In this document: piece after piece, positions 1 to 64,000 of the stretch | Layout of the letters: each line of letters starts with the position of its first letter | Position numbering within the stretch: position 1 is the stretch's first letter | Assembly (NCBI RefSeq): GCF_001428895.1 | Contig: NZ_LMJA01000004.1 | Location: 164,089 to 228,088 of the forward strand | Length of the DNA stretch: 64,000 nt | Reading direction: 5' to 3' | Origin: Mycobacterium sp. Root265 | GTDB lineage: Bacteria > Actinomycetota > Actinomycetes > Mycobacteriales > Mycobacteriaceae | The notes under the pieces: generated by a model | Seen by the model: only the letters and a program-made list of their open reading frames with translations | Told to the model about the DNA's origin: nothing | Database searches by the model: none | Program-made: the position numbers and the translations under genes

Positions 1-758
1 ATCAAGGTGACCCCGTCGTCCAAGGTGGTCGGCGATCTCGCGCTGGCCCTGGTGGGGGCGGGCGCGGATGCCGCGGAGTTCGCCGCCGATCCCGACAAAT
101 ACGACATCCCCGACAGCGTGATCGGTTTCCTGCGGGGTGAACTCGGTGATCCCGCAGGTGGCTGGCCGGAGCCGTTGCGTACCAAGGCGTTGCAGGGTCG
201 CGCCGAAGCCAAGCCGATCGTTGCTCTCGACGCAGCCGACGAGAAGCTGCTGGGTGAGCCCGGACGGACTCGGCAGACGACCTTGAACCGGCTGCTGTTC
301 CCAGGTCCCTCAAGGGAATTCGAGGAGCATCGTGTTCTGTACGGCGACACCTCGCGATTGTCGGCCAATCAATTCTTCTACGGCCTGCGCCACGGTGATG
401 AACACCGCATACAGCTGGACAAGGGTGTCGAGCTGATCGTCGGGCTGGAAGCCATTTCCGAACCTGACGAACGCGGCATGCGCACCGTCATGTGCATCCT
501 CAACGGGCAGCTGCGCCCGGTGCTGGTGCGTGACCGCAGCATCGCCAGTGAGGTCGCCGCGGCCGAGAAGGCCGACAGGTCGAACCCCGACCACGTCGCC
601 GCACCGTTCGCCGGAGTGGTCACCATCGGCGTGGCGACCGGGGAGAAGGTCGATGCCGGGCAGACCATCGCCACCATCGAGGCCATGAAGATGGAAGCCG
701 CCATCACCGCACCCAAGGCCGGCTCGAGGGCGGAGACCTCCTGGCGGTCGTCACCTGA
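1..758 (+). CDS. pyc: pyruvate carboxylase, 3' end, partial and frameshifted
   Basis: This is the C-terminal end of pyruvate carboxylase (biotin-dependent carboxylation of pyruvate to oxaloacetate); the gene starts outside the window. The carboxyltransferase tail is followed by the biotinyl domain with the EAMKM motif, biotin Lys codon at 688-690. After APKAG (ending at 723) the frame is lost. The expected family ending [10 protein letters not shown] plus stop is present in another frame at 726-758. About 37 bp seem to be missing between these points (inferred from the usual family length). In the original frame there is no stop until the end of coaD at 1794. Either the deletion is real and damages the last biotinyl-domain strands, or it is a sequencing/assembly error. 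The identity is secure; the functional status is open. Confidence 0.85.
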
Positions 759-1306
759 CCCGGATCGTCGCCGGACAGTTCAAGGGACGCCGAATCTCGG
801 TGCCCGCCAGCGGAACTCGTCCGACCACCGACAGGGTGCGGGAGTCGTTGTTCAACGTGCTGCAGGCGCGGATGGATCTCGACGGTATCGCGGTGCTCGA
901 TCTGTACGCCGGCTCCGGCGCGCTGGGTCTGGAGGCGTTGTCCCGCGGCGCATCCTCGGCGCTGCTGGTCGAGTCCGATCGTCGCGCCGCCGCGGTGATC
1001 GAGTCCAATATCGCCGCGCTCGGGGCCAGGGGAGCGGTGCTGCGCCGCAGCCCGGTCGACAAGGTCGTCCAATCCACCGGCAGGCCGGTCGATCTGGTGT
1101 TCGCCGACCCGCCGTACGAGGTGGATGCCCGCGCCATCGAGCGTGTCCTGGTCGCGCTGCTCGCGAACGGCTGGGTGCGCCCGGGTGCGCTCGCGGTGAT
1201 CGAGCGCGCGGCGGGAGGGCCCGCGATCGTGTGGCCGGACGGCTGGGAGGCCGAGGAGGAACGCCGCTACGGCGACACCCGACTGGAGTTCGGCGTCATC
1301 GCGTAG
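755..1306 (+). CDS. rsmD: 16S rRNA (guanine966-N2)-methyltransferase RsmD
   Basis: SAM-dependent methyltransferase that modifies G966 of 16S rRNA. Homology begins at [12 protein letters not shown], so the start should lie near 755, where the codon is CTG overlapping the displaced pyc stop; the only conventional alternative is GTG at 800, which would cut off the conserved N-terminus. The SAM-binding segment [18 protein letters not shown] and the catalytic ADPPY motif (about residue 117) are intact. The protein is about 183 residues, normal for the family. It lies between pyc and coaD as in other mycobacteria. The unusual start codon sits only about 30 bp from the pyc deletion, so this short stretch deserves resequencing. 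Confidence 0.88.
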
Positions 1307-1317
1307 CGTCTTGCACC

Positions 1318-1794
1318 ATGAGTGGCGCTGTATGTCCCGGATCATTCGACCCCGTCACCCTCGGTCATCTCGATGTCTTCGAGCGGGCGGCCGCCCAGTT
1401 CGACGAGGTCGTGGTGGCCGTGCTGGTGAACCCGAACAAGAAGGGGATGTTCAGCGCCGAGGAGCGCATCGAACTGATCCGCGAGTCGACGACGCATCTC
1501 TCGAATCTGCGCGTCGAGTCCGGCTCCGGTCTGGTGGTCGACTTCGTCAAGCAACGGGGTCTGACCGCCATCGTCAAGGGCCTGCGCACCGGCACCGATT
1601 TCGAGTACGAGTTACAGATGGCGCAGATGAACAAGCACGTCGCCGGCGTCGACACCTTCTTCGTGGCCACCACGCCGCAGTACTCGTTCGTGTCGTCCTC
1701 ACTGGCCAAGGAGGTCGCCCAGCTCGGCGGCGATGTCGCCGATCTGCTGCCCGAGCCGGTGAACGCGCGGTTGCGCGAGAAGCTCAAGGGCTGA
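1318..1794 (+). CDS. coaD: phosphopantetheine adenylyltransferase CoaD
   Basis: Catalyses 4'-phosphopantetheine + ATP to dephospho-CoA, the penultimate step of CoA synthesis. The 158-residue length is typical. The nucleotidyltransferase signature [12 protein letters not shown] is at the N-terminus, and the C-terminal SSSLAKEVA segment corresponds to the second substrate-binding motif. The ATG at 1318 is preceded by TAGCGT at 1304-1309, spaced as for a leaderless mycobacterial promoter. Because of the pyc frameshift an open frame runs uninterrupted from pyc into coaD, but this is not a real fusion. Confidence 0.97.
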
Positions 1795-1906
1795 TCGCTC
1801 GATTGATTGGCGGTATCCGAGGGCGACACACCGGCCGGTAAAGCCGAGTCACAGGCGTAACACCAGGCACACTGGTCACTAACAACTACGCCTGGAGGGT
1901 GTTGCC

Positions 1907-2644
1907 GTGTATCGAGTGTTTGAGGCGCTTGACGAACTCAGCGCAATCGTCGAAGAAGCCCGTGGCGTGCCGATGACGGCCGGGTGCATGGTGCCGCGCG
2001 GCGACGTCCTGGAGCTGCTCGACGACATCAAGGACGCCATCCCCGGTGAACTCGACGACGCCCAGGATGTACTGGACGCCCGGGACGCGATGCTCAACGA
2101 GGCCAAGGACCACTCCCAGTCCATGGTGGCCACGGCGTCCGCCGAGGCCGACTCGATGGTCAACCACGCCCGCGGCGAGGCAGATCGCCTCCTCGCCGAC
2201 GCCAAGTCCCAGGCCGACCGGATGGTCGCCGAGGCACGTGCGCACAGCGAGCGGATGGTCGGCGAGGCCCGCGAGGAAGCCGGCCGTATCGCCTCGACCG
2301 CCAAGCGTGAGTACGAGGCCGCCACCGGTCGCGCCAAGGCCGAGGCCGACCGTCTCATCGAGAACGGCAACATCTCCTACGAGAAGGCCGTCCAGGAAGG
2401 CATCAAGGAGCAGCAGCGCCTGGTGTCGCAGACCGAGATCGTGCAGACCGCGACCAGCGAGGCCACCCGCCTGGTCGACACCGCGCACGCCGAGGCCGAC
2501 CGGTTGCGCGGCGAATGCGATATCTACGTCGACAGCAAGCTGGCCGAGTTCGAGGACTACCTCAACGGCACCCTGCGCTCGGTGAGCCGGGGCCGTCACC
2601 AGCTGCGCACCGCCGCGGGCACGCACGACTACGCCACCCGGTAA
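1907..2644 (+). CDS. sepIVA: septation protein SepIVA (DivIVA-domain coiled coil)
   Basis: A 245-residue, highly charged Ala/Glu/Asp-rich protein with long predicted coiled coil built from recurring AEADR/EADRL-like units, matching mycobacterial SepIVA (Rv2927c family). The family is a DivIVA-like cytoplasmic septation factor needed for division and peptidoglycan regulation (established knowledge). The GTG start at 1907 follows a GGAGGG ribosome-binding site. It is monocistronic here and faces the converging accessory operon across a strong hairpin at 2655-2707. Confidence 0.92.
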   Translation: MYRVFEALDELSAIVEEARGVPMTAGCMVPRGDVLELLDDIKDAIPGELDDAQDVLDARDAMLNEAKDHSQSMVATASAEADSMVNHARGEADRLLADAKSQADRMVAEARAHSERMVGEAREEAGRIASTAKREYEAATGRAKAEADRLIENGNISYEKAVQEGIKEQQRLVSQTEIVQTATSEATRLVDTAHAEADRLRGECDIYVDSKLAEFEDYLNGTLRSVSRGRHQLRTAAGTHDYATR

Positions 2645-2654
2645 CCAACCCGAA

Positions 2655-2707
2655 CGACGACAACATGGTCGCCACCCTGACCCGGGGTGGCGACCATGTT
2701 GTCGTTG
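2655..2707. terminator. bidirectional hairpin between convergent genes
   Basis: Perfect 19-bp inverted repeat, left arm 2658-2676 and right arm 2686-2704, with a 9-base loop, extendable by an A-T pair and further wobble pairs. It lies between the stop of sepIVA (+) and the stop of the minus-strand operon. There is no long T tract, as is usual for mycobacterial intrinsic terminators. Its placement and symmetry argue for termination on both strands. Confidence 0.8.
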
Positions 2708-2710
2708 GCG

Positions 2711-4003
2711 CTAAAGCTGTCCGTGCCGCGGCGGTTTGGTGCCCGACAGGGCGTAGCGGCCGATGTGCTGCAGCTTCCAGCGGGTCGCGTCGTGCAACGT
2801 GTGGGTGCGGGCATCACGCCAGTACCGCGACAGGTTCGCCGTCCCGGAAGCGCTGCGGGTGCCGCCCAGTTCGAACAGCGTGCTCGACGCCTCCAACGAC
2901 GCCCGGGTGGCGGCCACCTTGGCCACCGCAACTGCCACCGAAGCCACTGCGGCACTGTCGGAATCGAGATCGGCGGCCGCGGCGTCGACGGCGCGACCTG
3001 CCTCGGCCAGCAGCGCCTGTGCGCCTCGCACCGTGACGGTCAATTCGCCGGCCAGATGGACCACCGTCGGATCATCGGCGGCGGTATCCACCCCGGCCTC
3101 GAAATGTGGGCGGGCCTTCGCAGACTGCCGGACCCCTTCGGCCAGTGCTGCGGTGGCGATCCCGACATCGAGTGCGGCGTGGAACAACTGGGCGCGTGCC
3201 CCGTACACACTGGGCGCCTTGAAGATCGGGGTGAATGCCACCACCTGCTCGGCCGGCACCCGCACGGCGTCGAGGGTGACGGTGCCCGAGGCGGTGGTGC
3301 GCTGACCCATCCCGTCCCAGTCGTCGACCACCTGCAGGCCCTCGGTGTCGGCGGGCACGAAGGCCAGCGCCTTCGGTGTGGACGATGTCGGGGTGTCCCC
3401 GGGGTGCTCCGGCAGCGAGGCCCGCACGATCACCCAGTCGGCGAACAGCGCACCGGTGGAGTAGAACTTGCGGCCCTCCAGCACATAGTCGTCATTGTCA
3501 CGGACCAGTGTGGTGGCGTCCACATCGATGGGGTGCGGGCCGCGCTCGGATTGCGCGTTGGCGAAAAGCGCGCCATCCAAGACCTTCTCGAAGAAGAACG
3601 CCTGCTGTGCATCGGTGCCCTGCAGCCGCACGGCCTCCAGGAACGTGTAGTGCGAATGCGGGATCTGGGCCAGCGAGGGATCACCGTGGGCGAACAACCG
3701 GAACACCTCGGCGATCACTGTCGCGGGTGCGGCGATCCCGCCGTGCTCGACCGGCACCGACAGCGCGAGCAGGCCGGAGTCCTTGAGCGCCTGCACCTGA
3801 TCGTGCGGCAGCGCCCGGTCGGCGTCGCGGGCACCGGCGTCGGCGGCGAACGCAGCGGACAACTCGGCCGCGACGGCCAGAGCCTGATCGACGTCGGCGA
3901 TCCTGGTGGCCTTACCCGACGTGCCGGTGGTCACGGAATGCAGGCGCGGAACGCGCGGAGGGGACACTTCGCAGAGCGTGCCCGCCGGCAGCGGACCGGT
4001 CAC
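2711..4003 (-). CDS. sfnB: SfnB family acyl-CoA dehydrogenase-like oxidoreductase
   Basis: Flavoprotein of the acyl-CoA dehydrogenase fold, closest in overall character to SfnB sulfur-acquisition oxidoreductases (associated with dimethyl sulfone/sulfonate use). Visible features are the N-terminal helical domain (PVEHGGIAAPA), the central FAD-binding beta region (FANAQSERG, GRKFYSTGALFADW) and the C-terminal helical domain with ELGGTRSASG. It is 430 residues from the first ATG; GTG at 3934 (407 residues) is an equally good start and removes a poorly conserved leader. It is last in the minus-strand operon with Tmm, Tdm, cupin and SsuD, which supports a role in organosulfur use. The exact substrate is unknown. 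Confidence 0.8.
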   Translation of the reverse strand: MTGPLPAGTLCEVSPPRVPRLHSVTTGTSGKATRIADVDQALAVAAELSAAFAADAGARDADRALPHDQVQALKDSGLLALSVPVEHGGIAAPATVIAEVFRLFAHGDPSLAQIPHSHYTFLEAVRLQGTDAQQAFFFEKVLDGALFANAQSERGPHPIDVDATTLVRDNDDYVLEGRKFYSTGALFADWVIVRASLPEHPGDTPTSSTPKALAFVPADTEGLQVVDDWDGMGQRTTASGTVTLDAVRVPAEQVVAFTPIFKAPSVYGARAQLFHAALDVGIATAALAEGVRQSAKARPHFEAGVDTAADDPTVVHLAGELTVTVRGAQALLAEAGRAVDAAAADLDSDSAAVASVAVAVAKVAATRASLEASSTLFELGGTRSASGTANLSRYWRDARTHTLHDATRWKLQHIGRYALSGTKPPRHGQL

Positions 4004-4031
4004 CCGTTGGACTCAGCGAGATTCTGAGTGC

Positions 4032-5369
4032 TCAGCGCTGCAGGAACCGGGCCAGGCTGTCGTCGAGTTCCTCCCACCAGGTGGAACTGGGAACGGGCCC
4101 GACCGTGCCGGTGCACGGGGAGGAGAACGATTTGTCCCGGTACCCGGTGATGCTCTCGTCCTTGTCGTGTTCCCAGGTGACGAAATGTCGGCGCACCAGT
4201 TCCAGATCGAACGTCTGGTAATCGGTCAGCGCCATCAGATCCCGGACGTAAGCGGTCTGGAAGTCGATCTGTTCCATCACGCTGTCCACCGCGGCGTACA
4301 TGGCCAGCCAGGCGTCGACATCGTCGGCCATCGCCTCCGCGGTGGGCAGCGGAAACCGGCCCAGCACCACATCGCGGGCCACGAACGCCTGCGCGTCGAA
4401 CATGTTGAAGGTGTAGTACTGGTCCTGCATGCCCAGGTAGAGCAGCTTCGGGTTGGCCGTCCACACCACACCCTTGTACAACCCGGCGGGATAGAGGTTG
4501 TTCGCGGTCGTCAGCCTCAGCTCGGGGTCGATGAACGGGAAGTGGTGCTGGTATCCGGTGCACAGGATGATGGCGTCGACGTCGCGGCTGGTGCCGTCGG
4601 CGAAATGCGCGGTGCGACCGTCGAGGTGTTGTAGCGCAGGGACTTCGGTGATGCCATCGGGCCAGCCGAATCCCATCGGGGCATTGCGGTAGGCGACGGT
4701 GATGGATGCGGCCCCGTACTTGAGGGACTGCAGCGCGATGTCCTCGGCCGAATAGCTGCTGCCCAGAATCAGCAGGTTCTTCCCGGCGAACTCGACGGCA
4801 TCCCGGAAGTCGTGCGAATGCAGGATGCGGCCCGGAAAGCACTCGAAGCCCGGGTATTCCGGCACGTAGGGGGTGGAGAAGTGCCCCGTCGCGACGATGA
4901 CGTGGTCGAAGGTCTCGGTGCGCAACACGCCGGGGCCGGTCTCCCATGATTCGACGGTGACGGCGAACGTGTCCCCGTCGAAGGTGATATCGCGAACCGC
5001 GGTGTCGAACTGGATGAACTGGCGCACATTGCTCTTCTTGGCCCGCCCGACGATGTAGTCGTAGAGCACCTCACGCGGCGGGAACGACGGGATCGGGCCA
5101 CCGAAGTGCTCGTCGAAACTGTAGTCGGCGAACTCCAGGCATTCCTTGGGCCCGTTGGACCATAGGTAGCGGTACATGCTGCCGTGCACCGGGTCTCCGT
5201 GGGAGTCCAGACCGGTGCGCCAGGTGTAGTTCCACAGTCCACCCCAGTCGCTCTGCTTCTCGAAGCACACCACCTCGCCGACGTCGACGCCGTCCTGGCG
5301 CGCCTGCTCGAACGCATGCAGCTGGGCCAGTCCGCAGGGGCCGGCGCCGATCACGGCGGTTCTGGTCAT
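4032..5369 (-). CDS. tmm: trimethylamine monooxygenase (flavin-containing)
   Basis: FAD- and NADPH-dependent oxidation of trimethylamine to trimethylamine N-oxide; the family also oxidises dimethyl sulfide to DMSO (established for bacterial Tmm). The sequence matches Tmm along its whole 445 residues: N-terminal FAD motif GAGPCGLAQ, the conserved run CFEKQSDWGGLWNYTW, the FMO-type motif FPGRILHSHDFRD, NADPH motif LGSSYSAED, and the ILCTGYQHHFPF segment. It is 19 bp downstream of tdm, consistent with co-transcription and sequential TMA to TMAO to dimethylamine chemistry. Tmm is best known from marine bacteria and Methylocella, so its presence in a mycobacterium is notable. Confidence 0.93.
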   Translation of the reverse strand: MTRTAVIGAGPCGLAQLHAFEQARQDGVDVGEVVCFEKQSDWGGLWNYTWRTGLDSHGDPVHGSMYRYLWSNGPKECLEFADYSFDEHFGGPIPSFPPREVLYDYIVGRAKKSNVRQFIQFDTAVRDITFDGDTFAVTVESWETGPGVLRTETFDHVIVATGHFSTPYVPEYPGFECFPGRILHSHDFRDAVEFAGKNLLILGSSYSAEDIALQSLKYGAASITVAYRNAPMGFGWPDGITEVPALQHLDGRTAHFADGTSRDVDAIILCTGYQHHFPFIDPELRLTTANNLYPAGLYKGVVWTANPKLLYLGMQDQYYTFNMFDAQAFVARDVVLGRFPLPTAEAMADDVDAWLAMYAAVDSVMEQIDFQTAYVRDLMALTDYQTFDLELVRRHFVTWEHDKDESITGYRDKSFSSPCTGTVGPVPSSTWWEELDDSLARFLQR

Positions 5370-5388
5370 CGGGTTCTCCTCAGGGGCG

Positions 5389-7677
5389 TCATGAGCGGGG
5401 TCGGGTCTTGTCGGGGTCGTAGAACGGAAAGGTGGTCACGGTGGCCGGGATGCGTTTACGGTGTCCGTCGAGCTTGCCGACCTCCACCCGGGTGCCGGGC
5501 TCGCTGTGCTGAACGGCCATACGGCACAACGCGATGCTGGCGCCCAGAATCGGTGAGCGCACACCGCTGGTGATCACGCCGACCTGGGCGCGCCCGAGGT
5601 GCACACAGTCCCCGTGGGTGGCGGTCTCGTTGCCGTCCAGGCGCAGCCCGACCAGTGTGCGTTGCGGATGTGCCTTGCGGTCGAGCAGCGCGTCCCGGCC
5701 GATGAAATCGTCGGTCTTGGATTTCAGAGGCACGGCGAACCCGATACCGGCCTCGAACGGGTCGGTCTGATCGTCGAATTCGTGACCCGCCGCGATCAGG
5801 CCGGACTCGACGCGCAACATCTCCAGTGCCTCCAGGCCCAGCGGTGTCAGACCGTGCGGTTCACCGGCCAGCCACACGGCGTCCCAGAGGGTTTCGGCGT
5901 CGCCAGGATGCACCCACAGTTCGTAGCCGAGCTCGCCGGAGTATCCGGTCCGCGACACCAGCAGCGGGATCCCGTCCGGCCCGCCGAGCCGGCCGATCAG
6001 GAACCGGAACCACCCGAGGTCGCGCAGTGCGGGCTGGGTCGGTGGCGTCCAGATCAGCCCGGCGAGCAGGTCGCGGCTGGCCGGGCCCTGCACGGCGATA
6101 TTGTGCATCTGATCGGTGGAGTCCTTGATCCACACCTGCTGCAGCCCCAACTTCTCGGCCTGGGTGCGCAGCCACATCCCGTCGTGCGGGTCACCGCCGA
6201 TGAAGCGGAAGTTGGTGTCGCTCAATCGCAACACGGTGCAGTCGTCGACGACACCGCCGGACTCGGTGCACATCGCCGAGTACACCACCTGCCCGCGCGA
6301 CAGCCGACGGATGTCGCGGGTGAGCGTGGCCTGCAGCAGGGCCTCCGCGTCGGGGCCGAGGACCTCGAACTTGCGCAACGCCGACAGATCCATCACCGCG
6401 ACGCGTTCCCGGCACGCCCAGTACTCCTGCTGCGGTCCGTGGCCGTCGAAGCTGTTGGGCAGCCAATAGCCCTGATACTCGGTGAAATTCGAGGTCAGCG
6501 CGCCGGTCCTGGAGGCGAACGCGGTGGGTTTGGTCAGCACCGGTTCGGAGTCCGGGGTCAGCCGGTGTCCCACCGCCACAGAGAACCTCCTGGTGGAGTC
6601 GTAGACGCGGACGTGGATGTCGGTGGGCGTCCAGCCGTTCGCCGGATCGATGTCGTCCGGGCAGGCCGATGACGCGCACACCAGGTCGGTGCAGGCCCGC
6701 AGCATCACGTAGTCACCCGGGCGTGACCAGGGCTCATCGGAGGTCAGCTGGTGCGCCGCGTCGAATGCGGTGTTGTAGAACAGGTTCAGCGCCGGCCACC
6801 CGGCGCGGGCCGCCACCCCGAACCGTGCCAGCGACGCGTTGAAATTATCGGTGCAGTTGACGTGGCCGGGGTAGCCGAAATCGGCGTAGTACTTGGCGGT
6901 GCAGGCCAGCGCGAAGGTGTCGTGCCGTCCCACCGTGTCCCGCACCACCTCCACGAGGGGCTGGGCCCGGCCGTCGAAGAACTTGCCGAACAGGCCGGGC
7001 TGCGGATACGCGCCGCCACCGATGGTGCGGGTGGTGGTGGCGTCCAGGCTGTACTCGTTTCCGCCGTCGAGCCCGCGGGCATCGAAGGCCAGAAAGTCCG
7101 AGCACTGCCGGCCCTGGACATCGATGATCTGGATGAACTGCCCGGCCCGGATTTCATAGGACGACGCGGTCGACGCATCGATACGCATATCCCACAACGG
7201 TTCGGCCAGCGGCACAGGGAGTTCGCGCTCCTGCGCAGGCACCGGGGTGGCCCGGCGCACCTCGATGAGTACCTCGGAGGGCGGATTCGGTTCGGCGAGG
7301 GCCAGGTTCATCGGCGCGGCGGGCGCGGCGATGAGGACGACGGCGTCCGCGTCGACGGCGAAGGCGAGCCGGGCTCCGGCCGCGGAGTCACCGCCGAACA
7401 GCCGGGTGGCCCTGGCCTGGTCCTGATCGACGTGGCGGGAGAGCAGTCCCAGGATCCGACCGGCCGCGTAGCCGTTCTCGTCGGGGCCGGCCACCAAGCT
7501 GCGCAAGACCGTGGCAGGGGAGTCGGGCGCCGATCCGCTGACTGCACGGGGGTCGGTGGCGAGCACCGTCAGTTCCACGGGCTGGCGCCCGTACCGGTCG
7601 ATGACCTCGAAGCGGTCCCCGCCCGTGACCGACAGAGCAGTGACCGACCCGGGTGCCACCCGGAAACGTTCGATCAT
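5389..7677 (-). CDS. tdm: trimethylamine N-oxide demethylase (DUF1989 + GcvT)
   Basis: Converts TMAO to dimethylamine and formaldehyde; the C-terminal folate domain can capture the formaldehyde. The 762-residue protein shows a leading segment, a DUF1989 zinc domain (about 160-370) and a GcvT-like tetrahydrofolate domain (about 390-760), the Tdm arrangement. Cysteines in the DUF1989 domain at about 259, 275, 329, 334 and 339 can supply the family's three-Cys zinc site. The GcvT part has SRTGYSGELGYEL and the usual C-terminal barrel. It sits immediately upstream of tmm. Genes for dimethylamine monooxygenase (dmm) and the TMAO transporter (tmoXWV) are not in the window. A generic aminomethyltransferase is less likely because of the N-terminal domain. 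Confidence 0.88.
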   Translation of the reverse strand: MIERFRVAPGSVTALSVTGGDRFEVIDRYGRQPVELTVLATDPRAVSGSAPDSPATVLRSLVAGPDENGYAAGRILGLLSRHVDQDQARATRLFGGDSAAGARLAFAVDADAVVLIAAPAAPMNLALAEPNPPSEVLIEVRRATPVPAQERELPVPLAEPLWDMRIDASTASSYEIRAGQFIQIIDVQGRQCSDFLAFDARGLDGGNEYSLDATTTRTIGGGAYPQPGLFGKFFDGRAQPLVEVVRDTVGRHDTFALACTAKYYADFGYPGHVNCTDNFNASLARFGVAARAGWPALNLFYNTAFDAAHQLTSDEPWSRPGDYVMLRACTDLVCASSACPDDIDPANGWTPTDIHVRVYDSTRRFSVAVGHRLTPDSEPVLTKPTAFASRTGALTSNFTEYQGYWLPNSFDGHGPQQEYWACRERVAVMDLSALRKFEVLGPDAEALLQATLTRDIRRLSRGQVVYSAMCTESGGVVDDCTVLRLSDTNFRFIGGDPHDGMWLRTQAEKLGLQQVWIKDSTDQMHNIAVQGPASRDLLAGLIWTPPTQPALRDLGWFRFLIGRLGGPDGIPLLVSRTGYSGELGYELWVHPGDAETLWDAVWLAGEPHGLTPLGLEALEMLRVESGLIAAGHEFDDQTDPFEAGIGFAVPLKSKTDDFIGRDALLDRKAHPQRTLVGLRLDGNETATHGDCVHLGRAQVGVITSGVRSPILGASIALCRMAVQHSEPGTRVEVGKLDGHRKRIPATVTTFPFYDPDKTRPRS

Positions 7678-7695
7678 GGGAGTCCGGCAGCGGGA

Positions 7696-8070
7696 TCAGG
7701 GGGCGAACGACCGGTAGCCGACGTAGAACGCCAGCGCATGGTCGGGGGTGGAGAACAGGATCCGCGAGCCCTTCGGGAAGAAGATCGCGTCCTTGGCCCG
7801 CGCGATCTGCACCTGTCCGGTGTCCGGGTTCTCCAGCCGGAACTCACCTTCGAGGACGACCTTCATCTCGTCGTAGGCGTAGTAATAGTCCAGCGGCGCA
7901 TCGGTATTGCGCAGTTCGAAGTACCCCGAGCACATCGGCACGCCGTCGGGGTTGGCGTAGACGTCGTCGATGAACCCCTCGGTGCCCGGGTACTGCTCCA
8001 GGGGCATCTGCGGAAGTGATTCCCAGAAACCAGAAGTCACCTGAAAGATGGGCGCGGCCGTACTCGTCAC
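7696..8070 (-). CDS. cupin-domain protein (EutQ-like)
   Basis: Small single-domain cupin of 124 residues. The barrel contains a conserved acidic/Tyr-rich stretch YYAYDEMKVVLEGEF, the FFPKGSRI turn typical of cupin motif 2, and a final strand ALAFYVGYRSF. The GTG start at 8070 is chosen because GGAGG lies 4 bases upstream; a longer ATG frame to 8124 lacks this. It is 18 bp upstream of tdm in the same operon. The function is not known; it may bind a metal and handle an intermediate such as formaldehyde or dimethylamine, but that is inference only. Confidence 0.78.
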   Translation of the reverse strand: MTSTAAPIFQVTSGFWESLPQMPLEQYPGTEGFIDDVYANPDGVPMCSGYFELRNTDAPLDYYYAYDEMKVVLEGEFRLENPDTGQVQIARAKDAIFFPKGSRILFSTPDHALAFYVGYRSFAP

Positions 8071-8164
8071 AGAACCTCCATCGTGATCTCTCACATGAAA
8101 CAGCGTCTGATGCGAGGAAACCACGCGTGGATTTCGGCGAGATTACGCCGACGTGCCTGTGTCG

Positions 8165-9346
8165 TTAGCGCGTCGACCCGACGAACGGGATCGAGACGCT
8201 CGGCGCTATCGGCGAATGCTGCCCGGATCCAAGGTTGAAGAGGCCGCGTTCACGCAGTACCGGCACCACGCCCTCGCCGAACCAGTACAGCTCCTCCAGA
8301 TGCGGGTAACCGGAGAAGATGAACTCGTCGATGCCGATCTCGGCGTATTCGGCGATCCGGTCGGCCACCTCGGTGTGGCTACCGACCAGAGCGGTCCCCG
8401 CCCCGCCGCGCACCAGCCCGACACCGGACCACAGGTTCGGCGCGATCTCCAAACTGCGTGCGTCGCTCCAGGTTCCGTTGGTCCGGTTGGCCTCGTGCAA
8501 CGCCAGCATCCGCTTCTGGCCCTCGGACTGGCTGCGCGCCAGCCCGGCCTGGGCGGCCTGCACGGTCTCCTCGTCGAGCGCGCCGATCAGCTTGTCGGCC
8601 TGCGCCCACGCCTCGTCGGCGGTGTCGCGGGAGATGGTGTGCAGCCGGATGCCGAAGCGCAGCGTCCGACCCGCGGCCTCGGCTTCCTTGCGGATCCAGG
8701 CGATCTTCTCGGCCACCGCGGCCGGCGGCTCACCCCAGGTGAGGTAGACATCGGAATGGCGCGCCGCGACCGGGCCGGCGGCCTTTGAACTGCCACCGAA
8801 GTACAGCGGCGGCACCGGGCTGGGCGGCACCGCCAGGGCGGCCTCCTCGACGTTGACGTACTCGCCGTTCAGGCTGACCGTTTCCCCGGCGAAGAGACGG
8901 CGCACGACTTCGAGGAATTCGTCGGCGCGGGCGTACCGGGCGTCCTTGTCCAGGTGGTCGCCGAATGAGCGCTGCTCGTGTGCCTCACCGCCGACGACGA
9001 CGTTGAGCAGGATGCGTCCCGGGGCATGGCGGGCGAACGTGGCGGCCATCTGAGCCGACAGCGTCGGGCTGACCAGCCCGGGGCGGAACGCCACCAGGAA
9101 CGCCAGCGATGTCGTTTCCCGCGCCAGCAGCGCGGCGGTCACGAAGGCATCCTCGCACCAGGCCCCGGTCGGGATGAGCGCGCCGGTGAAGCCGAACCGC
9201 TCGGCGGCCCGCACGATCGACGCCAGATAGTCGATGGACGCTTCGCGGTCACCCCCCGCGGCACCGGCCGGAGTGCCGTGTCCACCTCCGACGATCAGCC
9301 GGCTGTCGCCGTAGGTGGGCAGAAACCAGTGCAACTTCACGGTCAC
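8165..9346 (-). CDS. ssuD: FMNH2-dependent alkanesulfonate monooxygenase
   Basis: Luciferase-like (LLM class) monooxygenase of 393 residues that cleaves C-S bonds of alkanesulfonates to aldehyde and sulfite using reduced FMN. The sequence follows SsuD closely: FLPTYGDSR near the N-terminus, GALIPTGAWCEDA, PPLYFGGSSKAA, YLTWGEPP, RFGIRLH, and NLWSGVGLVRGGAGTALVG. The GTG at 9346 is chosen because AAAGGA lies 7 bases upstream and family homology begins there; the open frame continues to 9454 without homology. First gene of the minus-strand operon, 94 bp before the cupin. Dimethyl sulfone monooxygenase (SfnG) is the main alternative. Confidence 0.87.
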   Translation of the reverse strand: MTVKLHWFLPTYGDSRLIVGGGHGTPAGAAGGDREASIDYLASIVRAAERFGFTGALIPTGAWCEDAFVTAALLARETTSLAFLVAFRPGLVSPTLSAQMAATFARHAPGRILLNVVVGGEAHEQRSFGDHLDKDARYARADEFLEVVRRLFAGETVSLNGEYVNVEEAALAVPPSPVPPLYFGGSSKAAGPVAARHSDVYLTWGEPPAAVAEKIAWIRKEAEAAGRTLRFGIRLHTISRDTADEAWAQADKLIGALDEETVQAAQAGLARSQSEGQKRMLALHEANRTNGTWSDARSLEIAPNLWSGVGLVRGGAGTALVGSHTEVADRIAEYAEIGIDEFIFSGYPHLEELYWFGEGVVPVLRERGLFNLGSGQHSPIAPSVSIPFVGSTR

Positions 9347-9473
9347 AGATACGTCCTTTACGCAGCAAGTCGTCTTCGTGACCACGAGTATCGGCTTCCG
9401 CGGCGGTCGACACCGCCCGGTCCGCCGTTTGGGCCATTGCGCCACCGACCTCACCGGCCACAGCGCCGTCGGC

Positions 9474-9537
9474 GATTTAAAATCTCGGTGATCGAGTGTC
9501 GGGTGCGGCGGAGCGCTGTCGGCACCGAAGTAAGATC
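9474..9537. promoter_or_regulatory. divergent promoter region between ssuD operon and DUF177 gene
   Basis: Within the 197-bp gap, a small palindrome GATTT-A-AAATC occupies 9474-9484 in otherwise GC-rich DNA and could be an operator or an AT-rich promoter element for the accessory operon. TAAGAT at 9531-9536 is an ideal -10 element for a leaderless transcript beginning at the ATG at 9544. The palindrome is short and its role is inferred. Confidence 0.45.
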
Positions 9538-9543
9538 GGCGTC

Positions 9544-10098
9544 ATGGCTGGCAAAAATCCCCTCGCGATCGACATCTCGCGGCTGGGTCGTCGGCCGGGC
9601 TCGATGATCGAGGTGCACGAGACGGTGCCGTCACCGTCGCGCATCGGTCTGGACCTGGTCCGCATCGAGCAGGGCGCCCCGCTGGAGCTGGACCTGCGCA
9701 TCGAATCGGTCTCCGAGGGCGCCCTGGTCACCGGAACGGTCTCCGGGCCCACCACCGGCGAATGCGTGCGCTGCCTGGAACCGGTCAGCGACGAGGTGTC
9801 CATCGACATCATGGAACTGTTCGCCTACCCGGGCAGCACCACCGAGGCGACCACCGAGGAAGACGAGGTCGGCCACGTCGTCGATGATCGCGTCGACATC
9901 GAGCAGACCGTCGTGGACGCGGTCGGGCTGGTGCTGCCGTTCTCGCCGGTGTGCCGCGAGGACTGCGCCGGGCTGTGCCCGGACTGCGGTGTGGCGCTCG
10001 CCGACGCCGAGCCGGACCATGGGCACGACAAGATCGATCCCCGCTGGGCCAAGCTGGCCGCGCTGAAGGACCAAGCCGGAGATGCCAGTGACGGCTGA
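9544..10098 (+). CDS. YceD/DUF177 family protein
   Basis: A 184-residue member of the YceD (DUF177) family, linked in bacteria to 23S rRNA/ribosome metabolism. The family's conserved cysteines are visible as ECVRCLE in the middle and CREDCAGLCPDCG near the end, forming a likely zinc-ribbon pair. The usual order DUF177-rnc-mutM is kept, with a 17-bp overlap into rnc. The ATG at 9544 is chosen because homology starts MAGKNPLAIDI and a -10 TAAGAT lies just upstream; an upstream in-frame extension to 9496 has no support. Confidence 0.9.
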   Translation: MAGKNPLAIDISRLGRRPGSMIEVHETVPSPSRIGLDLVRIEQGAPLELDLRIESVSEGALVTGTVSGPTTGECVRCLEPVSDEVSIDIMELFAYPGSTTEATTEEDEVGHVVDDRVDIEQTVVDAVGLVLPFSPVCREDCAGLCPDCGVALADAEPDHGHDKIDPRWAKLAALKDQAGDASDG

Positions 10099-10804
10099 GC
10101 ATGAGTCGTTGATCGAAGGCCTGGGCGTGCGGCTGCCCGAGGACCTGCTCACGATCGCCCTGACCCATCGCAGCTACTCCTACGAGAACGGCGGGCTGCC
10201 CACCAACGAGCGCCTGGAGTTCCTCGGCGACGCCGTGCTGGGCCTGACCATCACCGAGGAGCTCTACTACCGCCACCCGGACCGCCCCGAGGGTGATCTG
10301 GCCAAGCTGCGGGCCAGCATCGTCAACACCCAGGCCCTCGCCGATGTCGGACGCAAACTCGGCCTCGGCAACCATCTGCTGCTCGGCAAGGGGGAGGACA
10401 GTTCCGGCGGCGCCGACAAGTCCAGCATCCTCGCCGACGGGGTCGAATCCCTTTTGGGTGCAATCTATCTGGACCAGGGCAATGTGGTTGCGCGCGAAGC
10501 GATCCTGCGGCTGTTCAGCGAACTGCTCGATACCGCACCGACGCTCGGCGCCGGGCTGGATTGGAAGAGCAGCCTGCAGGAGCTGTCCGTCGCACGCGGG
10601 CTCGGCCCACCGGCGTACACCGTCAGTGCCCAAGGTCCCGATCACGACAAGGAATTCACCGCGATCGTGGTGATTGCCGAACGCCAGTACGGCCGCGGGA
10701 TCGGGCGCACCAAGAAAGAGGCCGAACTCAAGGCCGCCGCCGCAGCGTGGAGTGCCATCGACGCCTCGGCCGACGACGAGACCGGGGATGCCGGAACTCC
10801 CTGA
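10082..10804 (+). CDS. rnc: ribonuclease III
   Basis: Double-strand-specific endoribonuclease for rRNA precursor and RNA processing. The 240 residues contain the catalytic signature [13 protein letters not shown] (about 40-52), the second acidic site [13 protein letters not shown], and a C-terminal dsRNA-binding domain with KEFTAIVVI and [13 protein letters not shown]. It overlaps the end of the DUF177 gene by 17 bp and the start of mutM by 17 bp, so the three are translationally coupled. GTG at 10088 is a possible alternative start. Confidence 0.97.
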
Positions 10805-11657
10805 GGTCGAGGTGGTGCGGCGGGGGTTGGCCGCGCACATCCTGGACCGCACCATCACCGACGTGCAGGTGCTGCACCCGCGGGCCTCGCGCAGGCACGT
10901 CGCCGGCTCCATCGACCTGGCCGCGCGCCTGCAGGGCAACACCATCACCGGCACCGGCCGGCGCGGAAAATACCTGTGGCTCACCCTCGCCAGCGGCGAC
11001 GCACTCGTCGTGCACCTCGGGATGAGCGGGCAGATGCTGCTCGGTGACGTGCCGAACCCGTCGCACCTGCGGATCGCCGCCACCTTGGACAACGGTGTCA
11101 CGCTGAACTTCGTCGACCAACGCACCTTCGGGGGCTGGATGCTCACCGACCTGGTGACTATCGACGGCACCGAGGTGCCCGAACCCGTCGCGCATATCGC
11201 CCGGGACCCGCTGGACCCCGAATTCAACCGCGACGGTGTGGTCACGGTGTTGCGGCGCAAGCATTCCGAGATCAAACGCCAACTGCTGGACCAGACGGTG
11301 GTCTCCGGGATCGGCAACATCTACGCCGACGAGGCGCTTTGGCGGGCCAAGATCAACGGGGCCCGGTTGGCGTCGTCGCTGACCAGACGCCAACTCGCCG
11401 AACTGCTGGATGCCGCCGCCGAGGTGATGACCGGCGCGCTGAGTCAGGGCGGCACGTCGTTCGATTCGCTCTATGTCAACGTGAACGGCGAATCCGGGTA
11501 CTTCGAGCGCTCACTGGAGGCCTACGGGCGTGTCGATCAGGCGTGCCGGCGATGCGGCGCGGTGATGCAGCGTGACAAGTTCATGAACCGGTCGTCGTAC
11601 TACTGCCCGAAATGTCAACCGCCGCCTCGGATTCGGCGCAGACCTAGCGCTGGCTGA
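10788..11657 (+). CDS. mutM: formamidopyrimidine-DNA glycosylase
   Basis: Bifunctional glycosylase/AP lyase removing 8-oxoguanine and formamidopyrimidines. The obligatory N-terminus PELPEVE with catalytic Pro2 and Glu3 fixes the ATG at 10788. Further family features are [21 protein letters not shown] (helix-two-turn-helix) and the C-terminal zinc finger with CRRCG and YYCPKCQ. 289 residues. Its stop overlaps the converging minus-strand gene by 14 bp. Confidence 0.96.
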
Positions 11658-12303
11658 ACTCCACCGCGGCGGACATACAGACTTTCCACTCGCCGGACTC
11701 CTTGCGGAAGTAGGCGGTGTCGAACGGGCCGCCGGCATTCATCTTGGCCGACGCCACATCGCCCTTGACCTTGATGTCGGTGGCGGTCACCTCGCTGGTC
11801 TGCGTGCTCTGCGGAACGTCCATGCCTTCCAGGATGTCGCCGAGTTCGCCGAGGGCGCCGAACATCCCGGCCTCCGCGGCGCAGAAGTACTGACCGAGAT
11901 CGGAGAACTTCCCGGTGTTGCCCGCGGCGCCGAATTCCTCGACGAGCTGCTGGATCTGGGCTTCGTCGGTGGACACCAGGATCTGATCACCGGAGCGGAA
12001 CAGGAACACGCCGCCGACCACCAGGGCCGCCACGATCAGCACGCTGGCCACTCCGCCGAGAATCCACCAGGTGCCGTTGCTCTTCTTCGGGGGCCGCGGA
12101 GGCTGCGGGGGATAGCCGTAGGGATAACCCGGAGGAGTGCCGTATCCGTAGAGCTGCTGGCCGTACGGCGGCGGTGGCGGCACGTCATAGGCCGGGTACT
12201 CGTAGGCCTGCGGCGGTTGCTGCTGCTGGGGATCCCACGAGCCCTGCTGTTGTGGACCCCATGGTCCCTGCGGCCCCGGTTGCTGCGGGGGGTAGTACGT
12301 CAC
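11644..12303 (-). CDS. proline/tyrosine-rich single-pass membrane protein
   Basis: 219-residue protein with an N-terminal cytoplasmic Pro/Gln/Tyr/Gly-rich tail (about 1-72), one transmembrane helix (about 75-102, [20 protein letters not shown]) and an exported domain of about 110 residues. The domain has two Cys (YFCAAEA and WKVCMSA) that could form a disulfide and ends [11 protein letters not shown], resembling DUF4878/lumazine-binding-like NTF2-fold exported domains of mycobacteria. It converges on mutM and is transcribed away from the OsmC gene. The function is unknown. Confidence 0.8.
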
Positions 12304-12351
12304 GGCGATAGCTCCTCAGCTGGTGTAGTTCAACACTAACTCGCCCCTCCG

Positions 12352-12364
12352 TAGACTCGCCGGA
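12352..12364 (+). promoter_or_regulatory. leaderless -10 element before OsmC gene
   Basis: TAGACT at 12352-12357 followed by 7 bases and then ATG at 12365, the spacing expected for a transcript starting at the initiation codon. No ribosome-binding site is visible, consistent with leaderless translation. Confidence 0.5.
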
Positions 12365-12775
12365 ATGACAGAACTGTGGGTCGAGCGCACCGGCGTGCGC
12401 CGCTACACCGGGCGCAGCACGCGTGGCGCAGAGGTACTGGTGGGGTCCGAGGACGTCGAGGGCGTCTTCACCCCCGGTGAGCTGATGAAGATCGCGCTCG
12501 CCGCGTGCAGCGGGATGAGCAGCGACGCCCCGCTGCGGCGCCGCCTCGGCGACGAGTACGCCACCACCATCCGGGTGTCCGGGGCGGCCGATCGTGACCA
12601 GGAGCGCTACCCGCTGCTGGCCGAAACCCTGGAGATCGATCTGTCCGGCATGTCCGAGGACGAGGTGAAGCGGCTGCTGCTCGTCGTCGAGCGGGCCGTC
12701 GACCAGGTCTGCACCGTCGGGCGCACCCTCAAAGCGGGCACCGAGGTCACCTTTGAGGTCAAGAACATTGGCTGA
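12365..12775 (+). CDS. OsmC family protein
   Basis: 136-residue OsmC/Ohr-fold protein. The family's two redox cysteines appear as LAACSGMSS (about residue 50) and DQVCTVGRTL (about 118), so a thiol-dependent peroxidase activity toward organic hydroperoxides is plausible. It corresponds to the gene found between mutM and acyP in mycobacteria (Rv2923c position). Its stop overlaps the acyP start by 8 bp. The preferred substrate cannot be read from sequence. Confidence 0.9.
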   Translation: MTELWVERTGVRRYTGRSTRGAEVLVGSEDVEGVFTPGELMKIALAACSGMSSDAPLRRRLGDEYATTIRVSGAADRDQERYPLLAETLEIDLSGMSEDEVKRLLLVVERAVDQVCTVGRTLKAGTEVTFEVKNIG

Positions 12776-13049
12776 CGGCGAGGTCCGGCTCAGCGCCTAT
12801 GTGCACGGGCACGTGCAGGGCGTGGGTTTCCGCTGGTGGACGCGCGCCCGGGCGCTGGAAATCGGGCTGACCGGGTATGCGTCCAACCGGCCCGACGGGC
12901 GGGTGCACGTCGTGGCACAGGGCCCCCGGGCGGACTGTGAGCGGCTGCTGGACCACCTGAAATCCGGCCAATCGCCGGGAACGGTGGACGCTGTGATGGC
13001 CGATTGGTCCGCGCCGGGCGACCCGATTGACGGCTTCAGCGAACGTTAA
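12768..13049 (+). CDS. acyP: acylphosphatase
   Basis: Hydrolyses carboxyl-phosphate bonds. The 93-residue protein has the acylphosphatase signature [13 protein letters not shown] with the catalytic Arg, the catalytic Asn in [17 protein letters not shown], and the terminal GFSER. The TTG at 12768 is chosen because the family starts a few residues before the VRLSAYVHG strand and it gives an 8-bp coupled overlap with the OsmC gene; TTG at 12753 is less likely. Confidence 0.93.
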
Positions 13050-13075
13050 CCGCCGCGACGGTAGGGTTTCACCTC

Positions 13076-16000
13076 GTGCATCTCAAGAGTCTGACGCTGA
13101 AGGGCTTCAAGTCCTTCGCCGCGCCGACGACTCTGCGCTTCGAGCCGGGCATCACCTGCGTGGTCGGGCCCAACGGGTCGGGTAAATCCAATGTCGTCGA
13201 CGCCCTGACCTGGGTGATGGGCGAGCAGGGCGCCAAAACGCTGCGCGGCGGCAAGATGGAAGACGTCATCTTTGCCGGCACCTCCTCGCGCGCACCGCTG
13301 GGCCGCGCCGAGGTGACGCTGACCATCGACAACTCCGACAACGCGCTGCCCATCGAGTACAACGAGGTGTCGATCACCCGCCGGATGTTCCGCGACGGCG
13401 CCGGGGAGTACGAGATCAACGGCAGCAGCTGCCGCCTGATGGACGTGCAGGAACTGCTCAGCGACTCCGGCATCGGTCGGGAAATGCACGTCATCGTCGG
13501 GCAGGGCAAGCTCTCCGAAATCCTGGAATCGCGCCCCGAGGACCGCCGCGCCTACATCGAGGAAGCCGCCGGGGTGCTCAAGCACCGCAAGCGTCGCGAG
13601 AAGGCCGTCCGCAAGCTCGACTCGATGCAGGCCAACCTGGCCCGGCTCACCGATCTGACCACCGAGCTGCGCCGCCAGCTCAAACCCCTGGGCCGCCAGG
13701 CCGAGATGGCGCGCCGTGCGCAGACCATCCAGGCCGATCTGCGTGATGCCCGGCTGCGGTTGGCCGCCCATGACCTGCTGGTGCGCCAGACCGAGTTCAA
13801 CGACACCAACCAGGCCGAGACCACGCTGCGCCGCGAGCACGATGACGTGACGACGCGGCTGGAGGTCGCCACCGCCGAGCTGGCCGCCCACGAAACCGCC
13901 GTGACGGAGCTGACCGAACGCGCCGAGGCCGCCCAGCAGACCTGGTTCCGGCTCTCCGCGCTGGCCGAGCGGGTCAGTGCGACGGTGCGGATCGCCAATG
14001 ACCGCACCCAGCTGCTCGATGCCGAACCCGACACCGACTCCGGTCGCGACCCCGATGCCCTGGAGGCCGAGGCCGACGAGGTCGCCGCCCTCGAACAGGA
14101 GCTGCTCGCGGAGCTGGAGGCCTCGCGGGAGACCCTGGAATACGCCCGCGCCGAACTCGCCGAACGCGAACGCATCGCCGCGGACGCCGAGCAGGCGCAC
14201 CGCGCGGCGGCGCGCGCCGAGGCCGACCGCCGCGAAGGCCTGGCGCGGCTGTCCGGGCAGGTCGACACCATGCGCACCCGGGTGGAATCCACCGATGACG
14301 AGGTAGCCCGGCTCACGGCCCGCATCGAGGAAGCCGCGACCCGCGTTCAGCAGGCCCAGGCCGACTTCGAGAACGTGCAGGCGCGCGTCGGTGAACTCGA
14401 CGAGGGCGAGGTCGGCCTCGACGATCAGCACGACCGCTCGGTCACCGCGCTGCGCACCGCCGACGAACGCGTCGCCGAGCTGCAGTCCGCCGAGCGGGCC
14501 GCCGAGCGGCAGGCCGCCTCGCTGCACGCGCGTATCGACGCGCTGTCGATGGGTCTTGCGCGCAAGGACGGCGCCGCCTGGCTGTCGGAGAACCACGGTG
14601 GCACAGGCCTTTTCGGATCCGTCGCCAAGCTGGTCCGGGTGCGCCCGGGCTACGAGGTGGCGGTGGCGACGGTGCTCGGTCCCGCCGCTGACGCGCTGGC
14701 CGCCGAGAACGTCGGCGCCGCTCGCGCGGCCGTCGCCGCGTTGAAGGAATCCGACGGTGGGCGGGCATCGATCCTGCTCGGCGACTGGCCCGTGCAGTCC
14801 GCCCACAACGGCGAGGCGCTGCCCGCCGGCGGACAGTGGGCGATCGATCTGGTCGAGGCTCCCGACCGGCTGCGGGGCGCGATCAGCGCGCTGCTGTCCG
14901 GGGTGGCGGTGGTGGACGATCTGTCGGCAGCGCTGAGCCTGGTGGCCGAGCGGCCGCACCTGCGGGTCGCGACCGCCGACGGCGACCTGGTCGGTGCCGG
15001 CTGGGTCAGCGGCGGCTCCGACCGCAAGGTCTCGACATTGGAGATCGCGTCCGAAATCGAGAAGGCCCGAACAGAACTCGCCCATGTGGAGCGTCAGGCC
15101 GGGGAGCTGACCGCGGCGCTGGCCGGTGCCAAAGAGGAACAGACGGCCCGCCAGGATGCGGCCGAGCAGGCGCTGGCCGCGCTGAACGAATCCGATGCCG
15201 CGATCTCGTCGATCTACGAGCAGCTGGGCCGGCTCGGCCAGGAATCGCGAAACGCCGACGCCGAATGGCAGCGGCTGATGAAGCAACGCGACGAGCTGGA
15301 GGCGGGCCGGACCAGGGCGGTCGAGGAGCTCACCGAGCTGGAGACCCGGCTGCACAATGCGCAGCAGTCGCCGATGTTCGAGGTCGACGACACCGAGGAC
15401 CGCCAGGAATTCACGCTGGCTGCTGAGACGGCGCGAGCCACCGAGGTGGAGGCCCGCCTGGCGGTGCGTACCGCCGAGGAACGTGCGAATGCGGTTCGGG
15501 GACGGGCTGATTCGCTGCGACGGTCGGCCGCGGCCGAGCGGGAGTCACGGTTGCGTGCGGCCCGGGTCCGGGAGGCCCGCGAGCATGCCGCGACGGTGGC
15601 GATCGCGGTGGCCGAGTCGGGACGGCTCGTCGCGGGACGGTTGGCGGCCGCGGTCGCACTGGCATCGCGGACCCGCGACCAGGTGTCCGCCGAGCGCGCG
15701 CAGCGCACCGAGGCGCTGAACCGGGCGCGCACCGAGGTCAACGAGCTGGGTGCCCGGATCAATGCGCTCACCGATTCGCTGCATCGCGATGAGGTCGCCA
15801 AAGCTCAAGCGGCACTGCGCATCGAGCAGCTGGAGCAGCAGGCGCTGGAGCAGTTCGGGTTGGCCGCGGCCGATCTGATCGCCGAATACGGCCCCGATAA
15901 TCCGCTGCCGCCGACCGAGCTGGAGATGGCCGAGTACGAGCAGGCCAAAGAGCGAGGCGAGCAGGTCACCGCGCCGGCGCCGATGCCGTTCGACCGGCCC

Positions 16001-16663
16001 ACCCAGGAGCGGCGCGCGAAGAAGGCCGAGCGTGAGCTCAATGAGCTGGGCCGGGTCAATCCGCTGGCGTTGGAGGAGTTCGCGGCGCTGGAGGAGCGCT
16101 ACAACTTCCTGTCCACCCAGCTGGAGGACGTGAAGGGCGCCCGCAAGGACCTGATGGATGTCATCGAGGACGTCGATGCCCGCATCCTCACTGTGTTCAC
16201 CGAGGCCTACGCCGATGTGGAGCGAGAGTTCACCCAGGTGTTCGCATCGCTGTTCCCCGGTGGTGAAGGCCGGCTGCTGCTGACGAACCCCGACGACATG
16301 CTGACCACCGGTATCGAGGTCGAGGCGCGGCCGCCGGGCAAGAAGGTCAAGCGGCTCTCGCTGCTGTCCGGTGGCGAGAAGTCGCTGACCGCGGTGGCGA
16401 TGCTGGTGGCGATCTTCCGGGCACGGCCTTCACCGTTCTACATCATGGACGAGGTCGAGGCGGCCCTGGACGATGTGAACCTGCGTCGACTGCTGGGGTT
16501 GTTCGAGCAGCTGCGGGAGAAGTCGCAGCTCATCGTCATCACCCACCAGAAGCCGACGATGGAGATCGCCGACGCGCTGTACGGCGTCACCATGCAGGGC
16601 GACGGCATCACGCAGGTGATTTCGCAGCGCATGCGCGGGCAGGACCTCGCGACCACCGGCTGA
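13076..16663 (+). CDS. smc: chromosome segregation ATPase SMC
   Basis: 1195-residue structural maintenance of chromosomes protein that dimerises and, with ScpAB, extrudes DNA loops for chromosome organisation. The N-terminal Walker A GPNGSGKS is at about 31-38. Two long coiled-coil arms flank a hinge domain (about 500-660), and the C-terminal head carries the signature LLSGGEKS (about 1097) and Walker [19 protein letters not shown] at 13062-13067 followed by 8 bases and GTG at 13076 suggests a leaderless start. In M. tuberculosis smc is directly followed by ftsY; here about 9.5 kb of accessory genes separates them. Confidence 0.98.
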
Positions 16664-16734
16664 TTTTGGTGCCCGCAGGGGTGTGAGGCTCCGGTAGGGT
16701 TTTCGGCGAGGAGTGTGTCGCGGGAGGGGGCTTC

Positions 16735-17514
16735 ATGACACTGGAACCGTTGAAGGTGGACGCCGAGATGCTCGGCGCGGCGGGGCAGCGGCTGTTGACG
16801 GCGGCCCAGGGCCTGCCCGATGCGCCCGAGGCGTTCACCCCCGCGTATGGATCGGATGCGTTGTCGCAGGCGTTGTCGACCGATGTGCCCAAGGCCGAGG
16901 CCCCGATCATCGAGGGTCTGCCGCCGTTGAAGCAGTCCGCCATCGGGACCGCGGAGTCCGTCGTGGAAGCGGCCCGACGGTATCTGAGCGCCGATTCGCA
17001 CCTCAAGAGCAAGATCGAAGAGACCATGAATCAGCCCGCCGGAGGTGGTTCATCGGCCGGTGGCGGTGGATTCGCCTCCCCGGCAATGGGTTCCGGCGGT
17101 GGCGCTGCGGCCGGTGCGGCTGCTGCCGCAGCGGGAGCTTCTGCGGCCGGAGGCGTAGGCAACGCCGGCGGCGGCATGGGAGCCATGGGCGGGATGATGG
17201 GCATGCCCATGCAGATGGCCCAGCAAGCCGGCCAGATCCCGCAGCAGATCGGCGGCATGGCCGGGTCGTTACCGCAGTCTGCGATGCAGGGTGCGCAGCA
17301 GGTGGGTGATCAGGTCAAACAGATTGTCGAGCAGTTCAGCGATAAAGAGCCCGGCGAGAAGGACGAAGCGGCTGAGCCCGGCGGGAAGCACCGCGCCGAG
17401 GAGCAAGCTGCCGGTGCCGCACCGGGACAGGCCGACGGCGAGCGCGAGCCGGCGGCGCCCGCTTCACCTTCGCCGAAGCCGGCCACTCAAGCGGATCCGA
17501 CGATCAACTTGTAG
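16735..17514 (+). CDS. EspC-like type VII secretion-associated protein
   Basis: 259 residues. The N-terminal about 100 residues form a helical region like the DUF2580/EspC family of ESX-1-associated proteins, starting LKVDAEMLGAAGQRLL and containing a YxxxD-type motif (RRYLSADSH), the general type VII secretion signal. A central low-complexity Gly/Ala/Met stretch follows (about 105-170), then a Gln-rich part and an acidic/Pro-rich tail. A GGGAGGGGG ribosome-binding site precedes ATG 16735. It converges on a minus-strand gene for a WxG-type protein with only 11 bp between. Secretion is predicted from the motif only; no ESX core genes are in the window. Confidence 0.75.
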   Translation: MTLEPLKVDAEMLGAAGQRLLTAAQGLPDAPEAFTPAYGSDALSQALSTDVPKAEAPIIEGLPPLKQSAIGTAESVVEAARRYLSADSHLKSKIEETMNQPAGGGSSAGGGGFASPAMGSGGGAAAGAAAAAAGASAAGGVGNAGGGMGAMGGMMGMPMQMAQQAGQIPQQIGGMAGSLPQSAMQGAQQVGDQVKQIVEQFSDKEPGEKDEAAEPGGKHRAEEQAAGAAPGQADGEREPAAPASPSPKPATQADPTINL

Positions 17515-17525
17515 TACTGGCTGGG

Positions 17526-19835
17526 TCAGCTCACCATCGCGGCGAGCGCATCGGCGCTGAGCACACTGATGTGTTGCCAGTAAATCCATTCCGCGATCGC
17601 GGCCCGCTGTAGTTCGGCGTCTTGCGCGTTGTGGGCGCGGAACAGTGCCACATTCTGCAGGTGATCGGCGTAGGCAACCATCGCCTTCAGATGTGCGCCG
17701 GCGCGATCCGGATTGGCGCTCATCAGCGGCTTGCAGACCTCCAGCAGCAGGTTGATCCTGTTGTCGGCCGGTGGCGTGTTGTTCGCGGGTGCCGGCGGCA
17801 GCAGTTCGGTCAGACCGGTGGCATTGATACCGGCGAGCTTGCTCGCGACTTCGGGTGCGATGACCTCTAACCGGCTGCGGCCCTGCATCTTTCCACTGTC
17901 AGGCATATCGTCGGGTGTAATGATGTCCCGCGCGGCGCCGAGATCGAAACCTTTGAGATTCTCCTCGGTGCCGGCCACGGCCTGCAGGGTGACATTGTGG
18001 TGGCGCGCCCATTCCTGGACTGCCAGTAGGGGATAGGTGGCCCAGGTGCCGCGGGTCTGGGCGGGAATCGACTCGTCCGCCGTGACCATGCGGACCTGTT
18101 CGGGCAGGTGTACGTGTTCGGGGATGTAGGCCAGGCCGTAGTTGTTGGCGGTCAGGATCTGTCCGTCGGAGGTGACGGCGGTGATCCAGAACAGGCTGGG
18201 GTCGGTGATGTCGACGTTGAGGGCGGCGGCGATGTGGCGGGCGAGTTGGCGGGGGTTGGGTCCCTTGCGTCGCATCGCGCCCGCGGTGGCGGCGGCAGCG
18301 ATGGCATCGCGTTCTGCGCGGGCGGCCGAGATCGGCACTGGCGCAGCAGCTCCACCGGCAGCGCCCTGGCTGGTAGAAGCGGGGGCGACGGCGGGGCCGA
18401 CGGGTCCAGCGCCGGGTGGCACGGGTGCGGCGGGTGCCGGGGTGGACGGGTTGCCCAGCGGCATGGGTGGGGCACCGGTCGGTGCGGCGGGCGCCGGTGG
18501 TGCTGTCGGAGCAGGGGCACTGGTCGCCGGTGCGCTGTGGTTGGTGGCCGCGGCGGGTGATGTGGCGCTGGAAGTGTCCGGTTGTTGGTAGACGGGTGCA
18601 GCCGGTTGGGGCGGCGGCGCTGAAGGACTGAGCGGAGTTTGATTCAGCGGCATCGGGTTGGCGTTCGCGGCCTTGGTGGCGTCAGTGAAGCCCTTCTGGA
18701 AGTCCTGCTGCGGAGTGCTGACCGGGGCCGGGCCAGAGCCCTGGCCTGGGCCCGCCGTAGCCGCGGGTGCTTGGGGGCCTCCGCCGCCGGGTCCGCCGCT
18801 GGGACCTTGAGTGCCCCCGATGCTTGGGCCGGGGCCGCCTCCGGTGCCGCCCTTGCCGCCTCCCGTGGAGACCGGCGTGGCCGGTTGGCCAGTTGACGGC
18901 GCAATAGGCCTCGGCGGAGATCCGGGGGTCGGCGTTGGGGAACCTAGCGGCGCGGCTGGTGGAGGGCCGTAGGTTCCTAATCCGGACTGATTATCGCCTT
19001 GTGACGAGGGGGCGGGCGGCGGCGCTGGTGACGCGCCGGGCGCATCAGCCGGAGGCGTGTTAGATCCCAGGCCAGTCTTGCTGTCTCCATCAGGCGAGTT
19101 GGCCGGCGGTGGAGGCGATGCTTCTGGTGTGTCATTCGGGGCCGAACCAGGTGCAATTCCTGATTTGATATCGCCTGTCTGGCTTATCGCTGCTGGCGGT
19201 GCCGAATTGGTGACGGGGCTCCGATTTCCGACGGCATTCGACCGGGTAGGAGGGTTTGAAATAGGTAGAGATGGGTTTGGTGGAATCGACTCGGGTTTCA
19301 GCAACTGATCCAGGCCGCGTTGAAATTGCTCATCCGAGACACGCCAGTCCGCGAACCGCGCGGTAGTTGCTGCGGCTGCGACATCGGCAACATTCTGCTC
19401 GTGTGCCTTCGTTACAATTTGATCGATTTGTTGTTGTCGAACTTCGGGCTTGATGCTGGTTGCTTCTAACTTTGCAATTTCGCTTTCGGCGGTTACTACT
19501 CGCTCGAAGATCTCGATTTTTGTCGAAAGTATATTGCCGAACTGCGTGTTCAGCCATGAAATTGCAGTAACAAGCGCGCGTTGTTGTTCAGCCATAAGTG
19601 TTGATTGCGCAGCGACCGCATTTCCGCCCGCCGCTGCGCCGCTTCCAGCCCAAATTGCGCCCGAGGTAATCTCTGCTTTCTCGTGCAGCCATGCCTCATG
19701 TTGCTGCGATAAATTTCGGAGCAAATCGGTGAGTGCCTGTCCGCGCTGTAAAAATGCTTGTTCGTCGACTTCAGGCCATCCATCGGGGCTGAGCATCTGC
19801 TCGGCATACTCGCCTGGCGGTTTTGCGAAGCCCAT
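17526..19835 (-). CDS. Rv3899c/Rv2082-like proline-rich protein, putative type VII substrate
   Basis: 769 residues in three parts. The N-terminal helical domain (about 1-180) has a WxG motif (IWAGSG) between helices, the hairpin form typical of type VII substrates. A long Pro/Ala/Gly/Ser-rich linker follows (about 185-505). The C-terminal domain (about 505-769) starts AARAERDAIAAAATAGAMRR and includes DPSLFWITAVTSDGQILTANNYG, recognised from the mycobacterial Rv3899c/Rv2082 family. The function is unknown. The DNA for the N-terminal domain is clearly poorer in G+C than the rest (28 G/C of 60 at 19441-19500), whereas the C-terminal part resembles the host genome, suggesting a mosaic gene. It is 8 bp downstream of the membrane protein gene at 19844 and probably co-transcribed. 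Confidence 0.78.
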   Translation of the reverse strand: MGFAKPPGEYAEQMLSPDGWPEVDEQAFLQRGQALTDLLRNLSQQHEAWLHEKAEITSGAIWAGSGAAAGGNAVAAQSTLMAEQQRALVTAISWLNTQFGNILSTKIEIFERVVTAESEIAKLEATSIKPEVRQQQIDQIVTKAHEQNVADVAAAATTARFADWRVSDEQFQRGLDQLLKPESIPPNPSLPISNPPTRSNAVGNRSPVTNSAPPAAISQTGDIKSGIAPGSAPNDTPEASPPPPANSPDGDSKTGLGSNTPPADAPGASPAPPPAPSSQGDNQSGLGTYGPPPAAPLGSPTPTPGSPPRPIAPSTGQPATPVSTGGGKGGTGGGPGPSIGGTQGPSGGPGGGGPQAPAATAGPGQGSGPAPVSTPQQDFQKGFTDATKAANANPMPLNQTPLSPSAPPPQPAAPVYQQPDTSSATSPAAATNHSAPATSAPAPTAPPAPAAPTGAPPMPLGNPSTPAPAAPVPPGAGPVGPAVAPASTSQGAAGGAAAPVPISAARAERDAIAAAATAGAMRRKGPNPRQLARHIAAALNVDITDPSLFWITAVTSDGQILTANNYGLAYIPEHVHLPEQVRMVTADESIPAQTRGTWATYPLLAVQEWARHHNVTLQAVAGTEENLKGFDLGAARDIITPDDMPDSGKMQGRSRLEVIAPEVASKLAGINATGLTELLPPAPANNTPPADNRINLLLEVCKPLMSANPDRAGAHLKAMVAYADHLQNVALFRAHNAQDAELQRAAIAEWIYWQHISVLSADALAAMVS

Positions 19836-19843
19836 TGCTGACT

Positions 19844-20974
19844 CTATTTTCCTGTGGCCGCGCAGGCGTTGAAAACGATGAAGTTTGCATACGAGGCGGT
19901 TGCGGAAAGGTAGCTGTCGGCCGAAGTGTAGCTAGGGATCGATTCGGTATAGGCACGGAAATACTGAGCTGACAGAGTTGCGAAATCCATCAGAATGGGA
20001 TTCCCGCTGCGTGCGCCAAGCGCTTGGATGGTATCCGCATAAGCAAGCATCTTCGATGCAGCGTCTTCCATGACTGCTCGGCGCTCTGGCGTCCATTCGG
20101 TGGCTGGAGTACCGCCGTCACTCTCGCGCCAGGATTTGGTGTCGTCGTCAAACTTGTCGGAGGCCGAAGTCCACTCCGCGCACACCGTGTTTCCGGAGGT
20201 CGGTAAAAACATAGCGGGGCTAGCCGGATCTCCAATCGGAGCAAGTTTGGTTGGAGCTTCACCAGCAGTTACAAGGGGGCCTCGGGTGGCCGCAGAACGA
20301 TAGTCGATTGTCGCACATATCGTTACAACGGCGCCGGAGGTATCGCTAGCGGTCACGGCGAGAGAATTGTCTCCAACGGTGTATGTGGGGATGCTGTCTG
20401 CGTAAGCGCGCCAGTATGCAATCGACTGCTCATATAATTCTCGCATAACACGATTTGGCGTCATTTTGGCAAGTTGTACCGTCTGGTCTGCGGCGCGGCG
20501 CATCGCAGTTGCAATTTCGTCGTGGAGTGTCCGTTGTTCCGGCGACCAAGACGATGCGGGCAATGAGTAATCGCGTTCTCCCCATCCTTTTCGCTGCTGG
20601 TCGACCAGCGAGTCATTAATCGGTCGCCACGGGTCACAGGTCGGATCCTCAGTAATTATCCCAACCGGCCCAGTGTCGTTCGCACTCGCAATCTCACCCG
20701 CTGCCGGCGGGTTCCCGGTGGCCGTCTGCGTGGTGCCGCCGCCACCGTCCCGCGTGAAAAGCAGTGTGGCGCCCACGGATATGGCGATCACCAGTAGCAC
20801 TGCGACGCCGATCAACAGCCACTTCAGATTGTTGTTCTTTGGCGGCTGTGGTGGCGGACCCCAACCCTGCTGCGGCGCCCATTGCCCGGGCCCGTACGGC
20901 GGCTGTCCCTGGCCATAGGGCGGCTGCGGTGGACCCCAATTGCCCGGCGGCGGTGGATTCGTCACTGGCGCCAC
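19844..20974 (-). CDS. membrane-anchored protein with duplicated extracellular domain
   Basis: 376 residues: a Pro/Gly/Gln-rich cytoplasmic tail (about 1-47), one TM helix (about 49-72, WLLIGVAVLLVIAISVGATLLF), and an exported region made of two similar units. Unit 1 includes SWSPEQRTLHDEIATAM and YADSIPTYTVGDNSLAVTAS; unit 2 includes EWTPERRAVMEDAASKM and YTESIPSYTSADSYLSATAS. Each unit has a pair of Cys, probably disulfides. It precedes the Rv3899c-like gene as its M. tuberculosis neighbours do (Rv3900c/Rv2083 position, from memory). Low-GC codons dominate much of the gene, suggesting recent acquisition or a distinct lineage. The function is unknown. Confidence 0.75.
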   Translation of the reverse strand: MAPVTNPPPPGNWGPPQPPYGQGQPPYGPGQWAPQQGWGPPPQPPKNNNLKWLLIGVAVLLVIAISVGATLLFTRDGGGGTTQTATGNPPAAGEIASANDTGPVGIITEDPTCDPWRPINDSLVDQQRKGWGERDYSLPASSWSPEQRTLHDEIATAMRRAADQTVQLAKMTPNRVMRELYEQSIAYWRAYADSIPTYTVGDNSLAVTASDTSGAVVTICATIDYRSAATRGPLVTAGEAPTKLAPIGDPASPAMFLPTSGNTVCAEWTSASDKFDDDTKSWRESDGGTPATEWTPERRAVMEDAASKMLAYADTIQALGARSGNPILMDFATLSAQYFRAYTESIPSYTSADSYLSATASYANFIVFNACAATGK

Positions 20975-21120
20975 CCCTGATAATCGCGCGCCGTCACCGA
21001 TCCACCCCCGTTGCCGTCGAACTTCCCTCAGTCGATGCTAGCCACATGGCCCGAATGTCAGTTTAAGTGAGCCCGCAGCGCGGTTAATGCACTTCTTTCA
21101 CTGCAGCACCGCCGGAAGTT

Positions 21121-21873
21121 ATGTCAAAAATGACAAAACGCATCACCGCAAACGGTAACGTCCTACCCGTGGAGCTGACCCTGCAGCGCATCGGCGCCTG
21201 GTGCGGAACAGTCATGATCGTTCTGTACGGCACCAGCTTTTCCGGTATCGCCCAGCTCTTCCCGCCGCTCTCGCCGGCATCCTCGCCCGACGAGATCGCC
21301 GCATTCTTCGTCGAGCACAAGCTCTGGATCCGCTTCGGTGTCTCGGGCGCGCTCCTCAGCGCCGTCCTCGCGCTGCCGTTCCTGGCTGCGATCATCCTGC
21401 GCATCCGCCGCGTCGAGGGTCACTGGGGCATGCTCTCGATGACCCAGCTGATGGCCGCCACCGTTTTCGTGCCGGCATTGCTCTTCCCGCAGTTCTTTCT
21501 CGGCGTTGCCGCCTACCGCCCCGAGGAACGCTCCGCGGAACTCACCCAGGCCCTCAACGATGTCTTCTGGCTGTGGTTCATCGGGATCGTCGGCACCATC
21601 ATCATTCAGAACCTCACGCTGGCCGCCGCGGCGTTCATCGACAAGACCGACCCGCCGACCTTTCCGCGCTGGTACGGCTACCTCAACCTGTGGGTCGCGA
21701 CGCTGTCCTTGCCGGGCTGCGTCGTGGTCGTCTTCAACGACGGACCGCTGGCATGGGACGGCATCTTCGCCTTCTACATTCCGGGCCTGGTCCTGGTGGT
21801 CTGGCTGCTCTCCACTACCGCGGTGATGCTCAAGTCGATCAAGGCCGAACAACAGGCCCTGCAGCCCGCGTGA
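21121..21873 (+). CDS. multipass membrane protein of unknown function
   Basis: 250 residues with about six hydrophobic helices, e.g. VSGALLSAVLALPFLAAIIL, TIIIQNLTLAAAAFI and IPGLVLVVWLLSTTAVML. No catalytic motif was recognised. Its stop overlaps the GTG of the subunit III-like gene (GTGA), so it is the first gene of a three-gene unit with cytochrome oxidase subunit III-like and IV-like proteins. A second ATG at 21130 is an alternative start. It may be a partner or chaperone of the oxidase-like pair, but this is inferred from coupling only. Confidence 0.75.
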   Translation: MSKMTKRITANGNVLPVELTLQRIGAWCGTVMIVLYGTSFSGIAQLFPPLSPASSPDEIAAFFVEHKLWIRFGVSGALLSAVLALPFLAAIILRIRRVEGHWGMLSMTQLMAATVFVPALLFPQFFLGVAAYRPEERSAELTQALNDVFWLWFIGIVGTIIIQNLTLAAAAFIDKTDPPTFPRWYGYLNLWVATLSLPGCVVVVFNDGPLAWDGIFAFYIPGLVLVVWLLSTTAVMLKSIKAEQQALQPA

Positions 21874-22454
21874 CAGTGACAGCAGCAGCACTGCTACACC
21901 AGAAACGGATCCCCGGGGAGAGCGGCACCTGGGTTTTCCTGTTCGGCGACATGCTCGTTTTCGGCGCCTTCTTCGTGACGTTCCTCGTCGAGCGCGCCAA
22001 GGAACCCGAGATCTTCGACGCCGCCCGCACCACCCTGCACATCGGCGTCGGTGTCATCAATACTCTTGTGCTGCTGACCAGTTCGCTATGCGTCGTGCTC
22101 GCCCTCAACGCGATGCGCGTGGGCCACGGGCAGATCGCCACGAAAGCCACCGCCGCGGCGATGGCCTTCGGCGTCACGTTCATCGCACTCAAGGTCTACG
22201 AGTACGTCTCACTGGGCACCGCCGGCCACGGACCGGGCGCCAACGACTTCTACCTGTATTACTTCATCCTCACCGGTCTGCACCTGTTCCACGTCTGCCT
22301 CGGCCTCGGCGCGCTGTCCTTCGTCCTCACCCAAACCCGACGCCCCGAACTCAGCGACACCCGCACCGCCGTCGTCGAAGGGGCCGCCTGCTTCTGGCAC
22401 CTCGTCGACCTGCTGTGGATCTTCCTGTTCGCTCTGCTTTACCTGGTGAGCTGA
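21870..22454 (+). CDS. cytochrome c oxidase subunit III-like (NorE-like) protein
   Basis: 194-residue five-helix membrane protein of the heme-copper oxidase subunit III family. Signature segments are GTWVFLFGDMLVFGAFF at the first helix, YFILTGLHLFHVCLGLG, and GAACFWHLVDLLWIFLF, including the conserved Glu/His-bearing positions of subunit III. The short length and the position next to a small subunit IV-like protein resemble NorE/NorF rather than the main aa3 oxidase. No catalytic subunit I (NorB/CoxA) lies in the window. The GTG start at 21870 overlaps the previous stop; the next gene's ATG overlaps this stop. Confidence 0.85.
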   Translation: MTVTAAALLHQKRIPGESGTWVFLFGDMLVFGAFFVTFLVERAKEPEIFDAARTTLHIGVGVINTLVLLTSSLCVVLALNAMRVGHGQIATKATAAAMAFGVTFIALKVYEYVSLGTAGHGPGANDFYLYYFILTGLHLFHVCLGLGALSFVLTQTRRPELSDTRTAVVEGAACFWHLVDLLWIFLFALLYLVS

Positions 22455-22723
22455 TGACCGCCCTCAACCTGCTGAAGAACCGCGCCGGAGCCAGCTGGCT
22501 GTTCCTCGTCGCCGCGACGATCGTGTCCTGGGCCGTCGGCGCCGAACACGGCACCGGCTCCCTGGTTGCCGTCCTGGTCCTGGGCATTGCCGCAATCAAA
22601 GTGCGCCTGGTCGGCCTGGACTTCATGGAGCTGCGGCACGCCCCGATCCCGTTGCGCGCCGCGTTCGAGGCGTATTGCCTCGGGATGTGGGCGCTGCTGT
22701 CTGCGCTTTACCTCTGGCTGTGA
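22454..22723 (+). CDS. cytochrome c oxidase subunit IV-like (NorF-like) small membrane protein
   Basis: 89 residues with three hydrophobic helices (ASWLFLVAATIVSWAVG, SLVAVLVLGIAAIKVRLVG, CLGMWALLSALYLWL) and the FMELRHAPIPLR segment typical of prokaryotic cytochrome oxidase subunit IV/NorF-like proteins. ATG 22454 overlaps the stop of the subunit III-like gene (ATGA arrangement), so it is translationally coupled. It probably forms an accessory complex with its neighbour. Confidence 0.8.
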   Translation: MTALNLLKNRAGASWLFLVAATIVSWAVGAEHGTGSLVAVLVLGIAAIKVRLVGLDFMELRHAPIPLRAAFEAYCLGMWALLSALYLWL

Positions 22724-22786
22724 ACCTGGATCAGATGCCTCGAACAGCTCGAGGAAACACTCACGCTGCATGTCCGACCCCACCGG

Positions 22787-22799
22787 TAGAATCGCACGT
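22787..22799 (+). promoter_or_regulatory. leaderless -10 element before HNH gene
   Basis: TAGAAT at 22787-22792, a consensus-like mycobacterial -10, sits 7 bases before ATG 22800 with no ribosome-binding site, which supports that start over ATG 22770. Confidence 0.55.
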
Positions 22800-24272
22800 A
22801 TGTTCGAAGTCTTGGATCGGGCCGCGATTGCGGAGTTGAGCGATGAGGCGCTCATCTCTGCGGTGACGGCGACGACCCGAAACGAGGCGTCGGTGGCGGC
22901 TTACCGGTTGGCGTTGATCGGTGAGGTGGTGGCCCGCCAGTGCGATGACGAGGACGATGCGATCGCCCATCAGGTCATCGACGGTTGGGCGTGGGCGCAG
23001 GCCGCGGTGGCCGCGGCCTGCAATCTGAACACCCACGCCGCGTCCAAACAGATGCGCATCGCCCAAGCCCTACGCGACCGGCTGCCCCGCACCGCCGCCC
23101 TGTTCGCCAAGGGTGCCATCTCGGCGACGGTGATCGATGCGATCACCTGGCGCACCCATCAGGTCGTCGACGATGACGCGCTCGTGCTGATCGATACCGC
23201 CATCGCCGGGGAAGCGGGCGAGTACGGCGCACACTCCGAGAAACAGCTGATCGGCGCCATCGATCTGTGGGTGGAGAAATTCGACCCCGAAGCCGTCGTG
23301 CGCTCCAAACGCAACGCCAAAGACCTCTACGTCGAGTTCGACGACAAGGACGACCCCAACGGCGTGTCCTCGTTCTGGGGCAGGCTGCGCGTCACCGACA
23401 AAAAGATCCTCGAACAACGCCTCAACGACCTGGCCGACACCGTGTGCCCGAATGACCCCCGCGCACGGGGCGAGCTGCGTGCGGCCGCGTTGGCCGCGTT
23501 GGGTGCGGTGGGTCCGCAACTGGAGCGGCTGGCGTGCGCGTGTGGGGGTGCTGGTTGTGAGGGCAGCGGGAAAGATCCGCGCTCGGGCGCAGTCACCATC
23601 TACGTGCTCACCGACCAGATACCGGCCGCCGGCGAAGAGTCTCCGCGGCACACCACGCCGGGCACCACGGGCACCCCGGAATCCGGGCCGGCCGCACCGG
23701 AGAGTGAGCCGCAGACTCCGGCAGCAGAATCCGAACCCGCTGAGCCCGCCGAACCTGCGGCCCGCGATGAGCCCGCGGCCAACACCAAACCCGCGGCCTG
23801 CAACCCCAGCCCCGGCGTCATGCTCGACGGCGCCATCATCCCGGCCAACATGCTGGCCGATCTCGTCGCCACCGGCGCCAAAATCAAACCAATATCCGAG
23901 ATCGCCGACCTGCCGGCCGAACGCCAATACCGGCCCTCGGCCGCACTGACCGCGTTCGTCCGGATGCGCGCCATGACGTGCAGCTTCCCCGGCTGCAACC
24001 GGCCCGCGCACCGCTGCGACCTCGACCACCTGATCCCGTGGCCCGCCGGGGCCACCCATCCCGGCAACCTGGCACCACTGTGCCGTCTGCACCATTTGAT
24101 CAAGACGTTCTGTGGTTGGGAACCGGCAGCGAAACCCGAAACCCGACGGCCGCATCCAATGGTCAGCACCGACCGGGCACACCTACACCAAGGCGCCCGG
24201 GGCAGCAATCATGTTCCCGCATTGGAACATCGAGACACCCATCCCGCGGAAGCGCGCCATCCGGCTGATTAA
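22800..24272 (+). CDS. DUF222/13E12-type HNH endonuclease domain protein, C-terminus frameshifted
   Basis: 490 residues as read. An N-terminal DUF222 (13E12 repeat) helical domain with VAAACNLNTHAASKQMRIA is followed by a variable Pro/Glu-rich linker (about 270-330) and a C-terminal HNH nuclease core (CSFPGCNRPAHRCDLDHLIPW, then NLAPLCRLHHLIKTFCGW) with the metal-binding His/Asn/His and zinc cysteines intact. After FCGW (about 24120) the frame departs from the family. The usual ending (DGRIQW, APTGHTYT, final PPF) continues in another frame to 24405, explained by one extra G in the GGG near 24119-24122. The nuclease core is before the shift, so activity may survive. These genes are multicopy in mycobacteria and may recombine. 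Confidence 0.85.
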   Translation: MFEVLDRAAIAELSDEALISAVTATTRNEASVAAYRLALIGEVVARQCDDEDDAIAHQVIDGWAWAQAAVAAACNLNTHAASKQMRIAQALRDRLPRTAALFAKGAISATVIDAITWRTHQVVDDDALVLIDTAIAGEAGEYGAHSEKQLIGAIDLWVEKFDPEAVVRSKRNAKDLYVEFDDKDDPNGVSSFWGRLRVTDKKILEQRLNDLADTVCPNDPRARGELRAAALAALGAVGPQLERLACACGGAGCEGSGKDPRSGAVTIYVLTDQIPAAGEESPRHTTPGTTGTPESGPAAPESEPQTPAAESEPAEPAEPAARDEPAANTKPAACNPSPGVMLDGAIIPANMLADLVATGAKIKPISEIADLPAERQYRPSAALTAFVRMRAMTCSFPGCNRPAHRCDLDHLIPWPAGATHPGNLAPLCRLHHLIKTFCGWEPAAKPETRRPHPMVSTDRAHLHQGARGSNHVPALEHRDTHPAEARHPAD

Positions 24273-24405
24273 CGACACCGACCGCAACGCGAAGATGCCC
24301 ACCCGACAACGCACCCGCGCACAAGACCGGGCGCAACGCATCAAAGCCGAACGCGCCCGCAACGCAGCAGAACTCGCCGAGAACAACAGCGACCCGCCCT
24401 TCTAG
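24121..24405 (+). pseudogene. displaced C-terminal tail of the HNH protein
   Basis: This reading frame encodes NRQRNPKPDGRIQWSAPTGH and a Lys/Arg-rich tail ending NNSDPPF, the normal C-terminus of DUF222-HNH proteins. It has no start of its own and becomes continuous with the upstream gene if one G is removed near 24120. It is therefore a fragment created by a frameshift, not a separate gene. Confidence 0.8.
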
Positions 24406-24411
24406 GGTGCT

Positions 24412-25440
24412 CTAGACCGGGTCGACGCCTACGGCTCGCAACGCCGCAAGATCAGCCGCCCCGCACCCGTGCAGGCAGATGCGTAGCTCAGCGATGAAGC
24501 GCTCCAACCATTCCTGCACCGCCGCCGCCGACTCGATGGCCGGCACCAGCAGTGGATGCGCCACCGCCACCACATCGGCGCCCAAGGCGATCGCCTTCGC
24601 CGCGTCCATCCCGGTGCGGATCCCGCCGGAGGCGACCAGCGGCACCCGGGGCAGCACCGAACGCACCTCGACCAGCGCCTGCGCCGTCGGCAGGCCCCAC
24701 TCGGCCAGGCCCAGATCATTGATCCCGCCGTAGCGCACGAACTGCTCCACCCGCGCCCACGACGTCCCGCCGGCACCGGCCACGTCGACCGCGGCCACCC
24801 CGATATCGGTCAACGACGCCGCCGCAGCCGCCCCGATCCCGTGCCCGACCTCTTTCAGCAGCACCGGATACCCGATGGTCTCGACCACCTCGCGCAGCCG
24901 GGCCAGCGACCCGGTGAAATCGGTATCGCCGCCGCGCTGCACCGCCTCCTGCAACGGATTGGTGTGCACCGCAAGAGCATTGGCGCCCACGCCGACCAAG
25001 ACGCGGCGCAACTCCGGCACCATGTCACGGTTCAGCTGGGCCAACCCGATATTGCCGACCAACAACACATCGGGCGCGACCTCGCGCACCTGGAAGCTGG
25101 GCACCGATTCCTCGCCGAGCATCACCCGCTGGGAGCCCAGCATCATGCCCACGCCCAGCGCCTGCGCCGCGGTGGCCAGATTGCGGTTGATGGTGCCCGA
25201 GAGCTCCGACCCGCCGGTCATAGAACCGATCAGCACCGGCGCCCGCAGGGGCACCCCGAGGAACTCAGTGCCCAACTCGATGCCGGCCAGGTCGGTCTGT
25301 GTCAGCGCGTTATAGGGCAGCCGGTAGCGCTCCAAGCCGGTGGTGACGGTCTGATACTGAACGGCCTCGGATAGGCAGACGTCGATATGACGCCGCTTAC
25401 GCACCTGGATGCGGTCATCGAAGCCGGGGCCGATGGTCAC
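24412..25440 (-). CDS. fni: type 2 isopentenyl-diphosphate delta-isomerase (FMN-dependent)
   Basis: Interconverts IPP and DMAPP using reduced FMN and Mg2+. The 342-residue TIM barrel shows [10 protein letters not shown] at the N-terminus, [23 protein letters not shown] with the conserved Gln, [24 protein letters not shown] and [15 protein letters not shown], all hallmarks of Fni/IDI-2. The GTG at 25440 overlaps the stop of the upstream methyltransferase (GTGA); the open frame beyond it is not homologous. M. tuberculosis uses the unrelated IDI-1, so this is an accessory isoprenoid gene. Pairing with a methyltransferase suggests a modified isoprenoid, but that is inference. Confidence 0.93.
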
Positions 25441-26207
25441 CTGCCCGAGACTGCCACATCGGGACGGCGCGCCTCGATGAGATGCCGGGTGGAATGCGCC
25501 ACGAACGGTCCGCCGGTCTCGATGCGTGCGTGCAGCTCGGCGAGCTTGTCCCGGTAGCGCTCGACGGTGAAGTCGGGCACCCACCAGATCACCTTGCGTA
25601 GCAGGTAGACCACCGCGGCCACATCGAAGACCTCGATCCGTGTTCGGGCCACCCGCAGGTCGACGACCTCCAAACCGGCGGCGCGAGCCTCGGCCGCCTC
25701 GACGTCGGGATCGCGGCGCCGGCGCGCATCGGGCTGCGGCCCAGTGAAGAACTCGATCAGCTCGAACGCGCTTGCCGGACCCACGTGCTGAGCCAGATAG
25801 GACCCGCCCGGCCGCAGCACGCGGGCAATCTCGCGCCACGCGATGGTGGCGGGATGACGGCTGGAGACCAGCTCGAAGGACGCATCCGGGAACGGCAGCT
25901 CGGACTCCGGGGCGGCCGACACGGTCACCCCGTCCAGCAGCCGCGCCGCCGCGGCGACGTTCGGCGGCCACGCCTCGGTGGCCGCCAGCACGCTCGGGCG
26001 TGCCTCGGCTGCAGTCAGCGCTTCGTGGAACGCCTCACCACCGCCGGTCTGCACGTCCAATGCCGCGGCGACGCCGCCCAGCCGCGACGACAGCAGCCGG
26101 GCATAACCCCACGATGGGCGTTCCTCGGTGGCCCGACCGTCGAGCCAGGAGAAATCCCAGCCGGTGACGTCGGCGGCCGCGCCTTCTGCGATCAGGTGCT
26201 CGAACAT
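25437..26207 (-). CDS. class I SAM-dependent methyltransferase
   Basis: 256 residues with a Rossmann methyltransferase layout: [12 protein letters not shown] as motif I (GxGxG-like), [15 protein letters not shown] as the methyltransf_11 post-I region, and [22 protein letters not shown] 26207 is chosen because homology starts [11 protein letters not shown]; the frame reaching 26291 would overlap ftsY. It is divergent from ftsY by 31 bp and coupled to fni by a 4-bp overlap. The substrate is unknown. Confidence 0.82.
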
Positions 26208-26238
26208 GGCAGCCAGTGTGGCCTGAGACAATGGCCCG

Positions 26239-27618
26239 GTGTCAGATGCCTTATGGATCGCCGTCGCGGTCGTAGCAGTCCTGCTTGTCACTGCACTGGT
26301 CGTCGGGCTGGTGCGTTACCGCAAGCGGCGGATCACCCTGTCCGCGCCGGACACCACCACCCAGATCGACAAGTCGGGCGGCTATAAGGCCTCATCAGGC
26401 ATCACGTTCAGCGGGCCGAGCACCGCGCCGCCGGTCGAGAAGGTCGATCCCACCGGACTGCCCGGCGTCGGTGACGACGCCGCCGTGCCGCGCGACGCCC
26501 CGAAGCGCACCATCGCCGAAGTCAAGCTGCCCGAGCCTCCAGTCGCCGAGCCGCCGAAGCCGGTCCTCGAACCCGAACCGAAGCCCGAGCCGAAACCGGA
26601 ACCGAAGCCGGAACCGACGCCCGCCCCCGAGCCGACGCCCGCCCCCGAGCCGACACCCGAGCCCGCACCGCCCGCGGCCACCGAGATCGAGGACATCGCC
26701 CCGGCGGAGGGCCGGCTGGAACGCCTGCGCGGGCGGCTGGCCAAATCGCAGAGCACCCTGGGCCGCGGCGTGCTCGGCCTGCTCGGCGGCGGCGACCTCG
26801 ACGAGGAATCCTGGGAGGAGATCGAGGACACCCTGCTGATCGCCGACCTCGGCCCCGTGGTCACCCAGAACGTCATCGCCGCGCTGCGCACCAAGATGGC
26901 CAGCGCCTCGGTGCGCACCGAGGCCGACGCCCGCGCCGTGCTCAAGGAGGTGCTGATCTCCGAACTGCGCCCCGATCTGGACCGCTCCATCCGCGCACTG
27001 CCGCATGAGGACAAGCCGTCGGTGCTGCTCGTCGTCGGCGTCAACGGCACCGGCAAGACGACCACCGTCGGCAAGCTGGCCCGCGTCCTGGTCGCCGACG
27101 GGCGCCGCGTGGTGCTCGGCGCCGCGGACACCTTCCGCGCCGCCGCCGCCGATCAGCTGCAGAGCTGGGGTTCCCGGGTCGGCGCCGATACCGTGCGCGG
27201 ACCCGAGGGCGCCGACCCGGCCTCGGTCGCGTTCGACGCCGTCGACAAGGGAATCCAGAACGGCGCCGACGTCGTCGTCATCGACACCGCCGGACGCCTG
27301 CACACCAAGACCGGGTTGATGGACGAGCTCGGCAAGGTCAAACGCGTGGTCGAGAAGCGCGCCAAGGTCGACGAGGTGCTGCTGGTGCTGGACGCCACCA
27401 TCGGACAGAACAGCCTGCCGCAGGCCAAGGTTTTCGCCGAGGTCGTCGCCATCACCGGGGTGGTGCTGACAAAGCTCGACGGCACGGCCAAGGGCGGCAT
27501 CGTTTTCCGCGTTCAGCAGGAACTCGGCGTGCCCGTCAAGCTCGTCGGATTGGGCGAAGGACCCGACGATTTGGCGCCGTTCGAGCCCGCCGCGTTCGTC
27601 GACGCCCTCCTCGGATAG
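26239..27618 (+). CDS. ftsY: signal recognition particle receptor FtsY
   Basis: GTPase that docks SRP-ribosome complexes at the membrane for co-translational insertion. 459 residues: an N-terminal TM helix (about 4-28), a Pro/Glu/Lys-repeat acidic linker (about 95-150, repeats of PEPKPEPK and PTPAPEPT), then the N and G domains with G1 GVNGTGKTT (about 267), DTFRAAA, DTAGRLH and [10 protein letters not shown]. The GTG start at 26239 gives the membrane anchor. Partner of Ffh encoded at 34354. Confidence 0.97.
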
Positions 27619-27621
27619 CCG

Positions 27622-27703
27622 TTTCGCAACCCAGAAACACACGTGTAACAGACAAGGCCAATCCGTTCACCCCAGCGAAACATCTGTGAACCACGGATGA
27701 AAC
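27622..27703 (+). promoter_or_regulatory. candidate GlnR binding sites upstream of amt
   Basis: In the 149-bp leader before amt, AC dinucleotides recur at helical spacing: 27669-70, 27680-81, 27690-91 and 27702-03, within GTTCAC-GAAAC and GTGAAC-GAAAC half-sites at 27665-27703. A weaker set lies at 27629-27649. This fits the actinobacterial GlnR consensus (gTnAC-n6-GaAAC, from established knowledge) and the usual GlnR control of amt-glnB-glnD. GAGGAGG at 27751-27757 is the amt ribosome-binding site. Confidence 0.6.
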
Positions 27704-27767
27704 GCGGGCAAAAGAGTCTCTTCGGGAGGCCGATTCGTCGGCGAAATCCCGAGGAGGTTCACACAAA

Positions 27768-29138
27768 GTGGTCTTTGCCTTAAGCGACGTCGTCACGGCT
27801 TTGCCGGACGATAGTTTCCTGCCGTTCGGCCCGGATGGATTGGACACCGGTAACACCGCGTGGGTCCTCATCTCGGCAGCCCTGGTGTTGTTCATGACGC
27901 CCGGCCTCGCGTTCTTCTACGGTGGTCTGTCCCGGCAGAAGTCCGTCCTGAACATGATGATGATGTCGTTCGGCTCGCTGGGCCTGGTCAGTGTCATCTA
28001 CGTGCTGTGGGGCTACTCGATGTCCTTCTCCGCGGGACACACCGGTGACCAGCCCGGCCTGTTCTTCGACAGCCCGTTCTCGCTGTTCGGCGTGAACCAG
28101 CTCGCCGAGGTCCGCGAGATCAACGGCGTCGAGAGCTTCGTCTACGGCGGCTTCGGCACCGTGCCGGCCATTGTGTGGGTCGCCTTCCAGCTCACCTTCG
28201 CGGTCATCACCGTCGCGCTCATCAGCGGCGCGGTCGCCGAGCGCATGAAGTTCGGCACCTGGCTGGTCTTCGGCGGCCTCTGGGTCACCTTCGTGTACTT
28301 CCCGCTGTCGCACATGGTCTGGGGCGGCGGTCTGCTGTCGGCCAACGAGCAGGGTCTGGCGGCCAAGCTGTTCGGTGTCGACGAGGAAGGCGCGGCCAAC
28401 GTCGCACCCATCGACTTCGCCGGTGGCACAGTCGTTCACATCAACGCCGGTATGGCCGCGTTGGTTCTCGCGGTGCTGCTGGGCAAGCGGGCCGGCTTCG
28501 GCAAGACCGCGTTCCGTCCGCACAACATCCCGTTCGTGATGCTCGGCGCCGCCATCCTGTGGTTCGGCTGGTTCGGCTTCAACGTCGGTTCCGAGGGCGG
28601 CGCCGACATGCTGGCCGGTCTGGTTTGGGTCAACACCACCGCCGCCACCGCCGCCGCTATGCTCGGCTGGTTGATCGTGGAGCGTCTGCGTGACGGCCAC
28701 GCCACCAGTGTGGGTGCCGCCTCGGGTGTGGTCGCCGGTCTGGTCGCCATCACCCCGGCCTGTGGCAACCTGACCCCGGTCTGGTCGCTGGTCGTCGGTG
28801 CCATCGCCGGTGTGTTGTCGGCCTTGGCAATCGGTCTGAAGTACAAGTTCGGCTACGACGATTCGCTCGACGTCGTCGGCGTGCACCTCGTCTCCGGCCT
28901 GTGGGGCACCGTCGCGCTGGGCTTCTTCGCCACCGACGCCGGCCTGTTCGTGGGCGGCGACTACAAGCAGCTGGTCGTCCAGATCGTGATCGCCGGAGTG
29001 GCACTGCTGTTCACCGCCGTGCTGACGACGATCATCGCCTTCGTGGTCAAGCCACTAGGCTGGCGAGTCACCAAGGAAGACGAAGACACCGGTATCGATG
29101 AGACCGAGCACGCAGAAACCGCTTATGAACTCGCATGA
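27768..29138 (+). CDS. amt: ammonium transporter Amt
   Basis: 456-residue, 11-helix Amt/MEP/Rh channel for ammonium uptake under nitrogen limitation. Family segments visible are GLAFFYGGLSRQKSVLN, FGTWLVFGGLWVTFVYFPLSHMVWG (cut here into two motifs), DFAGGTVVHINAGMAAL with the pore His, and WFGWFGFNVGSE. The final Asp/Glu-rich tail is cytosolic and contacts PII. The GTG at 27768 has a strong ribosome-binding site. First gene of the amt-glnB-glnD nitrogen operon. Confidence 0.97.
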   Translation: MVFALSDVVTALPDDSFLPFGPDGLDTGNTAWVLISAALVLFMTPGLAFFYGGLSRQKSVLNMMMMSFGSLGLVSVIYVLWGYSMSFSAGHTGDQPGLFFDSPFSLFGVNQLAEVREINGVESFVYGGFGTVPAIVWVAFQLTFAVITVALISGAVAERMKFGTWLVFGGLWVTFVYFPLSHMVWGGGLLSANEQGLAAKLFGVDEEGAANVAPIDFAGGTVVHINAGMAALVLAVLLGKRAGFGKTAFRPHNIPFVMLGAAILWFGWFGFNVGSEGGADMLAGLVWVNTTAATAAAMLGWLIVERLRDGHATSVGAASGVVAGLVAITPACGNLTPVWSLVVGAIAGVLSALAIGLKYKFGYDDSLDVVGVHLVSGLWGTVALGFFATDAGLFVGGDYKQLVVQIVIAGVALLFTAVLTTIIAFVVKPLGWRVTKEDEDTGIDETEHAETAYELA

Positions 29139-29177
29139 TCGGGAACAATTGACTGAGTCCTGGAAGGAATCGACTAA

Positions 29178-29516
<339 letters not shown>

Positions 29517-29583
29517 TCAGCTGGAGGGTCGTTTCCCGGCCAAATATGTGACCGTTCGAACGTAGGGCCGGGGGAGGACCGAA

Positions 29584-32082
29584 ATGACTGATCAGACACC
29601 AGATCCCGCTGCTGGAGCTTCCCGATGGGAGGCTCCGGCAGCGGGATCGCCGCGTCCGGCCAATGATCTGGCCAAGGCATCGAAACAACTGCTCGACATC
29701 GGTGGCAAGCAACTGGATTCAGCCGCACTGCGCGACGCACTGCTCGACCTCAACGAATTCTGGTTGTCCACCAAGGCCGCCGAGATCGGCATCACCCCCA
29801 CCAGCGGGTTCGCCATCGTGGCCACCGGTGGCCTGGGACGTGGCGAACTGCTGCCATACTCCGACCTCGACCTCATGCTGCTGCACGACAACATGCCGGC
29901 CGATATCGTCTCCCAGGTCGCCGAACTGCTCTGGTACCCGCTGTGGGACGCCAACATTCACATCGACCACAGCGTGCGCACCGTGCCCGAGGCGCTGCAG
30001 GTGGCCGGCGAGGACATCTCCGCCGGGATGGCCATGCTCGACGCCCGCCACATCGCCGGTGACGCCGAACTGTCCGCGCTGCTCACCGGCGGCGCCCGCC
30101 GCCAGTGGCGCATCGGAATCGCCCCGCGCTACGAGGAACTCGTCGAGCACACCCGCGCCCGCTGGGAACGCAGCGGACAGATCGCGCATCGCGCCGAGCC
30201 GGACCTGAAGAACGGCCGCGGAGGCCTGCGTGATGTGCAGCTGCTCAACGGCCTGGCCATCGCCCAACTCGCCGATGTCTACCCGAGCCGGCTGCTGGCC
30301 TCACCCACCGGCACCCTCGGCGAGGCTCACCTCGCGCTGCTCAACGTCCGCACCGAACTGCACCGCGTCTCCAAGCGCGGCCGCGAACAGGTACTGGCCC
30401 AGTACGCCGATGAGATCGGCGCCGCCCTGCGCATCGGGGACCGGTTCGACCTGGCCCGCACCATCTCGGATGCGGCCCGCACCATCAGCTACTACGTCGA
30501 TGCCGGTATCCGCACCGCGGGAAACGCATTGCCGCGCCGCGGATTCGCCGCGCTGCGCCGCCCGGCTCGCCGACCGCTCGACGAGGGAGTCATCGAGTTC
30601 GCCGGCGAGGTGATCCTGGCCCGCGACGCCAAGCCCGAACGCGACCCCGGCCTGATCCTGCGGGTGGCCGCCGCCTCGGCCACCACCGCGCTGCCGATCG
30701 CCGCATCGACGCTCAGCCGGCTCGCCGGTGCCGCACCCGAACTGCGCACCCCGTGGCCGCGCGAGGCGCTCAAGGACCTGCTGGTGCTGCTGTCCGCGGG
30801 GCCCGCCGCGGTGAACACCATCGAAGCGCTGGACCGCACCGGCCTGTGGGGACGGCTGTTCCCCGAATGGGGTGCGGTGCGCGACCTGCCGCCACGCGAT
30901 GTCGTGCACATCTGGACCGTCGACCGGCACCTGGTCGAAACCGTTTCCCGGGCAAGTGCATTCACCACCCGGGTGTCCCGCCCGGACCTGCTGGTGCTCG
31001 GTGCGTTGGTACACGACATCGGCAAGGGACGCGGCGGCGACCACAGCGTCATCGGAGCCGAACTGGCCACCCAGATCGGCACCCGACTGGGCCTGTGGCC
31101 CTCCGATGTCGAGGTGCTGTCCAAGATCGTGCGCTACCACCTGCTGCTGCCCGACACCGCCACCCGCCGAGACCTGCAGGACCCCAAGACCATTGCTACC
31201 GTCGTCGACGCGCTCGGCGGCGACTACCAACTACTGGAACTGCTGCACGTGCTGGCCGAGGCGGACTCGTTGGCTACCGGACCCGGGGTGTGGGGGGACT
31301 GGAAGTCCTCGCTCATCGGTGATCTGGTGCGCCGGTGCCGGCTGGTGATGGCCGGCGAACCGCTGCCCACACCGGATCCCGTCGACCCCCGCTACCTGGA
31401 ACTGGCCGCCGACGGGGTGGTCCATGTCGAGATGGTGGCCGGTGAAGGCCCGCACATCCACAACGTCACGATGATCGCCCCGGACCGCCGCGGTCTGCTG
31501 TCCAAGGCCGCCGGTGTGTTGGCGCTGCACGCCCTTCGGGTGCACTCGGCGTCGGTGAACAGCCGCGACGGGGTGGCCATCAACACCTTCGCGGTCTCAC
31601 CGCACTTCGGTACGCCACCGGCCGCCGAACTGCTGCGCCAGCAGTTCATCCTGGCCCTGGACGGTCAGCTCGACGTCATCGAGACCCTTGAGCGGCGGGA
31701 CCTGGAAAGTGCGGCGGCTGCTCCGCACCGGGCGGGGGAGACCCCGGCCTCGGTGCCGGTCAACCACACCATCGCCCCGCCGCGCATCCTGTGGACCGAC
31801 GGCGGCGCACCCGGTGAGTTCTTCGTCCAGGTCCGCGCCTCCGACCGGCCCGGTCTGCTGGCCCGGCTCACCGCCGTCATCGAACGCGACGACCTGGACA
31901 TCAACTGGGCCAAGGTCACGACCCTGGGCTCGGTGGTGATCGACGTCTTCAGCATCACGGTGCCCGCCCTGACCGCCGGTGAGGACGCCGCCAAGATCGC
32001 CGAGGCGCGTGCCGATCTGGAACGCGATCTGTACGCGATGCTGCCCGCACCACCGCCGAAAAAAGTGCCCGAAGCCAGCTAG
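29584..32082 (+). CDS. glnD: [protein-PII] nucleotidyltransferase GlnD
   Basis: 832-residue bifunctional enzyme that modifies/demodifies PII (adenylylation in actinobacteria, by family knowledge). Domains: nucleotidyltransferase with [18 protein letters not shown] (about 81-98), helical region, HD hydrolase domain with [12 protein letters not shown] (about 477), and two C-terminal ACT domains (about 620 and 740). ATG 29584 is well supported by GGGGGAGG a few bases upstream. Codons 7-22 form an exceptionally strong hairpin (see 29602-29648). The 3' end overlaps the converging oxidoreductase gene by 4 bp. Confidence 0.96.
29602..29648 (+). repeat. 22-bp hairpin inside the first codons of glnD
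   Basis: Left arm 29602-29623 and right arm 29627-29648 pair over 22 positions with 20 Watson-Crick and 2 G-U pairs, separated by only 3 bases. It begins 18 bases after the ATG and encodes [17 protein letters not shown]. Such a structure would hinder ribosomes or act as an RNA-processing or attenuation site between glnB and glnD. Confidence 0.8.
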
Positions 32083-34262
32083 GCCGGGGCGACCGTGACC
32101 CAGGTGTTGTTCACCGCCGCCGTCCCGGTGAAGGTGTCCACCTGATCGGGGTCGTGCAGATCGTTGACGTTGGCGCCACCCAACGTGTTCGCGTGCTGCC
32201 AGCCGGTGTCGCGGTGTCCCCAACCGTGCGGCACGGCGACCGCGCCCGCCCGCATCTCGTCGCTGATGTCCAGCGGAATGTCGATGTGCCCGGTTTCCGA
32301 GGTGATGCGCACGGTGTCGCCCTGGGCCAGTCCACGCGTCGCCGCGTCATCGGGATGCATCAGCACCGTGCACGTGTTGTTGCCGCCCGTCATCGACGGC
32401 ACGTTGTGCAGCCAGGAGTTGTTGCTGCGCAGGTTGCGTCGGCCGATCAGCTGCAACCGGCCGTCCCTGGGCTCCTCGTCCGGGGTGGCCAGCCGGGCGG
32501 CGGCGTCGGTGATGAACTCCGCGGGTGCCAGATGCACCCGGCGGTCCGAGGTGGCCAGCACCTTGTCCAGTCGGGGTTGCAGCGGGCCGAGATCGATACC
32601 GCCGGCACTGTTGCGCAGCGCCTTCATGGTGACGCCCTTGCGGCCGCGCCGCAGCCGGCCGTACGGACCGGTGGCCAGCGCGGCGGCGGTGACCCGGAGC
32701 GGATTGGCGAAGGCGATGAACTTCTCGCGCAGCGGCGCGGCGAGCTGGCGCAGCGGGGCCGGGAGTAATTCGAAGGTCAACCGGCTCAGGATCTCCCAGT
32801 CCTCCAGGGCGCCGACCGCCGGTTCGAAACTGCGGTGCTGATAGCGAATGTTGTTGCGCACACTGAACACCGTGGTGAGCAGCCCGACATCCTCGCGTTC
32901 CAGCGGGGACACCGGCGGCAGGATGAAGTCGGCGTGCCGGGTCGTCTCGGTGATGTACATGTCCACGGCCACATAAAGATCCAGCTGCGCCAGGCCCTCG
33001 GCGAGACGGCCCTTCTGCGGGATCGAGGACACCGGATTCCCGGCGTAGGTGATCATCGCCCGGATCTTCCCCGCGCCCTCGGTGAGGATCTCGTCGGCCA
33101 TCGCCACCGCGGGCAGTTCGGCGCGGAATGCCTTGTACCGGCCGGAGCGGTCGGTCCACAGGCCGTGCCCGACGGGGATGAACTTGGCCAGCCGCGGCAC
33201 ATCGACGATCGGGGTGGAGAACATGGTGCCGCCCGGCCGGTCCAGGTTGCCGGTGACGGTGTTGATCACCATGACCAGCCAACTCACCAGCGTCCCGGTT
33301 TCCTGCTGGCAGATGCCGATACGGGCGTAGATGGCCGCCGATTCGGCGGCGGCGTGCTCGCGGGCCAGGGTCCGGATCTCGTCGGCCTCGACACCGGCGC
33401 GAGCGGCCATGGCTTCCGGGGTGGCGTGCTCGACCAGGTCGGCGAGGTCCTGTCGGCCCGTCGTGATCGTGTCGAGGGCCGCTGTGTCGCAGAGGTTTTC
33501 GTTGATCAGTACATGGAGCATGCCCAGCAGCAGGTAGAGGTCACCGCCCGGGCGCACCGCGACGTGCTGATCGGCCAGCCGGGTGGTCTCGGTGCGGCGG
33601 GGATCGATGACCACCACCTTGCCGCCGCGGTGCCGCACCGCTTTGATACGCCGTCTGGCGCCGGGCATGATCGACAGCGAGCCGTTGGACACCGCCGGGT
33701 TGGCGCCCAGGATCACCAGCCGCTGGGTGCGGTCGATATCGGTGATCGGCACCAGCACGTTGGACCCGAACACCCGCCACGCGGCGTACTCGTGCGGCAT
33801 CTGGTCGATGGACGACGCCGAATAGAAGTTCGGGGTGAGCAGCGCGATGCGCAGCGCAAGCCCGTACATGGCGCCCGAACTGTGCGCGGCGGGGTTGCCC
33901 AGGTACATGCCCAGCGCGCGCACGCCGTGCCGGCGGCGGACACGCCGCAGCCGGGCGCCGATCTCGGTGAAGGCCTCGGCCCAGCTGACCGGTTCGAAGG
34001 AGTCCCCGACCCGTCGCATCGGCGTGCGCAGCCGGTCGGGGTCGTGGTGCAGGCCGCCCATCGCGGTCGCCTTGGGGCAGATGTAGCCCTTGGAGAACAC
34101 ATCGTCGGGGTTGCCGGCGATTCTGCTGACCTGGTCATCGGTGACCGTCACGTGGATTCCGCAGTGCGCCTCACACAGCGTGCACTGGCTGATGTGCGTC
34201 ACGCTCGTCGGCTCGTCGAGGTTGCTGCGCACCTCGGGGAGGGGGACGTCGATCGCTGTCAT
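32079..34262 (-). CDS. molybdopterin-dependent oxidoreductase with [4Fe-4S] cluster
   Basis: 727-residue DMSO reductase-superfamily enzyme (formate dehydrogenase/nitrate reductase-like catalytic subunit). The N-terminal cluster motif is [11 protein letters not shown] with the fourth Cys in GYICPKA (C27, C30, C34, C62). Molybdopterin domain segments include [46 protein letters not shown] and a C-terminal beta-barrel with [16 protein letters not shown] and VPHGWGH. No Tat signal is seen, so it is probably cytoplasmic. No electron-transfer subunits are adjacent. The promoter overlaps a perfect palindrome at 34278-34303. The substrate cannot be inferred. Confidence 0.9.
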
Positions 34263-34277
34263 GGGGGCCTCCGGCCA

Positions 34278-34303
34278 AATCTGTCATCGTGCGTTGACAG
34301 ATT
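34278..34303. promoter_or_regulatory. palindromic operator for the molybdopterin oxidoreductase gene
   Basis: Perfect 9-bp inverted repeat AATCTGTCA (34278-34286) and TGACAGATT (34295-34303) with an 8-base spacer, in the 91-bp gap between the divergent oxidoreductase gene and ffh. On the minus strand it overlaps a TAATCT -10-like element, placing it where a TetR/GntR-type repressor would act. No regulator gene is adjacent. Confidence 0.65.
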
Positions 34304-34341
34304 AGCGTCAGCGGGCCGCCTCGGGCCAGAACTCCGACCGT

Positions 34342-34353
34342 TAGGCTTATCAG
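34342..34353 (+). promoter_or_regulatory. leaderless -10 element before ffh
   Basis: TAGGCT at 34342-34347 followed by six bases and GTG 34354, with no Shine-Dalgarno sequence, as expected for a leaderless transcript. Confidence 0.5.
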
Positions 34354-35913
34354 GTGTTTGAATCGCTCTCTGACCGGTTGACCGGTGCACTGCAGGGCCT
34401 GCGCGCCCGAGGTCGGCTGACTGAAGCCGATATCGACGCCACCGCGCGGGAGATCCGGCTGGCCCTGCTCGAAGCCGACGTGTCGCTGCCCGTGGTGCGC
34501 GCCTTCGTCGGCCGCATCAAGGACCGCTCCAAGGGCGCGGAGGTCTCGGCCGCGCTGAACCCGGCCCAGCAGGTCGTCAAGATCGTCAACGAGGAGCTCG
34601 TCGGCATCCTCGGCGGGGAGACCCGGCAGCTCGCGTTCGCCAGGAACCCACCGACGGTGATCATGCTCGCCGGTCTGCAGGGTTCCGGTAAGACGACGCT
34701 GGCCGGAAAGCTCGCCAAATGGCTCAAGGCGCAGGGGCACACCCCGCTGCTGGTGGCCTGTGACCTGCAGCGCCCCGGCGCGGTGCGCCAGCTGCAGATC
34801 GTCGGCGAGCGCGCCGGTGTCGCGGTGTTCGCACCGCACCCGGGGGTCTCACCCGACGGCGTGACCATCGACCAGATGACCACCGGCGATCCGGTCTCGG
34901 TGGCCACCGCCGGCCTGGCCGAAGCCAAGTCCAAGCACTACGACGTCGTCATCGTCGACACCGCGGGCCGTCTCGGTATCGACGAGGAGCTGATGAGCCA
35001 GGCCGCGGCCATCCGCGACGCCGTCACGCCCGACGAGACGCTGTTCGTGCTCGACGCGATGATCGGCCAGGACGCCGTCACCACCGCCGAGGCCTTCGGA
35101 TCCGGCGTCGGATTCACCGGCGTCGTGCTGACCAAGCTCGACGGTGACGCCCGCGGTGGTGCTGCGCTGTCGGTCCGCGAGATCACCGGCGTGCCGATCC
35201 TCTTCGCCTCCAGCGGTGAGAAGCTCGAAGACTTCGACGTCTTCCACCCCGACCGAATGGCCAGCCGCATCCTTGGCATGGGCGACGTGCTGTCGCTCAT
35301 CGAGCAGGCCGAACAGCACTTCGACGCCGAACAGGCCGAAGCCGCGGCGGCCAAGATCGGCTCGGGTGAGCTGACGCTGGAGGACTTCCTCGAGCAGATG
35401 CTCACGATCCGCAAGATGGGCCCGATCGGCAACCTGCTCGGCATGCTGCCCGGCGCCGGCCAGATGAAGGACGCGCTGGCCGCCGTCGACGACAGCCAGC
35501 TCGACCGCGTGCAGGCCATCATCCGTGGCATGACGCCCGCCGAGCGGGCCGACCCGAAGATCATCAACGGCTCGCGCCGGCTGCGCATCGCCAACGGATC
35601 CGGTGTCTCGGTGGGCGAGGTCAACCAGCTCGTCGACCGTTTCTTCGAGGCCCGCAAGATGATGTCCCAGATGGCAGGCCAGATGGGAATGCCGTTCGGG
35701 CGCAAGAGCTCCCCGCGCAAGGCCGGCAAGGGCAAGAACAAGCAGGCCGGCAAGAAGAAGGGCCGCGGGCCGACGCCGCCGAAGAATCCGATGGGCGCGG
35801 GTCTGCCCGCCGGGTTCCCGGACCTGACCGGGATGCCCAAGGGCCTGGACGAGTTGCCGCCGGGTCTGGCCAACATCGATCTGTCCAAGCTGAAATTCCC
35901 GGGGCAGAACTAG
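34354..35913 (+). CDS. ffh: signal recognition particle GTPase Ffh
   Basis: Protein part of SRP that binds signal sequences and delivers ribosomes to FtsY. 519 residues: N domain, G domain with G1 GLQGSGKTT (about 108), DTAGRLGID and TKLDGDARGG, then the Met-rich M domain (about 330-450) containing the SGSG-like GSGVSVGEVNQL RNA-binding helix. A Lys/Gly/Pro-rich tail (about 445-500) extends past the usual M domain, as seen in actinobacteria. Confidence 0.97.
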   Translation: MFESLSDRLTGALQGLRARGRLTEADIDATAREIRLALLEADVSLPVVRAFVGRIKDRSKGAEVSAALNPAQQVVKIVNEELVGILGGETRQLAFARNPPTVIMLAGLQGSGKTTLAGKLAKWLKAQGHTPLLVACDLQRPGAVRQLQIVGERAGVAVFAPHPGVSPDGVTIDQMTTGDPVSVATAGLAEAKSKHYDVVIVDTAGRLGIDEELMSQAAAIRDAVTPDETLFVLDAMIGQDAVTTAEAFGSGVGFTGVVLTKLDGDARGGAALSVREITGVPILFASSGEKLEDFDVFHPDRMASRILGMGDVLSLIEQAEQHFDAEQAEAAAAKIGSGELTLEDFLEQMLTIRKMGPIGNLLGMLPGAGQMKDALAAVDDSQLDRVQAIIRGMTPAERADPKIINGSRRLRIANGSGVSVGEVNQLVDRFFEARKMMSQMAGQMGMPFGRKSSPRKAGKGKNKQAGKKKGRGPTPPKNPMGAGLPAGFPDLTGMPKGLDELPPGLANIDLSKLKFPGQN

Positions 35914-35915
35914 AT

Positions 35916-36983
35916 ATGCAGCCGCTGCATCTTCGCGGCCGGGGCCTACCCGATGGCGAGGAGGTGCAGTGGTGGATTCACCGGGGCACGCTGTCGGCCG
36001 AGTCGATCGCCAACGCCGACACCGTCTTTGACGGCGGCTGGATCATCCCCGGTCTGGTTGATGCGCACTGCCATGTCGGGCTCGGGCCCGGCGGCGCGAC
36101 CACTTTCGACGAAGCGATCGAACAGGCCGAGACCGAACGCGGCGCCGGCGCCCTGCTGCTGCGTGACGCCGGTTCCCCGGTGGACACCCGCAGCCTCGAT
36201 GACCGCGAAGACCTGCCGCGCATCATCCGCGCCGGCAGGCACCTGGCCCGGCCCAAGCGCTACATGCCCGGCCTGCCGATCGATATCGAGGACGAGACGC
36301 AGCTGCCGGCCTATGTCGCCGAGCAGGCACGCTGGGGCGACGGCTGGGTGAAGCTGGTCGGCGACTGGATCGACAGGGGAGTGGGCGACCTGGCGCCGCT
36401 GTGGTCCGATGACGTGCTGGTCGAGGCGATCGCGGCCGCGCACGCCAACGGGGCGCGCGTCACCGCGCACGTGTTCGGTGAGGATGCGCTGCCCGGGCTG
36501 ATCAACGCCGGCATCGATTGCATCGAGCACGGTACCGGCATCACCGAGGACACCATCGAGCTGATGCTGGAGCACGGCACCGCGCTGGTGCCCACGCTGA
36601 TCAACATCGACAACTTCCCCGGGATCGCCGATGCCGCCGGAAAGTACCCGACCTACGCCAAGCACATGCGCGACCTCTACGCGTCCTGCAAGCAGCGCGT
36701 GGGCGCCGCCCACGACGCCGGGGTGCCGATCTACGCGGGCACCGATGCCGGCGGCATGGTCAAGCACGGCCGCATCGGTGATGAGATCGACGCGCTCAAG
36801 GGCGTCGGGATGAGCCCGACGCAGGCACTGGGTGCGGCGAGCTGGGACGCGCGGGCCTGGCTGGGGCGACCGGCCTTGGAACACGGCGCATCCGCGGACC
36901 TGCTGTGCTTCGCCGAGGACCCCCGCGAGGTCGGGGTGGGCAACCCGGATCTGGTGATCCTGCGCGGCCGGGTCTGGAAGTAG
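35916..36983 (+). CDS. amidohydrolase family protein
   Basis: 355-residue metal-dependent hydrolase of the amidohydrolase superfamily TIM barrel. Metal and catalytic ligands visible are HxH in VDAHCHVG, a possible carboxylated Lys in GWVKLVGDW, His in VTAHVFG, His in CIEHGTG, and Asp in YAGTDAGG. Lacking TM segments or signal peptide, it is cytoplasmic. It directly follows ffh (3-bp gap) as in M. tuberculosis (Rv2915c position, from memory). The substrate is unknown; imidazolonepropionase/prolidase-like enzymes are the nearest type. Confidence 0.87.
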   Translation: MQPLHLRGRGLPDGEEVQWWIHRGTLSAESIANADTVFDGGWIIPGLVDAHCHVGLGPGGATTFDEAIEQAETERGAGALLLRDAGSPVDTRSLDDREDLPRIIRAGRHLARPKRYMPGLPIDIEDETQLPAYVAEQARWGDGWVKLVGDWIDRGVGDLAPLWSDDVLVEAIAAAHANGARVTAHVFGEDALPGLINAGIDCIEHGTGITEDTIELMLEHGTALVPTLINIDNFPGIADAAGKYPTYAKHMRDLYASCKQRVGAAHDAGVPIYAGTDAGGMVKHGRIGDEIDALKGVGMSPTQALGAASWDARAWLGRPALEHGASADLLCFAEDPREVGVGNPDLVILRGRVWK

Positions 36984-36984
36984 C

Positions 36985-38604
36985 TCAGTACACGTCGCGC
37001 ACGTAGCGGTGGCTCTTGATCATGTCGTTGACGTAGCTGTGCGCGGCCGCGGCATCCAGCCCGCCGACCCGGGCGATCACATCGTGTAGGGCGGCGTCCA
37101 CATCCTTGGCCATCCGGTCGGCATCCCCGCACACGTACACGTGTGCACCGTCCTGCAGCCAGCCGTAGAACTCCTCGGCATTCTCCTGAATACGTTGCTG
37201 CACATACACCTTGGCGTCCTGATCGCGCGAGAAAGCCAGGTCCAGCCGGGTCAGCACACCGGAGGCGACGAACTCCTCGAGTTCTTCGCCGTACAGGTAG
37301 TCGGTCGCGCGGCGGCGGTCACCGAAGAACAGCCATGACCGGCCCGTCGCGGAACTGGCCTTGCGCTCCTGCAAGAACGCGCGGAAGGGTGCTATGCCGG
37401 TGCCGGGGCCGATCATGATGATCGGCACATCACCGGCGGGCAGCCGGAAATGGTTGTTGGGCCGCAGGTGCACCAGCACGTCCTTGCAGCGGTCGGCCAG
37501 GAAGGTGGAGGCGACACCGCCGTGCCGACGGCCCTGGACGTCGTAGCGCACGCTGGCCACGGTCAGGTGGACGCTGTCGGGGTGAGCCAGCGGGCTACTG
37601 GCGATCGAGTAGTCGCGGAACTGCAGTGGACGCAGCGTGTCGATGACCTCGTCGACCTTCACGTCGGCCAACCCGATGATGTCCAGGACGTCCTTGCCGT
37701 ACAGCCAGGAACCCTCGGTGCCGCCGTGGGTGTCCCCGGACCGCAGGGTCTCGGCGACCGTCTCATCGGGGGTGCGCGAGGCGGCCAGGCTGAGTAGCGC
37801 GCGTGACGGCGTGCGGATCTCGAAGTGTTCGGTGAGCAGGGTGCCCAGCGGCTTGTCATGACCGTTGACCGCGTAATCCGCACCGACGCCGAGTCCGGCC
37901 AGCAGCGCCTCGACCAGAGCCGGATCGTTGGTGGCGTGCACCGCGATGGAATCGCCTGCCTGATAGGTGATCCCGGTCCCGGTGAGGTCCACCTCGAAGT
38001 GCCGGACCTCCTTGTCGGACTCGGTCGCATTGAGCCACCGGTTGACCGCGAGGCGCGCGACGACGGGAACGTTGCGTTCGCGGGGTTCGGCACGTTCGGG
38101 GACGGGGACGGGTGCTGCCGCGGAGTCCTCCGCGCTTCCCTCGCCCTGCTCCGCGGTCAGCAGCTTGACCAGTTCGGCGGTCCACGCCTTGGCCGGCTCC
38201 TCGTAGAAGCCGTCCACATCGACGCGGTCGGTCATCCGCTTGGCGCCCAATTCCTCCAGGCGCTGATCGAGCAGCAGGCCGGCATTGCAGAACAATTCGT
38301 AGGAGCTGTCGCCGAGCGCCAGGACCGCGAAGTTGAGGTGCTCGAGGCGGTCGGTGTCGGCGCTGAGTGCCTCCCAGAACAGCGTCGCCGAATCGGGGAA
38401 CTCGCCCTCGCCGAAGGTGGACACCACCGTGATGAAGTGGGTGGTGTTCTGCAGCTCGGAGACCTCGACCTGGTTGAGTTCCACCGCTTCGACCTCGATG
38501 CCGATGTCGCCGACAGCCTCGGCGAACGTCATCGCGGCGTCTTCGGAATTCCCCATATCGGTGCCGAAGGCGACGATGAGTGAGAGATCAGCCTGGCCGG
38601 ACAC
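36985..38604 (-). CDS. NADPH-dependent diflavin reductase (CysJ/CPR-like)
   Basis: 539 residues. An N-terminal flavodoxin-like FMN domain (about 5-145; FGTDMGNSEDAA, STFGEGEFPDSA, LGDSSYELFC), an Ala/Pro linker, and a C-terminal FAD/NADPH ferredoxin-reductase domain (FRDYSIASSPLAHP, IGPGTGIAPFRAFLQER, WLFFGDRR, VYVCGDADRM, ending YVRDVY). This is the arrangement of sulfite reductase flavoprotein, P450 reductase and related enzymes. No CysI or P450 partner is adjacent. The start is GTG 38604; a DtxR/IdeR-like box about 50 bp upstream suggests iron control. Confidence 0.87.
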   Translation of the reverse strand: MSGQADLSLIVAFGTDMGNSEDAAMTFAEAVGDIGIEVEAVELNQVEVSELQNTTHFITVVSTFGEGEFPDSATLFWEALSADTDRLEHLNFAVLALGDSSYELFCNAGLLLDQRLEELGAKRMTDRVDVDGFYEEPAKAWTAELVKLLTAEQGEGSAEDSAAAPVPVPERAEPRERNVPVVARLAVNRWLNATESDKEVRHFEVDLTGTGITYQAGDSIAVHATNDPALVEALLAGLGVGADYAVNGHDKPLGTLLTEHFEIRTPSRALLSLAASRTPDETVAETLRSGDTHGGTEGSWLYGKDVLDIIGLADVKVDEVIDTLRPLQFRDYSIASSPLAHPDSVHLTVASVRYDVQGRRHGGVASTFLADRCKDVLVHLRPNNHFRLPAGDVPIIMIGPGTGIAPFRAFLQERKASSATGRSWLFFGDRRRATDYLYGEELEEFVASGVLTRLDLAFSRDQDAKVYVQQRIQENAEEFYGWLQDGAHVYVCGDADRMAKDVDAALHDVIARVGGLDAAAAHSYVNDMIKSHRYVRDVY

Positions 38605-38649
38605 GTCGTCCCCCTTGTTTTACGCGCCTGGACGGATGTCCGGCGTTCA

Positions 38650-38668
38650 AATTAGGGTGACCTTACTT
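38650..38668 (-). promoter_or_regulatory. candidate IdeR iron box upstream of diflavin reductase
   Basis: TTAGGGTGACCTTACTT at 38652-38668. Read on the minus strand, the 19-base site matches the mycobacterial IdeR consensus at about 12 of 19 positions (my hand alignment). It overlaps a TAATTT -10-like element for the reductase gene starting at 38604. This is the usual geometry for iron-dependent repression. Confidence 0.5.
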
Positions 38669-38698
38669 GGTTGGGGGGCGGTTGTGGGGAGCTCCCCC

Positions 38699-39514
38699 TC
38701 AGGGTTGGCTGAATCCCCAGTCCAACAGGCTGATCGCCTGGCCATACAGGTCACCGGTTCCGTACATCTGTACCACAACCAGTCGGCGGTTCCCGCGTTG
38801 AGCTGCCCCGACGTAGGTCTTGCGGGCCCGGTTGGTGAACCCCGTCTTGCCACCCAGGTCGCCCGGGTACCGCGTCAGCAGCTCGTTCTGGTTCGACAGC
38901 GCCTTACCCGGGAACGGTGCGGACTCCGACCGCATGATCTGCGCGATCAGCGGGTAGCGCAGCGCGGCGCGGAAGATGACGGCCAGATCGTGCGGGGTGG
39001 TGATCGACTCCCAGCCGGGGCCGTCCAGACCGGACGGCGACGACGCCTTCGTGCCGCGCGCGCCGACGCCGACGGCCTTGCGGTTCATCGCGGCGACCGC
39101 CGCCCGCTGGCCGCCCAACATGTCGGCAAGCATGTTCGCCGCGTCATTGCCCGACACCATGAGCAGCGCGCTGAGCAACTGCGTCACCGTGTAGGGCTGG
39201 CCCGGTTTCAAGCCCACACAGGAACATTCGACCTTGGTGTGCGAGGCGTTGGCGCGCGCGAAGTTGTCGGGCCGCAGATTGTCGAGCACCACCATCGCCA
39301 GCAGCACCTTGATGGTGCTGGCCGGAGCGTAGGAACCGCCCGGATCCTTGGCGGCGAGAACGGCGCCGGTGTCCAGGTCGGCGACCAGATACGCCTGGGC
39401 CGGGCCGTTGGTGAACGATTGCGCGCCAATGGGTTCCACGGCGGGCGCCGCCTGTGCGGGCGCCGCGATGACCGTGCTGAGGGCGAGCGCGGTCGCCGCG
39501 AGCAGATGTCGCAC
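38699..39514 (-). CDS. D-alanyl-D-alanine carboxypeptidase (PBP5-like), paralogue
   Basis: 271-residue exported serine peptidase trimming the terminal D-Ala from peptidoglycan stem peptides. A signal peptide ends near AAPAQAAP (about 22). The penicillin-binding motifs are STIK (SxxK), SGN and KTG (GGKTGFT). It lacks the C-terminal amphipathic anchor of classic PBP5. It is a close paralogue of the next upstream gene at 39577, in tandem on the same strand, 62 bp apart. Confidence 0.92.
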   Translation of the reverse strand: MRHLLAATALALSTVIAAPAQAAPAVEPIGAQSFTNGPAQAYLVADLDTGAVLAAKDPGGSYAPASTIKVLLAMVVLDNLRPDNFARANASHTKVECSCVGLKPGQPYTVTQLLSALLMVSGNDAANMLADMLGGQRAAVAAMNRKAVGVGARGTKASSPSGLDGPGWESITTPHDLAVIFRAALRYPLIAQIMRSESAPFPGKALSNQNELLTRYPGDLGGKTGFTNRARKTYVGAAQRGNRRLVVVQMYGTGDLYGQAISLLDWGFSQP

Positions 39515-39576
39515 GTGCGAAGGCTACGGTCGGCAGGACGCGAAACGTGCGCGGGACGGTCTCCGTCGGGTCTCGA

Positions 39577-40452
39577 CTAGAGCGCCCCGACGGTGGCCGC
39601 GCGGTCCTGGGCGAACCCCCAGTCCAGCAACGCCGACGCCTGATCCCAATAGGTCGGGCCGCCCTCGTGGATCAACCCGAACATCAACGCGACCACCAGG
39701 CGCCGGCCGTCGCGTTGGGCGGCGCCGACGAAGGTCTTGCGGGCCAGGTCGGTGAATCCGGTCTTACCGCCCAGCATGCCGGGATAGCGGCCCAGCAGTT
39801 CGTCCTGATTGACCAGCACCCGGTCGCCCGCTTTCCCCGGGAACACCGCCGTCGGTTGCGCGGTGATCTGCGCGAACACCGGGTTGGCCATCGCCGCCCG
39901 GAAGAGGACCGCCAGATCGTGCGGGGAGGACCACATGTCGATCCCGGGACCGTCGATCCCCGACGGGCTGCCGGCCACCGTGGCGTGCGCCCCCAGCGCC
40001 GCGGCCTTGGCGTTCATCTTCGCCACCGCAGCCGGCCGGCCGCCGAGCATGGTCGCCAAGGTGTTTGCGGCGTCATTGCCCGACACCAGCAGCAGACCCT
40101 CCAACAGTTGGCGCACCGAATAGGTCTGCCCGGCCGCGACCCCGGCGCAATTGCACTCCACCCGGGTGTCGTCCTCGTTGGCGACCACCGTCGCATCCAG
40201 GGGTAATTCGTCGAGCACCACCATGGCCAGCAGCACCTTGATGGTGCTGGCCGGGGCGTACCGCCCGTAGCCGTCCTTGGAGGCCAGTACCGCGCCGCTG
40301 TCCATGTCCGCGACCACCCACGCCTGTGCAGGTCCGTCCGGTATCGGCACCGAACCCAAGGGTTGGTCGACGCCCAACTCGGCGACGGCGGTGCCGGTGC
40401 CGACGCAGCAGAGCAGGATCACGGAAATCAGACCGGCAAGGAGCCTTCGCAT
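39577..40452 (-). CDS. dacB2: D-alanyl-D-alanine carboxypeptidase DacB2
   Basis: 291-residue exported D,D-carboxypeptidase. An N-terminal signal (LLAGLISVILLCCVGTGTA) is followed by SxxK (STIK), SGN and KTG (GGKTGFT) motifs. Segments SVPIPDGPAQAW, NPVFAQITA and GGPTYWDQASALLDWGF match DacB2 (Rv2911) more closely than the neighbouring paralogue does, so this is taken as the orthologue and the 38699 gene as the duplicate. Confidence 0.93.
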   Translation of the reverse strand: MRRLLAGLISVILLCCVGTGTAVAELGVDQPLGSVPIPDGPAQAWVVADMDSGAVLASKDGYGRYAPASTIKVLLAMVVLDELPLDATVVANEDDTRVECNCAGVAAGQTYSVRQLLEGLLLVSGNDAANTLATMLGGRPAAVAKMNAKAAALGAHATVAGSPSGIDGPGIDMWSSPHDLAVLFRAAMANPVFAQITAQPTAVFPGKAGDRVLVNQDELLGRYPGMLGGKTGFTDLARKTFVGAAQRDGRRLVVALMFGLIHEGGPTYWDQASALLDWGFAQDRAATVGAL

Positions 40453-40565
40453 GGGATGTGAGCCTAACTACCTTTCACCGCCCGACGTTTGGCGAGACCG
40501 CCCACCGGTAACGTAAGACCAGCGCGAACCAGAGTGGCCGAACACCATCGAGGGGGACGAAAAGA

Positions 40566-42368
40566 ATGTGCGGCATCGCCGGCGAGGTTGCTCGCGGCCG
40601 GTCGGCAGACCTAGGGGCCATCGCCAAGATGGCCGACTCGATGGTGCCGCGAGGCCCGGACAGTGGCGGCTTCTGGGCCCAGGACGGAATCGCCTTCGGG
40701 CATCGCCGGTTGGCGATAATCGACCTGTCCAGTCACGGGCAGCAGCCCATGCACGACCCCGATCTCGGGCTCACCGTCGCCTTCAACGGCTGCATCTACA
40801 ACTACCCGCAGCTCCGCCAGGAGCTCATCGGCAAGGGCTACCGGTTCTTCTCGCACAGCGATACCGAAGTCGTGCTCAAGGGGTACCGCGAGTGGGGCGA
40901 ACGTGTCGTCGAGCACCTGTTCGGCATGTTCGCCTTCGCGATCACCGAGGTCGACTCCGGCCGGGTGCTGCTGGCCCGCGACCGGCTCGGCATCAAACCG
41001 CTGTACTGGACCGAGGTCTCCGACGCGCTGCGGTTCGCCTCCTCGCTGCCGGCGCTGGTGGCCGCGGGCGGGGTGGACACCGAAATCGATCCCGTTGCGC
41101 TGCACCACTATCTGAGTTTCCACTCGGTGGTGCCGCCGCCACACACCATCCTGCGCGGCGTGCATAAGCTGCCGCCGGGCACCCTGATGCGCATCGAGCC
41201 CGACGGCAGCCGCACCCAGCACACCTACTGGGAGCCCATTTTCGAGCGCTCGGCCGAACGTGCCGACTGGTCGGAGAACGAATGGGAAGAGGCGATCCTC
41301 GCCTCGCTGCGCACCGCGGTGGAGCGGCGACTGGTCGCCGACGTGCCGGTGGGCTGCCTGCTCTCCGGTGGTCTGGACTCCAGCCTGATCGTCGGGCTCC
41401 TGGCCGAGGCCGGCCAGCACGGCCTGGCGACCTTCTCGATCGGGTTCGAGGCCGCCGGTGGGGAAGAGGGCGACGAGTTCAAGTACTCCGATGTCATCGC
41501 CCGTCACTACGGCACCGACCACCACCAGATCCGGATCGACACCGCCCGCATGCTGCCCGCACTGTCCGGGGCGATCGGCGCCATGAGCGAGCCGATGATG
41601 AGCCACGACTGTGTCGCGTTCTACCTGCTGTCCCAGGAGGTCAGCAAGCACGTCAAGGTGGTGCAGTCCGGGCAGGGCGCCGACGAGATCTTCGCCGGGT
41701 ACCACTGGTATCCGCCGATGGCGCACGCCGCCGATGACGACCCGCGCGCCGCGCTCGCCAGCTACCGCAAGGCATTCTTCGACCGCGATCACGTGGCGCT
41801 GAACAACCTGGTGGGGCCGGCCTGGCGCCTGGACGCCGACATCGCAGGCGACTACGTGCTCGACCACTTCGCCCATCCCGGCGCGGCCACCGCGACCGAC
41901 CGGGCGCTGCGCCTGGACACCACCGTGATGCTGGTCGACGACCCGGTCAAGCGGGTGGACAACATGACGATGGCCTGGGGCCTGGAAGGCCGGGTGCCGT
42001 TCCTGGACCACGAACTCGTCGAACTCGCGGCCACCTGTCCGCCGTCGCTGAAGACCGCCTACGACGGAAAGGGCGTGTTGAAAGAGGCCGCCCGCAAGGT
42101 CATCCCGCACGAGGTGATCGACCGGCCGAAGGGTTACTTCCCGGTGCCCGCGCTCAAGCATCTGGCCGGGCCGTACCTGGACCTGGTGCGCGACGCCCTG
42201 CACAGTGACGGGGCCCGCGCCCGCGGACTGTTCAACCCGACCGAAGTGGATCGCCTGCTGGCAGAACCGAATGGTTCCCTGACCCCGCTTCGGGGTAACC
42301 CGCTGTGGCAACTCGGTCTGTTGGAACTGTGGCTGGCGCATCATGTGGATGGGGTAACAACGAGATGA
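40566..42368 (+). CDS. asnO: asparagine synthetase-like amidotransferase of NAGGN synthesis
   Basis: 600-residue AsnB-family enzyme. The N-terminal class II glutaminase starts MCGIAGE with nucleophile Cys2; the C-terminal synthetase domain has the PP-loop SGGLDSS (about 267). In the NAGGN pathway it amidates the dipeptide to give N-acetylglutaminylglutamine amide, a compatible solute (established for Sinorhizobium asnO/ngs). It is assigned to this subtype rather than plain AsnB because it is coupled (ATGA overlap) to ngs and followed by the M42 peptidase that marks this cluster. A GAGGGGG ribosome-binding site precedes the ATG. Confidence 0.9.
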   Translation: MCGIAGEVARGRSADLGAIAKMADSMVPRGPDSGGFWAQDGIAFGHRRLAIIDLSSHGQQPMHDPDLGLTVAFNGCIYNYPQLRQELIGKGYRFFSHSDTEVVLKGYREWGERVVEHLFGMFAFAITEVDSGRVLLARDRLGIKPLYWTEVSDALRFASSLPALVAAGGVDTEIDPVALHHYLSFHSVVPPPHTILRGVHKLPPGTLMRIEPDGSRTQHTYWEPIFERSAERADWSENEWEEAILASLRTAVERRLVADVPVGCLLSGGLDSSLIVGLLAEAGQHGLATFSIGFEAAGGEEGDEFKYSDVIARHYGTDHHQIRIDTARMLPALSGAIGAMSEPMMSHDCVAFYLLSQEVSKHVKVVQSGQGADEIFAGYHWYPPMAHAADDDPRAALASYRKAFFDRDHVALNNLVGPAWRLDADIAGDYVLDHFAHPGAATATDRALRLDTTVMLVDDPVKRVDNMTMAWGLEGRVPFLDHELVELAATCPPSLKTAYDGKGVLKEAARKVIPHEVIDRPKGYFPVPALKHLAGPYLDLVRDALHSDGARARGLFNPTEVDRLLAEPNGSLTPLRGNPLWQLGLLELWLAHHVDGVTTR

Positions 42369-44083
42369 CCCCGGAGAAGGGCACCGAGTCCAAAGAGGTC
42401 ATCCAGGACCTCGGTTGGGGTCGGCTGGTCTTTGGGCAGACATTCGATGATCCCGGCGAGCTGGGCACGGCGCTACGCGCCGAAGCCAGCGGTCGCCGCG
42501 ATATCGGCATGTACCTGGAGGCCCCGCACGTCTTCGTGGCGCTCAATCCGCAGGACTTCTTCATCGACCCGAGCTTCACCTACCGACTGAACCTCACCGA
42601 ACCCCTGGCCTATCTGCCGCCGGAGTTGCCCGGGGTCACGGTGCGGCCGGTGCAGAGCATCGCCGACTGCGCCGCCATCAACGAGATCTACCTGCAGTGC
42701 CGGATGGTGCCCGCCGATATCGACCTGATGTGGCACAACAGCCAGTCCGAGCCGCACATGATCTACCTGGTGGCAGTGGAGGACGACACCGACACGGTGG
42801 TCGGCACCGTGACCGGCATCGATCACCAGCAGCTGTTCGACGACCCGGAGAACGGCTCGTCGCTGTGGTGCCTGGCGGTCAGCCCGACCCTGTGCCGGCC
42901 CGGGGCCGGTGGCCTGCTGGTGCGCTCGCTGGTCGAGGAGTTCATCCGCCGCGGCCGCGCCCAGATGGATCTGTCTGTGCTTCACGACAATGCGGCGGCG
43001 ATCGCGCTGTATGAGCGAATGGGTTTCGATCGCGTCCCGGAACTCGGCGTCAAACGCAAGAACGCGATCAACGAGCGCCTGTTCGCCCCGGCCCAAGCCG
43101 AGGAGGAACTCGCCCAGCTCAACCCGTACGCGCGGATCATCGCCGACGAGGCCATGCTGCGCGGTATCGCGGTGCGCATCCTCGACGCCCAGGCCGGGTT
43201 CATGCAGCTCACCCACGGCGGCACCTCGATCACCACCCGGGAATCCCTGTCCGAACTCACCAACGCCGTCGCGATGAGCCGCTGCGATGACAAGCGGATC
43301 GCCCGCAAGGTGGTGGCCGAAGCGGGGGTGCGGGTGCCCCGCGGCGTCACCGCGACCTTCGGTGAGGACGACAAGCGGTTCCTGGCGAAGGTCGGTTCCG
43401 TCGTGGTCAAGCCCGCCCGCGGTGAGCAGGGCGCCGGCATCACCGTCGGTGTCACCCGCCACGACGAGCTCGACCGCGCACTGGAAGTCGCGAGCAAACA
43501 CTGCCCCGACGTATTGATCGAAGAGCGCTGCGAGGGTGAGGATCTGCGCATCGTCGTGATCAACGGCAAGGTGATCGCGGCCGCCGTGCGCCGACCGCCC
43601 GAGATCATCGGCAGCGGCAAGCACACCATCGCCCAGCTCATCGAGGCGCAGAGCCGCCGCCGCGCGGGCGCCACCCACGGTGAGTCGAAGATCCCGATGG
43701 ACTCGGTCACCGAGGACACCGTGCGCGACGCCGGCTGGGAACTCGACGATGTGCTGCCGGCCAACGAGCATCTGGTGGTGCGCCACACCGCCAATCTGCA
43801 CACCGGGGGCACGATCGTCGATGTGACCGACGACCTGAACCCGACGCTGGCCAAGGTCGCGGTGGATGCCGCGGATGCCATCGGCATCCCGGTGACCGGT
43901 ATCGACCTGATGGTGCCCTCGGTGAAGGGCGAAGAGTATGTTTTCATCGAAGCCAACGAGCGTCCGGGTCTGGCCAATCACGAACCACGGCCCACCGCAC
44001 AGGCTTTCGTGGACCTTCTCTTTCCCCGCACCGCTGCCACGCCCTGGGCGTGGCACCCCGACCCAGTGGAGCCGCCTCAGTGA
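42365..44083 (+). CDS. ngs: N-acetylglutaminylglutamine synthetase (GNAT + ATP-grasp)
   Basis: 572 residues joining an N-terminal GNAT acetyltransferase (about 95-240; LWCLAVSPTLCRPGAGG, NAAAIALYERMGF) with a C-terminal ATP-grasp ligase (about 285-555; VVVKPARGEQGAGITVGV, EERCEGEDLRIVVING, FIEANERPGLANHEP), related to the ligase half of cyanophycin synthetase. This is the characteristic fusion that acetylates and links two glutamines in NAGGN osmolyte synthesis. ATG 42365 overlaps the asnO stop and its stop overlaps the M42 peptidase start. Confidence 0.92.
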   Translation: MTPEKGTESKEVIQDLGWGRLVFGQTFDDPGELGTALRAEASGRRDIGMYLEAPHVFVALNPQDFFIDPSFTYRLNLTEPLAYLPPELPGVTVRPVQSIADCAAINEIYLQCRMVPADIDLMWHNSQSEPHMIYLVAVEDDTDTVVGTVTGIDHQQLFDDPENGSSLWCLAVSPTLCRPGAGGLLVRSLVEEFIRRGRAQMDLSVLHDNAAAIALYERMGFDRVPELGVKRKNAINERLFAPAQAEEELAQLNPYARIIADEAMLRGIAVRILDAQAGFMQLTHGGTSITTRESLSELTNAVAMSRCDDKRIARKVVAEAGVRVPRGVTATFGEDDKRFLAKVGSVVVKPARGEQGAGITVGVTRHDELDRALEVASKHCPDVLIEERCEGEDLRIVVINGKVIAAAVRRPPEIIGSGKHTIAQLIEAQSRRRAGATHGESKIPMDSVTEDTVRDAGWELDDVLPANEHLVVRHTANLHTGGTIVDVTDDLNPTLAKVAVDAADAIGIPVTGIDLMVPSVKGEEYVFIEANERPGLANHEPRPTAQAFVDLLFPRTAATPWAWHPDPVEPPQ

Positions 44084-45333
44084 GTTCCGGAACAACCGAA
44101 CAGACGCCTGCGCCACGGATGCCGGATGCTGACCGCGACTGGATGGTCGACACCTTGTTGTCGTTGCTCCAGACGCCGAGTCCGTCCGGGCGCACCGACG
44201 CCGTCATGCAACTCATCGGCGAGATCTTCACCGATCTCGGCGTGCCGTTCACCCTGACCCGCCGCGGCGCCCTCAACGCCGAACTTCCCGGCGATTCCGA
44301 CACCGTCGAACGGGCTGTCGTCGTGCACGCCGACACCATCGGCTGCATGGTGCGCCGCCTCAAGGACAACGGCCGACTCGAGCTGATCCCGGTGGGCACG
44401 TTCTCCGCGCGGTTCGCCACCGGAGCGCGGGTGCGCATCTTCACCGACGATCCCGACGAGTTCTTCACCGGCACCGTGATGCCGCTGAAGGCGTCCGGGC
44501 ACGCGTTCGGCGACGAGATCGACACCCAGCCCACCCAGTGGGAGGACGTCGAGGTCCGGATCGACCGCAAGGTGTCCACGGCTGCGGACCTGGAGCGGCT
44601 CGGATTCCAGGTCGGGGACTTCGTCGCGCTGATCGCCAGTCCCGAACTCACCGAGGACGGATTCATCGTCTCCCGGCACCTCGACGGCAAGGCCGGTGTC
44701 GCCGTGGCGCTGGCCCTGGCCCGCGACGTGATGGCGCAGCGCACCAGGCTGGCGCACCGGACCACCATCATGGTGACCATCACCGAGGAGGTCGGCCACG
44801 GCGCGAGCCACGGCCTGCCGCCCGACGTCGCCGAACTGGTCTCGGTCGACAACGCGGTGTGCGCGCCGGGTCAGCACTCCATCGAAGACGGTGCGACCAT
44901 CCCGATGGCGGATCTGCACGGGCCGTTCGACTATCACCTGACCCGCAAACTGTGCAGGCTGGCCGAGGAACGCGGCATCCCGTACGCGCGGGACGTGTTC
45001 CGCTACTACCGCTCGGACGCGGCGGCGGCCATCGAAGCCGGTGCGGCCACCCGTGCGGCGCTCGTCGGCTTCGGGCTGGACGGCAGTCACGGTTGGGAAC
45101 GCACCCACATCGAATCGCTGGAGGCGGTCTACAACCTGCTGCATGCGTGGCTGCGGACACCGCTGACCTTCGCCAAGTGGGACGCGCACGCCGAGGGCGA
45201 ACTCCGCGACTTCCCGTCGTCGAAGCAGCCGGCCCCCACCGAGCAGTGGGTGCCGCTCGCCCGCGGCGAGCACGCCGAGCCCGGCGAATGGTCGGGGGAG
45301 CACTGGCCGCCCTCGGAAGGTCCGCAAGCCTGA
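44080..45333 (+). CDS. M42 family metallopeptidase of the NAGGN cluster
   Basis: 417-residue di-metal aminopeptidase-fold protein. Metal ligands are visible in VVHADTIG (about 83), HLDGKAG (about 199), TEEVGHG (Glu-Glu, about 236) and the later SVDNAV and GSHGWERTH motifs. It is the osmoprotectant-system subtype of M42, always found with asnO and ngs; it may degrade NAGGN or precursor peptides when osmotic stress ends (inference). GTG 44080 overlaps the ngs stop (GTGA). Confidence 0.9.
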   Translation: MSSGTTEQTPAPRMPDADRDWMVDTLLSLLQTPSPSGRTDAVMQLIGEIFTDLGVPFTLTRRGALNAELPGDSDTVERAVVVHADTIGCMVRRLKDNGRLELIPVGTFSARFATGARVRIFTDDPDEFFTGTVMPLKASGHAFGDEIDTQPTQWEDVEVRIDRKVSTAADLERLGFQVGDFVALIASPELTEDGFIVSRHLDGKAGVAVALALARDVMAQRTRLAHRTTIMVTITEEVGHGASHGLPPDVAELVSVDNAVCAPGQHSIEDGATIPMADLHGPFDYHLTRKLCRLAEERGIPYARDVFRYYRSDAAAAIEAGAATRAALVGFGLDGSHGWERTHIESLEAVYNLLHAWLRTPLTFAKWDAHAEGELRDFPSSKQPAPTEQWVPLARGEHAEPGEWSGEHWPPSEGPQA

Positions 45334-45367
45334 CCTGCGCGAGCGGTGGCGGTGGTTCAATCAAGGC

Positions 45368-45787
45368 GTGCTGAGCATCGAAGAGATCTCCGACCGTCTG
45401 GAAATCCAGCAGCTGCTGGTCGACTACTCCACCGCCATCGACGCGCGCCGCTTCGACGACCTGGACCGGGTGTTCACCGCGGACGCCTATATCGACTACC
45501 GCGCCATGGGCGGGGTGGACGGGCGCTACCCGGAGGTGAAGGCCTGGCTGGCCCAGGTGCTGCCGAACTTCCCGGCCTACGCCCACATGCTCGGTAACTT
45601 CGACGTGAAGATCGACGGTGACACCGCGACCTCCCGGACGCTGTGCTTCAACCCGATGGTGCTGGGCGGCGATGAGCAGCAGGTGCTGTTCTGCGGGCTC
45701 TGGTATGACGACGAGTTCGTGCGCACCGGGGAGGGCTGGCGGATGACCAAGCGCGTCGAGGAGAAGTGCTTCGACCGGGTCGTCTGA
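45368..45787 (+). CDS. SnoaL-like NTF2-fold protein
   Basis: 139-residue protein of the SnoaL/nuclear transport factor 2-like superfamily. EEISDRLEIQQLLVDYSTAID and FDDLDRVFTADAYIDYRAMGG are the standard N-terminal helices and acidic pocket, and GWRMTKRVEEKCF is the last strand. Such proteins are small cyclases, dehydratases or isomerases, often accessory. It lies 34 bp after the NAGGN cluster but is not part of the known set. Confidence 0.85.
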   Translation: MLSIEEISDRLEIQQLLVDYSTAIDARRFDDLDRVFTADAYIDYRAMGGVDGRYPEVKAWLAQVLPNFPAYAHMLGNFDVKIDGDTATSRTLCFNPMVLGGDEQQVLFCGLWYDDEFVRTGEGWRMTKRVEEKCFDRVV

Positions 45788-45816
45788 CGCAGCCGCCCGT
45801 GGCCGCCGCAGAGGAT

Positions 45817-45846
45817 TTGGGCCGGTAGCGCCCGCTCTGGCAGAAT
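45817..45846 (+). promoter_or_regulatory. probable rpsP operon promoter
   Basis: TTGGGC (45817-45822) and CAGAAT (45841-45846) with an 18-base spacer. The -10 and its flank CTGGCAGAAT are almost the same as CTGGCACAAT before rplS (49028-49037), supporting a shared ribosomal-protein promoter type. The leader to rpsP is about 130 bases. Confidence 0.45.
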
Positions 45847-45977
45847 AGGCCGCTGTCCCGCGCGCGACACGTTAGATGCGCCGCACGCCGGTCACACACG
45901 CAGAGGCAAAACCGGACCGGGCAACCCGCCCGAGTCGCTGAATTGCAAGCGTGGCAATCACAGGAGAACGCTTCACC

Positions 45978-46454
45978 ATGGCTGTCAAGATCAAACTCGC
46001 CCGCTTCGGCAAGATCCGCAACCCCCAGTACCGCATCTCGGTCGCCGACGCGCGCAACCGTCGCGACGGTCGCGCCATCGAGGTCATCGGCAAGTACCAG
46101 CCGAAAGAAGAGCCCAGCCTGATCGAGGTCGATTCGGAGCGCGTGCAGTACTGGCTGAGCGTCGGCGCACAGCCCACCGAGCCCGTCCTGGCGCTGCTCA
46201 AGATCACCGGTGACTGGCAGAAGTTCAAGGGCCTGCCCGGCGCCGAGGGCACCTTGCGGGTCAAGGAGCCCAAGCCCTCCAAGCTGGACCTGTTCAACGC
46301 CGCGCTGGCCGCTGCCGACAACGCGCCCACCGGTGAGGCCACCCAGCTCAAGAAGAAGAAGGCCCCGGCCAAGAAGGCCGACGAGGCTGAGACCACCGAG
46401 ACCACCGAGGCCGCCGAGGCCGAGGCTCCCGCCGCAGAGCCCGCCGCAGAATGA
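45978..46454 (+). CDS. rpsP: 30S ribosomal protein S16
   Basis: 158 residues. The S16 core ([20 protein letters not shown] cut at its conserved start; [29 protein letters not shown]) is followed by an actinobacterial Lys-rich then Ala/Glu/Thr-rich extension (about 118-158). ATG 45978 follows CAGGAGAA. First gene of the rpsP-khpA-rimM-trmD operon; its stop overlaps khpA. Confidence 0.97.
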
Positions 46455-46693
46455 GCACCGTCGTCGTCGACGCCGTCGAGCACCTCGTTCGCGGGATCGT
46501 CGACAACCCCGACGACGTGCGTGTCGACCTGGTGACCAACCGGCGTGGACGCACCGTCGAGGTGCACGTACATCCCGATGACCTGGGCAAGGTCATCGGC
46601 CGCGGCGGACGTACCGCGACTGCGCTGCGCACATTGGTCGCCGGTATCGGTGGCCGTGGGATCCGCGTCGACGTGGTGGACACCGACCAGTAG
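46451..46693 (+). CDS. khpA: KH-domain RNA-binding protein KhpA
   Basis: 80-residue single KH domain with the GxxG loop IGRGGRTA. In other Gram-positive bacteria KhpA acts with KhpB in RNA binding and cell-envelope control. ATG 46451 overlaps the rpsP stop by 4 bp. Position between rpsP and rimM matches Rv2908c. Confidence 0.94.
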
Positions 46694-46712
46694 TAATGGA
46701 CCAGTGGTAATG
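46685..46712 (+). repeat. 14-bp tandem repeat creating a mini-ORF before rimM
   Basis: Two near-identical 14-base units, 46685-46698 and 46699-46712, differ at one base. The first contains the khpA stop, the second ends with the rimM ATG. ATG at 46696 opens a four-codon ORF (MDQW) whose TAA overlaps the rimM start as TAATG. Confidence 0.7.
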
Positions 46713-47237
46713 GAGCTGGTCATCGGGCGGGTCGCCAAGGCACACGGTGTCACCGGCGAGGTCGTCGTCGACGTCCGCACCGATGATCCGGCGGGGCGAT
46801 TCGCCGCCGGATCGGTGCTCCGCGGGCGCAAACCCCGCGGGGGACCGGAGCGCAACTTCGTCATCGACACCGTCCGCGAGCACGGTGGCCGACTGCTGGT
46901 GCGTCTCAACGGCGTCGGCGACCGCAATGCCGCCAACGAACTCCGTGGCACCCTTTTCCTGGTCGAATCCGGGGATCTGCCCCCCATCGAGGATCCCGAC
47001 GAGTTCTACGATCACCAGCTCGAGGGCCTGGCCGTGCGCACCGTCGCCGGCGAGGCCCTCGGCACGGTGACCGAGGTGCTGCACACCGCGGCCGGCGAAC
47101 TGCTGTCGATCAAGCGGCCCGACGGCGCCGAACTGCTGGTGCCGTTCGTCAGTGCCATCGTCACCGCGGTGTCGCTGGCCGAGGGCACCATCGACATCGA
47201 TCCGCCCGACGGTCTGCTCAACCTCGAAGACCTGTAG
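46710..47237 (+). CDS. rimM: ribosome maturation factor RimM
   Basis: 175-residue 30S assembly factor binding S19. N-terminal RimM barrel with [17 protein letters not shown], then the PRC-barrel domain with [13 protein letters not shown] and [10 protein letters not shown], ending in the usual [10 protein letters not shown]. The ATG at 46710 is fixed by homology and overlaps the stop of a mini-ORF. Followed 7 bp later by trmD. Confidence 0.96.
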
Positions 47238-47244
47238 GCGCCGC

Positions 47245-47919
47245 ATGCGGATCGACGTCGTCACGATCTTCCCGGCCTATCTGGACGCGCTGCAGCAGGC
47301 GTTGCCGGGCAAGGCGATTCAGTCCGGCATCGTCGAACTCGGCGTGCACGATCTGCGTGAGTGGACCCATGACGTGCACCGGTCGGTGGACGATTCGCCC
47401 TACGGCGGTGGGCCCGGCATGGTCATGAAAGCCCCGGTGTGGGGTGCTGCGCTCGATGACATCTGTTCGCCGGACACCCTTCTGGTGGTGCCGACGCCGG
47501 CGGGCCGGCCGTTCACCCAGGCCACCGCGCAACGCTGGAGCGCCGAGGCCCATCTGGTGTTCGCGTGCGGACGCTACGAGGGCATCGATCAGCGGGTCGC
47601 CGACGATGCGGCCCGGCGGATGCGGGTCGAAGAGGTGTCCATCGGCGATTACGTGCTGGCCGGTGGTGAGTCGGCGGTCCTGGTGATGGTCGAGGCCGTG
47701 GTGCGTCTGTTACCCGAGGTGCTCGGCAATCCGGCGTCGCACCAAGACGATTCGCATTCCAACGGTCTGCTGGAGGGCCCCAGTTACACCAGGCCGCCGG
47801 TGTGGCGCGAGCTGGAGGTGCCACCGGTGCTGCTGTCCGGGGACCACGCCAAGATCGATGCCTGGCGCCACGAACAGTCTTTGCAGCGGACCCGCGAGCG
47901 CCGCCCGGATCTGCTCTAG
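47245..47919 (+). CDS. trmD: tRNA (guanine37-N1)-methyltransferase TrmD
   Basis: 224-residue SPOUT-class knotted methyltransferase forming m1G37 in tRNA. Motifs: [32 protein letters not shown] and [11 protein letters not shown] (SAM-binding knot), and the C-terminal YTRPPVWR. Its stop overlaps by 4 bp the stop region of the converging lppW. Confidence 0.97.
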
Positions 47920-48857
47920 ATACTCCCGCCGGGGAAGATCGTCTGCACCGCGTCGGTGATGGTCTGGCGTGCAACCTCGGCGCCGGCCGGCTGCATCGAG
48001 CTGATGGCCATCACATAGCGCCGCTCCGGGCCCACCACACCGGTGGACAGATGCATCCAGTCCGAGCCGATACAGCACATCCAGCCCTGCTTGACCGCGA
48101 CCGGCTCGGCGAACAGCCCCTCCGGGATGCCGAACCGCTGCGGGTAGACACCGCCGGGCACCATGCCGTCGGGTGCGGTCGGCGTCGACTGCGCCAGGTT
48201 GGACACGATGATGCTGGCGCGCTCGGACGGCAGCCCGCCGGTACCGGCCAGCAGCATGTCGTAGTAGCGCACCAGATCGGTCACCGTGCTGATGGTGTTG
48301 AACCAGCGGCCGTTGTTCGGGGCGCGCGTCGAGCCGAGTCCGTAGCGGTCGACGACCCGGTTGATGATCGCGCTGCCGCCGCTGCGGTTCCAGAACACCT
48401 CGGCGGCACTGTCATCGGAGGACCGCAGCATCACGTCGAGCATGCTGCGATCCTCGGGGCTCAGCGAGGTCTGTCCGTTGGCCTCCTGCAGCAGCAGGTC
48501 GTCGGCGATGAAGAGCTTGACCACCGAGGCGATCGCGATGGTGTTGTTGCGGCCGTTGGTGACGAGCTCGCCGGTGTTGCGGTCCAGCACCGCCACCGTG
48601 ATGTCGGCACCGGCGTCGGCGGCCTCGGCGGTGGCCTGCACCTCGCGGGCCTTCAGCCCCTCGAACGTCCCGGACGGGCGCTCGGGCGGCGCTTCGGGCA
48701 GGGGAGCGGCGGAGCCCAGCGGCGCGACGACGGTCAGTTGGGGCGCGTCGGGCGGTGGCGGCGGGCTGCCGTACACCTTCGCCTCGCACCCGGAGATCGT
48801 GGCAGCCGTACACACAGCCGCCACGGCCACCGTCAGAAACTTCGACGGCCGCGGCAT
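47916..48857 (-). CDS. lppW: lipoprotein LppW, serine beta-lactamase-like domain
   Basis: 313 residues with a signal peptide and lipobox TISGC (Cys about 24), then a Pro-rich tether and a class A beta-lactamase/DD-peptidase-like domain (about 85-313). SVVK gives the SxxK nucleophile pair and [11 protein letters not shown] aligns with the second-motif region, whereas the KTG box appears replaced by KQGWMCC, so hydrolase activity is doubtful. The position between trmD and rplS on the opposite strand matches Rv2905. Confidence 0.9.
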
Positions 48858-49167
48858 GCGTTCCTCCAGGGGTCATGGGGGCGGGGGGTCCCGGCCACGA
48901 TGTCGGAACGTCTACCCCTGATACCAGTAGGGTAACCACCGTCGACCACCCGCGCGCGCCCCGGCTGGGGGCGGCGTTTCGCGGTCGACCGGTGCTCAGG
49001 GCGACGATTTCGCCTCATGCGCCGCGTCTGGCACAATTGAGCAGTTGTCTGCGCAGGTTCACCCCTGCTGCCTGACGAACACAGTCAGATCCGCCCGAAT
49101 ACGTCGGTTCGGCAGCGCGTCACCGCGCAGCCCATGAAGAGCCGCCAACAGCAAGGAAGAGTCACCG
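48858..49167. other. 310-bp intergenic region between lppW and rplS
   Basis: Divergent region without a supportable gene. It holds the lppW promoter side and, for rplS, a -10-like CTGGCACAAT at 49028-49037 that closely resembles the rpsP promoter core. The remaining about 130 bases form the rplS leader, with AAGGAAGAG near 49155 as ribosome-binding site. No RNA gene was recognised. Confidence 0.5.
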
Positions 49168-49509
49168 ATGAACACGCTTGACTTCGTCGACAAGGCGTCG
49201 CTGCGCGACGACATCCCGGCATTCGGCCCCGGCGACACCGTCAACGTGCACGTCAAGGTGATCGAGGGTTCCAAGGAGCGCATCCAGGTCTTCAAGGGTG
49301 TCGTGCTGCGCCGCCAGAACGGTGGGATCAGCGAGACCTTCACCGTCCGCAAGGAGAGCTACGGCGTCGGCGTCGAGCGGACCTTCCCGGTGCACTCGCC
49401 CAACATCGACCACATCGACGTCGTGACCCGCGGTGACGTGCGTCGCGCCAAGCTGTACTACCTGCGCGATCTGCGTGGCAAGAAGGCGAAGATCAAGGAG
49501 AAGCGCTGA
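49168..49509 (+). CDS. rplS: 50S ribosomal protein L19
   Basis: 113-residue L19 with [28 protein letters not shown], the [13 protein letters not shown] segment and the basic end [11 protein letters not shown]. It sits at the 30S-50S interface. The ATG follows a good ribosome-binding site. It is followed 85 bp later by lepB. Confidence 0.98.
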
Positions 49510-49594
49510 CGCTGATCGTGTCAGGTGCTCGCACCACGACACGCTCGCTCAGGCTGTCAGGCTGGTCCCCAGCCTCGCTGGCTACCCTGATGCC

Positions 49595-50422
49595 GTGACC
49601 GACGACGCCGAGGACTCCGCTCCCGCTGAAACCGCCGAACCCGCCACCGGATCGGACACAGCAGCGGAGCAGGAGCCGCAGAAGAAGCGTGGCGCGCTGC
49701 GCGAAGGCGCCATCCTGGTCACCATCGCGCTGGTCCTCTACTACGTGATGCTCACCTTCGTGGCGCGTCCGTATCTGATTCCCTCGGAATCGATGGAACC
49801 CACGCTGCACGGCTGCCCCGGCTGCGTCGGTGACCGGATCATGGTGGACAAGCTCACCTACCGGTTCACCGAGCCCGAGCCCGGCGACGTCGTCGTGTTC
49901 AAGGGCCCGCCGGCCTGGAACGTCGGCTACAAGTCGATCCGTTCCGACAACCCCGCCATCAAACTGGTGCAGGACGCGCTGTCCTTCGTCGGATTCGTGC
50001 CGCCCGACGAGAACGACCTCGTCAAGCGGGTCATCGCGGTCGGTGGACAGACCGTGCAGTGCCGTGCCGACACCGGCCTGACCGTCGACGGCAAGAAGCT
50101 CGTCGAACCGTATCTGGACTCGGTCACCATGAACGCCGACACCGAGGTCTATCCGTGCCTGGGCAATGAGTTCGGCCCGGTCAAGGTGCCCGAGGACAAG
50201 CTGTGGGTGATGGGCGACAACCGCACCCACTCGGCCGACTCGCGGTCGCGTTGCACCAACCTGCCCGGCGACGCCCAGCGCGGGCTGCTGTGCACCGGTG
50301 ACCCGGAGGCCGGCACCGTGCCCGTCGACAACGTGATCGGCAAGGCCCGTTTCATCGCCTGGCCGCCGTCGCGCTGGGGTGGCGTGAGCAGCACCAACCC
50401 CCAGACGGCATCGGCCGATTAG
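49595..50422 (+). CDS. lepB: signal peptidase I
   Basis: 275-residue membrane serine protease cleaving Sec and Tat signal peptides. An acidic cytoplasmic tail (about 1-35), one TM helix ([17 protein letters not shown], about 37-58), catalytic Ser in IPSESMEPT (about 65) and Lys in [10 protein letters not shown] (about 143), then the [12 protein letters not shown] box. The GTG at 49595 is the first start that gives the known acidic N-tail without overlapping rplS. Confidence 0.96.
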
Positions 50423-50433
50423 GAGTTCCGGCG

Positions 50434-51153
50434 TTGCCGGCGAGTTGGCCCCCCAGAACAGTGATCCGCAGGTCCGGCCTGCGGACCCTGGAGTCCGCGC
50501 TGTACCGCAACGGCCTCGGCCCGGTGGCCGGTGTCGATGAGGTCGGCCGCGGCGCCTGCGCCGGGCCGCTGGTGGTGGCATCCTGCGTACTGGGCCCCAA
50601 CCGCCTGACCAGCCTTGCCGCGCTGGACGATTCGAAGAAGCTCAACGAAGCCGAGCGGGAACGGCTGTTCCCGCTGATCCGCCGGTACGCGCTGGCCTAC
50701 CACGTGGTGTTCATCCCGTCGGTCGAGGTGGACCGCCGCGGTGTGCATCACGCGAACATCGAAGGGATGCGCCGGGCGGTGGCGGGACTGCCGCTGCGGC
50801 CCGGGTACGTGCTCTCCGACGGCTTCCGGGTACCGGGGCTGCCGATGCCGTCGCTACCGGTGATCGGCGGCGACGCGGCGGCGGCCTGTATCGCGGCGGC
50901 CAGCGTGCTGGCCAAGGTGAGCAGGGACCGGCTGATGGTCGCGATGGAGACCGAACATCCCGGATACGGCTTCGCCGAGCACAAGGGCTACAGCACGCCG
51001 GTGCACATGGCCGCGCTGGAGGAGCGGGGCCCGTGCAGCGAGCACCGCTATTCCTTTGCGAATGTGCGACGGGTTGCGGGATCGGTGCAACGTGGCGCAG
51101 CGGTGTGGGGAATGATGGAGACCAACCTAGACGAAGGACAGCAGAGCAGATGA
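50434..51153 (+). CDS. rnhB: ribonuclease HII
   Basis: 239-residue RNase HII removing ribonucleotides from DNA. Acidic active-site residues lie in [13 protein letters not shown] (Asp35, Glu36), LSDGF (about 128) and the KVSRDRLM region. TTG 50434 is chosen: AGGAG lies about 8 bases upstream and the [11 protein letters not shown] start matches mycobacterial RnhB. The stop overlaps the next ATG (ATGA). Confidence 0.96.
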
Positions 51154-51455
51154 GTGCCGAGGATCTCGAAAAGTACGAAACCGAGATGGAGCTCTCGCTG
51201 TACCGCGAGTACAAGGACATCGTCGGACAGTTCAGCTACGTGGTGGAGACCGAACGCCGGTTCTATCTGGCCAACAGCGTCGAGATGGTGCCCCGCAACG
51301 CGGACGGTGAGGTCTACTTCGAGCTGCGTCTCGCCGACGCCTGGGTGTGGGACATGTACCGCCCGGCCCGCTTCGTCAAACAGGTCCGGGTCATCACCTT
51401 CAAGGACGTCAACATCGAAGAGGTCGAGAAGCCCGAACTGCGGCTGCCCGACTGA
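51150..51455 (+). CDS. DUF2469 family protein
   Basis: 101-residue conserved actinobacterial protein (Rv2901c position). It is highly acidic and begins [20 protein letters not shown], with [12 protein letters not shown] and [14 protein letters not shown]. No catalytic motif is recognised. It is coupled to rnhB by a 4-bp overlap, and a hairpin at 51464-51487 follows. Confidence 0.93.
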
Positions 51456-51463
51456 CGGGTCAC

Positions 51464-51487
51464 GGGCAATGAGCTGATTCATTGCCC
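51464..51487 (+). terminator. hairpin after DUF2469 gene
   Basis: GGGCAATGA (51464-51472) and TCATTGCCC (51479-51487) form a perfect 9-bp stem with a 6-base loop, starting 9 bases after the stop codon. No T tract follows. It probably ends the rplS-lepB-rnhB transcript. Confidence 0.6.
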
Positions 51488-51661
51488 ATCCGGTGCCGGT
51501 GTTTTCGCTACCCGGCGCCATTCTTGGCGTGGTTGCGCCATATATGGGCCGTACCCGGCGATGCCCGAGCGCTGCCGAAAAGTGTTTGCCCACAGCCTGG
51601 TTCGCAACATTTGCGATCGCGTCGTCACGTATGACCGACAACGTGAGCTGACGCACAGTGC

Positions 51662-51692
51662 TTGAAAACCTTTGCGCTTCTGTGTTTATCGT
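51662..51692 (+). promoter_or_regulatory. candidate promoter of the CapBC operon
   Basis: In the 299-bp gap before the operon, TTGAAA at 51662-51667 and TATCGT at 51687-51692 resemble -35 and -10 elements with a 19-base spacer. This stretch (about 51650-51740) is visibly more A/T-rich than its surroundings. Confidence 0.35.
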
Positions 51693-51754
51693 GGCGTAAC
51701 ACCAACGAATTCGGCCCGTATCAATCGATTTCGCCGTTCTGGAGGTGAAGCACT

Positions 51755-51856
51755 GTGCACTTTTCTGTATCTCGACCAGGTGCAATGCAGGGGACAGCGT
51801 CGTTCCGGGTGCTGCGGCCACGCCGACACGGTGTGAAAGCAGGTATGCATTGGTGA
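51755..51856 (+). CDS. 33-residue small ORF, translationally coupled to the next gene
   Basis: GTG 51755 is preceded by GGAGG at 51741-51745 with a 9-base spacer, the best ribosome-binding site in the region. It encodes 33 residues, basic in the middle (RVLRPRRHGVK) and ending MHW. Its TGA overlaps the GTG of the large membrane protein as GTGA, whereas that large gene has no good ribosome-binding site of its own. It may be a leader peptide controlling operon translation or a genuine small protein. No homologue is known to me. Confidence 0.6.
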   Translation: MHFSVSRPGAMQGTASFRVLRPRRHGVKAGMHW

Positions 51857-53979
51857 GCGTGGCGATCCCGGCCCGGCAAGCGCACGAGCAGACGCCGGGT
51901 CCGGAACCGGATCCACATATCCATCGATTTCCGAGAACACGATTACTGAGCGGGGTCGGCGCGATGCCGACCTTTTTGCTGTTGGTGTCACTGTTGTCGG
52001 CCGCGACGCTGTTGTTGTTGCGGGCGCCGGTCGCACCGCAGGTTCCCGATACCCTGCCCGGAGAGCTCCGGGCCGAGGCCAACCGTGTGGCAACCGCCTA
52101 CCTCGCGCCGGCGGACCAGCTGGCCAGTACCGCCGCGACCGATCACCTGGCGATCGCGTCCAAGAAACGCGGGGCGCTGCTGCGGCTTTCCCGTGCCAAC
52201 CCCGACGTCGACGGCCTGGCCCTGATCGACCGGGCGACGGGCAAGGTGCTGACCAAGCGGGGCGACTCCATGTCGGTTCCCGCGGTGCTGCCCGCACCGC
52301 AGGACGGCCCGGCAGTGAGCATCATCGATGACGATCTGGTGGTGGCGATCCCGGTCTCGACGGACCGGACCCTGATCGGCTCGCTGTCGGCACGGCCACC
52401 GCGGCTGCCCGGCGCGCCGCCGGGGCAACGTGTCCTCATCACCGGCAGCGACGGTGCGATGCTCGCCGAGTCCACCGGTCGTCCCGTCGTGCCGCCCGCA
52501 CTGGTCCAATCGGTCGCCGGCACCACCGCCCGTGGTGAATCCGGTTTCTCCGTGGATGATTCCCGTCTCGCGGAATCATCCAGCGGGGGGATCCTCGCCG
52601 TTCCGGGCAGGGCGCAGGCGTTGCCGGATCCGGTGGCGGTCGTCGGTGGGGTGCCGCTGCACGGCGTTGCCGAGCGCAGCGGCCTGTCGGCGCTCATCGC
52701 ACGGAACGTACCGGTCACCTCCAGCGCGATGACGAGTCCGGGACGCGTCGCGGCCATCGCGGTCGCCTCGGGGGGTGTCCTCGCGTTCATCCTGCTGCAG
52801 CTGTTGCTCGTCCGGCCGGTCCGGCGGTTGCGCCGCGATGTCGATCGGGTGGTCGCCGATGTCGACGCCGCCCGCGAGCCCACCGCCGGCATCCGCCGAT
52901 CGAGGCTGCGTCAGGTCGATCGCATCGCCCGGTCCGCGGCGCAGCTACCGCTGACCGTCGACAAACACATCCCCAAACGCCGGCTCGCGATTCCCGGCAC
53001 CGCCCTCCACGTCCTGGTGGGCACGCTTTTCATCGCTGCGCTGGGACTGGGTTTCGCATCGATCGGCGCGCACGAATCGGCCCGCACCGATGCGCTCACC
53101 GAACGCAGCAGAACCATGCTGGAGAAGACCGCGGGCGCCCTGGAGGGCACCCTCACCGAGGGGCTGGCTGCGGTGCAGGCCGCTGCGGTGCCGAAAATCG
53201 GTGAGGTCGATTCCGACTGGGCCCATGTGGTCACCGAGTTGCATGCCACCCGTCCGATCTTCCGCTCGGTGTACGTGCGGGACGCGGCGCAGCACATCGT
53301 GGCAGTCGCCGGTGAGGCACCACAGGCCGATGCCGCGCCGTCGGCACCATTGGCGCAACTCAACACCTCGGGGCCGGAGCCGATCCTCACCGCGGCCGAA
53401 CGCACCCACGACGGGCGCTTCACGGTGGTCGCCGAGTACGACGCGCGGGCCCTGAACAATGTGCTGCGCAGCGCCGACAGCCCGACCGAGGTGTACGACG
53501 ACGGGTCCCGTACGGTGCTGGGCTCCGACGGCTACATCTCGTTCAGCCCACTCGATGACCCGGTGTTGCGGCGCAACGCTTCCGAGGCAGGCGTGGCGGC
53601 GCATGCCGCCGTGCAGGACGTCGCCGGTGCCGAACAACTGGTCGCCGGTCAGCGCATCGGCCGGTCCGAGGCGACCGCTGCGCTCGGATGGACCGTGCTG
53701 CAGCACCGCGAGGTCACCGCCGCGCGCTACACTGTCGATCCCGTCGGACGCGCCGCGACCGTTGTTATCGGCGCCACCGCACTGGTGGCGGTGGGGCTGC
53801 TGCTGTGGAGTCACAACGCGATCGTCGGGCCGCTCGGACGGGTGCACCACTGGCTCACCGGAATCGTGGCCTCACCGAAGGACCGTCCCGCCGCCGGGCC
53901 GCCGCCGCGACGCCTCGACGAGGTCGGTGCGGTGATGGCCGGGCTCAACCACTGCATGAATCGGGGTGATCGACGATGA
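51853..53979 (+). CDS. four-TM membrane protein with duplicated extracellular sensor-like domains
   Basis: 708 residues with a repeated plan: TM1 (about 35-57), exported domain 1 (about 60-298), TM2 (about 299-320), HAMP-like basic linker (RPVRRLRRDVDRVVADVDAA), TM3 (about 384-406), exported domain 2 (about 407-632), TM4 (about 634-653), and a HAMP-like end (VGPLGRVHHWLTG). Both exported domains look like Cache/PAS-type sensor domains (inferred). No kinase, cyclase or other output domain follows. GTG 51853 is chosen for its GTGA coupling with the small ORF. It overlaps capB by 4 bp, so it likely senses or scaffolds polymer synthesis. Confidence 0.75.
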   Translation: MSVAIPARQAHEQTPGPEPDPHIHRFPRTRLLSGVGAMPTFLLLVSLLSAATLLLLRAPVAPQVPDTLPGELRAEANRVATAYLAPADQLASTAATDHLAIASKKRGALLRLSRANPDVDGLALIDRATGKVLTKRGDSMSVPAVLPAPQDGPAVSIIDDDLVVAIPVSTDRTLIGSLSARPPRLPGAPPGQRVLITGSDGAMLAESTGRPVVPPALVQSVAGTTARGESGFSVDDSRLAESSSGGILAVPGRAQALPDPVAVVGGVPLHGVAERSGLSALIARNVPVTSSAMTSPGRVAAIAVASGGVLAFILLQLLLVRPVRRLRRDVDRVVADVDAAREPTAGIRRSRLRQVDRIARSAAQLPLTVDKHIPKRRLAIPGTALHVLVGTLFIAALGLGFASIGAHESARTDALTERSRTMLEKTAGALEGTLTEGLAAVQAAAVPKIGEVDSDWAHVVTELHATRPIFRSVYVRDAAQHIVAVAGEAPQADAAPSAPLAQLNTSGPEPILTAAERTHDGRFTVVAEYDARALNNVLRSADSPTEVYDDGSRTVLGSDGYISFSPLDDPVLRRNASEAGVAAHAAVQDVAGAEQLVAGQRIGRSEATAALGWTVLQHREVTAARYTVDPVGRAATVVIGATALVAVGLLLWSHNAIVGPLGRVHHWLTGIVASPKDRPAAGPPPRRLDEVGAVMAGLNHCMNRGDRR

Positions 53980-55163
53980 CCTTTCTCTTCAGCTTCTACC
54001 TGACCGGCTGCCTTGCCATGCTGGTCGCCGGCCTCGCCGAACAACGCGCGCATCACAAGAGCCTGCACAGCATCCCGCATCGGATCGTGATCAACGGGAT
54101 CCGCGGCAAGAGTTCGATCACCCGGCTGTGTGCCGGTGCGCTGCGCGGCGGCGGGGTCACCACGGTCGCCAAGACCACCGGCACCGCAGCACGTTTCATC
54201 GGGCCCGACGGTGTCGACGAACCCATCTACCGCAAATTCAACCTGGCCAATGTGATCGAACAGGTGGCGATCGTGCGCCGTGCGGCGGCTTTCCGGCCCG
54301 AAGCGCTCGTCATCGAATGCATGGCGGTGCTGCCGGACCTGCAGGAGATCAACGAGCGCAAGCTGATTCACTCGACGATCTGCGTCATCTGCAATGTGCG
54401 GGAGGATCATCTGGCCGAGATGGGGCCGACGTTGCCGGATATCGCGCGTTCGTTGTCGCGGTCGATGCCGACCGGCGGGGTGTGCGTCACCGCGGAGAAG
54501 GAGCAGATCGCGGTGCTGCGCGAGGAGGCGCGACGGCGGAAGTGCGAACTGATCCAGGTCGACGCCGACGAGATCGACGACGAGACGGTCGCCATGTTCC
54601 CCTTCATCACGTTCAAGGAGAACATCGCGATCGCGCTCGCGGTGGCAGGAATGTGCGGCATAGAGCGGGAATCGGCCCTGCAGGGCATGATCACCTCGCC
54701 ACCTGACCCGGGCACCGTCGCCGTGGACGACTACGAGGTGGACGGTCGGCGGCTGTCGTTCGCGAACCTGTTCGCCGCGAACGACCCGTCATCGACCCTG
54801 ATGAACATCGAGCAACTCACCGACCGCGGCCTCATCGATCGTCCGCTCAACATCGTGATCAACTGCCGGCCGGACCGGGTCGAGCGCAACGGTCAGATGG
54901 GGGCGCTCACCGGGGCGCTGGAACCCGACAGAATCATCCTGATCGGCGAGCCGACGCGCTCGGCTCGTGTCACCGTTCCACCCGAATTGACGGACAAGAT
55001 CAGGGATTTCGGGAGTCGGCCGGACTACGACGACCTGTTGGGCGATGTGCTGACCGAGAACGGCAGTGGATCTGTCATCACCATCGGCAACATCCACGGT
55101 CAGGGCGAGGTGTTGCTCGAGCATGTCCGGAAGCTCCCACGAGCCATGGAGGATGCATGCTGA
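53976..55163 (+). CDS. capB: CapB/PgsB-like poly-gamma-glutamate synthase ligase
   Basis: 395 residues. A short N-terminal membrane segment (FLFSFYLTGCLAMLVAG) is followed by a Mur-ligase-like ATPase domain: P-loop INGIRGKSS (about 40-47), KTTGTAARFIGPDG, NVREDHLAEMGPT, and PLNIVINCRPDR in the C-terminal part. These are the features of CapB/PgsB, which activates and adds glutamate to a gamma-linked polyglutamate chain. Overlaps both neighbours (ATGA with the sensor gene; 7 bp with capC). The polymer product in this organism is unknown. Confidence 0.88.
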   Translation: MTFLFSFYLTGCLAMLVAGLAEQRAHHKSLHSIPHRIVINGIRGKSSITRLCAGALRGGGVTTVAKTTGTAARFIGPDGVDEPIYRKFNLANVIEQVAIVRRAAAFRPEALVIECMAVLPDLQEINERKLIHSTICVICNVREDHLAEMGPTLPDIARSLSRSMPTGGVCVTAEKEQIAVLREEARRRKCELIQVDADEIDDETVAMFPFITFKENIAIALAVAGMCGIERESALQGMITSPPDPGTVAVDDYEVDGRRLSFANLFAANDPSSTLMNIEQLTDRGLIDRPLNIVINCRPDRVERNGQMGALTGALEPDRIILIGEPTRSARVTVPPELTDKIRDFGSRPDYDDLLGDVLTENGSGSVITIGNIHGQGEVLLEHVRKLPRAMEDAC

Positions 55164-55639
55164 ACGGAACTCTCGGGCCCGAGGTCGCGACGATCGCGCT
55201 GGCGATCGGATTGATGTTCGCCTTCGTGTGCTACCTGGTCACCAACTTGTCTCCGGGTGGCATGATCACGCCCGGCTGGTTGGCCGTGACGGTGACCGAA
55301 GATCCACGCAAGGTGATCGTCATCGCCGGTGTCACCGTGTTGACCTACCTGTCGACTCTGCTGCTGCAGCGCGGTGTGATCCTCTACGGCAAACGGCTTT
55401 TCGCCGCGGTCATCATGGTGAGCGTCTTGTTCTCCACCGGGCTTTTCCTGTTGGTGTACAACGACTATCCGCTGCTCTTCGTGCATCAGACTCTCGGGTT
55501 CATCATCCCGGGTCTGATCGCCTACCAGCTGGTGCGGCAGCCGCGGCTGGCGACCATCGCCGGCACCACCGCGGTCAGTCTGGCCACCTACGGAGTACTG
55601 GCCAGCGGGATACTGCTCAACCTGGTGCCCACCGGCTGA
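55157..55639 (+). CDS. capC: CapC/PgsC-like membrane subunit
   Basis: 160 residues and about five hydrophobic helices. The segments LSPGGMITPGWLAV, LQRGVILYGKRLFA and HQTLGFIIPGLIAYQL are the typical CapC/PgsC landmarks. CapC forms the membrane synthase with CapB. ATG 55157 is preceded by GGAGG with 4-base spacing and overlaps capB. CapA/PgsA and CapE/PgsE were not found in the window. Confidence 0.88.
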   Translation: MLNGTLGPEVATIALAIGLMFAFVCYLVTNLSPGGMITPGWLAVTVTEDPRKVIVIAGVTVLTYLSTLLLQRGVILYGKRLFAAVIMVSVLFSTGLFLLVYNDYPLLFVHQTLGFIIPGLIAYQLVRQPRLATIAGTTAVSLATYGVLASGILLNLVPTG

Positions 55640-55662
55640 CTCGACAGCGAGGAGACGTTGCA

Positions 55663-56667
55663 ATGGGTGTACGAGAACTGCACCACCGGACCGTCAGGCA
55701 GATCGCGTTCACGGCCGCCGGAGTGTTGATCGGCGTCGTCGGCATCGTGGTCGGGAGCGTGCGTGAGCCGGCGCCGGCAGCGCCTGTTCCCGCCGCCGCA
55801 CCGGTCACCGAATCACGACCCGTCACAGGTGAATTCGACTTCCGCAGACTGGCCGATCCGCCGCGCACCGTGGTGACCGACGGTGCCGGGCGGGTGGTCG
55901 CGACTCTCACCGACGCGGCACGCACCGTCAACCTGCTCGGGCCGAGCCGGCGGTTCAGCGAGCCCGCAGGCACTGGCGTGGGAGTCACCTCGCAGACCTG
56001 GGTGCGGATGTTGCCCGGCCCGTGGTCGGCAGGCGCAGAACGCGAACCGTGGTTCCGGCCATGGTTGGACGCGGCGCTGCGCGATCGCGGGCCCGATGTG
56101 CTGGCGGTGGCGGCGCAACACCTGCCCGGCGCCGGCGACGACGCGCGCTTCGGTGTGTTCGATACCGATGGCGACGGGCGCGGCGACCACTCGGATTTCT
56201 TTGACTATCTCGGGCAGCCGTGGACCTATGAGGACGGCAGGGTGGAACAACCCGACCCCGCCCAGAGCGGTTCGGTGGACGCATCCGGATTCGTGCGGCT
56301 GGTGTTCGGGTACCGGTCGGGTATGCCGGTCCGTACCGATGGTGACGAGCAGAAAGGGGCCATCCCGCGCAGCACCGACGACATCGCGGTGGACGGACCG
56401 GGCGCGGTGATCGTGCCAGACCGGCAGTCCAGGGTCACCGATTTCGGCGCCATTCAGGCAGGCGATCTCGTCTTCTTCGACACCGATCCGGATCGCCGGG
56501 CCGATCTGGTGGGCATCTGCATGGGCCGCGACGAGGCCGGTCACTTGCGATTCATCGCCAGCCGCCAGTCCGCCGACGGTCCCACCATGGGCGATGCCGG
56601 TGGCGCGTCGATCCTCGACGGCCAGGGCGAATACCCGTCGGCATTCCGCAGTGTGAAGCGGCTGTGA
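55663..56667 (+). CDS. membrane-anchored NlpC/P60-like protein with altered active site
   Basis: 334 residues: an N-terminal TM anchor (about 14-33), a Pro/Ala tether, a central domain with a calcium-loop-like FDTDGDGRGDHSDFF (about 166-180), and a C-terminal region with the NlpC/P60 layout: DASGFVRLVFGYRSG, then IPRSTDDIA, then IQAGDLVFFDTD, then VGICMG. In active peptidases the first motif is DCSGFV; here codon GCA gives Ala in place of the Cys, and the usual His before GIYLG is absent. It therefore may bind rather than cut a peptide or polyglutamate. AGGAG precedes ATG 55663. Confidence 0.72.
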   Translation: MGVRELHHRTVRQIAFTAAGVLIGVVGIVVGSVREPAPAAPVPAAAPVTESRPVTGEFDFRRLADPPRTVVTDGAGRVVATLTDAARTVNLLGPSRRFSEPAGTGVGVTSQTWVRMLPGPWSAGAEREPWFRPWLDAALRDRGPDVLAVAAQHLPGAGDDARFGVFDTDGDGRGDHSDFFDYLGQPWTYEDGRVEQPDPAQSGSVDASGFVRLVFGYRSGMPVRTDGDEQKGAIPRSTDDIAVDGPGAVIVPDRQSRVTDFGAIQAGDLVFFDTDPDRRADLVGICMGRDEAGHLRFIASRQSADGPTMGDAGGASILDGQGEYPSAFRSVKRL

Positions 56668-57578
56668 CCTCTGTGCCCGGGCATCTCGATCGCCGCCAGG
56701 TGCTGCGCGGGCTGACCGGCTGCGCATCGGTCGGGCTGCTCGCCGCTTGCGGGATGCGGCCCGAGGCGCATGCGCCGCCCGGACTGGACCGCCAGATCGA
56801 CGACCTCACCGAGCGGCTCAATCCCCGCCAGCAGTACCGCCCGCCCTCGGATGCCGAGGCACGCCGGGCCGTCGAGGCCGTCGAGCAATTGACCGCCGCT
56901 GAACTGGACGCCGGGCGAGCCGGTCTCACCGCATTGGGGTTCACCGTCGACTCTCTCCACGACGCTGCCGCACAACGCGATTGTCTGGTCGCCGCCGGCG
57001 AGAGCCATGGCCACCGGACCTGGGGGACGCTCGTCGTGGCTGCCGACGCCGACCGTCCCGACGTCCTCGTCGAGGTGCCGCATCCACGGGCGGATCTGGA
57101 CACCGAGCGCATCGGTCTGGCCATGTTCCGTGCGCTGCCCCGCTCGGGACTGCTCCTGGCCGGTGCGCACCGGCGCGCCGCCGACGGAGCGGCAGATGTT
57201 GCGCACCAATCAGATTCGCTGTTCCACGCGCTCGCCGTGGAACTGGGCCGCCAAGGTGCGCTCCAGGTTCAGTTGCACGGGTTCGCCGATGCCAGCCTGC
57301 CCGGCAAGGATGTGGTGATCTCCAGCGGCAGGGCCCGGGTCGGGGCGCGCGCCGAACGCCTCGCCGACGCACTCGACGATCTCGGCCTGGACGTCGGCCG
57401 CGCCTGGCGGGAGCGGTGCGCCGGTCTGGAAGGCAGAAGCAACGCTCAGGGTAGAGCCGCCGCGCGGCACGATCTGGATTTCGTGCACCTGGAAATGAAC
57501 CATCGCACCCGGATGGACGCGCGGCGGCGCAGTGCCGTCGTTGGTGCCGTCGCCGCTGCGCTCAACGGCACGCAGTGA
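56664..57578 (+). CDS. Tat-exported lipoprotein, putative zinc-dependent (poly-gamma-)glutamyl hydrolase
   Basis: 304 residues. The N-terminus has a twin-arginine motif DRRQVLRGLTG and a lipobox LLAAC (Cys about 29), so it is probably a Tat-exported lipoprotein. The mature domain has VEVPHPRADLDTERIG, LLAGAHRRAADG, DVAHQSDSLFHAL, QLHGFAD and a final DFVHLEMNHRTRMD; the clustered His/Asp/Glu residues resemble zinc-dependent N-formylglutamate amidohydrolase/PghP-type gamma-PGA hydrolases, though the similarity is weak. GTG 56664 overlaps the preceding stop (GTGA). As the last gene of the capBC operon it may release or shorten the polymer. Confidence 0.65.
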   Translation: MTSVPGHLDRRQVLRGLTGCASVGLLAACGMRPEAHAPPGLDRQIDDLTERLNPRQQYRPPSDAEARRAVEAVEQLTAAELDAGRAGLTALGFTVDSLHDAAAQRDCLVAAGESHGHRTWGTLVVAADADRPDVLVEVPHPRADLDTERIGLAMFRALPRSGLLLAGAHRRAADGAADVAHQSDSLFHALAVELGRQGALQVQLHGFADASLPGKDVVISSGRARVGARAERLADALDDLGLDVGRAWRERCAGLEGRSNAQGRAAARHDLDFVHLEMNHRTRMDARRRSAVVGAVAAALNGTQ

Positions 57579-57584
57579 ACACCC

Positions 57585-58280
57585 TCAGGCCCGCAGATGC
57601 GTCTCGAAGAAGTCGAACACCCGGCTCCAGGCATCCTCGGCGACGGCCTCGTTGTAGCCGAAACCGGTCACCCGCAACAATGCCTGCGCGGGAAGCTGAT
57701 TGGCGAAGCTGTGCCCGGCGTTCGGGTAAACCTTGACGTCGGCGGCGATGCCCTGGGCCGCCACGGCCTTGTTCAGCTTCGCCGGGGCTCCGCGGCCGAT
57801 CGGGTCGCGGGCTCCGAAGCTCGCCACAATCGGGCAGGCGCCGCTGAGTGTCTCCTCCAGGTTCTTCGGCAGCGGTGTCCCGTAGAACGGCGCCGAGGCG
57901 CTGAAACCCTTGGGGGACAAGATGAGCGCGAACTGACCGCCCATGCAGAAACCGGCGATGCCGACGACGCCGGTGCTGTCGGGACGGTCCCGCAGATAGT
58001 CGCGGGCGGCCAGCAGGTCCTCGATGGCGGGGCCCTGCTTGGTCAGTGCGGCGCGCATCACCTTGGTGATACAGCGGGCCCGGCCGCCGCGGGCGTACAG
58101 GTTCGGGGTGATACTCAGATACCCGGCGGCAGCGATACGCGCGGACACCGCCTCCTTGTCGGGCTGATAGCCGATGGCGTCATGCACCACGACCACGCCG
58201 GGCCAGGGGCCCTGGCCCTCGGGTACGTCGACCAGCGCATCGATGGGGCCGGCGGGGGTGTCGAGCTCGATCGAGGACAT
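57585..58280 (-). CDS. dienelactone hydrolase family protein
   Basis: 231-residue alpha/beta-hydrolase. The nucleophile is Cys in GFCMGG; the Asp is in ARDPIG and the His in NAGHSF, giving the Cys-Asp-His triad of dienelactone hydrolases. Cytoplasmic, no signal peptide. Converges on the capBC operon with a 6-bp gap. The substrate is not known; the family is often broad-specificity. Confidence 0.92.
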   Translation of the reverse strand: MSSIELDTPAGPIDALVDVPEGQGPWPGVVVVHDAIGYQPDKEAVSARIAAAGYLSITPNLYARGGRARCITKVMRAALTKQGPAIEDLLAARDYLRDRPDSTGVVGIAGFCMGGQFALILSPKGFSASAPFYGTPLPKNLEETLSGACPIVASFGARDPIGRGAPAKLNKAVAAQGIAADVKVYPNAGHSFANQLPAQALLRVTGFGYNEAVAEDAWSRVFDFFETHLRA

Positions 58281-58314
58281 GCCACCGAATCTAATGGCAC
58301 AAGCCGAGAGGCCG

Positions 58315-58328
58315 TAACCTGACGTGTC
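58315..58328 (+). promoter_or_regulatory. leaderless -10 element
   Basis: TAACCT at 58315-58320 and GTG at 58329 with 8 bases between and no ribosome-binding site, in the 48-bp divergent gap. Confidence 0.45.
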
Positions 58329-59006
58329 GTGTCTGAATCCGTCGACCTGGCACCCGAGGTCATCACCGCGCTGTGGGCCCTGCGTGACGCGGGTGAAATC
58401 CCGCTGCGCTGCAACAAGGGGCCGATTCGGGCCGCCGTCGCCGCCGCGGTGCGGGCGCTCAACGAGGACAACCTGGGCCCCAAGGTCCGGCCCTGGGATC
58501 TCTCGGCGTTGCGGCGCCGGGCCGCTGAGCTGGGCGAGATCACCGGCGCCGTCGTTGTGTACCTGAGCAAGGAGGTGGTGGTCGCCGAGCTGCTGCCGGG
58601 CCGCGAGCGGGTGGTGCTGCGCGGTGTCGGTGACGCCTGGCGGCTCGTGCGCTTCCTGGACGCCGCTGAGGTCAGCGAGGAGGTCCGGCTGAGCCCGGAG
58701 ACCACCCGGGAGATCGCCCTCGCGGAGTTCTCACCCGACGCGGTGCTCACCGCACTCGGCGTCGCCAAACCCGACGATGTGGACCTCGACATCGAGTCCC
58801 AGGATCTGGGGCAGGGCCACACCGAGACCCGATACCGCTACCTGTTCACCGACAACGGACGGTCGGTGCTGGCCGAAGAGGTCAAGAGCGAGATCTTCGA
58901 CGGCGCGACGGCGAGTTCGCGGTATCTGCGCGGTGTGCTGATCGACGGTGGTCGCGGCACATTGGTGACCGCGAGCCGAGACGGCGCCGTGCTGACCGAG
59001 GGTTGA
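58329..59006 (+). CDS. conserved hypothetical protein
   Basis: 225-residue soluble protein that I do not recognise. It is rich in Asp/Glu/Arg, begins with a helical stretch (VITALWALRDAG), has a middle mixed region (AVVVYLSKEVVVAELLPG) and ends VLIDGGRGTLVTASRDGAVL. No Cys/His metal motif, TM segment or signal peptide is seen. The base composition matches the host, and it is followed 12 bp later by the CoA-transferase. Confidence 0.8.
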   Translation: MSESVDLAPEVITALWALRDAGEIPLRCNKGPIRAAVAAAVRALNEDNLGPKVRPWDLSALRRRAAELGEITGAVVVYLSKEVVVAELLPGRERVVLRGVGDAWRLVRFLDAAEVSEEVRLSPETTREIALAEFSPDAVLTALGVAKPDDVDLDIESQDLGQGHTETRYRYLFTDNGRSVLAEEVKSEIFDGATASSRYLRGVLIDGGRGTLVTASRDGAVLTEG

Positions 59007-59018
59007 TAGCTTGACCGG

Positions 59019-60215
59019 GTGACTGGTGCGGCGCAGGGGCCCCTGGCGGGGGTACGGATCATCGAGATTTCCAGCTTCGTGGCGGTCCCGCTGGCGGGGA
59101 TGACCCTGGCGCAACTGGGCGCGGAGGTGATCCGCGTCGACCCGGTGGGCGGCGCCGCCGATTACAGGCGCTGGCCGGTGACCGATGACGGGGACAGCAT
59201 CTATTGGGCCGGGCTCAACAAGGGCAAGCAGTCGGTGGCTGTCGACATGCGGGCACCCGAGGGTCAGCAGCTCATCCGCGAGCTGATCGCCGACGCCGGC
59301 GTGTTGATCACCAACGTGGCCGGACGAGCCTGGCATTCCTACGACGAACTGGTGGCCCTGCGACCGGATCTGATCCACGTCGAGATCTCCGGGCGCGGTG
59401 ATGGTTCCACCGGCGTGGACTACACCGTGAACGCCGCCGTCGGTTTCCCACTGGTGACCGGCCCCGCCAACCTGGCCACGCCGGTGAACCACGTGCTGCC
59501 CGCCTGGGATGTGGCGTGCGGGTTGTATGCGGCGCTGGCGGTGGTCACCGCGGTGCGCCACCGCGAGGTCAGCGGTGCCGGCCAGCAGGTCGCCATCCCG
59601 CTGGAGAACGTCGCGCTGGCCACCGCGGGCAACCTCAGCTTCCTCACCGAGGTGATGGTCGGCGGCACCGAGCGCCGGCGGATCGGCAACTCGCTCTACG
59701 GCCAGTACGGCCAGAACTTCACCAGCAGCGACGGCGTGGTGTTCATGCTGGTCGCGCTGACCGGACGGCACTTCCGCGATCTGACCGAACTCACCGGTAC
59801 CACCAAAGCCGTTGCCGCACTTGGTGAGGCGCTCGGCGCGGACTTCACCGACGAAGGGGAGCGGTACCGGCACCGCGATGCGCTCACCGGGCTGTTCACC
59901 CTGTGGTTCGCCGAACGCAGCGCCCAGGACGTCGCCGCCGCGCTGTCGCAGACCTCGGTGCTGTGGGAGCGCTACCGCAGCTTCGCCGAGATCGCCGCCG
60001 ATGAACGGGTGACCTCCAACCCGCTGTTCACCACCCTGGACCAGCCGCGGATCGGGGAGTACCTGGCCCCGGGCCTGCCCATCTGCATCGACGGCAGCTA
60101 CCCGCCCGCCACCGCGTCACCGGCGCTGGGCGATCACACCGCGCAGGTCCTGGGCCGCCTGGGTCTCAGTGCCGCGGAGATCGAGAAGCTCACCGGTGCG
60201 GGAACCATCGCGTGA
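59019..60215 (+). CDS. CaiB/BaiF family (class III) CoA-transferase
   Basis: 398 residues matching class III CoA-transferases: GVRIIEISSFVAVPLAGMTL at the start, LGAEVIRVDPVGG, WAGLNKGKQSVAVD, an Asp in GVDYTVNA at the usual nucleophile region, and AWDVACGLYAAL. Transfers CoA between carboxylic acids. TAGCTT at 59007-59012 and GTG 59019 fit a leaderless start. It overlaps the thioesterase gene by 4 bp, suggesting linked acyl-CoA metabolism. Confidence 0.92.
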   Translation: MTGAAQGPLAGVRIIEISSFVAVPLAGMTLAQLGAEVIRVDPVGGAADYRRWPVTDDGDSIYWAGLNKGKQSVAVDMRAPEGQQLIRELIADAGVLITNVAGRAWHSYDELVALRPDLIHVEISGRGDGSTGVDYTVNAAVGFPLVTGPANLATPVNHVLPAWDVACGLYAALAVVTAVRHREVSGAGQQVAIPLENVALATAGNLSFLTEVMVGGTERRRIGNSLYGQYGQNFTSSDGVVFMLVALTGRHFRDLTELTGTTKAVAALGEALGADFTDEGERYRHRDALTGLFTLWFAERSAQDVAAALSQTSVLWERYRSFAEIAADERVTSNPLFTTLDQPRIGEYLAPGLPICIDGSYPPATASPALGDHTAQVLGRLGLSAAEIEKLTGAGTIA

Positions 60216-61009
60216 GTGTGTTGCTGCGCCTGCTGACGCTGGCGCCGGACGGTGCGGACCGGTGGCGCGGACCCGGGGCCGGCCCGCAGGGCAAGCGGTC
60301 CTTCGGGGGTCTGTTCGCCGCGCAGAGTCTGGCCGCGGCGTGCGCCACGGTCGACGCCGGGAAACGGCCCACCAACCTGCACCAGCAGTTCCTGCGCGGC
60401 GGCGAGGCCGGTGACGACTCGGACTACCAGGTCGAACGCGTCTATGACGGCCGGACCGCGGCGTCGCGCCGGGTGCAGACCCGCCAGCACGACCGGCTCC
60501 TCAACATCGCAACGGTGTCGTTCTCCGCGCCGCTGCCCGGCCCCGAACACGGGACCCGGCAGTCGATGCCGCCGCACCCGGACACCCTGGACCGCACCGG
60601 GCCGCCCGGCCCGGCACCGTCACTTCCGCTGGACGAACTCGACATCCGCGTGCAGGACGGGCACGACGGCGGCGAGTTCGTGCGGCGGCTGTGGTGGCGC
60701 ACCACCGTCGGGCTGCCCGACGACCCGCTGATCCACACCCTGGTCGCGGTGTACGTCACCGACCTCTACGGCGTCGACCCGATACTGCAGGTGCACGGAT
60801 TCTCGATGGCCGACCGCACGCACCGCAGCGGGACCACCGATTCGTCGATCTGGTTTCATCAGCCGCTGCGGGCCGATCAATGGAATCTGCTGGAATCCCG
60901 GTCTCCGGCGGCCGCCCGCGGGCGCGGCGTGATGTCGGCGTCGCTCGTGCGCGCCGACGGCGTGATCGCCGCAACCCTGGTCCAGGAAGGCATCATCGCC
61001 GACCGCTGA
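60212..61009 (+). CDS. TesB-like acyl-CoA thioesterase
   Basis: 265-residue double hot-dog thioesterase. N-terminal RSFGGLFAAQSLAAAC is the first hot-dog helix, and HQQFLRGGEAGD the typical N-terminal strand. The C-terminal hot dog has SIWFHQPLRADQWNLLESRSP and GVMSASLVRADGVIAATLVQEG with the catalytic Asp/Gln positions. GTG 60212 overlaps the CoA-transferase stop. The last 133 bp overlap the minus-strand gene on the other strand. Confidence 0.92.
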   Translation: MSVLLRLLTLAPDGADRWRGPGAGPQGKRSFGGLFAAQSLAAACATVDAGKRPTNLHQQFLRGGEAGDDSDYQVERVYDGRTAASRRVQTRQHDRLLNIATVSFSAPLPGPEHGTRQSMPPHPDTLDRTGPPGPAPSLPLDELDIRVQDGHDGGEFVRRLWWRTTVGLPDDPLIHTLVAVYVTDLYGVDPILQVHGFSMADRTHRSGTTDSSIWFHQPLRADQWNLLESRSPAAARGRGVMSASLVRADGVIAATLVQEGIIADR

Positions 61010-63447
61010 TGGAACCGGCTGCGCAGCCGCGCCATCGCCTGGGCCAGCACCACACCGAACACCAGTGCCGCCAGCACACCCAGCAGACGGTGTTCGCCGA
61101 ACAGCGGATAGATCTGGAAATGGCTCAGGTAGACGTACAGCGAGGCGTCGGCCAGTGCGGCCACCACGCCGGTCAGCAGCACCGGGCAGCGGATCGACGG
61201 CAACCAGATCATCACCGCGATCCCGGCGAACACCAGCGCTTCCCGGATATGGTCACCGAAGTAGCCGTACAGGCCGACCGCCAACAGCGCGGTGATGGCG
61301 GCGCGCTGCCAGGCCGTCGATGACTTCGCCACGGCCCAGCCGACCGCGAAGAACCAGAACGCCAGCATGCTGAACCAGGCATCCTCGCCCATGTCCGGTC
61401 CCGGGGCGTCATAGCGCAGGGCCACTCCCGCGGCCAGGAACACCAACGCGAACGCGAACGGTCGGCGGCGCTCCAGCCGGTCCACCCCGGGTACCCACAG
61501 CAGCAGGGTCAGCAGCACCAGGATCCAGACCAGCACTTCGATGAACCACAGCCGGCCCGCGGTCATACTGTCGAACGGACCGAGAATCTTGTTGGCCAGT
61601 AACAGATTCGACCACTGATAGTCATCGCTGAAGGTCATGGTGACCGCCACCCAGGCGATCGCGGGCAGCGCGATCCAGGTGATCGTGCTGCGCAGGTGCC
61701 GGATCCGGTCGGGGCGTGGTACGGAGGTCAGACAGAACCGGCCGAAGTTGTAGCCGGCGACGCCGAGCAGGATGTGCGCCCCACCCCACATCTCGAACAG
61801 TTCGGCATGGGATCCGACGATGAGCACGATCGCCACCGCCCGCAGCGCCACGCTGGTCTCCAGCGTCGAGGTCCAGCGGCGCTTGCGGGTGCTGAGTTGC
61901 TCCAGTTCGCGCAGTGGCATCCGATGCCACTCGGGTGGGAGTTCGTGCAGCACCCGTTCGATGCGCACCGACATCGTCACGTAGCTCAGCGAATTGCCGC
62001 CCAGGTCCACGAAGCTGGCACCGGGGTCGATGTCTGCGGGATTCAGGTGCAGCACGTCGGCGAAGACCCCGCGCAGCGCGGTCGATGCCGCCGTTTCGGA
62101 ACGCAGTGCAAGTACCGCAGGATAGTCGGGTTTGCCCGACGGCAGCATCGGTAGCTCGTCGACGCTGACCGCCCGCACCGCACCGGCGGGCAGCCCGGTG
62201 ATCTCGGTGGCGGCGCTGCGCACCGCCTGCGCGTCGTGTATTGCGGCGATGACGAGGACGTCGTCATCGGTGGTGCACAGCGCGCAGATACCGCGCTCGC
62301 GCAGAGTGGATTCCACCCGTTGCAGGTCGATGCGCAGGCCGAACAGCTTGGCGAACCGGTTGGCGCGGCCCACCACTTCGAAGAGCCCGTCCGCGCCGCG
62401 TCGGGCCAGATCCCCGGTGCGCAGTTCATCGGTGCCGGCGGGCGCGGAGAGATCGGCGGCGTTGCGCGCGTAGCCCATCATCACATTGGGCCCCTGGTAG
62501 ACGAGTTCGCCGATCTCATCGTCCGGACTGTGCTGATTCCCCGTCGCTCCGCTCGCCCCACCATCGATCCACAGTCGCCCGCCGGGGATGGCCCGGCCGA
62601 TCGCCTCGGCCCGTGTCCCGGCGAGTTCGGGCGGCAGATAAGCCATTCGGGCGGTGGCCTCGGTCGCGCCGTACATGACGAACAACTGCCAGCCGCGACG
62701 CTGCCCGAGCGCGGCGAATTGGCGCACCCGCTCGGCTTCCAGTCGCCCGCCGGCCTGGGTGATGTAGCGCAGGTGCGGCAGACGCAGGGTGTCGAAGCCG
62801 ATCCGGTCCAGCAGGTCGAAGGTGTAGGGCACACCCGCGAACGAGGTGCCCTGGTGGCGGATGAGCAGCTCCCAGAACGCGTCATCGATGACCGAGAGAT
62901 CGGTGAGGATCAACGCCGCGCCGCGCAGCAGGTGGCTGTGGATGACCGACAGCCCGTAACAGTAGGACATCGGTAGTGTCGTTGCCGCGCAGTCGGTATC
63001 GCGGATCTCGAGGTATTCGGCGATGGATTCGGCGTTGACCAGCAGATTGGCCGCCGACAAGCGGACCAGTTTGGGTGAGCCGGTGCTGCCCGAGGTGGAC
63101 AGCAGCAGCGCCAGGTCGGGGTGCAGGTCGTGATGCTGGGCGCCGCGGTGGTGCACGCCGCCGGCGTCGATGACGACATCGGGGCGGTAGGTGTCGATTA
63201 GGTCGGCGTGATCACTGCCGGGTGGCACCGGCAGCACCACGTGCCCGCCGGCCATGGCGCCGAGATAGCGTGTCAGGGTGGCGATGTCATTGTGCGTCTC
63301 CAGCAGGATCAGCTTGCGGCCACCGGCGAATTCTGCTGTGGCGCAGTCAACCCGGTCGGCGAGTTGTCGGTAACTGAGCGTCTGGTCGCGGGTGTGCACC
63401 GCGGGCCGGTCGCCGTGCGCCCGCAGGTGCGCAACGAGGTGTCTCAT
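60877..63447 (-). CDS. adenylation-PCP-membrane acyltransferase fusion protein
   Basis: 856 residues in three modules. (1) AMP-forming adenylation domain (about 1-455): STSGSTGSPK, VMYGATEATARMAYLP, TGDLARRGADGLFEVVGR, and PMLPSGKPDYPAV. (2) Peptidyl/acyl carrier domain (about 460-530) with the phosphopantetheine site DLGGNSLS. (3) A multi-helix acyltransferase_3-like domain (about 545-830), starting RAVAIVLIVGSHAELF. The layout suggests an activated amino or acyl group loaded on the carrier and transferred to a membrane glycan or lipid, like a one-chain Dlt system (inference). The start overlaps the ABC ATPase stop (ATGA). The last 44 codons overlap the thioesterase gene antisense. Confidence 0.82.
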   Translation of the reverse strand: MRHLVAHLRAHGDRPAVHTRDQTLSYRQLADRVDCATAEFAGGRKLILLETHNDIATLTRYLGAMAGGHVVLPVPPGSDHADLIDTYRPDVVIDAGGVHHRGAQHHDLHPDLALLLSTSGSTGSPKLVRLSAANLLVNAESIAEYLEIRDTDCAATTLPMSYCYGLSVIHSHLLRGAALILTDLSVIDDAFWELLIRHQGTSFAGVPYTFDLLDRIGFDTLRLPHLRYITQAGGRLEAERVRQFAALGQRRGWQLFVMYGATEATARMAYLPPELAGTRAEAIGRAIPGGRLWIDGGASGATGNQHSPDDEIGELVYQGPNVMMGYARNAADLSAPAGTDELRTGDLARRGADGLFEVVGRANRFAKLFGLRIDLQRVESTLRERGICALCTTDDDVLVIAAIHDAQAVRSAATEITGLPAGAVRAVSVDELPMLPSGKPDYPAVLALRSETAASTALRGVFADVLHLNPADIDPGASFVDLGGNSLSYVTMSVRIERVLHELPPEWHRMPLRELEQLSTRKRRWTSTLETSVALRAVAIVLIVGSHAELFEMWGGAHILLGVAGYNFGRFCLTSVPRPDRIRHLRSTITWIALPAIAWVAVTMTFSDDYQWSNLLLANKILGPFDSMTAGRLWFIEVLVWILVLLTLLLWVPGVDRLERRRPFAFALVFLAAGVALRYDAPGPDMGEDAWFSMLAFWFFAVGWAVAKSSTAWQRAAITALLAVGLYGYFGDHIREALVFAGIAVMIWLPSIRCPVLLTGVVAALADASLYVYLSHFQIYPLFGEHRLLGVLAALVFGVVLAQAMARLRSRFHQRSAMMPSWTRVAAITPSARTSDADITPRPRAAAGDRDSSRFH

Positions 63448-64000
63448 GGCAACACCAGACCGCCACCGAGTATCTCGATGCGAACCTTCGCGGATTCCCC
63501 GGGTGGTGAGATGCTGTGCTGGCGCACGGTGATCGGTGGGGTGTCACCGCCGGCGTCGATGGTGAGCAGCACATCGTGGCCGAGGAACTCGGTGGCCACC
63601 ACGGTGCCGATCCCGGGCTCCAGTTCCGTTCCGGCATCGGTGATCTCGACGGCGACCAGCTGTTCGGGCCGCAACATCAAGGTGGCCGGACCGTCGGGCG
63701 CCGGTACGGCCAGCGGAATCCGGCCCAGCACGCATTCGGCGGATCCGGCACGCACCGTGCAGGAAAGGAACACGCAATCGCCCAGGAACTCGGCGGTGAA
63801 CCGGTCAGCCGGCGTGCGGTAGACCTGTTGGGGCGTACCGACAGCGGTGAACCGGCCGTCGCGCATGACGGCGACCTGATCGGCGATCGACAACGCCTCG
63901 CCCTGATCGTGGGTCACCAGCAGGGTGGTGACACCGGCGTCGTTGAGGACCTTGGTGACCGCCTTGCGGGTCGCGGCGCGCAGCCCGGTATCGAGTGCGG
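63444..64000 (-). CDS. ABC transporter ATP-binding protein with TOBE domain, partial
   Basis: C-terminal part of an ABC ATPase; the start and Walker A lie beyond the window. Visible from the window edge are the D-loop region ALDTGLRAATRKAV, the H-loop TTLLVTHDQGEAL, the DGRFTAVGTPQQVYRTPAD segment and a C-terminal TOBE-like beta domain (LMLRPEQLVAVEI). This is the MalK/PotA/FbpC type that energises uptake of polyamines, iron, sulfate or similar. Its stop overlaps the adenylation fusion start, so they share an operon. Confidence 0.88.
   Translation of the reverse strand, partial: ALDTGLRAATRKAVTKVLNDAGVTTLLVTHDQGEALSIADQVAVMRDGRFTAVGTPQQVYRTPADRFTAEFLGDCVFLSCTVRAGSAECVLGRIPLAVPAPDGPATLMLRPEQLVAVEITDAGTELEPGIGTVVATEFLGHDVLLTIDAGGDTPPITVRQHSISPPGESAKVRIEILGGGLVLP

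What the first reader, a model, noticed from the sequence alone, without database searches (positions are those of the whole stretch)
51755..57578. CapBC-centred operon: possible gamma-polyglutamate-type envelope system in a mycobacterium
Six ORFs are chained by overlaps: small ORF, double-sensor membrane protein, CapB-like ligase, CapC-like subunit, NlpC/P60-like protein and Tat lipoprotein. CapB and CapC are the minimal polymer synthase of gamma-PGA capsules. The usual CapA/PgsA partner is missing and is replaced by four unfamiliar proteins, two of which are exported and one of which may hydrolyse gamma-glutamyl bonds. Poly-glutamate in the mycobacterial wall has been reported, but a dedicated operon like this is not familiar to me.
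Basis: partly seen in the sequence, partly recalled or inferred. Interest (0 to 1): 0.85.

Follow-up and report, generated by a model that had tools for sequence, protein, structure and literature searches.

The report
Mycobacterial polyglutamate-type synthase operon lacking CapA
A mycobacterium carries a rare copy of a gene cassette, found in many soil actinobacteria, that looks built to make a gamma-linked glutamate polymer at the cell surface; it lacks the usual partner CapA, and its supposed cutting enzyme has lost the residues such enzymes need.

Summary
The five-gene operon is real (51853-57578, +): a 4-TM sensor-like protein, CapB/PgsB, CapC/PgsC, an NlpC/P60-fold protein and a Tat-type lipoprotein. 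CapB passes the PgsB equivalog cut-off (362.5 vs 222.7 bits); CapC passes Pfam's cut-off but not NCBIfam's. The sixth, 33-aa ORF is unsupported. No CapA reaches the cut-off in the 6.67 Mb genome.

The accessory genes form a conserved actinobacterial cassette. In 80 capB loci (the best 80 of 351 found), the sensor gene adjoins capB in 80, the NlpC gene follows in 76, the lipoprotein gene is near in 62 and capA in 31. In 197 sampled genomes of the class, capB and the lipoprotein family occur in the same five. No library gave the lipoprotein family a significant match.

A full-length CapB match occurs in 1 of 298 sampled same-genus genomes. A second operon copy sits in another genus of the family (CapB 71% identical). 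In both, the NlpC protein lacks the catalytic Cys and His kept in 70 and 73 of 74 relatives, so the suggested hydrolase is probably a pseudoenzyme.

Best reading: a CapA-less gamma-polyglutamate synthase with a HAMP-type receptor as likely regulator. The polymer is untested. New variant of a known kind.

The parts
51853..53979 (+). Sensor-like membrane protein (708 aa): four hydrophobic segments (38-56, 302-320, 387-405, 634-652), read as TM - extracellular domain - TM - HAMP-like - TM - extracellular domain - TM - HAMP-like; no kinase or other output domain seen
   Evidence: ORF; hydropathy; at E up to 0.1 HAMP in 28 of 29 and dCache_1 in 15 of 29 aligned members, window member in neither; family profile matches solved HAMP domains (289-336), a rhodopsin transducer (634-700) and, weakly (E 0.0033), sporulation kinase D (403-530); within 400 bp upstream of capB in 80 of 80 loci
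53976..55163 (+). CapB/PgsB, Mur-ligase-type amide ligase (395 aa), N-terminal hydrophobic segment and P-loop-like NGIRGKSS
   Evidence: TIGR04012 362.5 bits, cut-off 222.7; PF08245 23.9 bits, just under its cut-off of 24; NGIRGKSS conserved in at least 95% of 80 relatives; hydropathy
55157..55639 (+). CapC/PgsC membrane subunit (160 aa)
   Evidence: PF14102 108.5 bits, cut-off 27; TIGR04011 73.3 bits, below its cut-off of 96.45
55663..56667 (+). NlpC/P60-fold protein with one N-terminal hydrophobic segment (334 aa from ATG 55663), lacking the catalytic Cys and His of its family and a conserved Ser at the presumed third position
   Evidence: PF00877 19.5 bits, cut-off 23; PF00877 matched by 29 of 29 aligned members at E up to 0.1; family Cys and His align with DCSG and HVGIY of solved NlpC/P60 enzymes; residue counts
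56664..57578 (+). Tat-type lipoprotein (304 aa; twin Arg and lipobox LAAC read by eye) of a family without annotation, with conserved H140, D144, E148, H181, H205, H275, E277
   Evidence: ORF; alignment A1; residue counts; no significant Pfam, PDB-sequence, PHROG or NCBIfam match; co-occurs with capB
51755..51856 (+). 33-aa ORF upstream of the sensor gene; unsupported, not counted as part of the system
   Evidence: GTG start behind GGAGGTGAAG; by eye no counterpart among small ORFs listed in L143, L003, L004, L036, L006

Best explanation
This is a CapA-less, actinobacterial-type gamma-polyglutamate (or gamma-oligoglutamate) synthase cassette. CapB, an ATP-dependent Mur-ligase-type enzyme probably held at the membrane by its N-terminal segment, and CapC polymerise glutamate through gamma-amide bonds and pass the chain outward. 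The translationally coupled 4-TM double-Cache/HAMP-type protein, in which no kinase was seen, most likely reads an external signal and acts directly on CapB-CapC, or helps the chain across in place of CapA. The NlpC/P60-fold protein is catalytically dead in this lineage and most likely binds the polymer or the wall as a scaffold. The lipoprotein, whose conserved His/Asp/Glu set looks like a metal site, is the likeliest enzyme that trims, releases or anchors the chain. Shown by sequence: gene order, family membership of CapB and (by Pfam) CapC, conservation of the cassette, absence of CapA over cut-off, loss of the NlpC Cys and His. Inferred: that the product is gamma-linked polyglutamate (about 0.7), that the sensor protein acts on the synthase (about 0.4), that the NlpC protein is a retained scaffold (about 0.5), that the lipoprotein is a hydrolase or transferase of the polymer (about 0.4).
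For: CapB passes the PgsB equivalog cut-off and CapC the Pfam cut-off. In the 80 loci kept of 351 relatives found: sensor gene directly upstream of capB on the same strand in 80, capC within 700 bp downstream in 76 (present in 80), NlpC gene in 76, lipoprotein gene in 62, capA in 31. In 197 sampled genomes of the class capB is in 5, the lipoprotein family in the same 5 only, the NlpC family in 4 of the 5 only. The lipoprotein and NlpC families also occur beside a second, distant capB type with tandem CapC domains (L144 and L145 respectively). No PF09587 over cut-off in this genome or in G387, which holds the closest copy found. NlpC Cys, His and a conserved Ser replaced in both the window and G387 copies, while both stay open and align over about 300 residues.
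Against: No polymer has been measured. CapC is under the NCBIfam PgsC cut-off. The window copy departs from family-conserved columns more than any other row for CapB (26 of 214), CapC (7 of 66) and the sensor (14 of 40), and ranks 5th of 75 for NlpC and 4th of 63 for the lipoprotein; this could mean a changed substrate or decay. No contact between sensor and synthase is shown. The lipoprotein family shows no detectable relation to PghP hydrolases (hhalign probability 0.2-0.3%), so its enzymatic role rests on residue conservation. In 20 of 23 tested genomes with the cassette a CapA-type protein exists somewhere. Lack of CapA is ordinary for the genus (1 of 21 same-genus genomes tested has one) and need not be a trait of the operon. 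Four of 80 loci lack the NlpC gene nearby and 18 the lipoprotein gene, so neither looks indispensable (a few of the 18 are on short contigs).
Confidence: 0.6

Rival explanations
1. The cassette makes a related but different product: short gamma-glutamyl tails on a wall or lipid precursor, or a chain of another amino acid, rather than a free or anchored polyglutamate.
For: CapB belongs to the Mur-ligase/FolC superfamily (PF08245 just under cut-off, TIGR01499 at 22.5 bits far under its cut-off), many of whose members add single residues (recalled); CapC is below the PgsC cut-off; the window CapB departs at 26 of 214 conserved columns; no CapA.
Against: CapB exceeds the PgsB equivalog cut-off by 140 bits; an adjacent CapC is present, which FolC-type and Mur-type ligases do not need (recalled).
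Confidence: 0.2
2. A transferred cassette in decay: no longer functional in this mycobacterium.
For: Full-length CapB match in only 1 of 298 sampled same-genus genomes; the window rows are the most divergent for CapB, CapC and sensor; NlpC Cys and His lost; in the closest relative found, G387, the sensor gene is split by transposase-like genes and its NlpC departs at 16 of 76 conserved columns.
Against: All five window ORFs are open, three of four junctions overlap; the CapB NGIRGKSS motif and 188 of 214 conserved columns are kept; the lipoprotein keeps the seven conserved His/Asp/Glu residues.
Confidence: 0.17
3. The NlpC/P60 protein is an active gamma-glutamyl hydrolase.
For: The family has the NlpC/P60 fold (29 of 29 members match PF00877 at E up to 0.1), and the catalytic Cys is kept in 70 of 74 other members.
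Against: In the window copy Cys216 is Ala and His291 is Leu; the G387 copy has Ser and Gln there.
Confidence: 0.03

Closest known systems
PgsBCA(E)/CapBCA(DE) gamma-polyglutamate synthases of Bacillus and others
   Same: CapB and CapC adjacent, in that order, overlapping; CapB within the PgsB equivalog model
   Different: No CapA/PgsA over cut-off in operon or genome; added sensor-type, NlpC-type and lipoprotein genes; CapE/PgsE and CapD not looked for
Actinobacterial loci annotated as HAMP protein, pgsB, PgsC/CapC, NlpC/P60 protein (e.g. Streptomyces plasmid NZ_CP109461.1)
   Same: Same gene families and order of the core four; this is the system to which the window belongs
   Different: No lipoprotein-family match in the stretch read of that record; elsewhere the lipoprotein gene mostly lies on the other strand; capA near in 31 of 80 loci; NlpC Cys kept in 70 of 74; 60-66% CapB identity to the window in the 80 loci
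Locus in G387, another genus of the same family (L143)
   Same: Same order, with the lipoprotein gene last on the same strand; NlpC Cys and His also lost; no CapA match in genome; CapB 71% identical
   Different: Sensor gene interrupted by transposase-like genes
PgdS, gamma-DL-glutamyl hydrolase of B. subtilis (role in PMC5751247 passages; its NlpC/P60 fold recalled)
   Same: An NlpC/P60-type protein beside a polyglutamate synthase
   Different: Catalytic Cys and His missing in the window copy
Mycobacterial poly-L-glutamate/glutamine layer linked to glnA1 (PMC3852478, search listing with start of abstract)
   Same: A glutamate-derived polymer in mycobacterial walls
   Different: Tied to glutamine synthetase in print; a CapB match at E 1e-20 is missing from 296 of 298 sampled same-genus genomes

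Membership tests
PgsBCA/CapBCA gamma-polyglutamate synthase | CapB/PgsB ligase | tested here: met
   TIGR04012 362.5 bits against a cut-off of 222.7
PgsBCA/CapBCA gamma-polyglutamate synthase | CapC subunit next to CapB (Pfam model) | tested here: met
   PF14102 108.5 bits, cut-off 27
PgsBCA/CapBCA gamma-polyglutamate synthase | PgsC equivalog (NCBIfam model) | tested here: not met
   TIGR04011 73.3 bits, cut-off 96.45
PgsBCA/CapBCA gamma-polyglutamate synthase | CapA/PgsA partner (in classical operons; accessory in the CapsuleFinder model, PMC5542703 passages) | tested here: not met
   Best PF09587 match in the genome 15.1 bits, cut-off 27; none at E 0.001
PgsBCA/CapBCA gamma-polyglutamate synthase | CapE/PgsE and CapD | not tested
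   No search was made
PgsBCA/CapBCA gamma-polyglutamate synthase | Production of gamma-linked polyglutamate | not testable with these tools
   Needs chemistry on a strain and a capB deletion
Actinobacterial sensor-capB-capC-nlpC-lipoprotein cassette (as defined here) | The same five families around capB | tested here: met
   All five in the window and in L143; all five, with capC within 700 bp, in 56 of 80 loci
NlpC/P60 cysteine peptidases (C40) | NlpC/P60 fold | tested here: inconclusive
   Window copy 19.5 bits, cut-off 23; best family member E 6.6e-10
NlpC/P60 cysteine peptidases (C40) | Catalytic Cys and His | tested here: not met
   Both absent in the window copy; Cys in 70 and His in 73 of 74 other members
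dCache/HAMP transmembrane receptors | Cache and HAMP domains by profile | tested here: inconclusive
   28 of 29 members HAMP, 15 of 29 dCache_1 at E up to 0.1, window copy neither; family profile matches solved HAMP domains
PghP-type gamma-PGA hydrolases (PF05908), considered for the lipoprotein | Detectable profile relation | tested here: not met
   hhalign probability 0.2-0.3%; no PF05908 match in 31 members at E up to 0.1
Mycobacterial poly-L-glutamate/glutamine system | Dependence on glnA1 | not tested
   Only the search listing of PMC3852478 was seen

The most novel reading that the evidence does not exclude
The cassette is a signal-gated surface-polymer machine: a two-sensor, two-HAMP membrane receptor without any kinase talks directly to the CapB-CapC synthase; the capB-linked lipoprotein is a new family of metal-dependent gamma-glutamyl hydrolase or transferase; and in mycobacteria the NlpC protein has been turned into a polymer-binding scaffold, giving a gamma-polyglutamate layer that my paper searches did not find described for this genus.
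Probability: 0.25. Interest if true: 0.78.

Novelty: new variant of a known kind. Interest (0 to 1): 0.5.

Why it matters
It would define a common actinobacterial form of the gamma-polyglutamate synthase, with two partners (a HAMP receptor without a visible output domain, and a lipoprotein family without annotation) whose roles can be tested in ordinary soil actinobacteria. For mycobacteria it would add a gene-encoded glutamate polymer beside the glnA1-linked poly-L-glutamate/glutamine layer already reported, and it gives a natural case in which no CapA was found in the whole genome.

Tried and rejected
Lipoprotein as PghP-type gamma-PGA hydrolase: the order of conserved His/Glu residues looked similar by eye, but hhalign of the lipoprotein family against 19 same-genus PghP-like domains gave 0.2-0.3% probability, no better than the NlpC and sensor families used as controls (0.1-0.2%). 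Rejected as shown homology. A first extraction of those domains misread the minus-strand loci and was redone.

NlpC protein as active hydrolase: rejected for the window copy.

Accessory genes as CapA replacements: weakened, because capA lies near in 31 of the 80 loci.

Small ORF as a leader peptide gene: no counterpart seen by eye in five relatives; a limited test.

Contamination or assembly artefact: unlikely. The operon lies inside a contig of 233,754 bases. Of eight same-genus genomes read beside DUF2469, lepB, rnhB and DUF2469 matched in 8 of 8; the downstream genes (CoA-transferase and thioesterase, with dienelactone hydrolase or the AMP-binding gene) were found within the fetched stretch in 2 of 8 (L174, L180) and not in 6; none of the eight showed the operon genes. 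Names by Pfam: RNase HII, DUF2469, dienelactone hydrolase, CoA-transferase, thioesterase; rplS and lepB are recalled names.

Plasmid origin: 9 plasmid records carry a CapB relative at E 1e-20, the best at 62.0% identity; no direct sign of transfer by plasmid.

Promoter and terminator scan: no promoter-like site; 4 terminator-like sites against 2.7 in shuffles; not informative.

Ancestry: a CapB tree of 41 rows (35 of the 80 loci, window, L143, four distant rows) joins window and L143 (SH-aLRT 97), next Actinomycetospora (90); a clade of window, L143 and the three Pseudonocardia loci that share the lipoprotein position is neither shown nor rejected (p-AU 0.52).
Full report
Observation. Five co-directional ORFs lie at 51853-57578. 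Three of the four junctions between them overlap by 4-7 nt; the NlpC gene most likely starts at ATG 55663, 23 nt behind capC. The 33-aa ORF at 51755-51856 has no counterpart that I could see among small ORFs listed around the sensor start in five relatives; the exact sensor starts there were not settled, so the ORF is unsupported rather than excluded.

Identity of the core. CapB scores 362.5 bits against TIGR04012, PgsB equivalog, cut-off 222.7, and 23.9 bits against the Mur ligase middle domain, just under its cut-off of 24. CapC scores 108.5 bits against PF14102, cut-off 27, but 73.3 against the PgsC equivalog, cut-off 96.45. phmmer with CapB found no solved structure at E up to 1.

CapA. 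The best PF09587 match in the 6,668,100-base genome is 15.1 bits, cut-off 27. A search of 24 chosen genomes at E 0.001 found none here or in G387; of 21 same-genus genomes in it, this one included, one has a match (G023); the other two hits were G400 and G413. [quoted passage not shown] So lack of CapA is notable but has precedent.

A conserved cassette. A scan of a collection of 84,980 species genomes (size as the tool states it) with six peptide patterns of CapB gave 351 relatives, of which the best 80 were kept: Streptomyces, Amycolatopsis, Micromonospora, Pseudonocardia, Kutzneria, Rhodococcus rhodnii and others, at 60-66% identity. tblastn with the window proteins found the partners in most of them, the sensor least often. 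With profiles built from these same loci, which leans towards finding members, the sensor gene lies within 400 bp upstream of capB on the same strand in 80 of 80, capC within 700 bp downstream in 76 (present in 80), the NlpC gene in 76, the lipoprotein gene in 62 and capA in 31; sensor, capC, NlpC and lipoprotein genes all present beside capB in 56. Some loci end at a contig end near the gene. Among the 80, the lipoprotein gene is on the capB strand only in three Pseudonocardia loci, as it is in the window and in L143. NCBI annotates a Streptomyces plasmid copy as HAMP protein, pgsB, PgsC/CapC and NlpC/P60 protein, with no lipoprotein-family match in the stretch read; in a second plasmid the lipoprotein-family gene is annotated hypothetical protein, beside a CapA family protein.

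Co-occurrence. In 197 sampled genomes of the class, capB (E up to 1e-20) occurs in 5, the lipoprotein family (E up to 1e-10) in the same 5 only, and the NlpC family (E up to 1e-20) in 4 of those 5 only. Three of the five are from one genus, so they are not five independent events; in one (G741) the lipoprotein match is in two pieces; and the tool scores a limited number of candidates a genome. A CapA-type protein somewhere in the genome: 20 of 23 genomes, reached through 24 of the 80 loci.

Distribution near the window. In the genus 2 of 298 sampled genomes match at E 1e-20: this one, and G025 with a partial 30% match and none of the partners in the 19 kb read. In the family 11 of 301 match at E 1e-50: this one, G387 at 71%, and nine at 35-47%. 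Of these nine, four were read further (L144-L147): each has two CapC matches in one ORF; L144 adds CapA and the lipoprotein, L145 CapA and the NlpC protein, and L146 and L147 none of these. The host is consistent with Mycobacterium: four PE-family matches over cut-off (the control rang in one of 14 genomes, Escherichia coli). In G387 the sensor match is split by two transposase-like genes with integrase core domains.

The NlpC protein. The family profile aligns its Cys and His with DCSG and HVGIY of solved NlpC/P60 enzymes. Among 74 other members the Cys is kept in 70 and the His in 73; a Ser at what I take, by eye, for the third active-site position is kept in 72. The window has Ala, Leu and Ala there; G387 has Ser, Gln and Met. 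Of 76 columns conserved in at least 90% of the others, the window departs at 12, one of them a gap and three of them these positions; by my own arithmetic about 0.003 by chance for three named columns and 0.02 for Cys and His alone, both chosen after the fact. Four other members have also lost the Cys (L027, L032, L046, L082), L046 the His too; on an NlpC tree of 36 rows parsimony needs two changes, also with the active-site stretches masked. G387 departs at 16 of 76 columns, several of them around the active site, so relaxed selection is not excluded.

The sensor protein. Four hydrophobic segments in the window and in 56 of 74 family members (13 have five, 4 three, 1 six). HAMP in 28 of 29 and dCache_1 in 15 of 29 aligned members at E up to 0.1, neither in the window copy. 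The family profile matches solved HAMP domains, a rhodopsin transducer and, weakly, sporulation kinase D. The window copy is the most divergent of 75 rows (14 of 40 conserved columns changed).

The lipoprotein. No Pfam, PHROG or NCBIfam family fits more than two of 31 members at E up to 0.1, and the few that do look like chance; the ten PDB sequences listed at E up to 10 start at 0.12. H140, D144, E148, H181, H205, H275 and E277 are kept in 60-62 of 62 others. A metal site is my inference. A relation to PghP was tested and not found.

Mechanism. The reading under Best explanation rests on the roles of CapB and CapC in Bacillus (PMC5751247 passages) and on gene context. Sensor gating, NlpC scaffolding and lipoprotein catalysis are inferences, with the odds stated there.

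Literature. Searches (open-licence PMC only; I saw listings and starts of abstracts, and not all papers counted were listed) showed no paper describing this cassette in actinobacteria or a CapBC operon in a mycobacterium. The capsule survey reports PGA loci in most phyla (PMC5542703, passages), so actinobacterial capBC as such is not new. PghP-like hydrolases in mycobacteria and streptomycetes are in print (PMC4497714, section 15).

Verdict.

Noticed in passing
G000:C22:248402-248869 (L097:1015-2082): A PghP-type poly-gamma-glutamate hydrolase domain (PF05908) fused behind a gamma-glutamylcyclotransferase-like domain (GGACT/AIG2) in this genome. A PF05908 match is present in 19 of 25 same-genus genomes tested, this one included; none of the other 18 had a CapB match at E 1e-20.
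   Followed up: partly
L144-L147 (G400, G413, G486, G591): A second CapB type in the family, with a gene holding two CapC matches in tandem; L144 and L145 also carry CapA and the lipoprotein or the NlpC protein.
   Followed up: partly
L143:4377-6873: Transposase-like genes, two with integrase core domains, interrupt the sensor gene of the closest relative locus.
   Followed up: partly
L183 (plasmid pCgly1 of Corynebacterium glyciniphilum): A plasmid typed as mobilizable carries pgsB, a gene annotated PgsC/CapC of 1,005 bases and a gamma-glutamyltransferase gene; my CapC profile did not match it at E 0.001.
   Followed up: no
window 60877-63447 (-): One ORF joins an AMP-binding domain, a phosphopantetheine carrier domain and a membrane acyltransferase domain; a 63% identical relative lies downstream of DUF2469 in G002.
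   Followed up: no
window 16735-20974: Long ORFs rich in Pro, Gly and Ala (two tested, no Pfam match), partly in a stretch of lower G+C.
   Followed up: no
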